In this document: positions 1 to 64,000 of the stretch, in pieces
How the letters are laid out: each line of letters starts with the position of its first letter
Numbering within the stretch: position 1 is the stretch's first letter
Source of the DNA: Peptococcaceae bacterium
Lineage (GTDB): Bacteria > Bacillota > Dehalobacteriia > UBA4068 > JAAVYR01
DNA length: 64,000 bases
Direction of reading: 5' to 3'
Assembly: GCA_022791255.1 (NCBI GenBank)
Contig: JAAVYR010000007.1
Location: 1 to 64,000, forward strand
Position numbers and translations under genes: made by a program
The notes under the pieces: model-generated
What the model saw: only the letters and a program-made list of their open reading frames with translations
Databases searched by the model: none
Told to the model about the DNA's origin: nothing

Positions 1-1
1 C

Positions 2-346
2 CACCTGAACAAGAGAAATGTAGCAGTAGATGAAAAAGTACAAGCCGGACAAGTTCTCGGGGTAGAAGGAAATACCGGCAATGTAACTGGCAGTCATCTG
101 CATCTGGAGCTGAGAAAAGTCTATGCAGACCGTATGACGACTATAGACCCGGCAGACTACTTAAAGATTAAAAACAAGACAGGTGATTTAGAAGTGGTGA
201 AAGACGCAAATGCAGTAAGTGACTGGGCAAAAGAAGCCTGGGAATGGACAAAAGAAAAAGGTTTACTAGATGGGACCAGACCCCAGGAGCCTATTACTCG
301 GGAAGAGATGGCGGTTGTGCTGGAACGGATAGCTAATTTAAAATAA
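2..346 (+). CDS. M23-family (LytM) peptidase C-terminus with SLH-like tail; 5' truncated by window edge
   Basis: Frame 2 reads HLNKRNVAVDEKVQAGQVLGVEGNTGNVTGSHLHLELRK..., with an HLHLE LytM motif, followed by WAKEAWEWTKEKGLLDG...PITREEMAVVLERI (SLH-like). Confidence 0.8.
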   Translation, partial: HLNKRNVAVDEKVQAGQVLGVEGNTGNVTGSHLHLELRKVYADRMTTIDPADYLKIKNKTGDLEVVKDANAVSDWAKEAWEWTKEKGLLDGTRPQEPITREEMAVVLERIANLK

Positions 347-352
347 GAAAGA

Positions 353-384
353 AAAAGCAGCAGGAATATCCTGCTGCTTTTTTA
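353..384 (+). terminator. Rho-independent terminator
   Basis: AGCAGCAGGA-atat-TCCTGCTGCT followed by a T tract. Confidence 0.75.
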
Positions 385-386
385 TT

Positions 387-462
387 TGGTGGGTCATCAG
401 GGGCTCGAACCCTGGACACCCTGATTAAGAGTCAGGTGCTCTACCAGCTGAGCTAATGGCCC
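387..462 (-). tRNA. tRNA-Lys (CTT)
   Basis: Cloverleaf on minus strand GGGCCATTAGCTCAGCTGGTAGAGCACCTGACTCTTAATCAGG...GGTTCGAGCCC...ACCA, anticodon CTT. Confidence 0.95.
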
Positions 463-467
463 GAAAA

Positions 468-542
468 TGGCTGGGGCGGAGGGATTCGAACCCCCGCATG
501 ACGGAGCCAGAACCCGTAGCCTTACCGCTTGGCGACGCCCCA
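468..542 (-). tRNA. tRNA-Gln (CTG)
   Basis: TGGGGCGTCGCCAAGCGGTAAGGC...TTCTGGC...GGTTCGAATCC...GCCA, anticodon CTG. Confidence 0.93.
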
Positions 543-628
543 ATATGTTTTGTAGCAATCATTAGTTTAGCAAAAGATATGCCAATAGTCAAGAATGAAA
601 GAGAAAAAATATAGGTTTCTCTAAAAAA

Positions 629-1978
629 TTATAAGTAATGGGATAGCTTTTCGGCGATAATTCCTAGCCGCTTATATGTAATGATTTTACAGAGACGGTC
701 GGTAAATTTTCCATATTTACGATAAAAAAGATTAAATAGCAGATAGGTCATTCTTTGACTTTTTTCCTTAGGCAGGCGCTTCCAGATGTTTTTTAGGCTA
801 TAGACCTGTTTATAAATGCGGATATAGCCATCATATAATTCTTCCTGGGTCATGTTTTTGGGTTGAAAGACGACATGCGCGGTATTGTATAAGGATAAAT
901 CTTGGCTAAGAATGCGGCCTTCTTGTGCTAATCTATCGTAAAGTGCAGTGCCAGGATAAGGTGTAAGAATGTGTGAGGTAACAGACTCTATTTTATTTCT
1001 GACAATCCAGTCCAAGGTGGCTGGGAAGGTTTCTACTGTATCGCCATCCAGACCAAAGACAAAGCTTGCATTTATCATAATGCCGCGAGTATGGATTTCT
1101 CTGACTGCTTTTTCATATCTATCTGTTGTATTTTGCACTTTATGAACTGTTTGGATAGAGGTGGGATTGACGCTCTCAAAGCCAATAAATAGACTGCGGC
1201 AGCCGCTTTCTTTCATCAAATCAAGGAGCTCTGGCTGGTCGGCTATATTAATAGATACAGCTGCATTCCATTTTAATCCCATGGGTTTGATGCGGATTAA
1301 AAAGTCTCTTGTCCACTGGAGGTTGCCGGTAAAGTTATCATCAATAAATAAAATATGTTTGGAGCCTACAGCCTGGATATCCGCAATAACATCTTCTATA
1401 TTGCGATTGAGATAACTGCGTTCTCTTGCGCTGTTATAACAAAAATCACAGCGGAAGGGGCAGCCTCTGCTGGTATGGACAACATTGCAATACAAGTATT
1501 GGTCCTTATTTAAAAAATCATAGGCAGGGGATAGGACATCTTGGCAGGTAAACGGTTTTTTACAGCAATAGACTTTCTGCAGAGTGCCAGCCTGATAATC
1601 TCTGATAATATCTGGCCAGCTACCTTCTGCCGGGCCGATACAGAGGGCGTCGAAGCAATCTGGTGGGAGCGTGGCCGCTGCCGTGGTTATGTGGATACCG
1701 CCTGCTATGACCATAGCCCCCTTGGCTCGAAAGATTTTTGCAATTTCTATGGCACGAGGTAAGGTGTCAACAGTAACGGATATTCCTACAATATCTGGCT
1801 TATCATCATAAGTGAGTGGCTGGATATTTTCATTTTCTAAAACAATAACGGCAGAGCTATCTGTTTTGCGTATGACATTGACAATGGTAAGCAGCCCTAA
1901 AGGTGGTGCCATATGGAGTTTCATATCTGTATCCATAGGGCGTTTTTTCATTTTTGGTTGGATTAGCTTAATAAACAT
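629..1978 (-). CDS. B12-binding-domain radical SAM protein
   Basis: N-terminal Rossmann-like DIVGISVTVDT...VIAGGIHIT; radical SAM motif TSRGCPFRCDFCYNS (CX3CX2C). Confidence 0.9.
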   Translation of the reverse strand: MFIKLIQPKMKKRPMDTDMKLHMAPPLGLLTIVNVIRKTDSSAVIVLENENIQPLTYDDKPDIVGISVTVDTLPRAIEIAKIFRAKGAMVIAGGIHITTAAATLPPDCFDALCIGPAEGSWPDIIRDYQAGTLQKVYCCKKPFTCQDVLSPAYDFLNKDQYLYCNVVHTSRGCPFRCDFCYNSARERSYLNRNIEDVIADIQAVGSKHILFIDDNFTGNLQWTRDFLIRIKPMGLKWNAAVSINIADQPELLDLMKESGCRSLFIGFESVNPTSIQTVHKVQNTTDRYEKAVREIHTRGIMINASFVFGLDGDTVETFPATLDWIVRNKIESVTSHILTPYPGTALYDRLAQEGRILSQDLSLYNTAHVVFQPKNMTQEELYDGYIRIYKQVYSLKNIWKRLPKEKSQRMTYLLFNLFYRKYGKFTDRLCKIITYKRLGIIAEKLSHYL

Positions 1979-2209
1979 TTTAGCCTCTATTGTTTTATTC
2001 CAAACTTAAAAAGTAACTTTCATTTAAATTATAACAAGTTTTGTTATGCGCTACAAGAATAGTTGGCGATAGGAAAGAGGTATTTGCTATTTCTTAGTTA
2101 GTAGGATATGATATATACTTAGAAGGATAGAATGTTGCTGGAGATAGATACGGCCAATGCTATAGATGAGATAGATAAAAATAGAAAATAGGAAAGAGGG
2201 ATTTGTACT

Positions 2210-3343
2210 ATGATTATGAAAGAGTTCCAAGGGAAAAAAATATCTGCTTTAGGTATGGGTACCATGCGTTTGCCAATATTAGAAGGGGATGAGAGTAATA
2301 TTGACCAGGCTGCAGTCGAAGAAATGGTAGCTTACGCCATGGAACAGGGCGTAAATTATTATGATACAGCTTGGGGCTATCATAACGGTAATTCGGAGCT
2401 TGCAATTGGGAAAGCATTAAGCAAATACCCAAGAGAAAGCTTTTATCTTGCCAGTAAATTTCCAGGCTATGATTTAAGCAATATGCCAAAGGTGAAAGAA
2501 ATCTTTGCCAAACAACTGGAAAAATGTCAGGTAGATTACTTTGATTTTTATCTTATCCATAATGTTTGCGAGATGAATATTGATGAATACCTGAACGAAG
2601 AAAAATATGGTATTTTAGCTTACCTGTTAGAACAAAAGAAAAACGGACGCATCAAGCACTTGGGCTTTTCTCTTCATGGTTCTCCTGCTGTAACAAAACG
2701 GTTTTTAGAGGCTTACGGAGAATATATGGAATTTGGCCAAGTGCAGCTAAACTATGTAGACTGGACTTTCCAAGATGCTCAAAAGCAAGTGGAACTTTTG
2801 CGGAGCTATCATATTCCTGTTTGGGTAATGGAGCCAGTTCGTGGCGGGAAGCTAGCAAAACTAGCGCCTGCTGATGAAGAAAAATTAAAAGCGCTTCGTC
2901 CGGAAGAAACCATACCTGCCTGGGCTTTCCGCTTTATTCAGTCCATTCCTGATGTGGTAGTAACCCTTTCTGGAATGTCTAACTTTACCCAGTTAAAAGA
3001 GAATATTGCCACTTTTGCAGAAGATAAACCATTAAACGAAACAGAAATGAAAACATTGCTAGCTATTGCAGATGGGATGCTAAGTGGTACTTTACCTTGT
3101 ACTGCTTGTCGTTATTGCACCAGCCATTGTCCCCAAGGACTAGATATTCCCATGCTATTAGATTTGTACAATGAGCATTCCTTTACTGGCGGCGGTTTCA
3201 TTGCGCCTATGGCATTGATGGCGGTACCAGAAGAGAAACATCCTGCTGCTTGCATTGGTTGTGGCAGCTGTGAGCAGGTTTGTCCGCAACAACTGAAAAT
3301 AGCTGAGGCTATGGCGAAATTTGCCGATCAATTAAAGGGATAA
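2210..3343 (+). CDS. Aldo/keto reductase with C-terminal 4Fe-4S ferredoxin domain
   Basis: GMGTMRLP, DTAWGYHNGNSE, DFYLIHNV; C-terminal CTACRYCTSHCPQG and CIGCGSCEQVCPQ. Confidence 0.92.
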   Translation: MIMKEFQGKKISALGMGTMRLPILEGDESNIDQAAVEEMVAYAMEQGVNYYDTAWGYHNGNSELAIGKALSKYPRESFYLASKFPGYDLSNMPKVKEIFAKQLEKCQVDYFDFYLIHNVCEMNIDEYLNEEKYGILAYLLEQKKNGRIKHLGFSLHGSPAVTKRFLEAYGEYMEFGQVQLNYVDWTFQDAQKQVELLRSYHIPVWVMEPVRGGKLAKLAPADEEKLKALRPEETIPAWAFRFIQSIPDVVVTLSGMSNFTQLKENIATFAEDKPLNETEMKTLLAIADGMLSGTLPCTACRYCTSHCPQGLDIPMLLDLYNEHSFTGGGFIAPMALMAVPEEKHPAACIGCGSCEQVCPQQLKIAEAMAKFADQLKG

Positions 3344-3385
3344 TTTGAGTTATAACCGAAAGTTTTTTGCAGGAGGCACTTATTT

Positions 3386-4009
3386 ATGAAGGTATTATTA
3401 CTGAACGGTAGCACCAGAAAAAATGGCTGTACACACCTTGCTTTGCATGAGGTGGAACAGGTCTTACAGGCTGAGGGCATTGAAACAGAATTGATACAAA
3501 TGGGCAGTGTGCCCATTCGGGATTGTATTGGGTGTAAACATTGCGCTGATAAAAATAGCTGCGTATTTACTGATGATATGGTAAATGAGCTGATTGAGAA
3601 GGCAAAAAAAGCAGATGGTTTTGTTTTTGGCTCGCCGGTGTATTATTCCCATCCTAGTGGGCAGGTATTGTCTCTTTTAGACCGGATGTTTTATGCTGGT
3701 GGTGCGGCCTTTGCCCATAAACCGGGAGCGGCAGTGGTGACAGCTCGTCGTGGCGGCAATAGTGCCTCTCTGGATGTGTTGAATAAATATTTTACCATTG
3801 CACAAATGCCAGTGGTGTCCTCTACATATTGGAATATGGTTTATGGACCTGTGCCGGAACTGATGGCCCAAGATAAAGAAGGTTTGCAAACTATGCGAAA
3901 CTTAGGGCGGAACATGGCATGGCTCTTAAAGTGTATCCAAGCAGGTAAAGCGCAGGGTATTGTGGTGCCGGTAGCCGAACGAGAATATCGGACGAATTTT
4001 AATAAATAA
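3386..4009 (+). CDS. Flavodoxin-family NAD(P)H-dependent oxidoreductase
   Basis: MKVLLLNGSTRKNGCTHLAL; CIGCKHC; GFVFGSPVYYSHPSGQ; strong RBS upstream. Confidence 0.9.
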   Translation: MKVLLLNGSTRKNGCTHLALHEVEQVLQAEGIETELIQMGSVPIRDCIGCKHCADKNSCVFTDDMVNELIEKAKKADGFVFGSPVYYSHPSGQVLSLLDRMFYAGGAAFAHKPGAAVVTARRGGNSASLDVLNKYFTIAQMPVVSSTYWNMVYGPVPELMAQDKEGLQTMRNLGRNMAWLLKCIQAGKAQGIVVPVAEREYRTNFNK

Positions 4010-4087
4010 AAGATAGTGAAACAAGCAGTCAGATATAGCACTAAGTTTTTTTTGAGGTGTTATCGTAACTGCGCAAGGAACAGAAAA

Positions 4088-4121
4088 AAGGACTTGTTCA
4101 GGTTTGAACAAGTCCTTTTTT
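4088..4121 (+). terminator. Rho-independent terminator
   Basis: AAGGACTTGTTCA-ggtt-TGAACAAGTCCTT followed by T tract. Confidence 0.85.
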
Positions 4122-4127
4122 ATAAAT

Positions 4128-4203
4128 TGGTGAGCCATCCGCGATTCGAACGCGGGACACCCTGATTAAAAGTCAGGTGCTCTACCGGCTGAGCTAATGG
4201 CTC
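4128..4203 (-). tRNA. tRNA-Lys (TTT)
   Basis: Minus-strand cloverleaf GAGCCATTAGCTCAGCCGGTAGAGCACCTGACTTTTAATCAGG...CCA. Confidence 0.95.
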
Positions 4204-4206
4204 AAA

Positions 4207-4281
4207 TGGCAGGGGTAGATGGATTCGAACCACCGAATGTCGGTACCAAAAACCGATGCCTTACCGCTTGGCGATACCCCT
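4207..4281 (-). tRNA. tRNA-Gln (TTG)
   Basis: Minus-strand cloverleaf AGGGGTATCGCCAAGCGGTAAGGC, anticodon loop TTTTGGT. Confidence 0.93.
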
Positions 4282-4286
4282 ATATC

Positions 4287-4364
4287 TGGGGTGGGTAAAG
4301 GGATTTGAACCCTCGAATGCCGGAGCCACAATCCGGTGCGTTCGGCCGCTTCGCCACACCCACC
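4287..4364 (-). tRNA. tRNA-His (GTG)
   Basis: Minus-strand cloverleaf with anticodon GTG, extra 5' G-1, CCA tail encoded. Confidence 0.93.
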
Positions 4365-4624
4365 ACAGCAAAAACTATCATAACAAACAACCAGTCAATT
4401 GTCAATAATATCCTTGGAATTTTGCTAAATTAATTTGTCTTGCTGTGGATTTGTTGCCTAGTAAAATCTTTTGGTGAAATCTTTCTTAAGGTATACGGAT
4501 TTTCATATTTTATACATGATAATTTAGAAGGTAAGATAAAATTTATCACAATAGTATGGGGTTATGCATAAAATGAGTTATGTGAATGAGATTTTTGCTG
4601 GTGGAAAAAATTTGTTTTGGGGTA

Positions 4625-4653
4625 TTGAAAATAACTTTGATTTGTTATATACT
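4625..4653 (+). promoter_or_regulatory. Sigma70-type promoter for tRNA-Gly/tRNA-Arg
   Basis: TTGAAA - 17 bp - TATACT, 27 bp before the tRNA-Gly start. Confidence 0.7.
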
Positions 4654-4680
4654 ATAAAAAGTCTCATAGACTGTAAATGT

Positions 4681-4754
4681 GCGGGTGTAACTCAATGGTA
4701 GAGTTCTAGCCTTCCAAGCTAGCTACGTGGGTTCGATTCCCATCACCCGCTCCA
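4681..4754 (+). tRNA. tRNA-Gly (TCC)
   Basis: GCGGGTGTAACTCAATGGTAGAGT...CTTCCAA...GGTTCGATTCC...CTCCA. Confidence 0.95.
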
Positions 4755-4759
4755 TATTT

Positions 4760-4836
<77 letters not shown>

Positions 4837-4888
4837 AAAAACGAACTTCTTATGCTATGTATCTTTCCATAATAGTATAGGAAGTTCG

Positions 4889-5092
4889 TTATTTTTGTTT
4901 GTCTTGCCCAACAATATAATCAATCGTGACATGATAATAATCTGCTAGCTTGATTAAAAAGTCTATGGGAATAGTTCTGGTTCCTTTTTCATATCTCCGA
5001 TAAACTTCACGCTTGCAGCCTAATATATCCGCTACTTGTTGTTGGGTCAAATCATGGTCAATTCTTAAATCTTCTATGCGTTGAAAAAGCAT
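4889..5092 (-). CDS. XRE-family HTH transcriptional regulator
   Basis: LRIDHDLTQQQVADILGCKREVYRRYEKGTRTIPIDFLIKLADYYHVTIDYIVG, a Cro/CI-type HTH. Confidence 0.93.
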   Translation of the reverse strand: MLFQRIEDLRIDHDLTQQQVADILGCKREVYRRYEKGTRTIPIDFLIKLADYYHVTIDYIVGQDKQK

Positions 5093-5194
5093 ATTGTCAC
5101 CTCTTGATTATACTATCATTTGGTGGCATAATATATGCAGATAGGCTACCGTATGGTGGCTTTTGGAGAGTTATGTTTGAAAGAAAGGTTATGA

Positions 5195-7303
5195 ATGGGT
5201 ATGAAGAGCAAGATAATCATCTGGTTAACGGTTTTGGTAATTGTGTTATTGGGGCTGCAATCTGTGGCAGTGGCTGAACCAGCTGTGCCAGCGGAAGCTG
5301 ACGAGCCAATCGAATTGGCCTTTTCTGACCCTATCTTTTTGCAGGCAGTGCGAGAAATCTTGGGGAAAACAAACGGTGAACATATTTATCAATCGGATGT
5401 GGAGAATATTGCCAAGTTAGAAGTGTTTAGCTTGGATATTACAAGTCTGGCAGGTATTCAGTACTTTACTGGCCTTAAGGAATTATATTGTTACGATAAT
5501 GAGATTACCGTACTTGATCTATCTCATAACACAAATCTGGAGGTGTTAGATTGTTCATATAATACATGTATGAATTTCTTGGATGTATCCAATTGTCCGG
5601 AGTTGCAGGTAGTGGAGTGTAACTATAATATTGACCTGCAAAGCTTAGATTTAAGTAAAAATCTCAAGTTGAAGAAGTTAATATGCTATAGTACAGACCT
5701 GGAAACATTGGATGTTTCTTGTAATCCTTTGTTAGAAATATTGGATATATATGATACGGATTTGGTAAGCTTAGATGTATCTAATCATCCGAAACTGGAA
5801 CACCTGGATTGCTCCTATGGGGAATATTTGGTATCAATCGACGCATCAAATTGTCCGGAATTAAAGCTATTAGATTTTAGCAATACCTATGTGGAAAGTT
5901 TGGATGTGAGTCAATGCTCTAAATTGACTGCTTTGATTGGTTGGGAAACTGATTTAAAAGCGTTGGATATTTCTACCAACCCATTACTGGAAAAATTAGA
6001 AATTTGGGGTGGCTATTTAGTAACATTAGATGTGTCTCATAACCCTAAGCTAAAGTATTTGGATTGTCGTTATCATGATATGTGTGATATTGATAGCGTT
6101 GTAGGGATAGAGAATTGTACGGAGTTAGCAGCCGATAAATTTTTCTTTGCGCCGCAAAACATTGTGGATAGAGGACATAGTTGGGATGGGGGTAAAATTA
6201 CCATAGAGCCAAGCTGCATGGAAAAAGGTGAGACCACTTATACCTGTACCCATTGTGGAATAAGCAAAACGGAAGAAATAGCAGCTATTGGTTACCATGT
6301 TCTCGAGCCGGATTGGGATATGGATCGGGAAAATCATTGGCATACTTGTACTGTTTGTGATGCGCAGTTGGACAAGTCCAATCATAGCTATCACAACAGA
6401 CAGGATACAGTTTGTAATGTTTGTGGCTATCAACGCAGTAGCAACGTTTCTGTGGGCCATAACGCTTCGTCTTATCGGTCTTTTACGATTACAGCTGCTG
6501 CTGGCAAAGGTGGCAAAATTATGCCTGAAGGTAAAGTAAGCGTCAGAGATGGGGTAAATAAGACATTTACAATTATCCCAGATAGTGGCTATGAAATAGC
6601 TGATGTGTTGGTAGATGGTAAAAGTGTAGGTGCTGTAACAGATTATCTTTTTGAAAAAGTTAATCATGAGCATTGCATTGAAGTTCGTTTTCAGGAAAGT
6701 GCAAACAGTGGTGGTTATCAAATGTGCTCTAAGGATGAGCATTGTCCTATCTGGCGCTACACTGATGCGGGTGTCGGAGAATGGTACCATGATGGCGTTC
6801 ACTTTTGTATAGAAAATGGTTTGATGCGAGGGGATGGTAATAATCAATTTCGTCCTGCAGATACCTTGACTCGGGGAATGTTGGTGCAAATCCTTTATAA
6901 CGAAGCGGGCAGACCTGCAGTATCGGGGTCCTGTTCTTTTGACGATGTGGTATCTGATAGATGGTACGCTAATGCTGTGATATGGGCTGCCCAAGAAGGT
7001 ATTGTGAAAGGATTTGACAACCATAGGTTTGCCCCAGATGTACCGATTACCCGTGAGCAGCTTGCAGTCATGCTGTATCGTTATGAGCAAACTCATGGCG
7101 GTGGCTTTCATGGAAATTGGCTGTTTCGTTTGGACTTTCATGATGCAGACACTATCAATGAGTGGGCCTATGAGGCGATCTGTTGGCTGACCATGAACCA
7201 GGTTATTTTGGGGGAAGAGAATAGGACTCTAAGGCCAAAGGGACTCGTTACTCGTGCGGAAGCCGCGATGATGGTACAAAGATATTTTAATGTATTGCTA
7301 TAG
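5195..7303 (+). CDS. Secreted LRR surface protein with C-terminal SLH domains
   Basis: Signal peptide; about 9 repeats of (L..LDVS.NP.L..LDCSY..); Cys-pair segments TCTHCG/TCTVC/TVCNVCGYQ; three SLH modules (DAGVGEWYHDGVHFCIENGLMRGDG...; FDDVVSDRWYANAVIWAAQEGIVKG...; INEWAYEAICWLTMNQVILGE...). Confidence 0.9.
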   Translation: MGMKSKIIIWLTVLVIVLLGLQSVAVAEPAVPAEADEPIELAFSDPIFLQAVREILGKTNGEHIYQSDVENIAKLEVFSLDITSLAGIQYFTGLKELYCYDNEITVLDLSHNTNLEVLDCSYNTCMNFLDVSNCPELQVVECNYNIDLQSLDLSKNLKLKKLICYSTDLETLDVSCNPLLEILDIYDTDLVSLDVSNHPKLEHLDCSYGEYLVSIDASNCPELKLLDFSNTYVESLDVSQCSKLTALIGWETDLKALDISTNPLLEKLEIWGGYLVTLDVSHNPKLKYLDCRYHDMCDIDSVVGIENCTELAADKFFFAPQNIVDRGHSWDGGKITIEPSCMEKGETTYTCTHCGISKTEEIAAIGYHVLEPDWDMDRENHWHTCTVCDAQLDKSNHSYHNRQDTVCNVCGYQRSSNVSVGHNASSYRSFTITAAAGKGGKIMPEGKVSVRDGVNKTFTIIPDSGYEIADVLVDGKSVGAVTDYLFEKVNHEHCIEVRFQESANSGGYQMCSKDEHCPIWRYTDAGVGEWYHDGVHFCIENGLMRGDGNNQFRPADTLTRGMLVQILYNEAGRPAVSGSCSFDDVVSDRWYANAVIWAAQEGIVKGFDNHRFAPDVPITREQLAVMLYRYEQTHGGGFHGNWLFRLDFHDADTINEWAYEAICWLTMNQVILGEENRTLRPKGLVTRAEAAMMVQRYFNVLL

Positions 7304-7367
7304 GAGCAGTTATGGTAATGAGGCTTTTTCTGGAGAAGGAAAAGGCCGCTGTTTCTGTTTAATAAAA

Positions 7368-7398
7368 AAAGCCCTGGCTTTGGTGGCAGCCAGGGCAA
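7368..7398 (+). terminator. Terminator hairpin after SLH gene
   Basis: GCCCTGGCT-ttggtggc-AGCCAGGGC; A-rich 5' flank, weak T tract 3'. Confidence 0.5.
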
Positions 7399-7754
7399 CG
7401 GGTTGGTGTAAATCAGTGCTGAAATGATTTACAAATAGAACATATCATGTTAAGGATATGGGGTCAAGGTGAAGACTGTCCTCTTTTGTCGATGATGGTA
7501 TTTTTATTTTGCTTTGCAGCAAGAATACAAAATACATGGGAAAACAGCTTAACATTTGCAGAAAAAAAGAGTATTCTATTAAGTGGGTTATTTTCTTTCG
7601 GACAAGGCCCTTTACAAAATAGGAATGTGCATTATAATATGTAAGAAAGTGTTTTTCGAAAGTTTTTTCTATGAATGAAAAATAGTGATGAATAATCATG
7701 AAGGAAAGTGATTTTTCGGAATTATTTAGGCATATGACATACAAGGAGGAAACT

Positions 7755-9041
7755 ATGGCTGCTTATCAAAATTTAACTAGAGACGAACTGTTGCAGGAAC
7801 AAAAAGAATTAACTGCAAAATTCGACCAGATAAAATCAGAAAATTTATATTTAGATATGTCTAGAGGCCGGCCTTCTGCAGCGCAGCTCGACTTGGTAAA
7901 AGGATTGATGGATGTGTTAACCAGCAATTCGGATATGAAATGTGAGAGCGGCATTGATTGCCGAAATTATGGCGTCTTAGAAGGTATTCCTGAAGCAAAG
8001 AGATTACTTTCTGAAATGATGGAAGTGCCAGGGGATCAGATTATCATTTATGGAAATTCCAGCTTGAATGTGATGTTTGATACTGTTGCCCGCTCTATGA
8101 CCCATGGTGTTATGGGCAGCACGCCTTGGTGTAAGCTAGATAAAGTAAAGTTTCTTTGTCCGGTGCCGGGCTATGACCGTCATTTTGCTATTACCGAATA
8201 TTTTGGTATCGAAATGGTGAATATCCCGATGACGGAAGATGGTCCAGATATGGACTTGGTAGAAAAATATGTCAATAATGACCCTGCTGTGAAAGGGATC
8301 TGGTGTACGCCGAAATATTCTAACCCGCAGGGTGTGACCTATTCTGATGAAACTGTACGTCGCTTTGCTCATCTGACGCCGGCAGCAGCTGATTTTCGTA
8401 TCTATTGGGATAATGCTTATGGTATCCACCATTTATATGAAGATAAGCAAGATTACTTGCTGGAAATCCTAGCAGAATGTGAAAAGGCTGGCCATCCGGA
8501 TATGGTCTATAAGTTTGCTTCTACTTCTAAGATTACATTTCCTGGTTCTGGTGTAGCAGCTATGGCGGCTTCTCCTGCAAACCTTGCCGATGTTCGGAAG
8601 CAAATGTGTATTCAGACCATTGGCCATGATAAATTAAATCAATTGCGTCATGCTCGCTTTTTCAAAGATATGTCTGGCATGGTGGCAATGATGAAGAAAC
8701 ATGCAGATATTCTTCGTCCAAAATTTGAAATTGTTTTAAATGCTTTAGAAACCGAATTAGGGGATTTAGGAATTTGCAGTTGGATTTGTCCGCGTGGAGG
8801 GTATTTTATTGCTTTTGACTCTTTGCCGGGCTGTGCTAAAGCCATCGTGGCAAAGGCAAAAGAAGCTGGGCTCATCATGACGGAAGCAGGGGCCACTTAT
8901 CCTTATGGGAAGGACCCAGCTGATAGCAATATTCGTATTGCACCATCTTTTCCTGCTGAGGACGAATTACGGCATGCTATGGAAATCTTTGTCCTTTGTG
9001 TAAAGTTAGTAACTATTGAGAAGTTGTTGGCAGAAAAATAA
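7755..9041 (+). CDS. PLP-dependent aminotransferase class I-like (putative aspartate aminotransferase family)
   Basis: LDMSRGRPSAAQLDL, WCTPKYSNPQGVTYS, YKFASTSKITFPGSGVAAMA. Start chosen at ATG 7755, preceded by AAGGAGG; the ORF track extends to 7698. Confidence 0.88.
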   Translation: MAAYQNLTRDELLQEQKELTAKFDQIKSENLYLDMSRGRPSAAQLDLVKGLMDVLTSNSDMKCESGIDCRNYGVLEGIPEAKRLLSEMMEVPGDQIIIYGNSSLNVMFDTVARSMTHGVMGSTPWCKLDKVKFLCPVPGYDRHFAITEYFGIEMVNIPMTEDGPDMDLVEKYVNNDPAVKGIWCTPKYSNPQGVTYSDETVRRFAHLTPAAADFRIYWDNAYGIHHLYEDKQDYLLEILAECEKAGHPDMVYKFASTSKITFPGSGVAAMAASPANLADVRKQMCIQTIGHDKLNQLRHARFFKDMSGMVAMMKKHADILRPKFEIVLNALETELGDLGICSWICPRGGYFIAFDSLPGCAKAIVAKAKEAGLIMTEAGATYPYGKDPADSNIRIAPSFPAEDELRHAMEIFVLCVKLVTIEKLLAEK

Positions 9042-9056
9042 AAAGTTGATTAGACA

Positions 9057-9091
9057 GAAGAAGCCTGCTTTTAAGAGTGGGTTTCTTTTTG
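9057..9091 (+). terminator. Terminator
   Basis: GAAGCCTGC-ttttaaga-GTGGGTTTCTTTTT hairpin with T tract. Confidence 0.5.
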
Positions 9092-9124
9092 TATTTTTAG
9101 GAGCGGTAGAAACTGAGAAAATAG

Positions 9125-9153
9125 TTGACTATTTTACAGGGGTTTGGTAAAAT
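9125..9153 (+). promoter_or_regulatory. Promoter for tRNA-Leu
   Basis: TTGACT - 17 bp - TAAAAT, 22 bp before tRNA start. Confidence 0.7.
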
Positions 9154-9174
9154 ATCTAATGCTATGGCAGATAT

Positions 9175-9257
9175 GCGGGAGTGGCGAAATTGGCAGACGC
9201 ACCAGACTTAGGATCTGGCGGGCAACCGTAAGGGTTCAAGTCCCTTCTCCCGCACCA
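9175..9257 (+). tRNA. tRNA-Leu (TAG)
   Basis: GCGGGAGTGGCGAAATTGGCAGACGCACCAGACTTAGGATCTGG...GGTTCAAGTCC...CGCACCA. Confidence 0.95.
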
Positions 9258-9415
9258 TTTTTTTATGATATTTTGTTATATTGGCAGGTTTTTATTCCCC
9301 CATTATTGGGGGTTTTTCTTTAAGTATAGCAGGGAAACGCCAATGAATAGCGAAATATGGAAAAGCGAATAAAAAGAATATAAAAAGTCTATTTGTTGTT
9401 TGAGGAGGAAAGTTC

Positions 9416-10714
9416 ATGAAGGTTTCTGTAGACAAATCTGTAAAAAATGAAGTAACCATGGAAATTGAAGTTGCAGTAGAAGTTGTAGCTGCTGGTATGG
9501 ATAAAGCAGTGGTGGCTGTCAGCAAAAAGGTAAATATTCCAGGCTTCCGTAAAGGGAAAGTGCCTAGAATGGTATTAGAAAACTTTGTTGGCAAAGAATA
9601 TATCTTAAACGAAGCTGCTGACCAATTGATTACCGACGCTTATTGGGAGGCAATTGAACAAGAAAAAATTGATCCAGTCGATAATCCAAAAATTGATATT
9701 GTAACTTTGGAATTAGAAAAACCATTGGTATTCAAAGCCACTGTTACTGTAAAACCAGAAGTAAAACTGGGTGCATACAAAGGCTTGGAAGTAAAAAAAC
9801 CTGAAGTAAAAATCTTAGCCAAAGATGTAGACGCTGAAATCAAACGGATGCAACAACGGCTCGCAAAAGTGGTAGAAGTAGAAGCTGGGAAGAAATCCAA
9901 AAACGGCGATACTTTGACTATTGATTTTGAAGGCTTTATGGATGGGGAACCATTCCCAGGCGGTAAGGGAGACGGCTATCCATTAGAAATTGGTTCTAAA
10001 ACATTTATTCCTGGCTTTGAAGAACAATTAACCGGTGTGGTAGCAGGGGCCCATGTAGATGTTAATGTAACCTTCCCGGAAGATTATCATCAAGCAGACT
10101 TTGCTGGGAAAGAAGCCGTATTTAAGGTAACTGTTCATGATATCAAGAGAAAAGAATTACCGGCTTTGGATGATGACTTTGCTAAAGATGTCAGCGAAAC
10201 AGCTGATACCATGGCAGATCTCAAAAAAGAAGTTAAAGAACGGTTAGTAAAACAAGCTAATGAAGAAGCGGACAACCGTGTCAAAGATATGGCCATCGAC
10301 CAGATGCTGGAAGGGGTAGAAGTGGAAATTCCAGAGGTAATGATTGAACGCCGTATTAATGAAATGATTGCTGATATGGAACAAAACCTGCGCATGCAAG
10401 GTATGACTATGGAACAATACATGGAATATGCAAAAGTTACTAAAGAACAAATGGCTGATTACTATCGTCCACAAGCAGAAGGCAGTGTAAAATATGACTT
10501 GGCTTTAGAAGAAATCTGCAAGCAGGAAAATATCGAACCTTCTGAAGAGGACTTAAATAAACAACTAGAAATCATGGCTGAGTCTTCTGGTCGGTCTGCA
10601 GAAGATATTAAAAAAGACCTGGTAAAGAGTGGCAGAATAGACTCTTATATCTTCGCACTGCAAATGATGAAAGCTGCTGATGTGGTAAAAAATAGCGTTG
10701 TTGTTGTAAAATAA
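9416..10714 (+). CDS. tig: Trigger factor
   Basis: N-terminal ribosome-binding VPGFRKGKVPR-type motif (IPGFRKGKVPRMVLENFVG), FKBP domain GDTLTIDFEGFMDGEPFPGGKGDGYPLEIGS; upstream of clpP-clpX. Confidence 0.97.
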   Translation: MKVSVDKSVKNEVTMEIEVAVEVVAAGMDKAVVAVSKKVNIPGFRKGKVPRMVLENFVGKEYILNEAADQLITDAYWEAIEQEKIDPVDNPKIDIVTLELEKPLVFKATVTVKPEVKLGAYKGLEVKKPEVKILAKDVDAEIKRMQQRLAKVVEVEAGKKSKNGDTLTIDFEGFMDGEPFPGGKGDGYPLEIGSKTFIPGFEEQLTGVVAGAHVDVNVTFPEDYHQADFAGKEAVFKVTVHDIKRKELPALDDDFAKDVSETADTMADLKKEVKERLVKQANEEADNRVKDMAIDQMLEGVEVEIPEVMIERRINEMIADMEQNLRMQGMTMEQYMEYAKVTKEQMADYYRPQAEGSVKYDLALEEICKQENIEPSEEDLNKQLEIMAESSGRSAEDIKKDLVKSGRIDSYIFALQMMKAADVVKNSVVVVK

Positions 10715-10807
10715 GAAATTTTGCCGGATAGGTATTTGTAAGGATATTTTCGGGTATAAACATATATGGAAGCCAAAGGTCATATGCTATGGGGAGAGGT
10801 GAAGAAC

Positions 10808-11407
10808 ATGAGTATGTTAGTTCCAATGGTGGTAGAGCAGACGAATAGAGGGGAGCGGTCTTATGACATTTATTCCCGTTTGCTCAAGGACCGTCTGATT
10901 TTTTTAGGGGGACCTATTGATGATAATATGGCAAATTTAATTGTTGCGCAATTATTATTCTTAGAGTCTGAAGACCCTGATAAAGATATTCATTTGTACA
11001 TTAATAGTCCTGGCGGTTCTATTACATCGGGGATGGCTATTTTTGATACGATGCAATATATTCGTCCTGATGTTTCTACCATTTGCATTGGTATGGCAGC
11101 CAGCATGGGAGCATTTTTACTTACGGCCGGTGCTCCGGGCAAGCGCTATGCGCTCCCAAACAGTGAGATTATGATCCATCAGCCATTGGGTGGTACTCAG
11201 GGGCAGGCAACTGATATTGAAATCCATGCCAAACGGATTTTGAAGATGAAGGAAACCTTAAACAAAATCATGGCAGAACGAACTGGGCAAACCTTAAAGA
11301 AAATATCCCAAGATACCGAGCGAGATAACTTCATGACGGCAGAGGAAGCAAAAGCCTATGGGCTGATTGATGAAGTAATCCAAAATAGAGCGGCACTGCA
11401 AAAGTGA
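10808..11407 (+). CDS. clpP: ATP-dependent Clp protease proteolytic subunit
   Basis: [34 protein letters not shown]; start at ATG 10808 after GGGAGAGG (ORF track opens at 10766). Confidence 0.97.
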
Positions 11408-11466
11408 TTTTGGGAGACATGTGAGAAAAAACGAAAATGGCAAGTGGTGCCAGAAAGGGTGAGAGC

Positions 11467-12735
11467 GTGTCAAAATCTACAGAAGATAATGGTCGTTTAG
11501 AGTGTTCATTTTGTGGAAAATCCCAAAATCAGGTAAAGAAATTGGTAGCTGGTCCTCATGTGTATATTTGTAATGAATGTATTTCTCTATGCAGCGAAAT
11601 CATCAATGATGAGATGAAGGAAACCATGATAGAGGAATTCGTTGATTTACCAAAGCCACGGGAGATAAAAAGCTTCTTAGACCAATATGTTATCGGCCAA
11701 GAAGACGCCAAAAAGGCATTATCTGTTGCGGTATATAATCATTACAAACGAATTAAATTGGGCGGCAAGATCGATGATGTAGAGCTGAAGAAAAGTAATA
11801 TTCTCATGCTGGGGCCTACTGGCAGCGGGAAGACTTTGCTGGCTGAGACATTAGCGCGGATTATCGATGTGCCTTTTGCTGTGGCAGACGCTACTTCTCT
11901 CACTGAAGCTGGTTATGTAGGGGAGGATGTAGAAAATATCCTCTTAAAGCTATTACAGGCTGCTGACTTTGATGTGGAACGAGCAGAAAAAGGTATCATC
12001 TACATTGATGAAATTGATAAAATCACCAGAAAATCTGAAAATCCATCGATTACCCGAGATGTATCTGGGGAAGGGGTACAACAAACCTTACTGAAAATCT
12101 TAGAAGGGACTGTAGCAAGTGTTCCTCCGCAAGGCGGACGGAAGCATCCTCACCAGGAATTTATCCAGATAGATACCACCAATATTCTCTTTATCTGCGG
12201 CGGGGCTTTTGCTGGCATTGAGAAAATCATTGAAAATCGTACCAGTTCTAAGACGATGGGCTTTGGGGCAGAAATTCGCAGTAAAAACCAAGAAAATATT
12301 GGGGAAACGCTGAAAAAGATTTTGCCGGAAGATTTATTGAAATTTGGCTTAATTCCAGAATTTATCGGCCGTGTGCCGGTAGTGGTTTCTTTGGAACCTC
12401 TAGATGAGGATGCCCTGGTCCGGGTATTAACAGAGCCTCAAAATGCACTGGTAAAACAATATCAGAAGTTATTTGAGCTGGATGGCGTTCTTTTAGAAAT
12501 CACCGAAGATGCAGTGCGGGAAGTAGCCCGACAGGCCATCAAGCGGAACACCGGAGCTAGAGGATTGCGTTCTATTATGGAAGCATTGATGCAGGACTTA
12601 ATGTATGAAATCCCTTCTCAGGAAGATGTTGGCAAATGTATCATTGATAGTGCTGTGATTTTAGGTGAAGGGGCGCCAACGCTTATCACCAAAGAAGAGC
12701 TTTATGAAGAGGCTGGTGCTAACGAAACGGCATAA
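11467..12735 (+). CDS. clpX: ATP-dependent Clp protease ATP-binding subunit ClpX
   Basis: Zinc-finger [14 protein letters not shown]...CNECI, Walker A GPTGSGKT; likely GTG start 11467 (ORF track opens at 11437). Confidence 0.96.
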
Positions 12736-12757
12736 AAACAAAGAAATTTAAGTAAAA

Positions 12758-12793
12758 GGAACACCATCATATAACAGGTGGTGTTCCTTTTTT
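12758..12793 (+). terminator. Terminator after clpX
   Basis: AGGAACACCA...TGGTGTTCCT followed by TTTTTT. Confidence 0.85.
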
Positions 12794-12841
12794 GTTTTCA
12801 TAAAGCTTCTTCTTGAAAGCTTTCATTTATGATATTTGATT

Positions 12842-13288
12842 TTATTCTGCTAATTTCATGTATAAGATGGGATAAGGGTTTCCTTGTTCATCAGTCTCTG
12901 TTCTCTGGTAAACTTGAAATCCCATGTGTTGGTAAAATCCTTTTGCTTGGGGATTTTGTTCGTTGACGCATAATTCATTGACTGCATAGTTTTTTATAGC
13001 ATGCTCCAGGAGTTTTCTGCCAATGCCGTTGCCTCTTTGTTCTGGGGTAATGAAAAGCATTTCCAGTTTGTTTCCGGCGATGCCCATAAAGGCGATGGGG
13101 CATTCCTCTGTATCCATTGCCACAATTAAATGAGGGATTTCTTGCAAGGCAGTGGGAACGAATTCTGCAATTTTGGCGATTTCTTCTTTGCTTAAAAACA
13201 GGTGGGTAGCGGTGACAGATTTTTCCCAAACAGAGAGTAATTTATTGATAAGCAGTTCGTCTCTTTCTATGGTTTCGTAAAACTTCAT
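12842..13288 (-). CDS. GNAT-family N-acetyltransferase
   Basis: LEMLFITPEQRGNGIGRKLLEHAI and NPQAKGFYQHMGFQVYQRTE. Confidence 0.9.
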   Translation of the reverse strand: MKFYETIERDELLINKLLSVWEKSVTATHLFLSKEEIAKIAEFVPTALQEIPHLIVAMDTEECPIAFMGIAGNKLEMLFITPEQRGNGIGRKLLEHAIKNYAVNELCVNEQNPQAKGFYQHMGFQVYQRTETDEQGNPYPILYMKLAE

Positions 13289-13473
13289 AAAGAGCAGTTC
13301 CTTTCTGATTAGTAATATTTGGGGTTTTACTGGATGGTATACATATTGGTATTATAGCATAGAAGGTGGCTAAGGAGAATATTCGTTTTATTTGGTTTGC
13401 CATAGGGGGCGCATTTGATGGGAATGTTTCATATACTAGAGGGAGATTGTATATTATCGGGATTTATGATAAA

Positions 13474-13490
13474 ATATCCTAATAGGATAT
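13474..13490. promoter_or_regulatory. Perfect 17-bp palindrome upstream of lon
   Basis: ATATCCTA-A-TAGGATAT. Confidence 0.45.
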
Positions 13491-13538
13491 GGTAAATTTT
13501 TACTTTTTTTGAAAAGAGATTTTTATTAAAAAGAAAAT

Positions 13539-13568
13539 TGGATATGCTATTCTTTAGAATAGTGTAAT
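13539..13568 (+). promoter_or_regulatory. Candidate lon promoter with palindromic spacer
   Basis: TTGGAT - 18 bp - TGTAAT; the spacer contains the perfect palindrome CTATTCT-TT-AGAATAG (13547-13562). Confidence 0.45.
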
Positions 13569-13605
13569 TAAAATAGAAGTAAAGTTGGATGAAGGAGCGG
13601 AAAGC

Positions 13606-16032
13606 ATGAAAGAAGTTTCTGAAAATCCCTTAATCAGTGAAAATCAGAGTGAAACGCCTGATATGGTCATAGAAAAAAGTGGGGCCAGACCAGAGGATTT
13701 TTTTTCCAGTAGTGATTATTTTGAAATGCCATTGCTGCCATTGCGTGGTTTAATTGTCTTTCCTTATATGATGATCCATTTGGATGTAGGCAGAGAACGG
13801 TCTATCAATGCGGTAGATGACGCGATGCTCTCCGCAGGGCAGCTTATCTTTTTGTCTATGCAGCTGGACCCTCAGGTGGATAACCCGGGACAAGAGGATA
13901 TCGCCACTATGGGGACAGTGGCTAAAATCAAACAGCTGGTAAAGCTTCCTGGTGGGACTGTGCGTGTGTTGGTAGAGGGCTTATACCGAGCAAAAATCGA
14001 ACAGTTTATCTTTGATGAACCATATATGTTGGTATCTCTTTCTCGTCCTTCTGAGGAACCTTCTTGTTCTTTTGTAGAGTTAGAAGCTCTTTCTCGGAAC
14101 CTGGAGCGGTGCTTTAACCAGTATGCTAAGGATAATAAGAAGATTACGCCAGACGCACTAACGACCCTTGCTACCATTGAAGACCCAAGACGGTTAGGGG
14201 ATATTATTGCCACTTATCTGCGGCTGAAGCTGCCAGAAAAACAGAAAATCCTGGATACGGCTGCAGTAGATAAACGATTAGAAATGTTAATTGGCATCGT
14301 TAATCGGGAAATTGAAATCATTGATTTAGATAAAAGAATTTCTCAGCGAGTGCGGGAGCAGATGGATAAATCTCAGAAAGAATATTATCTGAGAGAGCAG
14401 ATGAAAGCCATCCAGAAAGAACTGGGGGAAGGCGATGAGCGGACTGCAGAAGTAGCGGCACTCAAGGCAAAAGCTGCCAAAATCAAATTCCCAGCAGCCG
14501 TCAAAGAAAAACTAGATAATGAACTGGACCGCCTGCAGAAAATGCCGCCTTTGATGGCTGAGGCTATGGTAGTAAGAAATTATATTGACTGGATATTAGA
14601 CTTGCCATGGGATAAAACCAGCAAAGATAAGCTGGATTTAGCGGATTGCGAAGCAGTGCTGGACCGGGAACACTATGGGCTAGAGAAGGTAAAGGAACGG
14701 GTATTAGAGTATCTTGCTGTGAGTAAACTGACTCACGGACAAAAAAGTCCTATCCTATGCCTTGTGGGGCCGCCTGGTGTGGGGAAGACCTCTCTTGCCC
14801 AATCTATCGCCAAAAGCCTAAATCGGAAGTTTATTCGTATTTCATTAGGCGGTGTGCGGGATGAAGCGGAAATCCGGGGTCATCGTCGCACTTATATCGG
14901 TGCTTTACCTGGCCGTATTATTCAAAATATGAAAACGGCTGGCGTAAAAAACCCTCTCTTCCTTTTAGATGAAATCGATAAAATGAGTACGGACTTTCGT
15001 GGGGACCCGGCAAGCGCTCTTTTAGAGGTATTAGACCCAGAGCAGAATAACAGCTTTAGCGATCACTATTTGGAGGTGCCGTTTGACCTGTCTCAGGTCA
15101 TGTTTATTACCACGGCCAATGTTAAAGATAATATTCCCCGTCCTCTTTTAGATAGAATGGAAGTCATTGATTTACCGAGCTACACCCAGGAAGAAAAAAC
15201 AGAAATTGCGAAACGGCACTTAATCCCAAAAAATCTTACCCAGCATGGGCTGGAAGCAGAGAATGTGCAATTTTCTGATAATGCCATTCGTATGATGATA
15301 CGCTGTTACACCAGGGAAGCAGGCGTCAGAAACCTGGAACGGACTATTGCCAAAGTATGTCGAAAATTAGGCAGAGCCGTTGTCAGTGGCGAGACGGGGC
15401 CTTTTAAAATCACAGCACAGACCATTGGTGGGTATCTAGGTGCGCCGAAATTTCCTTATGCAGCAGAAGAAAAGACAGATCAAGTGGGCGTTGCTACTGG
15501 TCTTGCTTGGACCCAAGTTGGTGGGGAAGTATTAGAAATCGAAGTGCAAGTGCTGCCAGGTAAAGGGAAAATCTCCCTTACGGGACAACTGGGCGATGTG
15601 ATGAAGGAAAGTGTGCAGACTGGTTACACTTATATTCGTGCTATCGGGGAAAAGCTTGGTATTGCCTCTGATGTAGAGGAAAAATATGATATTCACCTTC
15701 ATGTGCCGGAAGGTGCCATCCCTAAAGACGGGCCCTCTGCTGGGATTACCATGGCGCTAGCCATTGCTTCTGCACTCACTGAGCGGCCTATCCGCCATGA
15801 AGTGGCGATGACAGGGGAAATTACTTTGCGCGGCCGCGTGTTACCGGTTGGTGGTATTAAAGAAAAAGTATTGGCAGCTTACCGTCATGGTGCTAAGGTC
15901 ATCATTCTCCCTGCGGCTAATAAAAAAGATTTAGAAGATATTCCTCTCAGCGTATTAAGAAAACTAAAATTTCACTTTGTGGAGCAGATGGAAGAGGTTA
16001 TTGAGATTGCCTTATTACCCAAAAAGAAGTAA
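13606..16032 (+). CDS. lon: ATP-dependent protease Lon
   Basis: [23 protein letters not shown]; Walker [10 protein letters not shown]; catalytic GPSAGITMA; start ATG 13606 after AAGGAG. Confidence 0.96.
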
Positions 16033-16095
16033 ACAGATTTGATATATCTTTAAATAAATTTACCAGAATAAGAAATGAACGGAATGGAAGGAAAA

Positions 16096-16722
16096 ATGGA
16101 AATAAAAAAAGCGGAATACATTGCAAGTGCAGTGTATCCAGAGCAGTACCCAGAAGAGATATTACCGGAAATCGCCATGCTTGGTCGGTCCAATGTAGGG
16201 AAGTCTTCCCTCATTAATAGTCTCAGTAATCGAAAAAATCTGGCAAGAACTAGCAGTCAACCGGGAAAAACCAGACTGATTAACTTTTATAAAATGGACC
16301 GCAGCTGGTATTTGGTGGATTTGCCGGGATATGGTTATGCCAAGGTTTCCCAATCTTCTCGTGATGATTGGAAAAAAATGATAGAAAAATATCTGGCTTG
16401 TAACCCAGAAAATAAATTTTACTTTCAGCTGGTAGATATTCGTCACGAGCCTTCTGCGTTGGACAAGCAGATGAATGGCTGGCTAGAAGAGAAAGACTTT
16501 CCTTATGTTGTTATTGCTACGAAATTGGACAAGATTAGCCGTGGTGCTCGTGAAAAACAACTGGCATTAATCAGTAAAACATTAGGTGTAGAGCGGGAGC
16601 GGATTTTTCCTTTTTCGGCTCAAACAAAAGAGGGGAAAGAAGCAATCCTTTCTCTTATCGGCAAACTCCTAGGGATAGAGGAGCCGGAAACAGAAGCGGT
16701 AAGCAGTGAAAAAGAAGCCTAA
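16096..16722 (+). CDS. engB: Ribosome biogenesis GTPase YihA/YsxC/EngB
   Basis: GRSNVGKSSLINSL, DLPGYGYAKVS, ATKLDK; directly downstream of lon. Confidence 0.95.
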   Translation: MEIKKAEYIASAVYPEQYPEEILPEIAMLGRSNVGKSSLINSLSNRKNLARTSSQPGKTRLINFYKMDRSWYLVDLPGYGYAKVSQSSRDDWKKMIEKYLACNPENKFYFQLVDIRHEPSALDKQMNGWLEEKDFPYVVIATKLDKISRGAREKQLALISKTLGVERERIFPFSAQTKEGKEAILSLIGKLLGIEEPETEAVSSEKEA

Positions 16723-16739
16723 AGAATTGAATTATAACA

Positions 16740-16777
16740 AAAGAGGTAACAGTATCATTTCTGTTACCTCTTTTTTG
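16740..16777 (+). terminator. Terminator after engB
   Basis: AAGAGGTAACAG-tatcattt-CTGTTACCTCTTTTTT. Confidence 0.9.
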
Positions 16778-16824
16778 TATAAATTTGTTTTTAGCAGAAA
16801 TGAGCAGGTGTACTGACGTACTGT

Positions 16825-17157
16825 TTATTTTTCTGTTAGATTGTTTTCACCCCAGGTTTTCATATAGCTGAGTACATCGATAAAGCTTTTGCCTAAATCC
16901 GTTAGAGTATATTCTACTCTTGGCGGAACCTCATTAAAATCATGACGAATTAAGAACCCATCCGCTTCTAATTCGCGCAGCTGCTTTGTTAGAGAAGACT
17001 CTGTTATTTCTCCCAGCTGACGGCGGAGTGCGCCAAATCTATGAATATCTTGAAAAGCAATATAGTAGAGGATTTCCAGTTTCCATTTACCGCCCAAGAT
17101 TTTTTGCAGGGTAGACATGGTTTTGCAGCGCGCGATAGCTGTTTCTGTTTTTCTCAT
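16825..17157 (-). CDS. HxlR-family transcriptional regulator
   Basis: TLQKILGGKWKLEILYYIAFQDIHRFGALRRQLGEITESSLTKQLRELEADGFLIRHDFNEVPPRVEYTLTDLG. Confidence 0.93.
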   Translation of the reverse strand: MRKTETAIARCKTMSTLQKILGGKWKLEILYYIAFQDIHRFGALRRQLGEITESSLTKQLRELEADGFLIRHDFNEVPPRVEYTLTDLGKSFIDVLSYMKTWGENNLTEK

Positions 17158-17216
17158 GTGATACCTCCTGGATAGATGGTTAACTGCATGATAGCATTTT
17201 TATTGCCAAAAAGCTA

Positions 17217-17235
17217 GGTACTGCAAAAAAGTACC
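17217..17235. promoter_or_regulatory. Candidate HxlR operator
   Basis: Inverted repeat GGTACT-gcaaaaa-AGTACC in the divergent intergenic region, followed by GTAC. Confidence 0.5.
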
Positions 17236-17308
17236 GTACTTGTGCAATTTTTATATGTTGATATAATGACTTCAGCATGTAATAACGGCAAAACAGGGAG
17301 GTGTTCTC

Positions 17309-18244
17309 ATGCATTATACTGGAACCATCTGGCGGCCGCCTTATGAGGCAGACTCTTTATTGTTAGAAGTAACGGCAGGCTGTAGTCATCATCAATGTAA
17401 ATTTTGTACCCTTTATCAAGAGTTGCCGTTTCAGTTTAAAATGTCTTCTATGTCTCACATAGAAAGTGATTTACTGGAGGCGCAGCTTTGGTGTGCTGAC
17501 CCTATCGCAAAGCTCAGTGCTAGACTACAAGGACTATCTAGACCTGATTGTATCCAGAGAGTATTTTTAGTAGGGGCTAATCCCTTTGTTTTGCAATATC
17601 AGCGGCTAATGGATATTGCTGGTCTTATCCGGAAATATCTGCCAACTATTAAAACAATTGGTTGTTTTGCGAGAATTACGGATATCCAGTTAAAGTCTGA
17701 TACGGAATTAGAAATGCTTCATAAAATAGGCTATGATGGTTTAACCATCGGAATGGAAACTGGTGATGAGGAAGCCTTGGCTTTTATGAATAAAGGGTAT
17801 GGGGCTATGGATATTGTAGAACAATGTTGTCGATTGGACCAAGTCGGTATGCGGTATCAGTTCTTTTATTTGGTGGGTGTTTCTGGGGCTGGTCGTGGTG
17901 AGATAGGGGCTAGGGCTACAGCTACTGTTTGTAATCAGTTGCATCCGGCTCTGATTGGCTGTAATATGTTGACGGTTTACCCGGAGTCTCAGTTATTTGA
18001 AGAAATCCAACAAGGTAATTGGCAGGAGTCATCTGAAATCGAAAAGTATCAGGAAATGAAAGTATTAATGGAAAATTTGCAAATCACTACGAAATTTGCA
18101 GCGCTGGGTGCCTCCAATGCTTTTCAGTTTCAGGGAAATTTACCTGATGAAAAAGCTATCCTGAGGACAGCCATTGATAAAATAATAGATACCGTACAAG
18201 AAACCGATTTGCGTGCCTATCGCAAACATCTTCCTCATCTGTAA
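17309..18244 (+). CDS. Radical SAM protein
   Basis: LLEVTAGCSHHQCKFCTLYQELPF (CX4CX2C); GLTIGMETGDEEAL. Confidence 0.88.
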   Translation: MHYTGTIWRPPYEADSLLLEVTAGCSHHQCKFCTLYQELPFQFKMSSMSHIESDLLEAQLWCADPIAKLSARLQGLSRPDCIQRVFLVGANPFVLQYQRLMDIAGLIRKYLPTIKTIGCFARITDIQLKSDTELEMLHKIGYDGLTIGMETGDEEALAFMNKGYGAMDIVEQCCRLDQVGMRYQFFYLVGVSGAGRGEIGARATATVCNQLHPALIGCNMLTVYPESQLFEEIQQGNWQESSEIEKYQEMKVLMENLQITTKFAALGASNAFQFQGNLPDEKAILRTAIDKIIDTVQETDLRAYRKHLPHL

Positions 18245-18270
18245 AGTATCTGCAAAAGAGATTATCAAAT

Positions 18271-18306
18271 AAAAAGGCTGTGACTTTTATGGTCACAGCC
18301 TTTTAT
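18271..18306. terminator. Bidirectional terminator between convergent genes
   Basis: AAAAAGGCTGTGAC-ttttatg-GTCACAGCCTTTT. Confidence 0.85.
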
Positions 18307-18315
18307 AATGCGGCG

Positions 18316-18687
18316 TTATTTGATATTCTTTTCGCAATGTTCTTTAATCTTTTGGAAGCTTTCTCTGCTAATTACATGCTCAATGCGGCAGGCGTCTTGG
18401 GTGGCTGTCTCTTCGCTCACGCCTAAACGCATAAGGTATTCGCTAAGAAGTAGGTGCCGTTCATAGATTTCTTCAGCGATTTCTTGTCCGGCAGGAGTAA
18501 GGGATATCAGCTTCCCGTCGTCTATGAGAATAAGTTCTTGGGCTTGCAAGAGCTTCATAGCGTTACTGACGCTGGGTTTAGAAAAGTTTAGTTCGCCGGC
18601 AATATCAATGGCTCGGACTTGTCCTTTTTTTTGTTGCAAGATTAAAATTGTTTCTAGGTACATTTCTGCTGACTCTTGGCTGCGCAT
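18316..18687 (-). CDS. DtxR/MntR-family metal-dependent transcriptional repressor
   Basis: SAEMYLETILILQQKKGQVRAIDIAGELNFSKPSVSNAMKLLQ...GQEIAEEIYERHLLLSEYLMRLGVSEETATQDACRIEHVIS. Confidence 0.95.
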   Translation of the reverse strand: MRSQESAEMYLETILILQQKKGQVRAIDIAGELNFSKPSVSNAMKLLQAQELILIDDGKLISLTPAGQEIAEEIYERHLLLSEYLMRLGVSEETATQDACRIEHVISRESFQKIKEHCEKNIK

Positions 18688-18820
18688 AGCATTCGCCTCC
18701 TTTATCTGGTCTTTCCTTCATATGATTGTTTTTGATTGTTTTAGCTTACAGTGATTTCCTGGTTAATCTCATGGTAGCAAAAAAAAGCAGGGAGTGCAAG
18801 AAAAAAAGTGATAATTCCTA

Positions 18821-18849
18821 TTGACATCCTTGGAATTGTTTTGTAAAAT
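18821..18849 (+). promoter_or_regulatory. feo promoter
   Basis: TTGACA - 17 bp - TAAAAT. Confidence 0.8.
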
Positions 18850-18860
18850 ATATCCGAAGT

Positions 18861-18880
18861 TAGTTAGTAGTGACTAACTA
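18861..18880. promoter_or_regulatory. Candidate DtxR-family operator
   Basis: Perfect IR TAGTTAGT-agtg-ACTAACTA immediately downstream of the -10; core GTTAG-N6-CTAAC recurs before feoB. Confidence 0.65.
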
Positions 18881-18930
18881 TTCTTTTTAGGAAGTAGTTA
18901 GTTATGGATAACTTTAAGGAGGAATGAAGA

Positions 18931-19140
18931 ATGCCACTGAGTCTTGCACCTATTGGAGAAATCATGCAAATAAAAAAAATCAAAGGAAGGGATGAGGCAT
19001 TACAATTTCTTCATCGTTTAGGCTGCTTAGAGGGCGAGGCAATTACAGTTGTTTCGAAGTTCAGCGGTAATGTTATCGTGAACATAAAAGGAGCGCGAAT
19101 TGCTCTGGATAAAAATATGGCCAATCGGATTATGGTGTAA
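18931..19140 (+). CDS. feoA: FeoA-domain ferrous iron transport protein
   Basis: MPLSLAPIGEIMQIKKIKGRDEALQFLHRLGCLEGEAITVVSKFSGNVIVNIKGARIALDKNMANRIMV. Confidence 0.9.
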   Translation: MPLSLAPIGEIMQIKKIKGRDEALQFLHRLGCLEGEAITVVSKFSGNVIVNIKGARIALDKNMANRIMV

Positions 19141-19151
19141 GGAGGAGCAGT

Positions 19152-19373
19152 ATGAACACATTAAATCAAGTGAAAGCGGGAAATGCGGCAACTGTTGTGA
19201 AAATCCATGGTGAAGGTGCATTGCGACGCCGGGTGATGGATATGGGCATTACCAAAGGGGTAGAGGTCCTGGTACGGAAAGTAGCGCCTCTAGGCGACCC
19301 TATGGAAGTGACGGTGCGCGGCTATGAGCTGACAATCCGCAAACATGATGCGAAAATCATTGAAGTGCAGTAA
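19152..19373 (+). CDS. feoA: Second FeoA-domain protein
   Basis: NAATVVKIHGEGALRRRVMDMGITKGVEVLVRKVAPLGDPMEVTVRGYELTIRKHDAKIIEV. Confidence 0.93.
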   Translation: MNTLNQVKAGNAATVVKIHGEGALRRRVMDMGITKGVEVLVRKVAPLGDPMEVTVRGYELTIRKHDAKIIEVQ

Positions 19374-19394
19374 ATAAAAAAAATTTAGCATAAG

Positions 19395-19410
19395 GTTAGC
19401 AGAAACTAAC
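19395..19410. promoter_or_regulatory. Second GTTAG-N6-CTAAC box upstream of feoB
   Basis: GTTAG-cagaaa-CTAAC, same spacing as the box at 18863-18878. Confidence 0.5.
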
Positions 19411-19429
19411 TAAGAAAGGGGATGGGTTT

Positions 19430-21577
19430 ATGAGCATACGGATTGCCTTGGTGGGGAACCCAAACTGCGGAAAAACTACCATGTTTAATGCGCTTACCGG
19501 TAGCTCTCAGTATGTCGGCAATTGGCCTGGGGTAACAGTGGAAAAGAAGGCGGGGAAACTAAAGAAACATAGCGGTGTAGAAGTGGTAGATTTACCAGGG
19601 ATTTATTCTTTATCGCCTTACACTTTAGAAGAGGTGGTTTCTCGGAATTACTTAATTGATGAAAAACCTGACGCGGTCATTAATATTGTGGATAGCACGA
19701 ACTTGGAGCGGAACCTGTATCTGACTACACAAGTATTGGAAATGGGTATCCCTACAGTTGTGGCATTAAATATGGCAGATTTATTAGAAAAGCAGGGTAT
19801 TAAAATCAATCTGACTGAGTTAGAAAACGCATTAGGCTGTCCGGTGGTAGAGACTTCTGCTCTAAAGGAAAAAGGTTGTTTTGATGCGGTAGAAAAGGCG
19901 CTGCAAATTAGCAGGCAGGCACAGCGGCCAAAACCGTTAGATATCTTCTCTGTGGGAACAGACCAGGTGTTGGCGGAAATCAGTCATATAATCCGCGATA
20001 AAGTAGAAAAAGATTTCTTACCTTGGTATGCAGCAAAAGTTTTTGAACGGGATGAGGAAGCTTATAAGAAGATAGGTTTTTCTTCGCTAGAGGCTGAACA
20101 AGTAGAAAAAATCATTGCAGCTTATGAAGAAAAAATGGAGGACGACAGCGAAAGCATTATCACCAATGAGCGGTATGCGTTTATTGCCGGCGTGATGAGC
20201 CAATGTTTCCGTACAAAAAAGGAAAAGCATGGTTTATCTACCTCTGATAAAATTGATAAAATCGTCACCAATCGTTTCCTAGCGCTGCCTATCTTTGCTG
20301 TGGTGATGTTTGCCGTTTATTATCTTTCTATCACTACGGTTGGTTCTATGATGACAGACTGGGTCAATGATGTATTGTTTGGAGAAATTATTCCGCCGAC
20401 AGTAGAAGGCTGGCTGGAAAGCATCAATGCGGCTCCTTGGCTCTCTTCCTTGATTTTAGACGGCATTATTGGCGGCATTGGTGCAGTGCTGGGGTTCTTG
20501 CCGCAAATGCTGACGCTATTTTTCTGCCTGGCGATTTTAGAAGACTGTGGTTATATGGCAAGGATTGCCTTTATCATGGACCGAATTTTCCGTCGCTTTG
20601 GTCTTTCCGGGAAATCCTTTATCCCTATGTTAATCGGTACTGGTTGTGGGGTGCCGGGAATTATGGCGTCTCGTACTATTGAAAACGAACGAGATCGAAG
20701 AATTACCATTATTACTACCACATTTATTCCTTGCGGGGCGAAACTGCCAATTATTGCGCTGATTGCTGGAGCATTATTTTCTGGGGCTCCTTGGGTAGGG
20801 CCTGCGGCATATTTCATCGGTATGGCGGCCATTGTTGTTTCTGGTGTGATTTTGAAGAAGTTTCGTTCCTTTGCTGGTGATGTAGCACCGTTCGTTATGG
20901 AGTTGCCGCCTTATCATGTGCCGGGGCTCAAAGGTGTGCTCCTGCATATGTGGGATAGAGGCAAGGCTTTCGTTAGAAAAGCAGGGACGGTTATTTTCCT
21001 GGCTTGCGGTCTTATCTGGTTTCTGCAGACATTTAACTGGTCTCTGGAAATGGTGGAAACAGAACGCTCTATGCTTGCAGACATCGGCAATGTGCTAGCT
21101 CCGCTTTTTCGTCCTCTGGGCTGGGGACATTGGCAGGCGGCAGTGGCAGCAGTGTCTGGTTTAATCGCCAAAGAAAATGTAGTTAGCACTTTCGGTATTC
21201 TCTATGGCTTTGCGGAAGTGGCGGAAGACGGTGCAGAAATCTGGCCCTTACTGGCGGCTGACTTTACTAAAATTTCTGCTTTCTCCTTCTTGGTGTTTAA
21301 TCTCTTGTGTGCACCTTGTTTTGCTGCTATTGGTGCTATTCGCCGGGAAATGGCCAGCGCTAAATGGACTTGGTTTGCTATTGGCTACCAGACTGGTCTT
21401 GCCTATGCGGTGTCCTTTGCCATTTATCAATTAGGGTTATTCTTTACCGGTGGCGGTTTGACCTTCTTTACGGTGTTAGCGCTTCTCATTGTAGCAGCTT
21501 TTCTCTGGCTCTTATTCCGTCCTTATAAGGAAGCGCCGCATCGGGCTATATTAGGAAGAGACGCCTTAGAAGCTTAG
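19430..21577 (+). CDS. feoB: Ferrous iron transporter B
   Basis: GNPNCGKTTMFNALTGSSQYVGNWPGVTVEKK, DLPGIYSLSPY; multi-TM Gate/FeoB_C region. Confidence 0.97.
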   Translation: MSIRIALVGNPNCGKTTMFNALTGSSQYVGNWPGVTVEKKAGKLKKHSGVEVVDLPGIYSLSPYTLEEVVSRNYLIDEKPDAVINIVDSTNLERNLYLTTQVLEMGIPTVVALNMADLLEKQGIKINLTELENALGCPVVETSALKEKGCFDAVEKALQISRQAQRPKPLDIFSVGTDQVLAEISHIIRDKVEKDFLPWYAAKVFERDEEAYKKIGFSSLEAEQVEKIIAAYEEKMEDDSESIITNERYAFIAGVMSQCFRTKKEKHGLSTSDKIDKIVTNRFLALPIFAVVMFAVYYLSITTVGSMMTDWVNDVLFGEIIPPTVEGWLESINAAPWLSSLILDGIIGGIGAVLGFLPQMLTLFFCLAILEDCGYMARIAFIMDRIFRRFGLSGKSFIPMLIGTGCGVPGIMASRTIENERDRRITIITTTFIPCGAKLPIIALIAGALFSGAPWVGPAAYFIGMAAIVVSGVILKKFRSFAGDVAPFVMELPPYHVPGLKGVLLHMWDRGKAFVRKAGTVIFLACGLIWFLQTFNWSLEMVETERSMLADIGNVLAPLFRPLGWGHWQAAVAAVSGLIAKENVVSTFGILYGFAEVAEDGAEIWPLLAADFTKISAFSFLVFNLLCAPCFAAIGAIRREMASAKWTWFAIGYQTGLAYAVSFAIYQLGLFFTGGGLTFFTVLALLIVAAFLWLLFRPYKEAPHRAILGRDALEA

Positions 21578-21600
21578 CAAAAAAAAGGAGGTAGGGTAGG

Positions 21601-21747
21601 ATGGCAAATTGGCTTTTGGGAGCGGTTGTGATTGGTATCTTTCTTTTTGCTGCTTATATCACATATAAAAACCATAAGAAGAGTGGTGGTTGTGGTTGTG
21701 GCTGCGAAGGTTGCGCCTTGGCAGACAAGTGCCACAGTAGAAAATAG
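21601..21747 (+). CDS. FeoB-associated Cys-rich membrane protein (48 aa, not in supplied ORF track)
   Basis: Translated MANWLLGAVVIGIFLFAAYITYKNHKKSGGCGCGCEGCALADKCHSRK*; GGAGG RBS just upstream; one TM plus Cys-rich tail after feoB. Confidence 0.88.
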   Translation: MANWLLGAVVIGIFLFAAYITYKNHKKSGGCGCGCEGCALADKCHSRK

Positions 21748-21753
21748 ACACAA

Positions 21754-21790
21754 AAAAGACTTTGACGAAAGATCCGTCAAAGTCTTTTTT
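21754..21790 (+). terminator. Terminator of feo operon
   Basis: AAAAAGACTTTGACG-aaagat-CCGTCAAAGTCTTTTTT. Confidence 0.9.
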
Positions 21791-21792
21791 AT

Positions 21793-22044
21793 TTATTCAG
21801 CATCAAAAGAGATAAGTCCCAGTTTTTCTAAAATATCCATGGTGTTAAAAGCGCTGATTTGAGTTGCAAGATTAATGCTGGTACCAAAGATAAAAGGGAT
21901 GATATCCACTGGGTCGTAGGTGCGGGTATGTTCGGTCAGTTCGCTGACTTTATTTTCCAGGCATTGGGTGATAAATTCTCGTTGTTTTTCATATTGCTCT
22001 TGCGCGCATTTCCCGACGATTTCGATAACTTCTGATTTTTTCAT
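21793..22044 (-). CDS. Hypothetical protein (83 aa)
   Basis: ORF MKKSEVIEIVGKCAQEQYEKQREFITQCLENKVSELTEHTRTYDPVDIIPFIFGTSINLATQISAFNTMDILEKLGLISFDAE; plausible RBS (AGGAAGT) on minus strand. Confidence 0.65.
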   Translation of the reverse strand: MKKSEVIEIVGKCAQEQYEKQREFITQCLENKVSELTEHTRTYDPVDIIPFIFGTSINLATQISAFNTMDILEKLGLISFDAE

Positions 22045-22247
22045 AAGACGACTTCCTTTCTCTGTTGTTTATTTATGTTTGTGCTCTTGTTTTTCTAATT
22101 CTATATTTTACCATATTTTATTGCATATGGTGCAATCTTTTTGTCATCAATGACAAGTTCTTTCATATGAATAAAATATAAATAAAAACAGACAGAAAGA
22201 GATTATGGCAGACCGTAAACATGTGATATGACGAAGGAGGGAAAGCC

Positions 22248-22643
22248 GTGCAGTGGGGGATTGTTGGTAACGGTTTTTTATTTTTATTGGTATTGATAGC
22301 GTTCTTTTTTCTGGTGGCATTTGGAGTTCTTTTCTTTTTCCCGGTAGGAGCCGTTTTGAATGTGTCTCTTTGGTGGCAGATATTATTGCCTTTGGTCTGT
22401 CTTTTAATCCATATATATATTGGTTTTTTTACAGAAAAGAAGTGTTTATTTTACAGCGGGGTCTTTAACCTGCTTCTATGGGGCTGTTGGTTATGTTTAC
22501 TAATTTGGTTCTTACCGGTGCTGTTAAATCGTTACACAGTGATTTTGCCTATCTTATTGCTTTTTTGCATTGGCTTTCTCGGGGCTATGCTAGGGCGGAG
22601 CCTAGCTAGGGTAGTAGCAAAAAATACGCCGCCAGAGGAATAA
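22248..22643 (+). CDS. Hypothetical multi-TM membrane protein
   Basis: GTG start after AAGGAGG; four hydrophobic segments. Confidence 0.7.
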   Translation: MQWGIVGNGFLFLLVLIAFFFLVAFGVLFFFPVGAVLNVSLWWQILLPLVCLLIHIYIGFFTEKKCLFYSGVFNLLLWGCWLCLLIWFLPVLLNRYTVILPILLLFCIGFLGAMLGRSLARVVAKNTPPEE

Positions 22644-22792
22644 CAAAATTTAAAATCATTTAGGAGGAGAGAACACTGCTATTCGTTTGAGAAAATAAGG
22701 ATACCTCTCCAGTAAAAAATATGGTATGATAATAGCTGGCAAAAGATTTTTATCTTGGTGTAGTAAAACGAAGGCAGAGGAGACGGGGGTAT

Positions 22793-23113
22793 ATGGCTCG
22801 TTTAGGAATTGTTATTTTTGGTGTTGTGTTGATGATCATAGCCATTTTGTTGCGGCAGGGCATGGTAGCAGGCTTCCTTGCTGCCCGGCAAAAAGAAGTG
22901 GTCAATGTAGAGGACCTAACCCGTTGGTGGAAACTAAACACGGCTTCTATGGGGGCGCTGGTTATCATTACAGGCATCGCCAGTCTCTTTTTTACAGATA
23001 AAAGTTCTTGGATATTTTTAGCGGCGGCCCTATTTATCATGGTAATCTTTTCTAGTTTGCTGGTGATGGGTTATCGACTGTTATTAAAGAAAGATAGTAG
23101 CATAAGCGAATAA
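22793..23113 (+). CDS. Hypothetical membrane protein (three TM segments)
   Basis: MARLGIVIFGVVLMIIAILLRQGMVAGF...WWKLNTASMGALVIITGIASLFF...IFLAAALFIMVIFSSLLVMGYRLLLKK. Confidence 0.7.
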   Translation: MARLGIVIFGVVLMIIAILLRQGMVAGFLAARQKEVVNVEDLTRWWKLNTASMGALVIITGIASLFFTDKSSWIFLAAALFIMVIFSSLLVMGYRLLLKKDSSISE

Positions 23114-23122
23114 ATTGTTGTA

Positions 23123-23151
23123 TTGACAGTTGCATTATTTTTGTTTATGAT
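23123..23151 (+). promoter_or_regulatory. Promoter for valS T-box transcript
   Basis: TTGACA - 17 bp - TATGAT. Confidence 0.75.
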
Positions 23152-23164
23152 AAAAGAAATATTA

Positions 23165-23430
23165 ATATGGCCATCTATGATGAGGAGGAGCATTGTCTGG
23201 TATGTCTTGCAGAGAGGTGCGTTCTAGGCTGAAAAGCGCGCTATGACTGGGACAAGCAGGTAGCCTCGGAGATAATTGCCTGAAGGTGCAGATTTCCTGC
23301 ATTGGGTAAGGTAGTTCGGGTTTGCCCGTTACAGCAAAGAGTGCTTATTGGCATTTTTTATGCTAGTAGGAATTAAGGTGGTACCACGGAGCTTTTTCGT
23401 CCTTTTGGGTGAGGAGGCTCTTTTTTAATT
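23165..23430 (+). ncRNA. T-box leader riboswitch (upstream of valS)
   Basis: Canonical T-box AAGGTGGTACCACG (23374-23387) followed by a terminator-like stem with CGTCC and T run, directly upstream of an aminoacyl-tRNA synthetase. Confidence 0.92.
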
Positions 23431-23468
23431 GTTTGATGATTTCATGATTTGATTAAGGAGGAGTAGAC

Positions 23469-26117
23469 ATGGCAGAAACCAAAAATAATATGCAGCTAAA
23501 TACAGTATATAACCCTAAAGAAGTAGAAGAAAAATGGTATGATTATTGGGAAAGTCACAAATGTTTTAGTTCGGAACACAACAAGGAAGGCGAACCTTTT
23601 TCCATCGTTATGCCGCCGCCGAATGTAACTGGGCAGCTCCATATGGGACATGCTCTGGATAACACCATGCAGGATATTCTTACTCGCTGGAAGCGTATGC
23701 AGGGGTATCATACCTTGTGGATACCAGGCACCGACCATGCCGGCATTGCAACCCAAGCAAAAGTGGAAGCACATTTGGCTAAAGACGGTATTAGTAAATA
23801 TGACTTGGGTCGGGAAAAATTCATCGAAAAAGTCTGGGAATGGAAAGACGAGTATCATGGCCGCATTACCAAGCAGCTGCGGAAATTAGGTTCTTCTTGT
23901 GACTGGGATAAGGAACGGTTTACCTTAGATGAGGGTTGCTCTGAGGCGGTACAGGAAGTTTTTGTGAAGCTCTATGAAAAAGGCCTCATCTATCGGGGTA
24001 GTTATATGATTAACTGGTGCCCAAAATGCCAGACCACCATTTCTGATATTGAAGTAGAACACAAAGATCATGCCAGTCATTTATGGCATTTGAAATATCC
24101 GCTGACAGATGGCAGTGGTTATGTTATCGTGGCAACTACCCGTCCAGAAACCATGCTCGGCGATACGGCAGTAGCAGTCCATCCCGATGATGAACGTTAT
24201 AAAGATATGGTGGGAAAAACTATCATGCTGCCTATCGTTAACCGGGAAATCCCTATCATTGCAGATGAATATGTAGATATGTCCTATGGGACAGGGGCTG
24301 TAAAAATCACACCGTCTCACGACCCTAATGACTTCAATATGGGGCTTGCGCATCACTTAGAACAAATCGTGGTTATTGGCAAAGACGCCAAAATGACAGA
24401 AGCAGCCGGAAAATTTGCAGGGCTTGATAGAGATGAATGCCGTAAGAAAGTAGTAGAAGAATTTGAACAGCTGGGGCTCCTGGTAAAAGTAGAAGATATC
24501 CAGCATGCAGTAGGGGAATGTTACCGCTGCGGCAGCGTTATCGAACCTCTGGTTTCTCCTCAATGGTTCATTAAGATGACCCCTTCTGTAGAAAAAGCTA
24601 CCAAAGCCATTGATAACAAGGATATTGCTTTTGTGCCAGACCGCTTTACCAAGATTTATTTGGGCTGGTTAGATGGCATTCGGGATTGGTGTATTTCCCG
24701 GCAATTGTGGTGGGGGCACCGTATCCCGGTGTGGTATTGTCAGGATTGTGGGGAAGTGATTTGTCAGAAGGAGGCGCCTCATACTTGTCCAAAATGCGGC
24801 TCCAGTAACTTAGAACAAGACCCGGATGTATTGGATACTTGGTTCTCTTCTGGGTTATGGCCTTTTTCCACTATGGGCTGGCCTAAAGAAACAGAAGATT
24901 TAAAGAAAATGTATCCAACTTCTGTCCTGGTAACGGGCCGGGATATTATCTTCTTCTGGGTGGCCAGAATGATTTTCATGGGTATGGAATTCATGGAAAA
25001 AGAACCATTTAAACATGTCCTAATCCATGGCTTAGTACTGGACGCCCAAGGACGGAAAATGTCTAAATCCTTGGGTAACGGTATCGACCCCTTAGAAGTC
25101 ATCGAGGAAGTTGGCGCGGACACCTTACGCTTCATGCTCATTACTGGGAACACGCCAGGGAATGACTTACGGTTCCAGCGGGAGCGGTTGGAGGCAGCAC
25201 GGAACTTTGCTAATAAAATCTGGAATGCCAGCCGTTTCGTATTGATGAACTTAACCGATTATGAAAAGGGTGCCTATACGCCGGAATATACATTAGCAGA
25301 TAAATGGATTTTGACCAGACTGTCTCAGACTATTGCAGATACGACTCGCTTCTTAGATAAATATGAGTTAGGGGAAGCGGCTCGGACCCTCTATGACTTT
25401 ATGTGGGATGAATTCTGTGATTGGTATATCGAAATGGCCAAAGCCAGACTTTATAAAGGAACGCCGGAACAAAAATACACCGCTCAGTTAGTGCTTTCTA
25501 CCGTACTGGAAAAGACTTTGCAGCTCTTGCATCCATTTATGCCGTTTATCACAGAGGAATTGTGGCAAAACTTGCCGGTAGAAGGGGATACCATCATGCT
25601 CTCCAAATGGCCGAAAGCTAATGATATTGCTGCTTATCCAGAGGAAGCTCAGCAGATGGCATTGTTGATGGAAGTCATTCGTGCTGTAAGAAATATTCGT
25701 GGAGAAATGAATGTACCGCTAGGGAAAAAATCCGAACTTATTCTTTGGGCAGATAGCGCTCAGCAGGAAATCCTTCGTCAGGGAGAAGAATATCTCTTGT
25801 CTTTAGCTAGTGCAGAAACAGTAGTCATCAGTGAAAAGCAGGAGGTAGCTCCGGAACAAGCCGGCAGCGCTCATGTGAAAGGTGTAGACATCTTCCTGCC
25901 GTTAAAAGGTTTAATCGACTTTGAAAAGGAAATTGCCCGCTTGAATAAAGAAATCGGTGCTATTGATAAAGACCTGGCGCGGATTAACGGGAAACTGGGG
26001 AACGAAGGCTTTCTCGCCAAAGCTCCTGCTGATGTCATTGAAAAGGAAAAGGCAAAGGCACTAGAATTGACAGAAAAGAAAGCGGCGTTGGCAGAACGAT
26101 TAGCCATGTTTTGCTAA
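23469..26117 (+). CDS. valS: Valyl-tRNA synthetase
   Basis: PPPNVTGQLHMGHALDNTMQD (HIGH), GRKMSKSLGNGIDPLEVI (KMSKS), C-terminal coiled coil. Confidence 0.97.
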   Translation: MAETKNNMQLNTVYNPKEVEEKWYDYWESHKCFSSEHNKEGEPFSIVMPPPNVTGQLHMGHALDNTMQDILTRWKRMQGYHTLWIPGTDHAGIATQAKVEAHLAKDGISKYDLGREKFIEKVWEWKDEYHGRITKQLRKLGSSCDWDKERFTLDEGCSEAVQEVFVKLYEKGLIYRGSYMINWCPKCQTTISDIEVEHKDHASHLWHLKYPLTDGSGYVIVATTRPETMLGDTAVAVHPDDERYKDMVGKTIMLPIVNREIPIIADEYVDMSYGTGAVKITPSHDPNDFNMGLAHHLEQIVVIGKDAKMTEAAGKFAGLDRDECRKKVVEEFEQLGLLVKVEDIQHAVGECYRCGSVIEPLVSPQWFIKMTPSVEKATKAIDNKDIAFVPDRFTKIYLGWLDGIRDWCISRQLWWGHRIPVWYCQDCGEVICQKEAPHTCPKCGSSNLEQDPDVLDTWFSSGLWPFSTMGWPKETEDLKKMYPTSVLVTGRDIIFFWVARMIFMGMEFMEKEPFKHVLIHGLVLDAQGRKMSKSLGNGIDPLEVIEEVGADTLRFMLITGNTPGNDLRFQRERLEAARNFANKIWNASRFVLMNLTDYEKGAYTPEYTLADKWILTRLSQTIADTTRFLDKYELGEAARTLYDFMWDEFCDWYIEMAKARLYKGTPEQKYTAQLVLSTVLEKTLQLLHPFMPFITEELWQNLPVEGDTIMLSKWPKANDIAAYPEEAQQMALLMEVIRAVRNIRGEMNVPLGKKSELILWADSAQQEILRQGEEYLLSLASAETVVISEKQEVAPEQAGSAHVKGVDIFLPLKGLIDFEKEIARLNKEIGAIDKDLARINGKLGNEGFLAKAPADVIEKEKAKALELTEKKAALAERLAMFC

Positions 26118-27454
26118 AGGCGGAAGGGAACAGTAGCAACGTGATGAATTACGAAGAAGCTCTTGACTATATTGCCAATTTAACGAAATTTGGTATCAAT
26201 CCTGGATTGGAACGGATAGAAGAATTATTGCGGCGTCTAGGTAATCCACATCAACAAGGCATGCGGTTTATTCATGTTACCGGCACCAATGGCAAAGGTT
26301 CTACCTCTGTTTTTACGGCCAATATATTACGAGCTGCCGGATATAAGACTGCCCTTTTTTCTTCACCCCATATTCGTTCTTATCAGGAGCGGATGCAGAT
26401 AAATGGTGTGCCTATCACAAAAGAAATGGTAGCAAGTCTGATTACAGAGGTTGCGCCGATTTTAGACCAGATGATAGCAGAAGGTTTTCCATCTCCTACA
26501 GAATTTGAAGTCTGCACTGCGCTGGCTCTGACTTACTTTGCCCGGGAGCAAGTGGATATGGTCGTCATGGAAGTAGGGTTAGGTGGGCTTCATGACTCGA
26601 CCAATGTCATAGACAGTGAGATTGCCGTTATTACCAATGTAGCCATGGACCATATGGACTATTTAGGTAATACCATTGCAGAAATTGCTACAGAAAAAGC
26701 CGGTATTATCAAAGAACATACCAAGGTTGTATTAGGTGATTTGTTGCCGGAGGCCTTAGATATTTGTGTAGCGACGGCAAGAGAGAAACAGACTGCTATC
26801 TATCATCTTGGTGAACAGCTTGCTTTCCGGGAAAAACAGTCGGATTTACGAGGCCAGATATTTGATTGGCAGATGGGCAAGACTTGCTATGCTGATGTGT
26901 TTATTCCGCTCATAGGAAAACATCAATTCAAAAATGCTTCCCTTGCTATGGCTGTTGGTTTTTTGCTAGGTGTATCAGAGGATGCTATTCGTCAAGGGCT
27001 TGCTGCTGCAAAATGGCCTTGTCGGCTGGAAATTGTTTGGGAACCTTCTGAAGAGGAAAAGCGTCCTATGGTTATCATCGACGGGGCGCATAACTGTCAT
27101 GGTATGCAGGCATTAGCGCAAGCCTTAAAAGACTTGGGTATTGCAAAGGTTCATGCTGTTCTGGGGATGCTTGCGGATAAGGAGCGAGAGGCAGCTCTTG
27201 GGTACCTATTGCCTTTTTGCAAGGAAGCGGTGATTACCAAGGCGCCGGTGGCGCGGGCTGGTAATTGGCAATATTTAGGCGATATTTGCAAAAATCATGG
27301 TGTGCCCTATGAGCTAGAGGAAGACATCTTTACTGCTTGTGAAAAAGCGGTACGTGAAACGAAACCAGATGAAATATTGTTGGTAGCGGGTTCTTTATAT
27401 ATGGCTGCTGTTGCCAGGGCCTATTTTTTGCCAGATGATGACCTTGGGGAATAA
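26111..27454 (+). CDS. folC: Bifunctional folylpolyglutamate/dihydrofolate synthase
   Basis: GTNGKGSTSVFTANILRAAGYKTALFSSPHI; start may be ATG 26144 rather than 26111. Confidence 0.94.
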   Translation: MLKAEGNSSNVMNYEEALDYIANLTKFGINPGLERIEELLRRLGNPHQQGMRFIHVTGTNGKGSTSVFTANILRAAGYKTALFSSPHIRSYQERMQINGVPITKEMVASLITEVAPILDQMIAEGFPSPTEFEVCTALALTYFAREQVDMVVMEVGLGGLHDSTNVIDSEIAVITNVAMDHMDYLGNTIAEIATEKAGIIKEHTKVVLGDLLPEALDICVATAREKQTAIYHLGEQLAFREKQSDLRGQIFDWQMGKTCYADVFIPLIGKHQFKNASLAMAVGFLLGVSEDAIRQGLAAAKWPCRLEIVWEPSEEEKRPMVIIDGAHNCHGMQALAQALKDLGIAKVHAVLGMLADKEREAALGYLLPFCKEAVITKAPVARAGNWQYLGDICKNHGVPYELEEDIFTACEKAVRETKPDEILLVAGSLYMAAVARAYFLPDDDLGE

Positions 27455-27552
27455 TAAGAAATAAAATCAAATATTCAGTAAAGAATAAGATAGTCTCTAT
27501 AAAATAAAAACGACTAATTATGAAAATAACGGAACTTTAAGGGAAATAACCA

Positions 27553-28143
27553 ATGAAGAAAGAATTTGTATTGGCTTCTGCTTCGCCGAGGAGACTTGCT
27601 ATCTTACAGCAAATAGGAATAACGCCAGAAGTAGTGGTCTCTGCTGCAGAGGAAATAAAAGAAGGGGACCCTGCCGATGTAGTGAAAATCAATGCTCTTG
27701 CCAAAGGACGAGCTGTAGCGCCTCTGGTAAAAAACAAAATCATCATTGCTTCGGATACAGTGGTTGCTGCTAATGGACAAATCCTGGGGAAACCGCAAGA
27801 CGCGGCAGAGGCTTTGGCTATGCTGATGTCTCTTGCCGGCAAAAGCCACTGGGTATATAGCAGTGTGGCGATTATTGATAGTGATACAGGGGCATGTCTT
27901 GTTGATGTTGACCAGACGGAAGTATTCTTTACTGCTGTAGAGGAAACGGATTTACAGAAGTATATCAAGACAGGGGAACCTATGGATAAAGCGGGGGCCT
28001 ATGGTATCCAGGAAAAGGGTGCTCTTTTGGTAGAAAAGATTTGTGGTGATTATTATACCGTCATGGGATTGCCTCTTCATAAGCTGAAAGAATTATTATC
28101 TAGCTGGCGTATTAATCTTTGGGATTATATTGGCAAATCATGA
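27553..28143 (+). CDS. maf: Maf-like nucleotide pyrophosphatase
   Basis: FVLASASPRRLAILQQIGI, IIASDTVV, DKAGAYGIQEKGALLVEKICGDYYTVMGLPL. Confidence 0.95.
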   Translation: MKKEFVLASASPRRLAILQQIGITPEVVVSAAEEIKEGDPADVVKINALAKGRAVAPLVKNKIIIASDTVVAANGQILGKPQDAAEALAMLMSLAGKSHWVYSSVAIIDSDTGACLVDVDQTEVFFTAVEETDLQKYIKTGEPMDKAGAYGIQEKGALLVEKICGDYYTVMGLPLHKLKELLSSWRINLWDYIGKS

Positions 28144-28184
28144 AAAAATTTTTTATAAAAATGGGATTTCTCTGTGGTTTTCTA

Positions 28185-28213
28185 TTGCGGTAAAAAAAGG
28201 ATTTGGGTATAAT
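28185..28213 (+). promoter_or_regulatory. Candidate mreB promoter
   Basis: TTGCGG - 17 bp - TATAAT. Confidence 0.5.
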
Positions 28214-28371
28214 AAAATAATAGTACAAGCTATTTTTGATAAATTTTGCTTTTTCTCAGCAGAAAGACAGTCTTATTGATCGGATTTTGGTGCTAGGATT
28301 ACCAGATTTGCAGCTGGGAGAAGAGATATTTATTACAGGAATAATAAATATTTTGAAAGAAGGTAACGATT

Positions 28372-29409
28372 TTGTTTTTAACAAGAGATATCGGCATAGA
28401 TTTAGGTACAGCAAATATTTTGGTATATGCGAAGGGGCAGGGCATTGTGCTCCAAGAACCTTCTGTTGTCGCTGTAAACAAAGGGACCGGTAAAGTATTG
28501 GCTGTAGGGAACGCTGCAAAGCAAATGATTGGCCGTACGCCTGGTAACATCGTGGCAATCCGCCCTATTAAAGAAGGGGTTATTGCAGATTTTGAATATA
28601 CCCAGACCATGCTCAAATATTATATTGACCGGGCTTTGAAAGGCCGCAAGATTTTAGAAAAAATCCGGGTAGTCATCTGTGTACCTTCTGGGGTAACGCC
28701 AGTAGAAGAACGGGCGGTAAAAGAGTCTGCCCTTAACGCTGGTGCAAAACATGCTTATATCGTAGAAGAACCAATGGCGGCTGCTATTGGTGTGGGACTT
28801 CCTGTCTATGAACCTACTGGCAGTATGATTGTAGATATTGGCGGGGGCACTTCTGATGTTGCCGTGATTTCTTTAGGCGGCATTGTAAACTCCTGCTCTA
28901 TCCGCATTGCAGGCGATGAAATGGACAGCGCCATCATGAACCATGTGAAAAAGGCTTATAACTTAGCTATCGGGGAGCGGATGGCTGAAGAAATCAAAAT
29001 CAATATCGGTACTGCTTTCTTAACGGAATCCAACAAAGATAAAGTCTATGAAGTGCGGGGGCGGGATTTGCTCACCGGCCTGCCAAAAACTGTGTTAGTG
29101 AGTGCGAAAGAAATCTATACTGCCCTTGTGGAACCAGTCAAAGAAATTGTAGACGCTGTAAAGACTTGCTTGGAAAAAACACCGCCAGAATTAGCTGCTG
29201 ATATTATGGACCGTGGTATTATGATGGCGGGGGGCGGTTCTCTCCTGGACGGTTTACCGAAATTATTGTCTCTAGAAACAGGCATTGCTGTTTATCTTGC
29301 GGACGAGCCTTTAAATGCGGTTGTATTAGGCACTGGGAAAATCTTGGAAAATGTAGATATTTTGGGTGCAGCTTCCTCTAAAAATGGAAAATATCATTAT
29401 ATCCGCTAG
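28372..29409 (+). CDS. mreB: Rod shape-determining protein MreB
   Basis: [48 protein letters not shown]. Confidence 0.96.
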
Positions 29410-29442
29410 GGATATAGGATAAGATATGCAACTGAAAACAGA

Positions 29443-29482
29443 AAAAGCTTTTAACCAGGGGCTACTTGTGTTAAAAGCTTTT
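29443..29482 (+). terminator. Long perfect hairpin between mreB and mreC (attenuator or terminator candidate)
   Basis: AAAAGCTTTTAAC - 14 nt - GTTAAAAGCTTTT, perfect 13-bp arms. Confidence 0.5.
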
Positions 29483-29529
29483 CTTAGTCACTTATATTTC
29501 AGTAAAACAGAAACCACGATAAATGGAGA

Positions 29530-30366
29530 GTGGAAGGATTGCGGAATGCTAGACGGAAATTGATGATAATCGGTGTTACTGCCTTTATTATCATTTTTTT
29601 GTTCATTGCTTATCATACGGGGCCAAAGCGGGATGATATGTCTGTTGTAGAAAAAATATTCTGCGATGTGATGGCTCCTTTTCAAAACGGCTTGATTTGG
29701 GTAGGAGACCAATTCTCTTCTTTTGGTGGATATTTCACCAGTGTGAAAAATCTAGAGGCAGAAAACCAACACTTAAAAGAAGAAATCTCAGCATTACAAA
29801 AGGAAACCAGCCGTTTAATCGAAGTGGATTTAGAAAACAGCCGTTTGCGGAAGCTCTTAGGTATGTCAGAGCGTCTGGAAAATCGCTTTGCTATGACGGT
29901 AGTACCCGTTATCGCCCGAAACTCCAGCTCTTGGTATAATACGGTTACCATTAAAGGTGGTGCGGACCAGGGCTTTACCAAGGGGATGCCAGTGGTAAAT
30001 GGGGATGGTTTAGTCGGTCGGATTATTTCTGTTAGCGAATATACTTCTGAAGTATTATTGATTTTGGATAAAGACGGTACGGTAGGGGTACTTGTCCAAC
30101 CAAGCCGGACGCCGGGGGTGGTAGAAGGCAAAGGGGATTTGGGTAATCATTTGCAGCTTAATCATGTGCCTTATGACGCTAATATTCAGAAAAATCAGAC
30201 GATTATCTCTTCTGGTCTGGGCGGAATTTATCCTGCTGGGCTGTTGGTCGGCTATATTAGTGAGATACAGACAGCAGCAGGTGGGCTGATGTTAGAGGTT
30301 ACCGTTACGCCCTTTGTAGATTTTGATCGGTTAGAAGAGGTAATGGTGCTGAAGAACAAAGAATAG
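29530..30366 (+). CDS. mreC: Rod shape-determining protein MreC
   Basis: N-terminal TM, coiled coil, VIARNSSSWYNTVTIKGGADQGFTKGMPVVNGDGLVGRI; non-ATG start. Confidence 0.93.
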   Translation: MEGLRNARRKLMIIGVTAFIIIFLFIAYHTGPKRDDMSVVEKIFCDVMAPFQNGLIWVGDQFSSFGGYFTSVKNLEAENQHLKEEISALQKETSRLIEVDLENSRLRKLLGMSERLENRFAMTVVPVIARNSSSWYNTVTIKGGADQGFTKGMPVVNGDGLVGRIISVSEYTSEVLLILDKDGTVGVLVQPSRTPGVVEGKGDLGNHLQLNHVPYDANIQKNQTIISSGLGGIYPAGLLVGYISEIQTAAGGLMLEVTVTPFVDFDRLEEVMVLKNKE

Positions 30367-30409
30367 TAGCGATCTATTTTGGTATTGTTAATGGTGGTTG
30401 GGAGAAACC

Positions 30410-30910
30410 ATGAAAAGAAAATTTACATTATTTTTTATTGCATGTTGTATCATCATATTGTCAGAAACTTGGCTGCCTCATATTCGTATTTGTGGGGTGC
30501 AGCCCGATTTACTGCTTCTGTATATTGTTTTTTTAGGTGTTTTAGAAGGGCCTGTTTATGGAGGTATTGCCGGCGGTATTCTAGGGCTCCTTAGTGACGT
30601 AATGATTGGACAATATATCGGTCTGGGGATGCTAGGTCGGATATTAGCAGGCATTGTTGCTGGATACCTGGGCGAAAAGTTTTATCGAGATAATTATTGG
30701 ATACCTATCGCCGCCACTGTGCTTGCTGTAGCTATTACAGAGATTATCTTTTGGTTTGGGGCAAATCTTTTAGGTTGGCAGCTTTCTCTTTGGGGTTATA
30801 CATTGCCTTATATATTGGTGGCTTCTCTCTATAATGGGATTTTGGCTCCATTCTTATATGTATTATTTTATTTTTGTTATGAAAATGGTTGGTTAAAAAA
30901 ACCGATGTGA
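30410..30910 (+). CDS. mreD: Rod shape-determining protein MreD
   Basis: Multi-TM, QPDLLLLYIVFLGVLEGPVYGGIAGGILGLLSDVMIG; between mreC and mrdA; ATG at 30410. Confidence 0.9.
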   Translation: MKRKFTLFFIACCIIILSETWLPHIRICGVQPDLLLLYIVFLGVLEGPVYGGIAGGILGLLSDVMIGQYIGLGMLGRILAGIVAGYLGEKFYRDNYWIPIAATVLAVAITEIIFWFGANLLGWQLSLWGYTLPYILVASLYNGILAPFLYVLFYFCYENGWLKKPM

Positions 30911-30944
30911 TTGATATTGGCTAGCAGAGGGGAGGGGAAGCCTC

Positions 30945-32855
30945 TTGTCCGAATTAGAAAATAAAAAAAATGCAGAACATACTTTTAAATTTAAGACCAT
31001 TGGTATTTTTTTAGGGATTTGTCTTGCTGTGCTTACGGGGCGACTGTTCTTTCTGCAAGTGGTGATGGCCGATGAATACACTACTATGTCAGACCGTAAC
31101 CAAATTCGTATTTTATCGACGCCTGCCAGACGAGGCAATATCTATGATAAAAATATGAAGGAATTGGCTATTAGTAAGCCTATCTATGCGGTGGCGTTGA
31201 TTTCTACTGAAATCGATGATAAAGAAGAGGTTGCGAAAACTTTAGCCAGTTTATTGCAGGACCCAGAAATCACACCGGAATTTATCTTAGATAAAATTAA
31301 AAATCATGTGCGCAGTTATGAGCCTATTATTATCAAGCGGTTTGCTTATGAAGAGGGCTTAAGCATTATTACTCAAATAGAAGAAATGCGGGTGGATTTA
31401 CCAGGGGTTATGATTATGGAAGAACCAACCCGATATTATCCTATGGGGTCTCTTGCCGGACAAGTTATCGGCACGGTTGGTCTGATTAGTGCAGAAGAAC
31501 AAGACCTAGTAGAAAATTATGGTTATAGCTATAATGATTGGGTTGGAAAGACGGGTTTGGAAAAAACCATGGAGCGCTTTACTGTAGATGGTAAAGAAAT
31601 TGGATTACGTGGGAAAAAAGGCGCACAAAAGGTAGAAGTAAACGCGAAACACCGTCCGGTCGCCACCAGAAGCACACAAGACGCTGTGACAGGGAACTCT
31701 ATCAAACTGACCCTTGATAGTAATTTGCAGCGTGTTATGGAAGAAACGCTGGTGGAGGTTATCACCAAGATCCAAAAAACGAGACCGAAGGCTCAGGCAG
31801 GAGCTGCCGTTCTCATTGATGTAAAAACCGGTGGGGTCTTGGCCATGGTTAGTTATCCATTTATGGATCCAAATGATTTTGCTACTGGCCTTTCTAAGGA
31901 AAAGACCGAATACTATTGGGATGAGAATTTAAAGCCTATGTTCAATAGGGCTATTTCTGGGACTTATCCGCCGGGTTCTACTTTTAAAATGGTAACAGCG
32001 GTGGCGGCTGTGGCGTTTGGTGATTGGGACCCCAATGAGCGTATTAACTGTACGCCTTCTGCTTGGGTGCAGCCCAAAGCAAAGTGTCCTCGTGCCCATG
32101 GCAATGTCAATATGTATGAAGCTTTGGGGGTATCTTGCAATAATTATTTCCAGGAAATTGCCAAACGGGCGGGGAATGACGCCTTGTATCAGGCTGGTTG
32201 GCAATTAGGTCTGGGCCATGCTACTGGTATTGATTTACCAGGGGAAGCAGAGGGGCTTTTACCCAACGAGGAGTGGAAAAACCAACGCTTTACCGGCTGG
32301 GAACAGCAATGGCGGCTCTATGATACTTATTACATGTCTATGGGCCAGGGATATAATTTGCTGACACCCATTCAAATGGCTAATTACATTGCTACCATCG
32401 CTAATGGTGGGAAAAATATGCAGCCTCACTTAGTAGACCAAGTGCTGACAGAAGACGGTATCGCCATCTGGACTTTTGAGCCAGTCGTGCAGGGAACATT
32501 AGATATTACCCCAGAACAGCTTTCTGCTGTGCAGCGTGCTATGTTGGAGGTATCTACTGGACGGAATGGGACGGCTCGAAGCCTTTTTGCTAATTTCCCA
32601 GCTGATATTAAAGTAGCTGCAAAAACCGGGACAGCCCAAACGGGTCTGGTAGGCGATGATAAGGATAAAGATTATCATGGTATCTTTGTGGCATATGCTC
32701 CTTATGATGACCCGCAGATTGCTTTTGCTGGTGTTATGGAGTATGGATTTCATGGTGGGTCTTCTATGGGTTTGGTTTGCAAAGCGGTCTTTGAAGAGTA
32801 TTTTGGACTAAACAGTGTGCCCCTTCCTGATGAATTGCCAGAGTCTATGGAATAG
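30945..32855 (+). CDS. mrdA: Penicillin-binding protein 2
   Basis: TPARRGNIYDKNMKELAIS; SGTYPPGSTFKM (SxxK); SCNNYF (SxN); AAKTGTAQT (KTG). Confidence 0.95.
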   Translation: MSELENKKNAEHTFKFKTIGIFLGICLAVLTGRLFFLQVVMADEYTTMSDRNQIRILSTPARRGNIYDKNMKELAISKPIYAVALISTEIDDKEEVAKTLASLLQDPEITPEFILDKIKNHVRSYEPIIIKRFAYEEGLSIITQIEEMRVDLPGVMIMEEPTRYYPMGSLAGQVIGTVGLISAEEQDLVENYGYSYNDWVGKTGLEKTMERFTVDGKEIGLRGKKGAQKVEVNAKHRPVATRSTQDAVTGNSIKLTLDSNLQRVMEETLVEVITKIQKTRPKAQAGAAVLIDVKTGGVLAMVSYPFMDPNDFATGLSKEKTEYYWDENLKPMFNRAISGTYPPGSTFKMVTAVAAVAFGDWDPNERINCTPSAWVQPKAKCPRAHGNVNMYEALGVSCNNYFQEIAKRAGNDALYQAGWQLGLGHATGIDLPGEAEGLLPNEEWKNQRFTGWEQQWRLYDTYYMSMGQGYNLLTPIQMANYIATIANGGKNMQPHLVDQVLTEDGIAIWTFEPVVQGTLDITPEQLSAVQRAMLEVSTGRNGTARSLFANFPADIKVAAKTGTAQTGLVGDDKDKDYHGIFVAYAPYDDPQIAFAGVMEYGFHGGSSMGLVCKAVFEEYFGLNSVPLPDELPESME

Positions 32856-32990
32856 TCTTCTCATTTGCCATTTTTTTCTAGTTTTTTAATAATATAGAGA
32901 AAAGGCCTTTGTACTCTAGGGATTTTCATTAAATCTGTCAGAATTTGTTTTTATTTGCGGTGGCAGAGAAAGCAGGAATTTTTTTCTGTT

Positions 32991-33018
32991 TTGTAGAAAT
33001 GGTAAAAGGTGTTATAAT
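32991..33018 (+). promoter_or_regulatory. Candidate minCDE promoter
   Basis: TTGTAG - 16 bp - TATAAT. Confidence 0.5.
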
Positions 33019-33067
33019 AAAGTTGTATTTTGTTAGATACCGTGAAGTCTTATGGAGGATAGGGCGA

Positions 33068-33448
33068 ATGAACCAGTTTTTGGCGGAAAATTTAGATAAT
33101 GAAAAGACATTGCTGCTGCAAAAAACATTGCGTTCCGGGCAAAGCATTCACTATGATGGTAATGTAGTGGTGTTGGGAGATGTGAACCCTGGCGCGGAAA
33201 TCGTAGCGGCAGGACATATTGTGGTGTTTGGAGCTCTTAGAGGTGTGGTTCATGCTGGGGCTAGTGGAGAAGCAGGGGCTACCGTTACAGCCTTTTCTTT
33301 GGCACCGACCCAGTTGCGTATCGCAAGTTTAATTACCCGTCCGCCAGACGGCGCTGTGGTAGTTTTTCCGGAACACCCGGAAATCGCAAAAATCAAAGAT
33401 GGTTCCGTCGTGATAGAGCGATTTTTGCCGGGTAGTGAAAAAGCATAA
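33068..33448 (+). CDS. minC: MinC C-terminal-domain-only protein (septum site determination)
   Basis: LRSGQSIHYDGNVVVLGDVNPGAEIVAAGHIVVFGALRGVVHAGASG is the MinC beta-helix; start ATG 33068 gives 126 aa; followed by minD-minE. Confidence 0.88.
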   Translation: MNQFLAENLDNEKTLLLQKTLRSGQSIHYDGNVVVLGDVNPGAEIVAAGHIVVFGALRGVVHAGASGEAGATVTAFSLAPTQLRIASLITRPPDGAVVVFPEHPEIAKIKDGSVVIERFLPGSEKA

Positions 33449-33484
33449 AATTTTATGGAGATAAATAAAAGGAGGATAATCTGA

Positions 33485-34276
33485 ATGGGTGAGGTAATCG
33501 TAGTAACATCTGGTAAAGGCGGCGTTGGGAAAACGACCACAAGTGCAAATATCGGCACTGGGCTTGCCGCTTTAGGGCATAAGGTGGCCATGCTGGATAC
33601 TGATATTGGCTTGAGAAATCTTGATGTTGTCATGGGCTTGGAAAATAGAATTGTTTATGATATTGTTGATGTGGTAAGGGAAAATTGTCGCTTAAAACAA
33701 GCGATGATTAAAGATAAACGGTTTGAAAACCTCTATCTTTTACCAGCTGCGCAAACCAAAGATAAGACAGCTGTCAATGAAGACCAAATGCGGGATTTAT
33801 GCGCTAAGCTGAAAGATGAATTTGACTATATTATCATTGACTGTCCAGCGGGGATTGAGCATGGTTTCAAAAGTGCTATTGCCGGTGCAGAACAGGCTAT
33901 TGTTGTAACGACACCGGAAGTTTCTGCTGTTCGCGACGCAGATAGAATTATAGGTCTATTAGAAGCAGCCGGGCTAAAATCTCCGAAACTGATTGTAAAC
34001 AGGATTAGAACCAAGATGGTAAAAACCGGGGATATGATGTCTGTAGAAGATATGCTGGATATTTTGGCAATTGACCTTTTGGGCATTGTACCGGATGACG
34101 ACTCCATCGTTATCTCTACAAATAAAGGGGAACCGGCAGTTCTTGATGATAAGTCTAGAGCTGGACAAGCTTACCGAAATATTGCAGCAAGAATTACTGG
34201 CAAAGAAGTGCCTTTGATGTCTTTGGAAGAGTCTACAGGCTTCTTTGACAAAATTCGCAGCATTTTCAGTAAGTAG
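33485..34276 (+). CDS. minD: Septum site-determining ATPase MinD
   Basis: VVTSGKGGVGKTTTSANIGTGLA; IIDCPAGIEHGF; C-terminal amphipathic helix. Confidence 0.97.
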   Translation: MGEVIVVTSGKGGVGKTTTSANIGTGLAALGHKVAMLDTDIGLRNLDVVMGLENRIVYDIVDVVRENCRLKQAMIKDKRFENLYLLPAAQTKDKTAVNEDQMRDLCAKLKDEFDYIIIDCPAGIEHGFKSAIAGAEQAIVVTTPEVSAVRDADRIIGLLEAAGLKSPKLIVNRIRTKMVKTGDMMSVEDMLDILAIDLLGIVPDDDSIVISTNKGEPAVLDDKSRAGQAYRNIAARITGKEVPLMSLEESTGFFDKIRSIFSK

Positions 34277-34293
34277 TAAAGGAGGAACCATAG

Positions 34294-34569
34294 ATGGCTT
34301 TTACAGATGTGATTAACCGTATATTCGGAAAGGATGGTAACGGTAGTAAAGATGTAGCGAAGGAACGCCTCCGTTTGGTGCTTGTTCATGATAGAGCGAA
34401 TATGTCTCAGGAAGTAATGGATCATTTGCGGGAAGATTTAATTGCTGTTATCAACAAGTATATGGAAATCGACCAAGATGCTTTGGAAGTGTCTATGAAT
34501 AATGAGGATGGTACGGCTTCTCTGGTGGCAAATATTCCTATCTTGAGTGTAAAGAGAAATATCAGCTAG
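34294..34569 (+). CDS. minE: Cell division topological specificity factor MinE
   Basis: AKERLRLVLVHDRANMSQEVMDHLREDLIAVINKYMEID. Confidence 0.95.
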   Translation: MAFTDVINRIFGKDGNGSKDVAKERLRLVLVHDRANMSQEVMDHLREDLIAVINKYMEIDQDALEVSMNNEDGTASLVANIPILSVKRNIS

Positions 34570-34751
34570 CAGCATACATAGAGATAGCTGGTGAAAAGGA
34601 TATCAGAATGGCAAACAAAAGTAATGATAAAAAATTATTTTTGTTTGCCATTTTTCTTGTTTTGGGGTACACTAATATACATAAAATTCTTAAAAAAACA
34701 GTAAATATGATATCTTTTGTTGAGATATGTAAAGGGAAACTGTAAAGATAG

Positions 34752-35924
34752 GTGGCAGTTACATTCGTGATAGAAAAAAGATACTTAAAAAATATAGATT
34801 GGATTTTTGTAGCCATGGTAGCGGCCCTTTTGGTTATCAATTTGGTAGTGTTAAAAAGTGCCTCTACCAATGTAAGCAGTGATAGCTTTTATTATGTGAA
34901 ACGGCAATTTCTCTGGATTTGTCTGGGGCTGGTTGCCTTGGTGGCGGTGCTATTTTTTGATTATCAATATTTTGCCCGTATTTCTTTTTTGATTTATGGG
35001 TTTAATCTATTGTTACTGGTTGGGGTATTATTTATGCCGGCCCAAAAGGGTGCGCATCGTTGGTATGATTTGGGCTTTATGGATTTTCAGCCATCAGAGC
35101 TTGCTAAAATCCTGATGATTATTTGCTTTGCTTGTTTTCTGGCGAAACGAGAACATGAAATGGGTGAATGGAAAAATATCTTAGCAGCCTTTGCCTTTAT
35201 GGGACTGCCGATGCTGCTTATTTTTGCAGAACCGGACTTAGGGACTTCTCTGGTGTTTGTTGCTATTCTGTTTGCCATGCTCTGGGTAGGTGGCTTGCCG
35301 CCGAAAATTATGCTTTGGTTTATCTTGATTATTTTATTTGTGGTGCTGTTTATTTTCTTTGTCTTGTTCTTTTATACAGATGGCTATCAGCATTTGCCAG
35401 AGGAGTTGCCTTGGTTTATTCCGCTAAAAGGATATCAGCTGACGCGGTTGATTATTTTTATTAATCCAGAAATGGACCCTCTAGATGCAGGATACCATAT
35501 GATACAATCTGAGATTGCCATTGGTTCTGGTGGTTTTTGGGGCAAAGGTTATGGCAAAGGTTCTCAGGTTCAGGGGAATTTCCTGCCAGAGCACCATACA
35601 GACTTTATTTTCTCCGTAGGGGGAGAAGAGTTTGGCTTTGTGGGCAGCTTTCTGCTTTTGGCTCTATACTTTGGCATTTTAGGACGGGCTGTGATGATTG
35701 CCTATCGAGCGAAGGATTTATTAGGTAGTTTAATTGTCATAGGTGTTGCCGCGATGTTTGGCTTCCAGATATTTATTAATGCGGGTATGACCATTGGTAT
35801 CATGCCGATTACGGGTCTTCCAATGCCCTTCTTAAGCTATGGGGGCAGTAGTATGCTTATTAATATGCTGGCATTAGGACTGGTGCTTAATGTGAATATG
35901 CGGTCGGCGCAGCGGTTATTTTAA
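34752..35924 (+). CDS. rodA: Rod shape-determining protein RodA (SEDS family)
   Basis: GAHRWYDLGFMDFQPSELAKI; EHHTDFIFSVGGEEFGFVGS; PITGLPMPFLSYGGSS; start GTG 34752 or GTG 34767. Confidence 0.94.
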   Translation: MAVTFVIEKRYLKNIDWIFVAMVAALLVINLVVLKSASTNVSSDSFYYVKRQFLWICLGLVALVAVLFFDYQYFARISFLIYGFNLLLLVGVLFMPAQKGAHRWYDLGFMDFQPSELAKILMIICFACFLAKREHEMGEWKNILAAFAFMGLPMLLIFAEPDLGTSLVFVAILFAMLWVGGLPPKIMLWFILIILFVVLFIFFVLFFYTDGYQHLPEELPWFIPLKGYQLTRLIIFINPEMDPLDAGYHMIQSEIAIGSGGFWGKGYGKGSQVQGNFLPEHHTDFIFSVGGEEFGFVGSFLLLALYFGILGRAVMIAYRAKDLLGSLIVIGVAAMFGFQIFINAGMTIGIMPITGLPMPFLSYGGSSMLINMLALGLVLNVNMRSAQRLF

Positions 35925-35959
35925 AGTGTTTTCTTTCAGGAAAGATAGGTGACAGTAAA

Positions 35960-36454
35960 ATGGGGAAATCGTCAACGAAGGCAGAAGATAAAACCAATGT
36001 GATGCGCATACTTGATCAAAAGGGAGTGCCGTATTGTCATTATTGTTATGTAGGAACTGGTGCTATTAGTGGTGTAGAGGTAGCGCAGGCACTAAATGAA
36101 GATGTACGCAGAGTTTTTAAGACATTGGTGACCTCTGCAAAAAGTAAGAAGAATTATGTGTTTATGGTTCCTGTTGCGGAAGAGCTAGACTTGAAGAAGG
36201 CGGCAAAGGCTGTAGGGGAAAAAAGCATTGAAATGGTAAAGTCCAAGGATTTGTTAGGGCTTACTGGTTATATCCACGGGGGTTGCTCTCCCATTGGTAT
36301 GAAAAAATATTTTGATACGGTTATCGATATTGCAGTGCTAGACCAGGAAAAAATTATTTTTAGCGGGGGTAAAATCGGTTATCAGGTGGAGCTATCTCCA
36401 GCGGATTTAAAACAAGTAATTCCTTATCAAGTAAACGATATCACCGTATCATAA
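35960..36454 (+). CDS. ybaK: Cys-tRNA(Pro)/Cys-tRNA(Cys) deacylase YbaK/EbsC family
   Basis: FKTLVTSAKSKKNYVFMVPVAEELDLKKAAKAVGEKSIEMVKSKDLLGLTGYIHGGCSPIGMKK. Confidence 0.93.
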   Translation: MGKSSTKAEDKTNVMRILDQKGVPYCHYCYVGTGAISGVEVAQALNEDVRRVFKTLVTSAKSKKNYVFMVPVAEELDLKKAAKAVGEKSIEMVKSKDLLGLTGYIHGGCSPIGMKKYFDTVIDIAVLDQEKIIFSGGKIGYQVELSPADLKQVIPYQVNDITVS

Positions 36455-36523
36455 CGGTACTGTGGTATATTCAGACGGGACGGACATATATATAATAAAA
36501 AAGCCTGTCTGGAGTGATGAAAT

Positions 36524-37219
36524 ATGGGACAATTAAAAGATTTTACGATGAGTGCAGCAGCAGAACATGGGAGAGAACCGTTCAGCAGAAGAGGCAGGAG
36601 GAGCCAGCGGCCGCAATCTTTGCGGATGAGCCTGTGGCTGAAACAGGTGGTTTGGTGCTGTATGATTTTTGCAGCGGTATCTGGTATCGTTAAAATGGAT
36701 AATGACTGGAGTCGGAATGTACAACAATTATTATTCAACCATTTGAATATGGAGACAGACTTGTTGCCAGTATTGCAGCCGCTGTATTTTCAAGGAGAGC
36801 AGCCGCCGGTGGAAAATAACGGTGTGGTTGCAAATGGTGACGCTGACCAGAAGGATAATCTTTCTTTGCTTGTACCTATCAGCGGCATTGTATTAAAAAA
36901 CTTTACTCCGACAGATGATGGCAACATGGTGGTAGATAGCATTACCATTAAGACGCCAGAAGGGGGAAAGCTCATTAATGCCTGTGCCGGGCAAGTGGCG
37001 ACCATCGTGGGGGATGTGGGCAATTGGCAGGTGACTGTTACCTGTGAAAATGGTTGGAAAATGGTATATAGCGGACTAAAAGATTTATCGGTAACAGCAG
37101 GGCAGCAGATTGCTGCTGGAACAGTGCTGGGTAATGCTGTAGAAGGAGAAGTGAAATTTGCGCTTTATCAGGGAGATGTTCCGGTAGACCCCATGGCATA
37201 TTTTTTAGTTAATCAATAA
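36524..37219 (+). CDS. Membrane-anchored degenerate LytM/M23-domain protein (SpoIVFA-like)
   Basis: TM near residues 40-60; LINACAGQVATIVGDVGNWQVTVTCENGWKMVYSGLKDLSVTAGQQIAAGTVLGNAVEGEVKFALYQGDVPVDPMAYF; no LytM His/Asp ligands. Confidence 0.7.
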   Translation: MGQLKDFTMSAAAEHGREPFSRRGRRSQRPQSLRMSLWLKQVVWCCMIFAAVSGIVKMDNDWSRNVQQLLFNHLNMETDLLPVLQPLYFQGEQPPVENNGVVANGDADQKDNLSLLVPISGIVLKNFTPTDDGNMVVDSITIKTPEGGKLINACAGQVATIVGDVGNWQVTVTCENGWKMVYSGLKDLSVTAGQQIAAGTVLGNAVEGEVKFALYQGDVPVDPMAYFLVNQ

Positions 37220-37231
37220 AGGTAAGAATAA

Positions 37232-37272
37232 GGCAAGACCTGAGAGAAAACATTTCAGGTTTTGCTTTTATT
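37232..37272 (+). terminator. Terminator
   Basis: GCAAGACCTGA...TTCAGGTTTTGC followed by T-rich stretch. Confidence 0.7.
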
Positions 37273-37362
37273 TTTAGAGGATTTTCGGGACAGGAGAGGG
37301 AATTTATTATAGTTTATAAAAATGCTTTATATGGGAAAAGAATAAATATAGGAGGACCGCAA

Positions 37363-39231
37363 ATGGTCGTATTAAAAGAACGAATTACCCAAGAATTATT
37401 GCCTTTTGTGACGCGGCCAGGGCAATACATCGGTGGTGAATATAATCAAGTGGTAAAGGATTGGGAAAGCACAAGGGTAAAAATGGCCTTTCTCTTTCCG
37501 GATACTTATGAAATTGGTATGTCTTTTGTGGGCATGCGTATTTTATATCATGCAGTAAATAGCCAGCCTGATTTTCTTTTAGAACGCAGCTTTGCGCCGC
37601 TAGTGGATATGGAAGAACGCATGCGGGAAAAGCAGATCCCTCTTTTTACCTGGGAAAGTGGACGAGCTGTAAAAGATTTTGATGTAGTGGGGTTTACGCT
37701 GCAATATGAAATGAGCTACAGTAATATCTTAAATATGCTAGATTTGTCCGGTATTCCGCTTTTAGCCGAAGATAGAACAGATGGGCCTTTGGTAGTAGCT
37801 GGGGGGCCTGGCGCTTTTAATCCAGAACCGGTTGCTGATTTTTTTGATTTATTTATGCTGGGTGAAGGAGAGGAATTATTACCGGAATTATTGGCCGCCT
37901 ATGCCGAAAGTAAAGAGGCTGGTGAAAGCAAAGAAGTCTTTTTGCAGAAAGCAGCTCAAATTCCTGGTATCTATGTGCCCAGTCTTTATCAGGTGACTTA
38001 CCAAGAAGATGGGACTATCAAGGAAATCCTGCCTCTGGGCGACGCGCCGGCTGTTGTATATAAACGGGTGTTGCCAGATATGGATCTTGCCGTCTACCCA
38101 GATAAAGAATTAGTGCCCCTAACCCAAGTGGTTCACGACCGTCTTGTCTTAGAAGTTATGCGAGGGTGCACCAGAGGCTGCCGTTTTTGTCAGGCGGGGA
38201 TTATCTATCGTCCAGTAAGAGAAAAAACAGTGGCAAAGCTTATCCAACAGGCAGACGCTTTGTTGGAAAGCAGCGGCTATGAAGAAATGGGATTGATGTC
38301 TCTCTCCACTGCGGACTATAGCTGCGTCAATGAACTAATCGGGGAACTGCTGGACCGCTATAGTAAGGAAGGAGTGGGGGTTTCTTTGCCTTCCCTTCGG
38401 GTGGACGCGTTCTCTGTAGATTTAGCAGAAAAGGTGCAGCAGGTGCGGAAAAGCGGCTTGACTTTTGCCCCAGAGGCTGGTACTCAAAGAATGCGCAATG
38501 TTATCAACAAAGGGGTAACAGAAGAACATGTGCTCACTGCTACCAAAGCAGCATTTTCTCAAGGCTGGACGCAAATTAAACTGTATTTTATGATAGGGTT
38601 GCCTACGGAAACCAAAGAGGATTTAGATGGTATCATCGACCTTGCTGTGAAGGTGCTGCAAAACGGTAAAGAAATCGCCAGAGAAAAAGGTATCAAAAAA
38701 CCACTGAAGGTATCGGTCAGTGTTTCTTCCTTTGTGCCCAAAAGTCATACGCCATTTCAATGGTTTGGGCAAAACACTTTAGCAGAGTTAAAAGAAAAGC
38801 AGCACTACTTAAAGGAACAGGCAAAGCAATATAAAAATCTTTCTTTAAACTATCATCAGTCCGAGGTCAGTTTTTTAGAGGCGGCTTTTTCTCGGGGAGA
38901 CCGCCGGCTGGGGCAAGTACTCCTCAAGGCTTGGGAAATGGGCTGCAAGTTTGATGGTTGGACAGAGCATTTCAAATATGAGACTTGGCTTGCAGCGTTT
39001 GCGGCTTGTGGTTATACGCCGGAATTTTTCGCTTATCGGGAAATGGGAAAAGAGGAGGTATTGCCTTGGCAGCATCTTTCTTGTGGGGTAAGCCAAAAAT
39101 GGCTATGGCATGAATGGGAAAAGGCCTTATCTGAGGACCTTACTGCTGATTGCCGTCATAATCCTTGCAGTGGCTGTGGCGTCTGTCCCAAACTAGGTGT
39201 TGACAATGATTTGAAAGGAGCAAGCAAATGA
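37363..39231 (+). CDS. B12-binding-domain radical SAM protein (TIGR03960-like)
   Basis: FPDTYEIGMSFVGMRILYHAVN; RGCTRGCRFCQAGIIYRPVREK; paired with the downstream DUF2344 protein. Confidence 0.92.
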   Translation: MVVLKERITQELLPFVTRPGQYIGGEYNQVVKDWESTRVKMAFLFPDTYEIGMSFVGMRILYHAVNSQPDFLLERSFAPLVDMEERMREKQIPLFTWESGRAVKDFDVVGFTLQYEMSYSNILNMLDLSGIPLLAEDRTDGPLVVAGGPGAFNPEPVADFFDLFMLGEGEELLPELLAAYAESKEAGESKEVFLQKAAQIPGIYVPSLYQVTYQEDGTIKEILPLGDAPAVVYKRVLPDMDLAVYPDKELVPLTQVVHDRLVLEVMRGCTRGCRFCQAGIIYRPVREKTVAKLIQQADALLESSGYEEMGLMSLSTADYSCVNELIGELLDRYSKEGVGVSLPSLRVDAFSVDLAEKVQQVRKSGLTFAPEAGTQRMRNVINKGVTEEHVLTATKAAFSQGWTQIKLYFMIGLPTETKEDLDGIIDLAVKVLQNGKEIAREKGIKKPLKVSVSVSSFVPKSHTPFQWFGQNTLAELKEKQHYLKEQAKQYKNLSLNYHQSEVSFLEAAFSRGDRRLGQVLLKAWEMGCKFDGWTEHFKYETWLAAFAACGYTPEFFAYREMGKEEVLPWQHLSCGVSQKWLWHEWEKALSEDLTADCRHNPCSGCGVCPKLGVDNDLKGASK

Positions 39232-39869
39232 GTATTTTTCGTTGTTGTTATAGTATTCAGGGAAATATTAGCTTCCTTTCGCATCTTGATTTATTGCAGG
39301 CCTGGCAGCGCATCTTGCGGCGGGCAAAAATCCCTGTTGCCATGTCTCAGGGGTTTAACCCTCATACGAAGATTGCTTTTGGTCCGGCGCGACCTGTAGG
39401 GGTAGAGAGCTTGCGGGAATACTTTGATATTGAGTTGCAGCAAGATATGGGTATAGATGTTTTCACCCAGCGGCTTAGCGGGGCTCTTCCGGAAGGGATT
39501 TGTCTGGAAGAAGTAGTGCCTATCCAAATAGGAGAGAAATCCATTACGGCCTTGATAGCAGTAGCTAATTACAGTGTGTGGGTAGATGAAAGAAGTATCG
39601 TGGGAATAGAAGAGCGAATTGCTGCATTACTGGACAGGGAAGATATCAGCTATTTAAAGACCAGCCCCAAAGGAGATAAAACGGTAAATTTACGGCCGGG
39701 GATATTTATCCTTGCGTGGGATGGTGAGAAATTTACCATGCAGCTTTTGGCAGGGAACTCTGGCCATGTGCGTCCAGAGGAAGTATTGTCTTGCCTGGGG
39801 ATTGGTAAAGAAGAAACCAAACGGACATTGCGAACGGATTTATTATGTGCAGATGGAACAAGACCCTAA
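39228..39869 (+). CDS. DUF2344 / TIGR03936-family protein
   Basis: ISFLSHLDLLQAWQRILRRAKIPVAMSQGFNPHTKIAFGPARPVGVES; start overlaps the upstream stop. Confidence 0.92.
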   Translation: MSIFRCCYSIQGNISFLSHLDLLQAWQRILRRAKIPVAMSQGFNPHTKIAFGPARPVGVESLREYFDIELQQDMGIDVFTQRLSGALPEGICLEEVVPIQIGEKSITALIAVANYSVWVDERSIVGIEERIAALLDREDISYLKTSPKGDKTVNLRPGIFILAWDGEKFTMQLLAGNSGHVRPEEVLSCLGIGKEETKRTLRTDLLCADGTRP

Positions 39870-39902
39870 AAACAGGGTGTGAGAGGTGAAAATAAGAAAA
39901 CC

Positions 39903-41594
39903 ATGAAGGAAATTTTAATCCAGCAGGATGAGGATACGATTGGGGTAGCTTTGGTAGAAAACCAGCAGTTGAGTGAGATTTATTTTGAGCAGAGGGAACG
40001 GCGTCAGCTTCTGGGGCGTATCTATAAAGGCAAAGTGGAAAATGTGCTTCCTGGTATGCAAGCGGCCTTTGTCAATATCGGCCTCAGTAAAAATTGTTTT
40101 CTCTATGTGGAAGACGCAGTGCCAAAGCATATTAACGAATATGGCGAGGGCCTGAAAAATGCAACTGATTTACCGAATATTTCTTCGGTATTAAAAAAGG
40201 GCCAAGAAGTGCTGGTGCAAATCGTCAAAGAGCCGGTGGGAACAAAAGGCGCGCGAGTAACGACCCATATTACGCTGCCAGGGCGCTTCGTGGTGCTTAT
40301 GCCGGAGGTGGGACATATCGGTGTATCCCGCCGCATTCATGATGAGGCGGAGCGGCAGCGATTGCGGGAGATATCTCAGCCATTGGTGAAGGATAATATT
40401 GGTTTCATTGTGCGCACTGCAGCAGAAGGAATTGGTCCAGAAGAACTGGCTCGTGATATTGCTGATTTAACGGCCTTGTGGCAGGAAATCCAACAAAGGG
40501 CCAAAAAGGTAAAGCCTGTTTCTCTCGTTCATCATGATTTGGGTATTATTGAACGAACGGTACGGGATATCTTATCTGAAGATGTAACAGATATCTGGAC
40601 CAATAGTAAAACGATGCAGACAGAAATATCTGCCCTGGTACAAAAGCAATTACCAGAGTATGATGGGCATATCTATTTACGGGAACACCAGGATGTTTTT
40701 GCCCTCTATGATATAGATACGCAGCTGCAAAAGGCACTGCAACGCAAGGTGTGGTTAAAATGCGGCGGTTATCTAATCATCGACCAGACCGAAGCACTGA
40801 CGGTGGTGGATGTGAATACTGGTAAATTTGTCGGCAAAAATAACCTGGAAGAAACAGTGGTGCTGGCTAATATTGAGGCTGCTAAGGAAATCGCTCGCCA
40901 GCTGCGGTTAAGAAATATTGGTGGTATTATTATCATTGATTTTATTGACATGGATACTTATAGTGATAAAGAGGAGGTAGTCGCTGTCTTAGAACAGGAA
41001 TTACGGAAAGACCGTACCCGCACCAGCATTTTAGGTTTTACGCAGCTAGGCTTATTAGAAATGACAAGAAAAAAAGCTTCTATGGGGCTGACAGGGCTTA
41101 TGGAGCGAGAATGTCCTTTTTGTGAAGGAAAGGGAAAAGTCGTTCATGAAAATATTGTTTGTCAGCGGGTCCATAAGGAAGTGGGGCAAATCATTGGTGA
41201 GGCAAATGGAAGCGGTATTCTTATTGAGGTAAATCCGGCCGTGGCTTCTTATCTCATTGGTCCATCTGGGCAAAACTTAGCTGCTTGGCAACAAGAACTA
41301 GACAAAAAAATCGTGGTGAAAGGTGCAGCCGGTCAAAAGATGGAAGATATCTTGGTGCGGGCATATTATGATGATGAAAATCAAGAACAAACAGTAGCAC
41401 CTGTACACGTTGGGGAGAAATTATATGTAAAAATATTAGAGCCCAATGAAGAAAACCCTAACGATGGCGTGGTGCGCATTTATGGCTTTGTAGTGGTTGT
41501 GACCGATGGCGCTAAGTATGTGGGCCAGAAAAAATGGATAGAAATCGATAATGCATTTAAAACTCATTGTTTTGCTCATATTATTGAAAAGTAA
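39903..41594 (+). CDS. rng: Ribonuclease E/G family (RNase G)
   Basis: MKEILIQQDEDTIGVALVENQQLSEIYFE; GRIYKGKVENVLPGMQAAFVNIG; TVVDVNTGKFVGK; CPFCEGKG; start ATG 39903. Confidence 0.94.
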   Translation: MKEILIQQDEDTIGVALVENQQLSEIYFEQRERRQLLGRIYKGKVENVLPGMQAAFVNIGLSKNCFLYVEDAVPKHINEYGEGLKNATDLPNISSVLKKGQEVLVQIVKEPVGTKGARVTTHITLPGRFVVLMPEVGHIGVSRRIHDEAERQRLREISQPLVKDNIGFIVRTAAEGIGPEELARDIADLTALWQEIQQRAKKVKPVSLVHHDLGIIERTVRDILSEDVTDIWTNSKTMQTEISALVQKQLPEYDGHIYLREHQDVFALYDIDTQLQKALQRKVWLKCGGYLIIDQTEALTVVDVNTGKFVGKNNLEETVVLANIEAAKEIARQLRLRNIGGIIIIDFIDMDTYSDKEEVVAVLEQELRKDRTRTSILGFTQLGLLEMTRKKASMGLTGLMERECPFCEGKGKVVHENIVCQRVHKEVGQIIGEANGSGILIEVNPAVASYLIGPSGQNLAAWQQELDKKIVVKGAAGQKMEDILVRAYYDDENQEQTVAPVHVGEKLYVKILEPNEENPNDGVVRIYGFVVVVTDGAKYVGQKKWIEIDNAFKTHCFAHIIEK

Positions 41595-41619
41595 AGTGGC
41601 AGCATTGGAGAGATTTTCA

Positions 41620-41648
41620 TTGACAAGGCTTTCCTGGTGTGGTAATAT
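41620..41648 (+). promoter_or_regulatory. Promoter of rplU-rpmA operon
   Basis: Consensus TTGACA - 17 bp - TAATAT, about 95 bp upstream of rplU. Confidence 0.85.
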
Positions 41649-41742
41649 ACTCTTGTTGTGTTTTAAAACCATATTTGCTGGGTAAGAAGTGTCTGTGAGG
41701 ACCACCTAAGTGAAATGAGTCTTTAGCGATAGGAGGTGCGAC

Positions 41743-42054
41743 ATGTACGCAATTATTGAAACAGGCGGTAAACAATATCGTGTATCTGAAGGCGATGTTA
41801 TTAATGTAGAGCTTTTGGCTGCAGATGTTGATGCTACTGTAGAAATCGACCGGGTGTTAGCAGTGGGCGAAGGAGAAAACATCAAAGTTGGTTCTCCAGT
41901 CGTAGCTGGTGCAAAAGTAGTTCTGAAAGTATTGGAACACGGCAAAGGTAAAAAAGTTATCGTATTCCACTACAAACCAAAGAAAAACATCCGTAAGAAA
42001 AATGGTCATCGTCAACCGTTTACAAAAGTTCAAATCGAAAAAATTCTCGCTTAA
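41743..42054 (+). CDS. rplU: 50S ribosomal protein L21
   Basis: [25 protein letters not shown]...[25 protein letters not shown]. Confidence 0.98.
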
Positions 42055-42105
42055 GGCAAGCGATAGCAGAAAATAAAAGTTTAAGAAACAAGGAGGTGGG
42101 AGGTA

Positions 42106-42372
42106 ATGGCACATAAGAAGGCAGGCGGTAGTTCCAGAAACGGCCGTGACAGTGAGTCCAAGCGCTTAGGAATTAAACGCCATGACGGTCAGTTTGTTAC
42201 TTCCGGTAGCATTTTAGTTCGTCAACGCGGTACCAAATACCATCCCGGCAATAATGTTGGCTTGGGCAAAGATGATACTTTATTCGCGACTGTAGACGGA
42301 TATGTAAAATTCGAAAGAAAAGACAAATATAAGAAGAAAATATCCGTGTACGCTGAAACTCCAGCGGTATAG
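42106..42372 (+). CDS. rpmA: 50S ribosomal protein L27
   Basis: [52 protein letters not shown]. Confidence 0.98.
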
Positions 42373-42387
42373 TATTTTGTTGAGAGA

Positions 42388-42415
42388 AGCCGGGACTATT
42401 CCCGGCTTTTTTTGT
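42388..42415 (+). terminator. Terminator after rpmA
   Basis: AGCCGGGA-ctat-TCCCGGCT followed by TTTTTT. Confidence 0.9.
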
Positions 42416-42541
42416 TTAGGAAAATTTATATAAATTTTCTATGCTATATAGGAAATCTTTTTTTTACGGCGAATACATAACAAGATATAATCTTGGTAAA
42501 TCCAGGTAGTCGTAAGGGTTGCCAAGGTTTAAGGAGGATTT

Positions 42542-43813
42542 ATGTTTTACGATTATTCTAAAATATATGTAAAGGGTGGAGACGGCGGTAATGGCGTCGT
42601 CGCATTTCGTCGTGAAAAATATGTACCCTATGGCGGTCCCAGCGGCGGTGATGGCGGTAAGGGTGGCGATATTATTTTTATTGGTAATGGTGGCATGCAC
42701 ACACTTATCGACTTCAAAAGCAGGCATCACTATCGGGCAGAGCGAGGCGAGCATGGACAAGGGAAAACCATGCATGGCCGCAAAGCCCCTGATTTACGGG
42801 TGAAAGTGCCTTTGGGGACGGTGGTGCGAAATGCGGAAACAAAAGAAGTCATTGCTGATATTACGGTAGAAGGTCAAGAAGTAATCGTTGCCCATGGCGG
42901 CAGAGGCGGCAGAGGCAATGCTCGTTTTATGACTGCGAAAAATAAAGCGCCACAAATCGCCGAGAATGGAGAACCGGGAGAGGAGCTTTGGCTGGAATTA
43001 GAATTAAAGCTTCTGGCTGATGTTGCTTTGGTGGGGATGCCTAATGCTGGTAAATCAACCATTATTTCTAAGGTGTCGGCTTCTAAGCCAAAAATTGCAG
43101 ATTACCCTTTTACGACTATCCAACCAAATCTGGGGGTAGTGGATATGGGCGATGGCGAAAGTTTTGTTATCGCAGATGTTCCTGGGCTTATTGAAGGGGC
43201 TCATAGTGGAGCAGGACTAGGACACCGTTTCCTTCGTCATGTGGAACGGACGAAAATCCTCCTCCATGTGGTAGATATGTCAGGCTTTGAAGGGAAGGAT
43301 CCCTGTGCTGCTTTTACCACGATTAATCAGGAATTACAGCTATATAAAGAAAGTATTGGCCGGCGTCCACAGCTTGTAGTTGCCAATAAAATGGACTCTC
43401 CAGAAGCAATAGAAAACCTAGAAAAATTGCTGAAGAAAATAGGGGATAAATATGAAGTTTATCCTGTTTCTGCTATTACAGGAGAGGGACTAGAGCCATT
43501 GATGCGCCGGGCTTTTGAGCTGGTGCAGACTCTTCCTGTAGAAGAAGAAGTGGAAACCATAGACCTGCGAGTGGTGAAGGTACGAGAAGAACAACCATTT
43601 ATCATCTCACAAATTGCAGATGGTTGGTGGGAGGTAAAAGGTGAAGAAATAGAAAAATTGGTAGCTATGACCAACTTTGACCATGATGAGTCGATGTTAA
43701 GACTGCAGCGTATTATGACCAAAATGGGATTGGACCAGGCGTTAAGAGATGCTGGTGTAGTTCATGGAGATACAGTAGTGATCGGTAAACGAGAGTTTGA
43801 TTTTTCAGATTAA
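42542..43813 (+). CDS. obgE: GTPase ObgE/CgtA
   Basis: VKGGDGGNGVVAFRREKYVPYGGPSGGDGGKGGD; GMPNAGKSTIISKVS; DVPGLIEGAHSGAGLGHRFLRHVERT. Confidence 0.97.
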   Translation: MFYDYSKIYVKGGDGGNGVVAFRREKYVPYGGPSGGDGGKGGDIIFIGNGGMHTLIDFKSRHHYRAERGEHGQGKTMHGRKAPDLRVKVPLGTVVRNAETKEVIADITVEGQEVIVAHGGRGGRGNARFMTAKNKAPQIAENGEPGEELWLELELKLLADVALVGMPNAGKSTIISKVSASKPKIADYPFTTIQPNLGVVDMGDGESFVIADVPGLIEGAHSGAGLGHRFLRHVERTKILLHVVDMSGFEGKDPCAAFTTINQELQLYKESIGRRPQLVVANKMDSPEAIENLEKLLKKIGDKYEVYPVSAITGEGLEPLMRRAFELVQTLPVEEEVETIDLRVVKVREEQPFIISQIADGWWEVKGEEIEKLVAMTNFDHDESMLRLQRIMTKMGLDQALRDAGVVHGDTVVIGKREFDFSD

Positions 43814-43876
43814 TTTTTGATTACTTTGTTAAAATAGAAAAAATGGTTCATTTTGCAAAGAAAGTGGGACAAAAAC

Positions 43877-44962
43877 ATGAAAATAATGTTGCCCAATTTT
43901 ATCGGTATGATTTTTATGGGAATTATGGTTCTATTAGTGGGCCTTATCTATTTTCGTTATGGCAGAAGGGTATTATGGGAGTTTCCATCTGAAGGAGCGT
44001 CTCGTGATGAGCAGCCGTTACCTCGGTATTATGTTCGCAATGATGAAGAAGATTTTGATGGGGCAGGGTTTGACCGCACCATGATTAGAGGGTTGGAAGA
44101 AACAAAGTTTTTTCATCCAGAAGAAAATATAGAACCCTCTTTTAAGGATGCCATGCAAAATACATTAGTGATGCCGATAGCTGGTAAAGATAAGAATAAT
44201 CTAGCGGAAACAGCAGTGGCTGCTGAGCCAGTGGAGATGGACTTGCTTTCTGCTGTAGAAAAAGCTACAAGTGCTGCTATGGAGCAGGGGGTACCCATTA
44301 TGCCTGGGCAAGAAACCATGGCGCCTGCTGGGGGAATTTCGGCACCGAGTATCCCATCGGTAGATGAGAGGAAAAAGGTGTTGGGGAAAAACGACCCTCA
44401 GCCTTTTGGCAGTCAAACCTGTTGGTTAGCTATTCATGCAAAACATATGAAAGAAGTAGCGGATATCCTGGAAATCGAAGATGTGCGTTCTTGTGATTGG
44501 GAAAGCGGCTTGGCTGCTTCTGCCCAAAACGATGGTAGCGTTTTTGTAACGCCTGCTATTGGCGAATGGGTGTTAGTAATTGGGCGCTCTATCTTAAAGA
44601 AGGTAGGTTTGGATTATCCCATTGATGGCTTCAAATGGGTAAAAGAAGTCAGTGAACAGTTTGGCCTAGTTTATTATTTCTGCACTCATCAAAAGGCACA
44701 ATATCAAGCTTGGGTAAAAGCGGATAAAGGGGAAGTCCAACGGGCCTATGCTTATTCGGGAAAGGAAAATGAAGTTTTCTGGGAGTGGGGCGATATGACC
44801 AACACGGAAGCGGCGCTTCTACGTAGCTTAGAGGCTGTTTATGGTAACCAGGTTATTGATGAGGCCGTCGTCTTGGCTCTTGCTGCAAAATGGACGGTAG
44901 ATACTTCTTTCCGAAATGTGACGAATGTATCAGGACCTGGACTTTTAGGCGTTTTGAATTAG
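43877..44962 (+). CDS. Uncharacterised membrane-anchored protein between obgE and yhbY
   Basis: One N-terminal TM, low-complexity linker, C-terminal globular domain SQTCWLAIHAKHMKEVADILEIEDVRSCDWESGLAASAQNDGSVFVTPAIGEWVLVIG...YYFCTHQKAQYQAW; likely start ATG 43877. Confidence 0.8.
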   Translation: MKIMLPNFIGMIFMGIMVLLVGLIYFRYGRRVLWEFPSEGASRDEQPLPRYYVRNDEEDFDGAGFDRTMIRGLEETKFFHPEENIEPSFKDAMQNTLVMPIAGKDKNNLAETAVAAEPVEMDLLSAVEKATSAAMEQGVPIMPGQETMAPAGGISAPSIPSVDERKKVLGKNDPQPFGSQTCWLAIHAKHMKEVADILEIEDVRSCDWESGLAASAQNDGSVFVTPAIGEWVLVIGRSILKKVGLDYPIDGFKWVKEVSEQFGLVYYFCTHQKAQYQAWVKADKGEVQRAYAYSGKENEVFWEWGDMTNTEAALLRSLEAVYGNQVIDEAVVLALAAKWTVDTSFRNVTNVSGPGLLGVLN

Positions 44963-44983
44963 TTTTAAGGAGTCGTATTATTC

Positions 44984-45277
44984 ATGTTAAAAGGGAAACA
45001 AAAACGGTATTTACGGAGTTTGGCGGTAACCATGTCACCAATTTTCCAAATCGGTAAAGGCGGTATTAATGACAACATGGTGAAGCAAATCGTTGATACC
45101 CTAGAAGTACGGGAGCTTATCAAAGTGCGTGTGCTAAATAATGCAGCAGAGCCAGTGGATAGCTTAGCTACTACCATAGCAGCTGCTACTGGCAGTGAAT
45201 TGGTCCAGGTGATTGGTCATAATTTTCTTTTGTATAAGGAGTCTAGCAAAAAGCCGCAAATAGAATTGCCTCGTTAG
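44984..45277 (+). CDS. yhbY: YhbY-family RNA-binding (CRM domain) protein
   Basis: LKGKQKRYLRSLAVTMSPIFQIGKGGINDNMVKQIVDTLEVRELIKVRVLNN. Confidence 0.94.
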   Translation: MLKGKQKRYLRSLAVTMSPIFQIGKGGINDNMVKQIVDTLEVRELIKVRVLNNAAEPVDSLATTIAAATGSELVQVIGHNFLLYKESSKKPQIELPR

Positions 45278-45336
45278 TGGTTGTCTATTTAGGAAAAATA
45301 CAGTAAAATAACATATTATACATTCTTGTATAATAC

Positions 45337-45400
45337 TGTCATCCTGAACGAATGTGAAGGATCTTTTAGGTTCTTCGTCGTTTTACTCCTCAGAATGACA
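45337..45400. repeat. Small dispersed palindromic repeat-like element
   Basis: TGTCATCCTGA...TCAGAATGACA terminal inverted repeats (one mismatch) with internal GAAGGATCTTTTAGGTTCTTCGTCG; resembles the common TGTCATCCTGAGCGAAGCGAAGGATCT repeat. Confidence 0.6.
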
Positions 45401-45456
45401 ATAGGTGATAAACTATAATATTTGAACTTTTGATAGGGAAGTAGGTAGGGGTTGTT

Positions 45457-46071
45457 TTGGTAGAAGTGGTAAAGCGGATTGGTCTGATGGGGGGGACCTT
45501 TAATCCCATCCATAATGGACACTTGGTGACAGCAGAAGAAGCTAGGGTGCAGTTTGCTTTGGATGAAGTTATCTTTATCCCTTCAGGGAAACCGCCTCAT
45601 AAAAGTGAGCGAAAGATTGCTGATGCGCATCATCGTGCCATGATGACATTGCTTGCTACGGTGACTAACCCTTATTTTCATGTGTCTCAGGTGGAAATAG
45701 AGCGTCCAGGGTATTCTTATACTTATGATACGGTTTCTTATTTCCAGGAGCTTTATCAAGGGCAGGCGGAAATATATTTTATTACTGGGGCCGACGCTAT
45801 CTTAGAAATTATTGCTTGGAAGAATGTAGAGCAATTATTTGAGAAGTGTTGTTTTATTGCAGCGACCCGACCGGGCTTTGATTTATCGGCTATTCGCAGT
45901 AGTGATTTACCGCAGTCGGCAAAGGACCGGATTTTTTACATGGAAATCCCTGCCCTTGCCATTTCCTCTACTGATGTGCGGCGACGGATAAGAGAGGGGC
46001 GGCCCATTAAATATCTAATGCCTAGTGCAGTAGAAACCTATATTTATAAAAATAAATTATACTTAAAATAG
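45457..46071 (+). CDS. nadD: Nicotinate-nucleotide adenylyltransferase
   Basis: RIGLMGGTFNPIHNGHLVTAEEAR; SSTDVRRRIREGRPIKYLMP. Confidence 0.96.
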   Translation: MVEVVKRIGLMGGTFNPIHNGHLVTAEEARVQFALDEVIFIPSGKPPHKSERKIADAHHRAMMTLLATVTNPYFHVSQVEIERPGYSYTYDTVSYFQELYQGQAEIYFITGADAILEIIAWKNVEQLFEKCCFIAATRPGFDLSAIRSSDLPQSAKDRIFYMEIPALAISSTDVRRRIREGRPIKYLMPSAVETYIYKNKLYLK

Positions 46072-46097
46072 TGGAAAAGATTTGGAGTTTCGTATAA

Positions 46098-46679
46098 ATG
46101 GAAGCAGATGTTGTATTAGAAAGAAATATTCGAGCTTGGCTAAAAGAAAATTTGTTGCATAAACGATATCAACATTCTTTACGTGTTGCCAATTGGTGCA
46201 GGGAGCTGGCTCGTATTTATGGAGCAGATGAGAATAAAGCATATCTTGCCGGGCTCTTACATGATGTGGCTAGGACTTATACCAATGAACAATTGGTAGA
46301 AATAGCCGAGAAAGAGCAGATAGAAGCAGACGCAGCTTCTTTTGATCAGCCAATATTATTACATGGTCCGGTAGGTGCTAAAATGGCGAAAGAGTTATTC
46401 GGTGTGACAGATGAAGATATTATATCGGCAGTCTGGGTACATACCACAGCAGATGCTGCTATGCCTATCATTAGCCAGCTCTTATTTTTAGCGGATATGA
46501 CAGAACCTAATCGGGATTGGTCTGGCGTTAATAAAGCAAGAGATTTGGCGCGGACAGATAAGGATAAAGCCACTTTTTTGTGTTTGGATAATAAAATCAA
46601 GTGGCTGACTCAGTATCAGAGGAATATTCACCCAAAGGCATTTGTTGCGCGGGATTATTATCGGGCACAAGGTAAATAA
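46098..46679 (+). CDS. yqeK: HD-domain protein YqeK
   Basis: RYQHSLRVANWCRELARIYGADENKAYLAGLLHDVART; adjacent to nadD. Confidence 0.93.
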   Translation: MEADVVLERNIRAWLKENLLHKRYQHSLRVANWCRELARIYGADENKAYLAGLLHDVARTYTNEQLVEIAEKEQIEADAASFDQPILLHGPVGAKMAKELFGVTDEDIISAVWVHTTADAAMPIISQLLFLADMTEPNRDWSGVNKARDLARTDKDKATFLCLDNKIKWLTQYQRNIHPKAFVARDYYRAQGK

Positions 46680-46758
46680 TATAATGTAAATAATATATTA
46701 AGCAATACGGTAAATAATAAAAAGAGTTTAAATAGAAAGATATCGAAAGATAAATGAG

Positions 46759-47112
46759 GTGAACGGATTGGAAATCACGAATGATACCATAAAGCAATGT
46801 GCAGAATTTGCTCATGAAAAAAAGGCAGAAGACATTATTAGCTTAGATTTACATGGTATTTCTCCCATAACGGACTATTTTTTAATTTGCACTGGTAATA
46901 ATAGCCACCAGGTGAAAGCCATTTGTGATAACATTGAAGAGAAAATGGCTTTAATGGGCTATGAATGTATCCGCATTGAAGGTTATCAAGAAGCAAAATG
47001 GATTTTAATGGATTATGGTTCTCTTCTCATCCATATCTTCCAGCCAGAGGAACGAGACTATTATGGTTTAGAACGGTTATGGGGCGATGCGCCGGCCCTG
47101 AAGTATGTATAG
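46759..47112 (+). CDS. rsfS: Ribosome silencing factor RsfS
   Basis: DIISLDLHGISPITDYFLICTGNNSHQVKAICDNIEEKM...GYQEAKWILMDYGSLLIHIFQPEERDYYGLERLWGDAP. Confidence 0.96.
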   Translation: MNGLEITNDTIKQCAEFAHEKKAEDIISLDLHGISPITDYFLICTGNNSHQVKAICDNIEEKMALMGYECIRIEGYQEAKWILMDYGSLLIHIFQPEERDYYGLERLWGDAPALKYV

Positions 47113-47125
47113 GCTTGATTTTACG

Positions 47126-47941
47126 ATGACAGAAAAACAGCACGAAAATCGAAAAATCGCACCTAGCGCTTATACATCATTGGCAATGGTTTATGATTTA
47201 TTTATGGAAGAAATCCCTTACGGGGCAATGGTAAAAGAGCTGCAGGCTTTTTGGCAGAGGGAAGGGTATTGCATTCATACTGTGTTAGACGCTGGCTGTG
47301 GTACCGGCTCATTTATTGTACCATTGGCAAAAGCAGGTTTTGATACTTGTGGGGTAGATTTATCTAGTGAAATGTTGGCTATGGCGGATCATAAAGCATA
47401 TAAAGAGGGGATATCCTGTCTTTTTATTGAACGGGATTTGCGAGAATTAAACTTTGCACCTCAATTTGACGCGGTAATTTCCTTTTTTGACACGCTTAAT
47501 TATATTTTGTCTTTTGAGGATTTAGCTAAAGTTTTGCAAGAAATTCATCAGTGTTTGTTGCCTGGCGGTAGCTTTGTCTTTGATATGCGTACGCTGCATT
47601 ATTATACAGATGTGTTAGGGGAAAATATTTTCCAAGATGAGAAAAACGATTGCTGTCTTATCTGGGAAAATCAATTTGACAATGGTCGTATTTACATGGA
47701 TTTAAACTTTTTTCTGCCGGAGAAAAACGGTCTTTACCGTCGTTACCAGGAAGAACATATCCAACAAGGATACGCTCTGACGGAGATGATTACCTTATTA
47801 CAAGAAACGGGATTTGTTGATATTCTTCTGTCGGAAGGATTAGACATGGATTGGTATAGCGTAAGAGATGTTGAGATGGCCAGCCAATTTATTGCTGAAA
47901 TGGAACAAGCAGAACGAGTATTCTTTGCTTGTAAAAAGTAA
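47126..47941 (+). CDS. Class I SAM-dependent methyltransferase
   Basis: TVLDAGCGTGSFIVPLAKAGFDTCGVDLSSEMLAMA; start probably ATG 47126. Confidence 0.9.
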   Translation: MTEKQHENRKIAPSAYTSLAMVYDLFMEEIPYGAMVKELQAFWQREGYCIHTVLDAGCGTGSFIVPLAKAGFDTCGVDLSSEMLAMADHKAYKEGISCLFIERDLRELNFAPQFDAVISFFDTLNYILSFEDLAKVLQEIHQCLLPGGSFVFDMRTLHYYTDVLGENIFQDEKNDCCLIWENQFDNGRIYMDLNFFLPEKNGLYRRYQEEHIQQGYALTEMITLLQETGFVDILLSEGLDMDWYSVRDVEMASQFIAEMEQAERVFFACKK

Positions 47942-47966
47942 CCAAAAGGGAAGAGGACGAACTGCT

Positions 47967-48401
47967 ATGGAAGATAATAAAGAAAATAAAATAGAAAGCT
48001 TGGAACTGGAAAATCAGCCAGCGGAGGAGGATCCACTTTTTTCTGATTGGCCTATGATGCAAGAACGGCTCAAATATGCACCGAAAAAAAGAAGTGTACT
48101 GTGGCATGTGGCTTGGATGGTGATTTTTGCAATCTTAACCTATTGTGCTTACCGGTTTCATCTTTATTTTGCCATTCTTTCTTTGATTGGCGTTGGGGTG
48201 TCAGTCATCATCTTAATCGTCTCTTTGATTAAAACCAGAGGGATTAAAGCTAAGGTATGGCCTCTCTTTTTAAGCATTTATTTGGTTTGCGTCTCTATTG
48301 TTTCCGTGCCGACTACGCTTGTGACTTTGGAAGATGGTACCCAAGTATACGAAGTAAATATACCCGATGGTTTAGCAAAAATATTTAAGATAAACAAATA
48401 G
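47967..48401 (+). CDS. Hypothetical membrane protein
   Basis: ATG 47967 (MEDNKENKIESLELENQ...) with three hydrophobic segments; ORF track opens upstream inside the previous gene. Confidence 0.7.
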   Translation: MEDNKENKIESLELENQPAEEDPLFSDWPMMQERLKYAPKKRSVLWHVAWMVIFAILTYCAYRFHLYFAILSLIGVGVSVIILIVSLIKTRGIKAKVWPLFLSIYLVCVSIVSVPTTLVTLEDGTQVYEVNIPDGLAKIFKINK

Positions 48402-48407
48402 TACATA

Positions 48408-48442
48408 ATAAAAAAGAGAACGGAAAACCGTTCTCTTTTTAT
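48408..48442. terminator. Bidirectional terminator
   Basis: AAAAAGAGAACGG-aaaa-CCGTTCTCTTTTT between convergent genes. Confidence 0.88.
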
Positions 48443-48474
48443 TTTATTGATGTATTAAAATGTATTAAAATAGA

Positions 48475-49005
48475 TTATTTGTTGTAGGTTTTGTTATAGG
48501 TTTCGATAGCTTCTGCAATAACTTTTTCTGCTTCTTTGGCACCAGAAACCGGACCTACTTGGATGTCGCCATTTTCTAAAGCTTTGTAAACAGAGAAGAA
48601 GTGGGCGATTTCTTTATAGGTATGTTCTGGTAATTCGTTGATATCTTTGTAGCTATTATAGACAGGGTCTTTGTAAGCGATGGCGATGATTTTTTCATCC
48701 TTTTCGCCGCCGTCAATCATATTCAAAATGCCAATGGGGTAGCAACGAACTAAGGTGCCTGGTTCTAGGCTTTGAGAGCAAATCACCAGTACGTCTAATG
48801 GGTCATGGTCTTCACTTAAAGTTTTTGGGATAAAGCCATAGTTTGCGGGGTAGTGGGTAGAAGTGTGAAGAATTCTATCCAGGATAATCATACCCGTTTC
48901 TTTATCTAATTCGTATTTTTTTTGACTGCCTTTAGAGATTTCGATAACAGCAACGAAATCGTTGGTTTTTACTCGATCGCTGCTCATATCATGCCAGATA
49001 TTCAT
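48475..49005 (-). CDS. ppa: Inorganic pyrophosphatase
   Basis: FVAVIEISKGSQKKYELDKETGMIILDRILHTSTHYPANYGFIPKTLSEDHDPLDVLVI; start ATG 49005 after an AGGAG-type RBS. Confidence 0.96.
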   Translation of the reverse strand: MNIWHDMSSDRVKTNDFVAVIEISKGSQKKYELDKETGMIILDRILHTSTHYPANYGFIPKTLSEDHDPLDVLVICSQSLEPGTLVRCYPIGILNMIDGGEKDEKIIAIAYKDPVYNSYKDINELPEHTYKEIAHFFSVYKALENGDIQVGPVSGAKEAEKVIAEAIETYNKTYNK

Positions 49006-49093
49006 TGTTTGCTCCTTTCTTGTCTTTTCGACAAATAACACTATACTCTAATCTTTTATTATACTGATTTTTTCTCAATAATCAAGGCTGTCT

Positions 49094-51310
49094 TTATTTT
49101 TGGGGATAAGCACGGTCGATGGTAGTGCTATACTCGTAACCGTCGGTGCTTTTTTCAATGAAATAGACGGTATAGTAGGTATCTCCTTGATACTCTGCGA
49201 AAGGATGATAATCAAAGGCATTCATCGGATAAGTGCTAGACATGATTTCTGAGATTTCTCTTCGGTCGGTAATGGTTCTCTCTGTCATGCTGTTGCTGGT
49301 TTGGTCTGGTTTTATATCTTCACCTAATATTTCTGCATCGGTATTAATGCTGTCTATATCTTCTGCTGGAGTGGATATTTCTGCCTGTTTGATTTTTTTA
49401 TGTTCAACAATATAATCTACCTGAGCGGCATGGGGTTCAGCATCTGTCATACGGATACCAGCCTCCGCAAGGGCAGCCATCGTGTGGGTATAACAGGGGT
49501 AGATAGGCAAAGATAAGGTGTAGCTATTTTGAGAGGAGTAGCTAGGGAGGGAATACGGCTTTACTGTACTTTCACTGACAGCAGTGGGGATTTCCACTTC
49601 CAGCCGCAGATAGCCAATAGGTAATGTTTGTTCCCATTGTGCTTGGGGCATTGCTAGAGTATCAATCTTTAATGCCTCTAAGATAGCAATCCGATTGTTA
49701 CGGTTGAAGTTTTTGACGATATAATCGTAATTAATATCATTTTCAAAGAAATGCAGACGAGTAAACTCAGTATTAGCAGCTGTTGTGTAATCATGGAAAG
49801 TGTAATAATTTTCTTTAAATTCATTGGAGCCTAAAATGGTAGCCAGTTCTGATTTTATGTCACGGATAGGCACACCATAATACTCTCGATAGACCTTTTT
49901 GCCATTGGTCAGTTGATAACAAATCAATACTTGAGTTTTTTCATCATACCGACTAGTGTAAGCTTTCGTTTCTGTTCTTGTTTCATGGGCGATGGTTGCG
50001 ATTTTGTAGGCGGCTGCTAGATTTTCTTCTGTTGTTAGCAGATATTTATTGCTTTTGATGAAAGAATTTTCTTCTCTTATACTATAGGAATAATAAGGAC
50101 TTTCCAGTTTTTCATAAGGGCCATAGGCTTGAATTTTCATGGCTGCTACTTCATCCTTTGCTGGCATATAATCATTAAAGCCTGTCAAATCATAAATAGG
50201 AATGAATAGCAGTCCGCAGGTAAGTCCTAAGAAAATAGCAGTACCCAGTAGGTTTTTCTTGATGGCACGGAAGTCGAAAGCATAAACTACTTCAACAATA
50301 CGGCTGGTAATGAGACCGCCGCAAATGATACCGAAACATAACCAGGCAATGCTCTCTCTGCCTAAATCATAGAAAGCAAATCCCATATAAATGCTGATAA
50401 CTAGTGTAATCAGCCATTGGAAAAAAGGTTTTGTCTTAGGGAAGGCGAGAGCAAGCCCTGCGCAGTCAGAAGGGCGTTTTTTATACAGCAAGAGCCCTAG
50501 TAAAATGAGTAATAGGAGGGCAGCAATGATAATAAAAATTTCTATTCCGGATAAATAGTCAGTGCTGAGCATCTCGATGTATTTGGCAAGGGGAGAGCTA
50601 TTGGCAACCATGGAGACAAAGGGAAAGCTATCCAAATAATAAAGGGGGTAGAAATTGCTAACGATGAGATAATAAATACCGACGAGGGCCGGACCTACAA
50701 TGAGTAAAAAGCTAAATAACAGCCCGTGGACGATGAGATTGCCTGTCAGCATGGCTGTTGCAATGCCCAAGGTATAAATGAAAATATAAAAAAGTAAGTG
50801 TTGTAAAGCGGCAAGAACTAAGGACATGATAGATAAATAATTGCCATAGCCGAAGGAGAACACTGCTATAACAGCAACCACAAGATTAAGCACATAGGGA
50901 ATGAGGATAAATAAAATTCCTGCTATGTAATGACTAAAAAAGAAGGTTTCTCTTTTTATGGGAAGGCTATGGAAAAAATCTACCCGTTTTTTCTTATGGA
51001 GGTAGAAAAATACGGTCAGGGCGGAGACAAATGCTGTAATCACAAATATGGTTCCTAAAAAACCATTGCCGGTGCCGAATAGAAAAGCAAGTCTTCTATG
51101 GAGCTCGGCAACCCAATTAATGGCCTCTGGCTCAAAAAGAAATTGGCGATTATGGATATGCTGCATAGATAAAATAGCTGTTACTGGCAGAGCAAAAAAC
51201 AAGGCTACAAAATACAGTGCGGGTGCCCATAGTGTACGCTTGCAGCAGTCTTTCATGAGGAATAGGCTGAACCAGCCATGGGGATTAGAGTAGGAGTTTT
51301 TTGACATCAT
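49094..51310 (-). CDS. ABC-2-type transporter permease, YtrC/D-like
   Basis: Six or more TM N-terminal half, long extracytoplasmic domain; overlaps the upstream ATPase gene. Confidence 0.85.
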   Translation of the reverse strand: MMSKNSYSNPHGWFSLFLMKDCCKRTLWAPALYFVALFFALPVTAILSMQHIHNRQFLFEPEAINWVAELHRRLAFLFGTGNGFLGTIFVITAFVSALTVFFYLHKKKRVDFFHSLPIKRETFFFSHYIAGILFILIPYVLNLVVAVIAVFSFGYGNYLSIMSLVLAALQHLLFYIFIYTLGIATAMLTGNLIVHGLLFSFLLIVGPALVGIYYLIVSNFYPLYYLDSFPFVSMVANSSPLAKYIEMLSTDYLSGIEIFIIIAALLLLILLGLLLYKKRPSDCAGLALAFPKTKPFFQWLITLVISIYMGFAFYDLGRESIAWLCFGIICGGLITSRIVEVVYAFDFRAIKKNLLGTAIFLGLTCGLLFIPIYDLTGFNDYMPAKDEVAAMKIQAYGPYEKLESPYYSYSIREENSFIKSNKYLLTTEENLAAAYKIATIAHETRTETKAYTSRYDEKTQVLICYQLTNGKKVYREYYGVPIRDIKSELATILGSNEFKENYYTFHDYTTAANTEFTRLHFFENDINYDYIVKNFNRNNRIAILEALKIDTLAMPQAQWEQTLPIGYLRLEVEIPTAVSESTVKPYSLPSYSSQNSYTLSLPIYPCYTHTMAALAEAGIRMTDAEPHAAQVDYIVEHKKIKQAEISTPAEDIDSINTDAEILGEDIKPDQTSNSMTERTITDRREISEIMSSTYPMNAFDYHPFAEYQGDTYYTVYFIEKSTDGYEYSTTIDRAYPQK

Positions 51311-52184
51311 AGCCGGTCACCTCCGTTTCACTGATAAAGATTTCCTCCAATGTAAGAGGCAGTATTTCCATAAATAAGGGGTTTAATGCTGAAATTTTTG
51401 AGAGAATATCTTCCGACTCGCCTCGAACAGTCAGGGTATGCAGAGAGCCGCGCCGTTCCAAAGACATAATTTCTAACTCTGGAAAATCTATCTTTTCCTG
51501 GGGTTCTTTGAAAATACATTGGATTTTATGAATGCCCAGCTTCATGCTGTCTAAATCACAGGAGAGTAGCATACCGCCTTTATGTAAAAGGCCTACTCTA
51601 TCACAAATATCCTCTAACTCTCTTAGATTGTGTGAGGCAATGATGGGGGTGAGGTTGCGTTCGGTAACTTCTGCTGCGAATAAGCTTTTTACTCCTTGAC
51701 GGATGACGGGGTCTAGTCCATCAAAGGTTTCGTCGCAAAAGATATAGTCGGTATGGGCTGCAATGGCTGAAATAATGGATACCTGTTTTTTCATACCTTT
51801 GGAGAAATTCTGAATTTTCTTATCTAGGGGCAATTCAAAATTTTGAATAAGCTTTTTGAATTGGGCCATTTCAAACTTCTCATAAATTTGGCTATAATAA
51901 ACTGCCAATTCCTTTGGTGTAATATTGCTGAAAAAATATTGGTCATCAGAAATATAGAAAAATCGTTGTTTTATCTGGATATTTTCAAAAACTGGTTCGC
52001 CATCAATGGTGACACTTCCGCTATCAGGACGATAAATACCTGCTATGATACGAAGCAGCGTAGATTTTCCCGCACCATTGGTACCGATGAGACCAAAAAT
52101 AGAGCCTTTGGGGATTTGCGCTGTAATATTATCTATGGCTTTCATATCGTGGAAAGTCTTATTAACATTGGTAATCTCAATCAT
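51285..52184 (-). CDS. ABC transporter ATP-binding protein, YtrB-like
   Basis: GLIGTNGAGKSTLLRIIAGIYRPDSG; FSKGMKKQVSIISAIAAHTDYIFCDETFDGLDP. Confidence 0.95.
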   Translation of the reverse strand: MIEITNVNKTFHDMKAIDNITAQIPKGSIFGLIGTNGAGKSTLLRIIAGIYRPDSGSVTIDGEPVFENIQIKQRFFYISDDQYFFSNITPKELAVYYSQIYEKFEMAQFKKLIQNFELPLDKKIQNFSKGMKKQVSIISAIAAHTDYIFCDETFDGLDPVIRQGVKSLFAAEVTERNLTPIIASHNLRELEDICDRVGLLHKGGMLLSCDLDSMKLGIHKIQCIFKEPQEKIDFPELEIMSLERRGSLHTLTVRGESEDILSKISALNPLFMEILPLTLEEIFISETEVTGYDVKKLLL

Positions 52185-52188
52185 CCGT

Positions 52189-52566
52189 TTAACCTCCGTT
52201 CCTCAGATTAAAAATATTTTGGCATTGTCGCAGAAAAATATTATCTGATATTTGTAATTGACGAGCACGGTCAATTAATTGTTCCAATTCCTTGAAAAGC
52301 TGTTTTTGTTTGTTTTTAATCAAGAAATCAGCAGCAGGCGCGGCAAAGCAGCCTTTTCCGGGGATGGTATAGATAATATCATTTTTCTCTAGCTGTGCGT
52401 AAGCTCGTTGAATGGTGTTGGGATTAATTGATAATTCCATAGCCAGGGTGCGGACAGAGGGTAATTGCTCATTGGGGCTAATGGCACCGTTGACGATTAA
52501 ATCTTCAATTTTTTCAATAATTTGTTGATAAATGGGTCGATGGTCACCGTAATCAAGATGGATCAT
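52189..52566 (-). CDS. GntR-family regulator, YtrA subfamily
   Basis: RPIYQQIIEKIEDLIVNGAISPNEQLPSVRTLAMELSINPNTIQRAYAQLEKNDIIYTIPGKGCFA. Confidence 0.95.
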   Translation of the reverse strand: MIHLDYGDHRPIYQQIIEKIEDLIVNGAISPNEQLPSVRTLAMELSINPNTIQRAYAQLEKNDIIYTIPGKGCFAAPAADFLIKNKQKQLFKELEQLIDRARQLQISDNIFLRQCQNIFNLRNGG

Positions 52567-52677
52567 GAAAACACCTCCTTCTGAAAAACAATAAAATGGT
52601 ATATATTTTAAATAGGAAGAAATAAGTATAAAACAGCTAATTCTGAAAAAATTTTTCTTTCGGATTGAGTAGCAAAT

Positions 52678-52702
52678 CCTGTATTAATTAAATTAGTACA
52701 GG
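52678..52702. promoter_or_regulatory. Candidate YtrA-like operator
   Basis: Inverted repeat CCTGTA - 13 bp - TACAGG just downstream of a minus-strand -10. Confidence 0.45.
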
Positions 52703-52715
52703 TGATACGGTTATC

Positions 52716-52744
52716 AGTATAATACTAAGATTTCTTTAAATCAA
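52716..52744 (-). promoter_or_regulatory. Promoter of ytrABC-like operon
   Basis: Minus strand TTGATT - 17 bp - TATACT. Confidence 0.6.
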
Positions 52745-53005
52745 GGGGAATGAACGGATTTTTGAGGATGGATTTTGACAGAAATTGTTATTTTTTCTTA
52801 AGGGTAACATATATATACAACGAAAAAGAGATGGCGAAATTAACGGCTACTGTAAATTTTTTCTGAAAAAAGTGAAAATATTTTCAGAAAAGTGACTGGA
52901 AATATTCGCCTCTCTGACCTGGTGATTTCATAAGAAAAAAGGGGGTGAAAAAGAAAATCTGCTGCTTGAATACCCAATCTTTTCTGAAGAAAATCTGAAA
53001 AGTTG

Positions 53006-53034
53006 TTGACGAATGGGGGAAAGAGGGGTATACT
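53006..53034 (+). promoter_or_regulatory. Promoter of lactate permease operon
   Basis: TTGACG - 17 bp - TATACT, 41 bp upstream of ATG 53075. Confidence 0.75.
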
Positions 53035-53074
53035 GACTGTAGTAAATATTTATTTTTATAAGGAGGTAGATCTC

Positions 53075-54691
53075 ATGGAAGGTATTGCTAGTATGGCAAG
53101 TCTCGGTTTGCCAGAGATGTCAATCGTAACATGGATCCTCGCTTTGTCTCCAGTACTCGTCTGCTTAGTATTGATGATGTTCTGTAACATGAGCGGTGGC
53201 CGTGCAGGGATGTTATCCTGGTTGGTATCTATGGCAGTTGCCAGCTTCTGCTTTGGTGGCGGTGTTGACATCTTAGCATCTGGTACTTTGAAAGGTCTTT
53301 GGACCACAATCATGGTATTGTACATTATTTGGAGCTCCATGTTCCTGTACAATATCGTAAACAGCACTGGTAGTTTTAAAGTTATTGGTGGCATGTTCAC
53401 TAAACTCACAAACGGTAACAGATTATTGCAATTATTGATTTTAGGTTGGGTTTTCCCAAGTTTTATTCAAGGTGTTTGTGGTTTCGGTGTACCTGTAGCA
53501 GTAGCTGCTCCTTTGCTCTTAGGTTTGGGCTTTAACCCACTCCTCTCTGTTATCACTCCGTTGTTAGGTCACTCCTGGGGGATTACATTCGGTTCCTTGG
53601 GTGCTTCCTACTCCGTATTGCTCCAAATGAGCCCTGTAGAACCTGATCGTATGGCTTGGATTGGTTCCTTGTTTATCGCATTCGGTGGTTTGTTAGTAGG
53701 TCTCTGCATCATCCACTTCTACGGCGGTTTCAAAGGTATGGCTGAAGGTATGCCTGCTATGCTCTTCTTGATGGGCGTTATGGCTATCGGCTTGATTGTA
53801 ATGTGCCGGTTCGTATCTGCATATGTAGCTACATTCGTAGCTGGTGCTGCTGGTTTGATTTTAGGTAGCTTGGTATTGCCAAAACTTCCTATGTATCGTC
53901 CAGATCCAAATGCAGAACCTGCACCTGTTGATCCTGAAAGTGAAAAATTCTCTTTCTTGACAGCTTTCTCTGCTTACTTGATTTTGATTGTAGTTGTATT
54001 GGCTGCATACTTAATCGCTCCTTTGAAAGCTGCTTTGGAAACTGTTGTTGTAGGTCTTCCTTTCCCAGAAACAGCTATCAGCTATGGTTACACCAATGCT
54101 GCTACTGCTAAATATTCTGGTTTGAAACTCTTGACAACACCTGGTACTTTGATTGTTATTTCTTCTATCTTAGCTATCTTGTTCTACAAGATGAAAGGTG
54201 TATTGCCTGCAGGTGCTGTGGGTCAATCCTTAGCTAACACTGCAAAACAATCTATCGGTGCTACCACCACAGTTATGACCATGACCATGATGGCTGTAAT
54301 CATGACTGAAGCTGGTATGACTACATACGTTGCTTATGGTATCGCTATGTCTACTGGTAAATTGTTTGCTATCTTCTCCCCATTCATCGCATTACTTGGT
54401 GGTTTCGTAACCAGTTCTGGTACTTCCTCCAACGTATTGTTCACTGGCTTGCAATACCAAGTAGCTGATATTTTACAAATCAGCCCATATGTAGTATTGG
54501 CAATGCAGACCACTGCTTCTTCCTTAAGTAACTCTTTCTCCCCAGCAAACACTGCTTTGGGTTGTGGTACTGTAGGTTTGAGCGGTCGTGAAGGTGAATG
54601 TTTGAAAGTAACTGGTGTATACAACTTATTCCAATGCATCTGCGTTGGTCTCTTAGGTTGGGTATCCTGTTATGTATTACATTTGAAATAG
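53075..54691 (+). CDS. L-lactate permease (LctP family)
   Basis: GVCGFGVPVAVAAPLLLGLGFNPLLSVITPLLGHSWGITFGSLGASY; VTSSGTSSNVLFTGLQYQVA; start ATG 53075 after AAGGAGG. Confidence 0.9.
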   Translation: MEGIASMASLGLPEMSIVTWILALSPVLVCLVLMMFCNMSGGRAGMLSWLVSMAVASFCFGGGVDILASGTLKGLWTTIMVLYIIWSSMFLYNIVNSTGSFKVIGGMFTKLTNGNRLLQLLILGWVFPSFIQGVCGFGVPVAVAAPLLLGLGFNPLLSVITPLLGHSWGITFGSLGASYSVLLQMSPVEPDRMAWIGSLFIAFGGLLVGLCIIHFYGGFKGMAEGMPAMLFLMGVMAIGLIVMCRFVSAYVATFVAGAAGLILGSLVLPKLPMYRPDPNAEPAPVDPESEKFSFLTAFSAYLILIVVVLAAYLIAPLKAALETVVVGLPFPETAISYGYTNAATAKYSGLKLLTTPGTLIVISSILAILFYKMKGVLPAGAVGQSLANTAKQSIGATTTVMTMTMMAVIMTEAGMTTYVAYGIAMSTGKLFAIFSPFIALLGGFVTSSGTSSNVLFTGLQYQVADILQISPYVVLAMQTTASSLSNSFSPANTALGCGTVGLSGREGECLKVTGVYNLFQCICVGLLGWVSCYVLHLK

Positions 54692-54709
54692 TAAAGGAGG
54701 AAATACAAC

Positions 54710-54892
54710 ATGGGTGAAAAGAAATCTTTAAAAGCTAAATACGGCTTACAAGGTAAATTGATTGGCTGTGTTTTGATGTGGGTTGTATTCTTCATTTTAC
54801 ATGCAGCTTTGAATAGCGGCAGCCAAAGCGCTATGATTGGCGGTTTGGTAGCTATGGGTGTTGCTGGTGCAGTAGTAGCTTACTTCTGCTAA
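54710..54892 (+). CDS. Small two-TM protein paired with lactate permease (60 aa)
   Basis: GGAGG RBS, 18 bp after LctP stop; MGEKKSLKAKYGLQGKLIGCVLMWVVFFILHAALNSGSQSAMIGGLVAMGVAGAVVAYFC. Confidence 0.8.
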   Translation: MGEKKSLKAKYGLQGKLIGCVLMWVVFFILHAALNSGSQSAMIGGLVAMGVAGAVVAYFC

Positions 54893-54914
54893 TCAGCCCG
54901 CAAGCTTTATAAAC

Positions 54915-54951
54915 AAAAGGGAGATAGGATTTTATCCTATCTCCCTTTTTT
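54915..54951 (+). terminator. Terminator of lactate permease operon
   Basis: AAAAGGGAGATAGGA-tttta-TCCTATCTCCCTTTTTT. Confidence 0.92.
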
Positions 54952-54999
54952 ATTGATTTATAAAAAGTATCAATTACTTGTCATTCTGGTGATTTGTAT

Positions 55000-56316
55000 T
55001 TAATCATCTAGCTGGTGGATAACTAAACCAGATAATAGTTTTGGGTAGAAGAAGGTAGATTTTTGCGGCATTTTATTGCCAGAGTTTGCCACATCTATCA
55101 TTTGTTGTATTTGGGTCATATTAACAAAGAGTGCTAGAATGCCTTGCCCTTTGTCGACTGCTTCTACTGGTTCGAAATTATTTCGTGCATAGGATACGTA
55201 GCCTTCTGTTGCTAATTGGTCTGGACCAATATGCAGCAACGGCTCTATAATCAGACCATGTAAAATGCTGATATCTAGCTTACGCCACTCTGTAGAGTGT
55301 TCTGGTGCATAGTGGTTAATAGCGTCAGGATTTTTTAGCTGTAATAGGTAAAATTGATTTTCTCCGCTATAGAGGCCAAAAGTTGGCTGTTGTTTACCTT
55401 TTTCTTCCATTTGGAGGATTAATGTGTTTAGGTTTTCTTCTTTGTTGCCTGTATTGCCTGTTTGAATAGGGGAGACTGTAAAGTCTTTTTCTAATTGGTT
55501 CACGAAGGTGTCTAGTGAAAAATTATCACATTTTTCAATAATGCGATGAGTAGGGAGAATGTATAACCCTTCATCGTAGCAATTGCTGAGGGAAACCAGC
55601 AGATAATCGCAGCCTGTTTTGCCTTGTTGGAGTGCTTCTTCTGCAAAGGTGCTGGCTGTCTCATAACGATGATGGCCATCGGCTATGTAAATGGGTAAAT
55701 TTGCTAAGGATTTTATGATTTCGTTGATAACGACTTCATTATCAATAACCCAGATACGATGGCGCTCATTTAAGCAGTCTATGATGTCGATATTCGGTTC
55801 GCCCTTTTCAGCGGCAGCATTGGCAAGGATTTCTTCAACTCTTCTGCTTTCTTGATGGTAAACGCCGAAAATGGGACTGAAATTTGCCCGTGTATATTGT
55901 AATAGTTTTAATCGTTGGGATTTGTGCCATGGTAGTGTCTGTTCGTGAGGGATAACATTTCCAGTTTGATATCCTTCTGCTTTCATGGTGCAGAGAAATC
56001 CTCTGCGAGTGCGAGGGACTTCATTGACAATGAAATCCTGCACATAATAATAAAAGGCAGGTTTTTCATCTTTGATGAAAATATTTTCTGCTAACCATTG
56101 CTGAAAAATATCTGCAGCATGACGATAAATCGCATCATCTGGCGTACCAGATTGTCTGCCTAATTCTAAGTTAATAATGCTATTGGTGTGGTTTTTGTAG
56201 AGGTTTTCCATGGTTTCTCGGCTGATAACATCATAGGGGGGAGATACTACTTTTGCCAAGTCGCCTACTTTTTCAGGATTAAAGCGTAAGCCGCGTAAAG
56301 GCTTAATATTCGCCAT
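55000..56316 (-). CDS. DUF1015-family protein
   Basis: MANIKPLRGLRFNPEKVGDLAKVVSPPYDVISRE; YIADGHHRYETA; start at ATG 56316 (ORF track extends to 56511). Confidence 0.93.
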   Translation of the reverse strand: MANIKPLRGLRFNPEKVGDLAKVVSPPYDVISRETMENLYKNHTNSIINLELGRQSGTPDDAIYRHAADIFQQWLAENIFIKDEKPAFYYYVQDFIVNEVPRTRRGFLCTMKAEGYQTGNVIPHEQTLPWHKSQRLKLLQYTRANFSPIFGVYHQESRRVEEILANAAAEKGEPNIDIIDCLNERHRIWVIDNEVVINEIIKSLANLPIYIADGHHRYETASTFAEEALQQGKTGCDYLLVSLSNCYDEGLYILPTHRIIEKCDNFSLDTFVNQLEKDFTVSPIQTGNTGNKEENLNTLILQMEEKGKQQPTFGLYSGENQFYLLQLKNPDAINHYAPEHSTEWRKLDISILHGLIIEPLLHIGPDQLATEGYVSYARNNFEPVEAVDKGQGILALFVNMTQIQQMIDVANSGNKMPQKSTFFYPKLLSGLVIHQLDD

Positions 56317-56552
56317 TTTGTCACCTTCTTTTAGGTATTTATGTAAAGACAATTCTTCTATCTTTATTCTAGCTGATTTTTCTTGAAATAACAACCGTTT
56401 CCTCTGGTTCCTTTGCAGTATTGCTATCTTGTGTGTGATTATTGGCAGGGAAATAATGCTTTTTGTCGAAATAGTAATTATTTTACTGCAAGCTAGATAA
56501 GTAGTTGGCAAGTGGTCGATGACGATTGATGAGAAAATGAGGACTGATTAAT

Positions 56553-58088
56553 ATGTTGGCAATTATAAAAAGCTGTGCTGTTTTTGGTATGGATAGCTAT
56601 CAGGTGCAGGTAGAAGTGGATGTAAGCACTGGACTTCCTGCTTTTGATATTGTAGGACTTCCTGACGCCTCTGTACGGGAAAGTAAAGAACGGGTACGGA
56701 CGGCTATTCGCAATGCTGGGTTTGAATTTCCTGGAAAGCGTATTACCGTAAACTTAGCGCCTGCAGATCGGAAAAAGGCTGGTGCTATTTTTGATTTACC
56801 TATTGCGGTAGGTATCCTAGCTGCTACAGAACAAATTGTTACAGAAGAAAAGCTTGCGAAAAGTTGTTTGGTGGGAGAACTATCGTTAGAGAGTATGGTG
56901 CGGCCTGTGCCGGGGGGCTTGGTAATGGCATCAGGGCTTTCTGATGAGGTAGAAAACTTCTTTGTGCCTATGGAAAATGGTCGGGAAGCTGCTATTGGCA
57001 GTGTGCGAGCGAATATTTATGGTATTGAGTCTTTAGGACAAGTAGTGGCGGTGCTCAATGGAGAAAAAAGCCTGCAGCCGGTAGAAATCAATATGGATGA
57101 AATCCTTATGGATGGAGAACAGGCAGGACTACCCGATATGGCAGATGTAAAGGGGCAATCTGGTGCGAAACGGGCTATGGAAATTGCAGCTGCTGGTGGT
57201 CATAACTTACTCTTTATTGGTTCTCCGGGGTCTGGGAAAACAATGCTTGCACGGCGTATGCCTTCTATTTTGCCGCCTTTTACCCAGGAGGAAAGTCTTT
57301 ATGTAACGAAAATCTATAGCGTAGCAGGCCTATTACCACCAGAACAGGGGCTTTTGACCCAACGGCCATTTCGGGCGCCTCATCACAGTGCGTCAGGGGC
57401 CAGTGTCATTGGCGGGGGGCGGATACCTGCACCGGGAGAGGTAAGCTTAGCCACGGGCGGTGTGCTCTTCTTAGATGAAATGCCAGAATTTAAAAGGGAA
57501 GTATTAGAAGCCTTAAGACAGCCCTTAGAAGACAGGATGGTGACAGTATCTAGAGTGAGCGGCAGGGCTGATTTTCCTGCTGGATTTCAGCTGATTGGCG
57601 CTATGAACCCCTGTCCTTGCGGGCATTATGGCGACCCCGTAAAAGAATGCAGTTGCACGCCTCATCAAATACAAAAGTATTTTAATCGTATTTCTGGTCC
57701 TCTTTTGGATCGTATTGATTTACATGTGGATGTGCCACGAGTGCAGTATCAGGAAATTGCAGAACAATCTATGAGTGAAAGTTCTGCGGAAATTCGTAAG
57801 CGGGTGGTAGCTGCACGCAATATTCAGCTGGCAAGATTTGCTGGAGATGGTATTACTTGTAATGCGCAAATGGAGCGTAAGCACATTATTAAATATTGTG
57901 ACATGACGGATATTGCGGAACAGATTTTGGCAGAAGCCTTTAAAGTATTGGGCTTAAGTGCTCGCGGCTATGACCGTATCTTAAAGGTGGCTAGGACCAT
58001 TGCAGATTTGGGCGGTGCGGAAATGATAGATATGGAGCACATCGCAGAAGCTATCCAATATCGCAGGCTAGACCGAAAAGAAATGTAA
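56553..58088 (+). CDS. comM: YifB/ComM-family Mg chelatase-like AAA ATPase
   Basis: VEVDVSTGLPAFDIVGLPDASVRESKERVRTAIRNAGFEFP; GSPGSGKTMLARRMPSILPP; FLDEMPEF. Confidence 0.95.
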   Translation: MLAIIKSCAVFGMDSYQVQVEVDVSTGLPAFDIVGLPDASVRESKERVRTAIRNAGFEFPGKRITVNLAPADRKKAGAIFDLPIAVGILAATEQIVTEEKLAKSCLVGELSLESMVRPVPGGLVMASGLSDEVENFFVPMENGREAAIGSVRANIYGIESLGQVVAVLNGEKSLQPVEINMDEILMDGEQAGLPDMADVKGQSGAKRAMEIAAAGGHNLLFIGSPGSGKTMLARRMPSILPPFTQEESLYVTKIYSVAGLLPPEQGLLTQRPFRAPHHSASGASVIGGGRIPAPGEVSLATGGVLFLDEMPEFKREVLEALRQPLEDRMVTVSRVSGRADFPAGFQLIGAMNPCPCGHYGDPVKECSCTPHQIQKYFNRISGPLLDRIDLHVDVPRVQYQEIAEQSMSESSAEIRKRVVAARNIQLARFAGDGITCNAQMERKHIIKYCDMTDIAEQILAEAFKVLGLSARGYDRILKVARTIADLGGAEMIDMEHIAEAIQYRRLDRKEM

Positions 58089-58220
58089 TGTAATAATGTC
58101 ATGTCGTAGAAACATCTATGAAAACTTGCGAAAAAATAGAGAAATGAAAAAATAATGGTGGTAAGCCAACCTGCTTCTTGATATATATAAGAGGAGATGA
58201 CAAGGGAAGGGTGACTCGGC

Positions 58221-59174
58221 ATGTTTTTTCGTGTGTTTTCAGTCAGAAAGAATGGGAGAAAGTTATATTTTGCCATTCTTTTTTTAATGACAATAGGAAG
58301 TGTTTTTCTGTTTGGCCATCGTTATGGCACAGTGGGGAAACAGGATGATAATCAGGTATTAGCCATTGTGACGATGGACGCTCCGCTAGATATCTGGTTG
58401 GGCGGTGAGGAATTTCGTCTGCTGACAGGCGTCGCAGATAATGAATTATTGCTAGGCAAAGATGTTATATCCCAAAGAAGAAGAGCAGCCCAAATAGACA
58501 GCACTATACGGCAGGTGGCTGCAGGAGAAAAATCATTTCAGTCTTTGGGGGAAGACAGGATTTTTCGCAGCAGCAATGTAGAGAAAAAGCAAATCGCCCT
58601 TACCTTTGATGACGGGCCTAATGAAAGATGGACCGAAAAATATTTGAATTTATTAGAGGAAAAAGAAATCAAAGCTTCCTTTTTTATGTTGGGTAAAAAT
58701 GCCAAAAACCACCCAGAACTAGTGCAAAAAGTAGCAGCTGCAGGCCATGATATTGGCATTCATTCTTATGACCATGCTGATTTAAAAAGAGAGGATTATA
58801 CCGCTATCCAAGAAGATTTAATCCAATCTCAGGATACCATTGCAAGTATTACCGGTGTGGCGCCGACGCTTTTTCGTCCGCCATATGGCAGCATTGATGC
58901 ACAGGTAATAGAGGTAGCCCAGGAGCAAGGGCTTCTCATGGTATTATGGAATGTTGATCCGCAGGATTGGCTCCTGGATACGAAAGAAAAAGTGGCAAAG
59001 GCGGTGCTGGATCATGTGGAACCGGGCAATATTGTCGTGATGCATGAAGGGAAAGCGGTGACCTTCGGAGCACTGCCTATGATTATTGATACCTTAAAAG
59101 AGGAAGGGTATGAGTTTGTTACTATACGGGAGCTGGTCTATGAGAGCTGCATGGAGCAGGCAGAGAGAGGATAG
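58221..59174 (+). CDS. Membrane-anchored polysaccharide deacetylase (NodB domain)
   Basis: ALTFDDGPNERWTEKYLNLLEEKEIKASFFMLGKNAKNHPELVQKVAAAGHDIGIHSYDH; LFRPPYGSID; N-terminal TM. Confidence 0.93.
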   Translation: MFFRVFSVRKNGRKLYFAILFLMTIGSVFLFGHRYGTVGKQDDNQVLAIVTMDAPLDIWLGGEEFRLLTGVADNELLLGKDVISQRRRAAQIDSTIRQVAAGEKSFQSLGEDRIFRSSNVEKKQIALTFDDGPNERWTEKYLNLLEEKEIKASFFMLGKNAKNHPELVQKVAAAGHDIGIHSYDHADLKREDYTAIQEDLIQSQDTIASITGVAPTLFRPPYGSIDAQVIEVAQEQGLLMVLWNVDPQDWLLDTKEKVAKAVLDHVEPGNIVVMHEGKAVTFGALPMIIDTLKEEGYEFVTIRELVYESCMEQAERG

Positions 59175-59369
59175 CCCTCTTTTCGCCCAATTAGGTCCAT
59201 TTGACTAGCGTTTTTCCTTGCTATTATAGGCAGAACATGGTATTTTATAAAGGTATACGATACAATATCATTTTCTATGTTTTTGGAGAAAAAAACAGGA
59301 ATAAACTGTTTTTTTACGAATTATATTATGTTAATCTAAATTTTTTATATAAAATCATCGGGGGAATTT

Positions 59370-60140
59370 ATGTTAACCGAGATTGATGGAGTAAGGCTAA
59401 ATTATCATGTATCAGGGCAGGGCTATCCGGTAGTGTTGCTCCATGGTTGGGGTGGCAGCATTGCTTCCTTTGCGCCTGTTCATGCGCACTTGGAAAAAGA
59501 TTTTACTGTCTACTCTTTGGATATGCCAGGTTTTGGGGAGAGTCCGGAACCGCCATGTCCCTGGGGAACAGTGGAATATGCAGCGCTAGTGGAGAAGTTT
59601 TTACAGCAACAAGGCATTGAAAAACCAATCTTAGTGGGACACTCCTTTGGAGGGCGGCTGACCATCCGTTTGGCTGCAAAGGGTATCCCGAAAAAGATTA
59701 TTTTAGTGGATGCTGCAGGTATTCCGCCTCATCGTAGCATGGGATATTATTTCCGGGTGTACCGCTTTAAGGCGTTAAAAGGCGTCCTATCTCTACCGGG
59801 ATTGCACTTGATAAAACCGAAAGTATTAGATTGGTATCGTAATAAATACGGTTCTAGCGATTATAAGGATACCAGTGGGGTGATGCGTGGTTCTTTTATC
59901 AAGGTTGTCAATGAGGACTTGCGGCCGTTACTACCACAAATCAAAGCGTCGGCACTTTTAATCTGGGGGGACCAGGATACGGCGACGCCTTTGTCAGATG
60001 GCAAGCTTATGGAAATGGAAATCCCTGATAGTGGTTTAGTGGTTTTAAAGAATACAGGGCATTTCTCCTATCTGGAAAAATTAGGAGAGTTTCTTCTCAT
60101 CATCGATAGTTTTTTGCAAAAAGAAAGAGAGGCTAAGTAA
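59370..60140 (+). CDS. Alpha/beta-fold hydrolase
   Basis: VVLLHGWGGSIASFAPV; ILVGHSFGGRLTIRLA (GHSFGG nucleophile elbow); IWGDQDTATPLSD; NTGHFSYLE. Confidence 0.94.
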   Translation: MLTEIDGVRLNYHVSGQGYPVVLLHGWGGSIASFAPVHAHLEKDFTVYSLDMPGFGESPEPPCPWGTVEYAALVEKFLQQQGIEKPILVGHSFGGRLTIRLAAKGIPKKIILVDAAGIPPHRSMGYYFRVYRFKALKGVLSLPGLHLIKPKVLDWYRNKYGSSDYKDTSGVMRGSFIKVVNEDLRPLLPQIKASALLIWGDQDTATPLSDGKLMEMEIPDSGLVVLKNTGHFSYLEKLGEFLLIIDSFLQKEREAK

Positions 60141-61736
60141 ATGGAATTGCTTCTTTTGGGGCTTATCTTTTTAACATATCATTTATATACAGGGAAAAAG
60201 TTGATTTACGGTATTCACATGCTCCAGCAAAATTCTTATATGAATGGTCGCTATTATCGTTGGTTAAAGGTTAATAAAAAACAGTTGTTTACCTGGCCGG
60301 CTCTATTGCTATTGTTGCCGATTGTTGGCGTCTGGGTAGAAAAACAGTTTGGAGTTGATTATTTATCCTTGGGTAGTGTAGCCTTGGTTTATGGGGTGAT
60401 GGGGTTTGTTTATCATCGTCCGGCAGAGAAGAAAAAGCTGGTTTATACACCAAGAGTGAAACGACTCATTGCCATGACCTTTCTTCTGTTGACGGTCTTT
60501 ACTTTGTTCTGTCTTTTGGTATTCATGGTTCACTATATTACCCTTGCTATTTTGCTGTTGGCTGCTTTGCATGTAGGATATTTTCTCTTTGTTCTTTGCG
60601 GCAATGCTGTTATGCAGCCAGTAGAAGACCATATTAATCTGGGCTATTTTAAAGATGCACAGAAAATCGTCAATAGCTTACCAAACTTGACCCGCATTGG
60701 GTTAACCGGAAGCTTTGGGAAAACCAGCAGCAAGTTTATTTTGGGGCAACTATTAGAGCAGCAGTTTAATGTGTTGGTCTCCCCGGAAAGCTATAATACG
60801 CCGATGGGCTTAACCCGTGTGATCCGGGAGCGGCTCCGTCCTACTAATGATATTTTTGTGGGAGAGATGGGCGCAAAGCGGCCGGGAGATATTGAAGAAC
60901 TTTGTCAATTGGTAAATCCTCAAATCGGTATTATCACGGCCATTGGGGAACAGCACTTGGAAACCTTTGGCGACTTGGAAACCATTAAAAAGACAAAGTT
61001 TGAGTTAGTAGATTATTTGCCTGCAGATGGGCTGGCTATCCTCAATGGCGATGATGAAAATATCGTTTCCATGCTGGGAACGGTAACTTGTCCCTATGTG
61101 CTTTATGGTATCACGGGAGAAAATCTGACTTATCGGGCCTGGGACATTCGCTTTACTGGGCAAGGGATGAGTTTTATGGTGAATAATAAAGCGGGAGAAA
61201 CCTGTACCATTACGACGAAATTATTAGGCCGACATAATGTATATAATATTTTAGCAGCGGTAGCTTGTGGGGATTATCTGGGTATGCCTCTTACCAAAAT
61301 CGCCCAAGGGGTAAAACGGGTAGAGCCTATCCCTCACCGGCTGGAAATCAAACGCTATGCGGCAAACTTTATCACCATTGATGACGCCTTCAACTCTAAT
61401 CCTGTGGGCTCTAAATCTGCTTTAGAGGTATTGGGGCTGATGGAAGGTAACAAGAAAATTATCATCACTCCAGGCATGGTAGAGCTAGGTGACCGTGAAT
61501 ATGAGTTAAATAAAGAGTTTGCTAAAGAATGTGCCAACGTATGCGATTATATTATCTTAGTCGGGAAGAACCATTCTCAGCCATTACAAGATGGTTTGGC
61601 AGAAATCAATCTGCCAGCAGAGCGGTATTTCGTTGCTGCAGATTTAACAGAAGCTGTCCATAAGCTAGCGGAGATTGTGGGTACAGGGGATGTCGTCCTC
61701 TATGAAAATGATTTACCGGATACTTATAACGAATAG
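60141..61736 (+). CDS. Membrane-anchored Mur ligase-family protein (MurF-like)
   Basis: About five N-terminal TM segments, then GLTGSFGKTSSKFILGQLL (P-loop), LGRHNVYNILAAVACG, TIDDAFNSNPVGSKSALEVLGLMEGNKKIIITPGMVELG; starts at the base after the hydrolase stop. Confidence 0.88.
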   Translation: MELLLLGLIFLTYHLYTGKKLIYGIHMLQQNSYMNGRYYRWLKVNKKQLFTWPALLLLLPIVGVWVEKQFGVDYLSLGSVALVYGVMGFVYHRPAEKKKLVYTPRVKRLIAMTFLLLTVFTLFCLLVFMVHYITLAILLLAALHVGYFLFVLCGNAVMQPVEDHINLGYFKDAQKIVNSLPNLTRIGLTGSFGKTSSKFILGQLLEQQFNVLVSPESYNTPMGLTRVIRERLRPTNDIFVGEMGAKRPGDIEELCQLVNPQIGIITAIGEQHLETFGDLETIKKTKFELVDYLPADGLAILNGDDENIVSMLGTVTCPYVLYGITGENLTYRAWDIRFTGQGMSFMVNNKAGETCTITTKLLGRHNVYNILAAVACGDYLGMPLTKIAQGVKRVEPIPHRLEIKRYAANFITIDDAFNSNPVGSKSALEVLGLMEGNKKIIITPGMVELGDREYELNKEFAKECANVCDYIILVGKNHSQPLQDGLAEINLPAERYFVAADLTEAVHKLAEIVGTGDVVLYENDLPDTYNE

Positions 61737-61878
61737 GATATGTTATTGTTGCCCGGTGCTTCGGCTGATAGATAAGAGGATGCTGGGAAAAAGAGAAAAA
61801 GTTTGTTATAATAATGACAAAGGTCTTATCAACTCGTTTTCTTGTTAGGGCGTTATGAAAAACCGAGGAGGGTGTTTT

Positions 61879-63072
61879 ATGCAGAAAATAAGAGTCGGGG
61901 TAATCTTTGGTGGGAAATCTGTGGAGCATGAAATCTCTATTGTTTCTGCACTGCAGGCAATGGCTGCGCTAGATCAGGAAAAATACAGCGTAACGCCTAT
62001 TTATATAACTAAAGAGGGTGTTTGGTATACGGGGGAAAGGCTAACGGATATCGAAGCCTATCGCAAGTTGCCTGAGTTACTGGCTACTTGTCAGAAAATT
62101 GTTCCTGCTGTCAACAGTGATGAGCGGCAATATTATATCCCAAAGCAAGGGATGTTTGCTAAATGGCTCCAAGAGCAAATTGATGTCATGTTGCCAGTGT
62201 TCCATGGTTCTCATGGGGAAGATGGCTGTGTGCAGGGACTGTTTGAGCTGATGAATATTCCTTATGCCGGTCCTGGCGTCCTAGGGGCAGCTGTCGGTAT
62301 GGATAAAATCATGATGAAAGCCGTCCTAAAAGACGCGGGGCTTCCTATTGTGCCTTATGTCTGGTTTACCGGATATCGTTGGGTAGAATATCAGGACGCT
62401 GTTATTGATGAAATCGAAAAAGAACTAGGGTATCCTGTTATTGTAAAACCGGCTAACTTAGGTTCTAGCATTGGCATTGGCAAGGCAGATACGAGAGAAC
62501 AGCTGATAGAAGCCATTGACTTAGCAGCTGGTTTTAGCAGCCGTATCGTCATCGAAAAAATGGTCGAAAGCCTGCGTGAAATCAATTGCTCTGTATTAGG
62601 CGATGTAGAGTATGCGGAAGCTTCTGTCTGTGAGGAACCAGTGGCAGCAAAGGATATCCTGACCTATGCAGATAAATATATGAAGGATAGTGCGACCAAA
62701 GCTGGGGATAGCAAGGGAATGGCTAGCCTTTCCCGGCAAATCCCTGCCAATATTGGGGAAGAACTAACTCAGCAGGTGCAAGACTATGCTAAGAAAGCCT
62801 TTATTGCCTTAGATGGTTCCGGGGTGAGTCGTATTGACTTTTTATTAAATGGTAGCACGGGGCAAGTATATGTCAATGAAATCAACACCATCCCGGGGTC
62901 GTTATCTTTTTACTTATGGCAAGCTACCGGCAGAGACTTTAGCAGGTTGATGGATAAATTGATTGAATTGGCGCTGAAGAGAAATCGTGAGAAAAACCGC
63001 TTAACCTACTCTTATGATGGCAATATCTTAGCCGGTGGAAACTTCGGCGGGCTAAAGGGAACCAAAAAATAA
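61879..63072 (+). CDS. ddl: D-alanine--D-alanine ligase
   Basis: KIRVGVIFGGKSVEHEISIVSALQAM; PVFHGSHGEDGCVQGLFELMNIPYAGPGVLGAAVGMDK; YVNEINTIPGS; start ATG 61879. Confidence 0.96.
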   Translation: MQKIRVGVIFGGKSVEHEISIVSALQAMAALDQEKYSVTPIYITKEGVWYTGERLTDIEAYRKLPELLATCQKIVPAVNSDERQYYIPKQGMFAKWLQEQIDVMLPVFHGSHGEDGCVQGLFELMNIPYAGPGVLGAAVGMDKIMMKAVLKDAGLPIVPYVWFTGYRWVEYQDAVIDEIEKELGYPVIVKPANLGSSIGIGKADTREQLIEAIDLAAGFSSRIVIEKMVESLREINCSVLGDVEYAEASVCEEPVAAKDILTYADKYMKDSATKAGDSKGMASLSRQIPANIGEELTQQVQDYAKKAFIALDGSGVSRIDFLLNGSTGQVYVNEINTIPGSLSFYLWQATGRDFSRLMDKLIELALKRNREKNRLTYSYDGNILAGGNFGGLKGTKK

Positions 63073-63082
63073 AATAAACATA

Positions 63083-63121
63083 AAAAATACTGGTTATTGG
63101 GAAAAATAGCCAGTATTTTCT
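63083..63121 (+). terminator. Terminator after ddl
   Basis: AAAATACTGG...CCAGTATTTTcTTTT hairpin. Confidence 0.75.
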
Positions 63122-63269
63122 TTTATCTCTTGCCTTAAAATGGCGTTGACTGCATAGGGAAAAATCATGAAATCGGAAGAAAAGAAATAGATTAAATATT
63201 GACAAACCTAAGGGAACGGCATAAACTACCATATTGTGTAAGATTTTAAAATATGAAGGAGTCATAGCC

Positions 63270-64000
63270 ATGTCTATTCCCCATCTATTGGCGCTGCATT
63301 CTCTTGCCGGTATGAACAATGAGCGTCTGCGGAAGATTATGGATTACTATACAGACCCTGTGCTTGCCTGGGAGGATAGTCGGAATTGGGCTGGGGTGCC
63401 TGGGCTTGGTAAGGAAGCAGCGCTTCATCTGGATTTAGCTAAGCGAGAGCTGGACTTTGATGACACTTATGAGCGTTTTTTGCAGCTGGAGGGAAATCTC
63501 GTATCTATTTATGATGAGGATTATCCAGAGCTATTGAGACATATTTATGAGGCGCCGGTAATTTTATATTACAAGGGGACCTTGCCAAGAGAAGAACAGC
63601 TTTCGGTGGCTATGGTAGGAACCAGGCATTCTACAGCTTATGGCCGTATGGTGGCAGAGGATTTAGCAAAGGACTTGGCCCGTCATGGTGTATGGGTTAT
63701 TAGTGGCATGGCTCGGGGCATTGACGCTTGCTGTCATCAAGGTGCTCTAGATGGCAAAGGTAAAACCATTGCGGTGCTTGGCAGTGGATTAGATGTTATT
63801 TACCCAAAAGAAAATACAGATTTGTATTATAATATAGTAGAAAACGGGTGCGTTATTAGCGAGTTTCCTTTGGGGACGACGCCGCTGCCGCGGAATTTCC
63901 CAGTGCGAAACCGTATCATTAGTGGCTTAGCGCAGGGTGTTGTCGTGGTAGAAGCAGCAGAGAAGAGTGGCACTTTGATTACGGTAGACTATGGTATGGA
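63270..64000 (+). CDS. dprA: DNA processing protein DprA (3' truncated by window edge)
   Basis: Translated MSIPHLLALHSLAGMNNERL...VAMVGTRHSTAYGRMVAEDLAKDLARHGVWVISGMARGIDACCHQGALDGKGKTIAVLGSGLDVIYPKEN...ISEFPLGTTPLPRNFPVRNRIISGLAQGVVVVEAAEKSGTLIT. Confidence 0.96.
   Translation, partial: MSIPHLLALHSLAGMNNERLRKIMDYYTDPVLAWEDSRNWAGVPGLGKEAALHLDLAKRELDFDDTYERFLQLEGNLVSIYDEDYPELLRHIYEAPVILYYKGTLPREEQLSVAMVGTRHSTAYGRMVAEDLAKDLARHGVWVISGMARGIDACCHQGALDGKGKTIAVLGSGLDVIYPKENTDLYYNIVENGCVISEFPLGTTPLPRNFPVRNRIISGLAQGVVVVEAAEKSGTLITVDYGM

Follow-up and report, generated by a model that had tools for sequence, protein, structure and literature searches.

A membrane-embedded MurF-type ligase, encoded with an alpha/beta hydrolase and Ddl, appears to stand in for soluble MurF

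Introduction

MurF is usually regarded as a universal, soluble and essential enzyme, and as a drug target. A Mur-ligase-like enzyme that works at the membrane is PgsB/CapB, the poly-gamma-glutamate synthase. MurT of the MurT/GatD complex, which has no UDP-binding N-domain, acts on lipid I/II and does not use UDP precursors; the uridine bound by the Mur N-domain is absent from lipid II (PMC6085368; PMC3266927). B. subtilis MraY accepts UDP-MurNAc-tripeptide at a loss of only 17% of its activity (PMC4987650); older work cited in the same paper put this use at a much weaker level.

Here we analyse a locus of a Peptococcaceae bacterium in which a MurF-type ligase with a predicted membrane half (TM-MurF) is encoded between an alpha/beta hydrolase and Ddl. 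It lies within a 64,000-nucleotide stretch of contig JAAVYR010000007.1, the whole of which is referred to as the window. An initial annotation had proposed that the three genes form a non-canonical peptidoglycan-stem module, and that the ligase acts at the membrane on a lipid-linked or unusual precursor.

Results

The locus is encoded on the forward strand and opens with the hydrolase (59370..60140, 256 aa; Pfam Abhydrolase_1, 4e-31), which carries an S92-D203-H231 triad. Its stop codon TAA abuts the ATG of TM-MurF at 60141 in the open reading frames, exactly as the initial annotation had described, and the ligase gene (60141..61736) encodes 531 aa. The ddl gene follows downstream, again as described, at 61882..63072 (396 aa); its best start, 61882, has GGAGG just upstream and lies 145 bp past the end of the ligase gene. 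A terminator-like hairpin with a 15-pair stem and a T-rich tail, identified by consensus match only, lies after ddl and before dprA (63084..63119).

The assignment of the 531-aa protein as a membrane-embedded MurF-type ligase draws on Pfam, NCBIfam, an AlphaFold model, Foldseek and a tree. Pfam places Mur_ligase_M (2.4e-40, residues 189-376) and Mur_ligase_C (3.3e-13, residues 399-520) in the catalytic half, which comprises the central and C-terminal domains (residues 183-531; 60687..61733) and is also recovered by Foldseek. Both motifs expected of a MurF-like core are present, namely the ATP-binding P-loop GLTGSFGKT (residues 187-195; 60699..60725), of which the TGSxGKT core is invariant, and the C-domain motif DDAFNSNP (residues 414-421; 61380..61403), of which D414, D415, A416, N418, N420 and P421 are invariant in 26 TM-MurF sequences. 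The same Pfam scan detected no Mur N-domain, and no Pfam family reached its cut-off in the N-terminal 179 aa. Instead, the AlphaFold model, which was built on 8 sequences (mean pLDDT 79), places five long helices ahead of the Mur core with moderate confidence (residues 2-28, 46-70, 75-97, 104-130 and 134-178), so that the earlier reading of several transmembrane segments in place of the MurF N-domain holds.

All ten of the best Foldseek matches to the model are MurF structures. The top-ranking NCBIfam model is likewise MurF (TIGR01143), at 224.4 bits against a cut-off of 288.6 and over positions 72-402 of 418 of the profile only; TM-MurF reaches the cut-off of no NCBIfam model. In the tree, 26 TM-MurF catalytic halves form one clade (100/94) that is sister to eight canonical MurF proteins (99/97), with MurE outside. 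Judged by its sequence, TM-MurF is not simply MurF with a transmembrane extension, since it has lost the UDP-binding N-domain and falls in a clade of its own. Alignment shows that TM-MurF retains the MurF P-loop, H272, K286 and DDxxNxNP. Close to the presumed acceptor pocket, two motifs are altered, ENDLPD replacing K(G/A)S and TPGMVELG replacing LGDMxELG, and the nucleophile could thus differ. Among plasmid-borne proteins no relative of TM-MurF was found at 80% protein coverage, the best matches covering 71% at about 31% identity.

Conservation within the membrane half is concentrated in two loops: 12 of their 35 positions are at least 90% conserved, a level that the helices reach at 1 of 114 (p=6e-8). 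Loop A (residues 25-45, MLQQNSYMNGRYYRW; 60213..60275) contributes 5 of its 21 positions and loop B (residues 95-108, AEKKKLVYTPRVKR; 60423..60464) 7 of its 14, with the patterns MxQxxxYxxxRYxxW and KKxLVxTxRxKR. Since both loops are basic, they are predicted by the positive-inside rule to lie on the cytosolic side of the membrane.

We scanned the genome (1.56 Mb, 97% complete) for the Mur central domain and obtained five loci: TM-MurF, the dcw-cluster genes for MurE, MurD and MurC, and one FolC, the Mur names resting on position and the reading of the dcw cluster and the FolC assignment being our inference. No locus of the genome scored above the cut-off of the MurF model, the best being TM-MurF itself. 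The dcw cluster lies intact on one contig as mraZ-mraW-ftsL-ftsI-murE-mraY-murD-ftsW-murG-murC-murB-murA-ftsQ (named by similarity and gene order), and murF is missing from its slot between murE and mraY. An assembly gap can be ruled out as the cause, given that this contig is continuous and that 100%-complete genomes look alike. The Ddl next to TM-MurF is the only Ddl of the genome (295 bits; cut-off 245.65). As no second murF exists in the genome, TM-MurF would itself do the housekeeping job of MurF. Thus, of the non-canonical module first envisaged, the odd architecture stands, and its status as an addition to canonical MurF does not. The sequence data make it very probable that TM-MurF is the sole MurF of the organism, linked in a module with the hydrolase and Ddl.

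We also compared the distribution of the two MurF forms. Among 61 relatives, 33 carry TM-MurF, 25 carry canonical MurF above the cut-off and none carries both; the remaining three with neither (G018, G032 and G033) are drafts of 90, 65 and 74% completeness. A Bacteroidota set of 79 genomes, grouped around one of the sequence-search matches, gave 46 with TM-MurF (a manual count from the table), 31 with standalone canonical MurF and none with both. Fisher tests for exclusion gave p values of 4e-14 for the relatives and 6e-20 for Bacteroidota, which are descriptive and ignore shared ancestry. Phylum names follow the public-record labels (Peptococcaceae; Barnesiella, Muribaculaceae, Bacteroidales) and supporting genes. 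Across 399 genomes of the phylum, the membrane-domain profile alone matched 23, eight of them outside the class (seven families). Six of these eight outlying genomes, including the 100%-complete G073, G187 and G240, are without canonical MurF above the cut-off, and two (G226 and G404) have TM-MurF and canonical MurF together. A further six genomes from the sequence search, labelled Bacteroidales or Clostridia, carry TM-MurF and no MurF above the cut-off. Contamination of metagenome-assembled genomes is unlikely to lie behind the Bacteroidota matches, as there are 46 carriers, several of which share ileS-side neighbours; the MurF-alanine racemase fusions and MraY of about 421 aa found in the inspected Bacteroidota genomes with TM-MurF also speak against it.

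Several genomes retain traces of replacement. Both f81 genomes still have, between murE and mraY of the dcw cluster, a shortened murF open reading frame, the remnant in G297 (L090 2908-3708) being 266 aa long without P-loop or C-domain, and that in G226 (L091 2745-3737) 330 aa long without C-domain. In the MurF-alanine racemase fusion of G061-G064 the HNxxN and DDxYNxNP motifs of the MurF half are no longer recognisable; elsewhere in the Bacteroidota set, many TM-MurF genomes have a fusion whose MurF half matches the full MurF profile. The genus g14 falls inside a TM-MurF family on the MraY tree, yet it lacks the hydrolase and carries a canonical ddl-murF pair. In family f6, which belongs to the same class, a canonical ddl-murF pair lies near dprA, with deacetylase or yifB nearby, a setting that the trio occupies in the taxonomic order of the source genome. 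Judging by these two cases, the soluble pair and the trio look exchangeable. Taken together, these findings strongly support the view that soluble MurF has been displaced by TM-MurF, a conclusion that we hold with high confidence.

Conservation of the trio in relatives, on which the module idea depended, extends to two phyla. Hydrolase, TM-MurF and Ddl are complete and in this order at 37 loci (the one in the window, and 18, 8 and 10 in further sets), a count of loci read complete, with further loci ending at contig edges. The same three genes in the same order at so many loci argue against a chance arrangement. The only exception among complete loci is L142 (G446), which encodes TM-MurF and Ddl but has unrelated genes in the hydrolase position. 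Flanking genes vary by lineage, with yifB, deacetylase and dprA at the present locus and ileS in several Bacteroidota. Across the 61 relatives the hydrolase occurs only alongside TM-MurF; the apparent mismatches are G007, where TM-MurF lies at a contig start, and G033, where the hydrolase lies at a contig end. After the contribution of MraY was removed, pairwise distances of the three module proteins remained correlated (0.68, 0.77 and 0.56; 0 of 2000 permutations each), and Bacteroidota proteins stand among Bacillota ones in the TM-MurF tree, though their MraY proteins are far apart. Sequence relationships of this kind suggest that the trio was most likely transferred between genomes as one unit.

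The hydrolase triad is invariant in 26 sequences, ruling out an inactive enzyme. Its AlphaFold model (pLDDT 89) matches esterase/lipase folds, the nearest solved structures being esterases and lipases, with a membrane phospholipase A ranking first in the sequence comparison as well as in the structural one.

Regarding the reaction, Ddl carries K274-Y275, invariant in 25 sequences, a KY motif that we take to be that of D-Ala-D-Ala ligases and that rules out a Ddl of the D-Ala-D-Lac type. MurE of the same genome carries DNPR, presumably the motif for meso-DAP. Together with the retained MurF residues, these motifs indicate that TM-MurF most likely catalyses addition of D-Ala-D-Ala to the muramyl tripeptide, and the unusual stem precursor suggested in the initial annotation finds no support in them.

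Discussion

We propose that Ddl would make D-Ala-D-Ala in the cytosol, and that the cytosolic catalytic half of TM-MurF would use ATP to activate the terminal carboxylate of the tripeptide and couple the dipeptide to it, as in MurF. The acceptor would most likely be the tripeptide of lipid I or II, placing MraY before the last Mur ligase and not after it; as MraY accepts a tripeptide substrate, it need not wait for MurF. The loss of the uridine-binding domain, the conserved basic loops, the MurT precedent and the tolerance of MraY make lipid-linked tripeptide, with D-Ala-D-Ala added after MraY, our leading hypothesis, one that we infer from sequence and analogy and judge to be evenly balanced between right and wrong. 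The hypothetical lipid-linked precursor of the initial annotation thus gains indirect support from loop conservation, analogy to MurT and MraY tolerance. For the proposal as a whole, leaving aside any role of the hydrolase, namely a sole, membrane-embedded and module-borne MurF that acts on lipid-linked tripeptide, we likewise see about an even chance.

Second to the lipid-linked acceptor ranks the reading that TM-MurF is a housekeeping enzyme acting on soluble UDP-MurNAc-tripeptide, its membrane domain docking it beside MraY and channelling Park's nucleotide; the basic loops could then bind MraY or UDP rather than the lipid pyrophosphate. We consider this a real but lesser possibility. It accounts for the replacement evidence equally well, canonical MurF could substitute for TM-MurF in g14 without visible change elsewhere, and TM-MurF is accompanied by no change in MraY, although the MraY comparison, in which no alignment column separates the paired contrasts, is evidence neither for nor against a changed pathway order. 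What tells against UDP-MurNAc-tripeptide is that the uridine-binding domain is absent, that MurT, the only solved Mur-type precedent without that domain, uses lipid-linked substrates only, and that loop conservation would exceed the needs of a plain anchor.

That the hydrolase is a bystander, placed beside TM-MurF through operon history and outside the pathway, seems to us improbable. We know of no biochemical link between the alpha/beta hydrolase fold and MurF, which we counted in favour of a bystander, as we did the locus L142 (G446) with TM-MurF and Ddl and no adjacent hydrolase; these points are set against the ordered trio at 37 loci in two phyla, a hydrolase found, contig ends aside, exactly in the TM-MurF genomes among the 61 relatives, an invariant triad, and hydrolase distances that track those of TM-MurF beyond MraY. 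Within the pathway, it could plausibly act as an esterase for editing or clean-up. More specifically, the hydrolase might cleave a by-product of the membrane step or a precursor that was made incorrectly, a guess that we regard as doubtful.

Finally, it is very improbable that TM-MurF serves another envelope polymer or residue while an unrecognised enzyme performs the D-Ala-D-Ala step, because, despite the two altered C-terminal domain motifs and a score under the MurF cut-off, complete genomes hold no other MurF candidate, TM-MurF is exchanged for canonical ddl-murF pairs, and a D-Ala-D-Ala-type Ddl always adjoins it.

Entire clades of gut bacteria from two phyla, among them many Bacillota and a large Bacteroidota group with public records under the names Muribaculaceae or Bacteroidales, would thus have replaced MurF by a membrane relative borne on a transferable three-gene module, in which the hydrolase partner is almost always present. 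TM-MurF would explain the apparent lack of murF in the dcw clusters concerned, and the module ties a conserved hydrolase to cell-wall synthesis. Whether the stem pentapeptide is finished before attachment to the lipid carrier becomes a testable question, and our findings suggest that a textbook step of wall synthesis may run later and elsewhere than in model bacteria, and that bacteria with TM-MurF may escape inhibitors directed at soluble MurF.

Our literature search, which covered open-access papers and is correspondingly weak as evidence of absence, found no published membrane MurF, two near matches proving unrelated on inspection. To the extent of that literature, TM-MurF is a previously undescribed MurF-related subfamily of Mur ligases in a conserved module. 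Compared with canonical MurF (TIGR01143; 1gg4, 4cvk, 4qf5), which is its sister clade and provides its best structural matches, TM-MurF shares the central ATPase and C-terminal domains, the P-loop, H272, K286 and DDxxNxNP; in contrast, it lacks the uridine-binding N-domain, has five predicted transmembrane helices, scores below the family cut-off, and carries ENDLPD and TPGMVELG in place of the canonical motifs. The MurF-alanine racemase fusion of Bacteroidota (PRK11930), present in many of the same genomes, is also a non-standard MurF architecture, but it retains the canonical N-domain and lacks transmembrane helices, and in G061-G064 the MurF half has degenerated. PgsB/CapB differs in operon and motifs, TM-MurF scoring 20.5 bits with the PgsB/CapB model (cut-off 222.7). 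Like TM-MurF, MurT of the MurT/GatD lipid II isoglutaminyl synthase has a Mur core without the UDP-binding N-domain; unlike TM-MurF, which scores 32.9 bits against the MurT cut-off of 800, has Ddl and the hydrolase as partners with no GatD in the locus, and carries no cysteine-rich insertion, it has no transmembrane domain. The substrate of MurT is a lipid-linked precursor (PMC6085368), and by analogy TM-MurF may use one as well.

Canonical murF and its remnants

Two genomes encoding TM-MurF, the membrane-embedded MurF-type ligase, harbor a shortened murF ORF that is still open at the dcw position between murE and mraY, one of 266 aa in G297 (locus L090, 2908-3708) and one of 330 aa in G226 (L091, 2745-3737). 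Because these reading frames are long and open, they may retain a residual role. Four TM-MurF Bacteroidota (L128, L129, L130 and L131) carry a MurF-alanine racemase fusion with a degenerate MurF half, and its racemase half was apparently intact in the three loci that are complete. Genus g14 (genomes G026, G030 and G034; L050, L051 and L052), nested within a family that possesses TM-MurF, bears a canonical ddl-murF pair without the hydrolase, an apparent reverse replacement.

Gene neighborhood

Among the loci read, L142 (2713-6432, G446) was the sole exception of its kind, with TM-MurF adjoining Ddl and the hydrolase absent there. Upstream of the hydrolase/TM-MurF/Ddl trio in the window lies a PdaB-like polysaccharide deacetylase (58221-59174; PdaB score 203.5, below the cut-off of 237.4), whose position is conserved across part of the order. 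Elsewhere in the window, a T-box leader (23168-23407) precedes an ORF of 882 aa (23469-26117) that resembles class I aminoacyl-tRNA synthetases.

The TM-MurF C-terminus

The motif ENDLPD (window 61704-61721, residues 522-527) is near-invariant at the TM-MurF C-terminus, and possibly binds the acceptor or the dipeptide. In contrast, canonical MurF displays K(G/A)S at this position.
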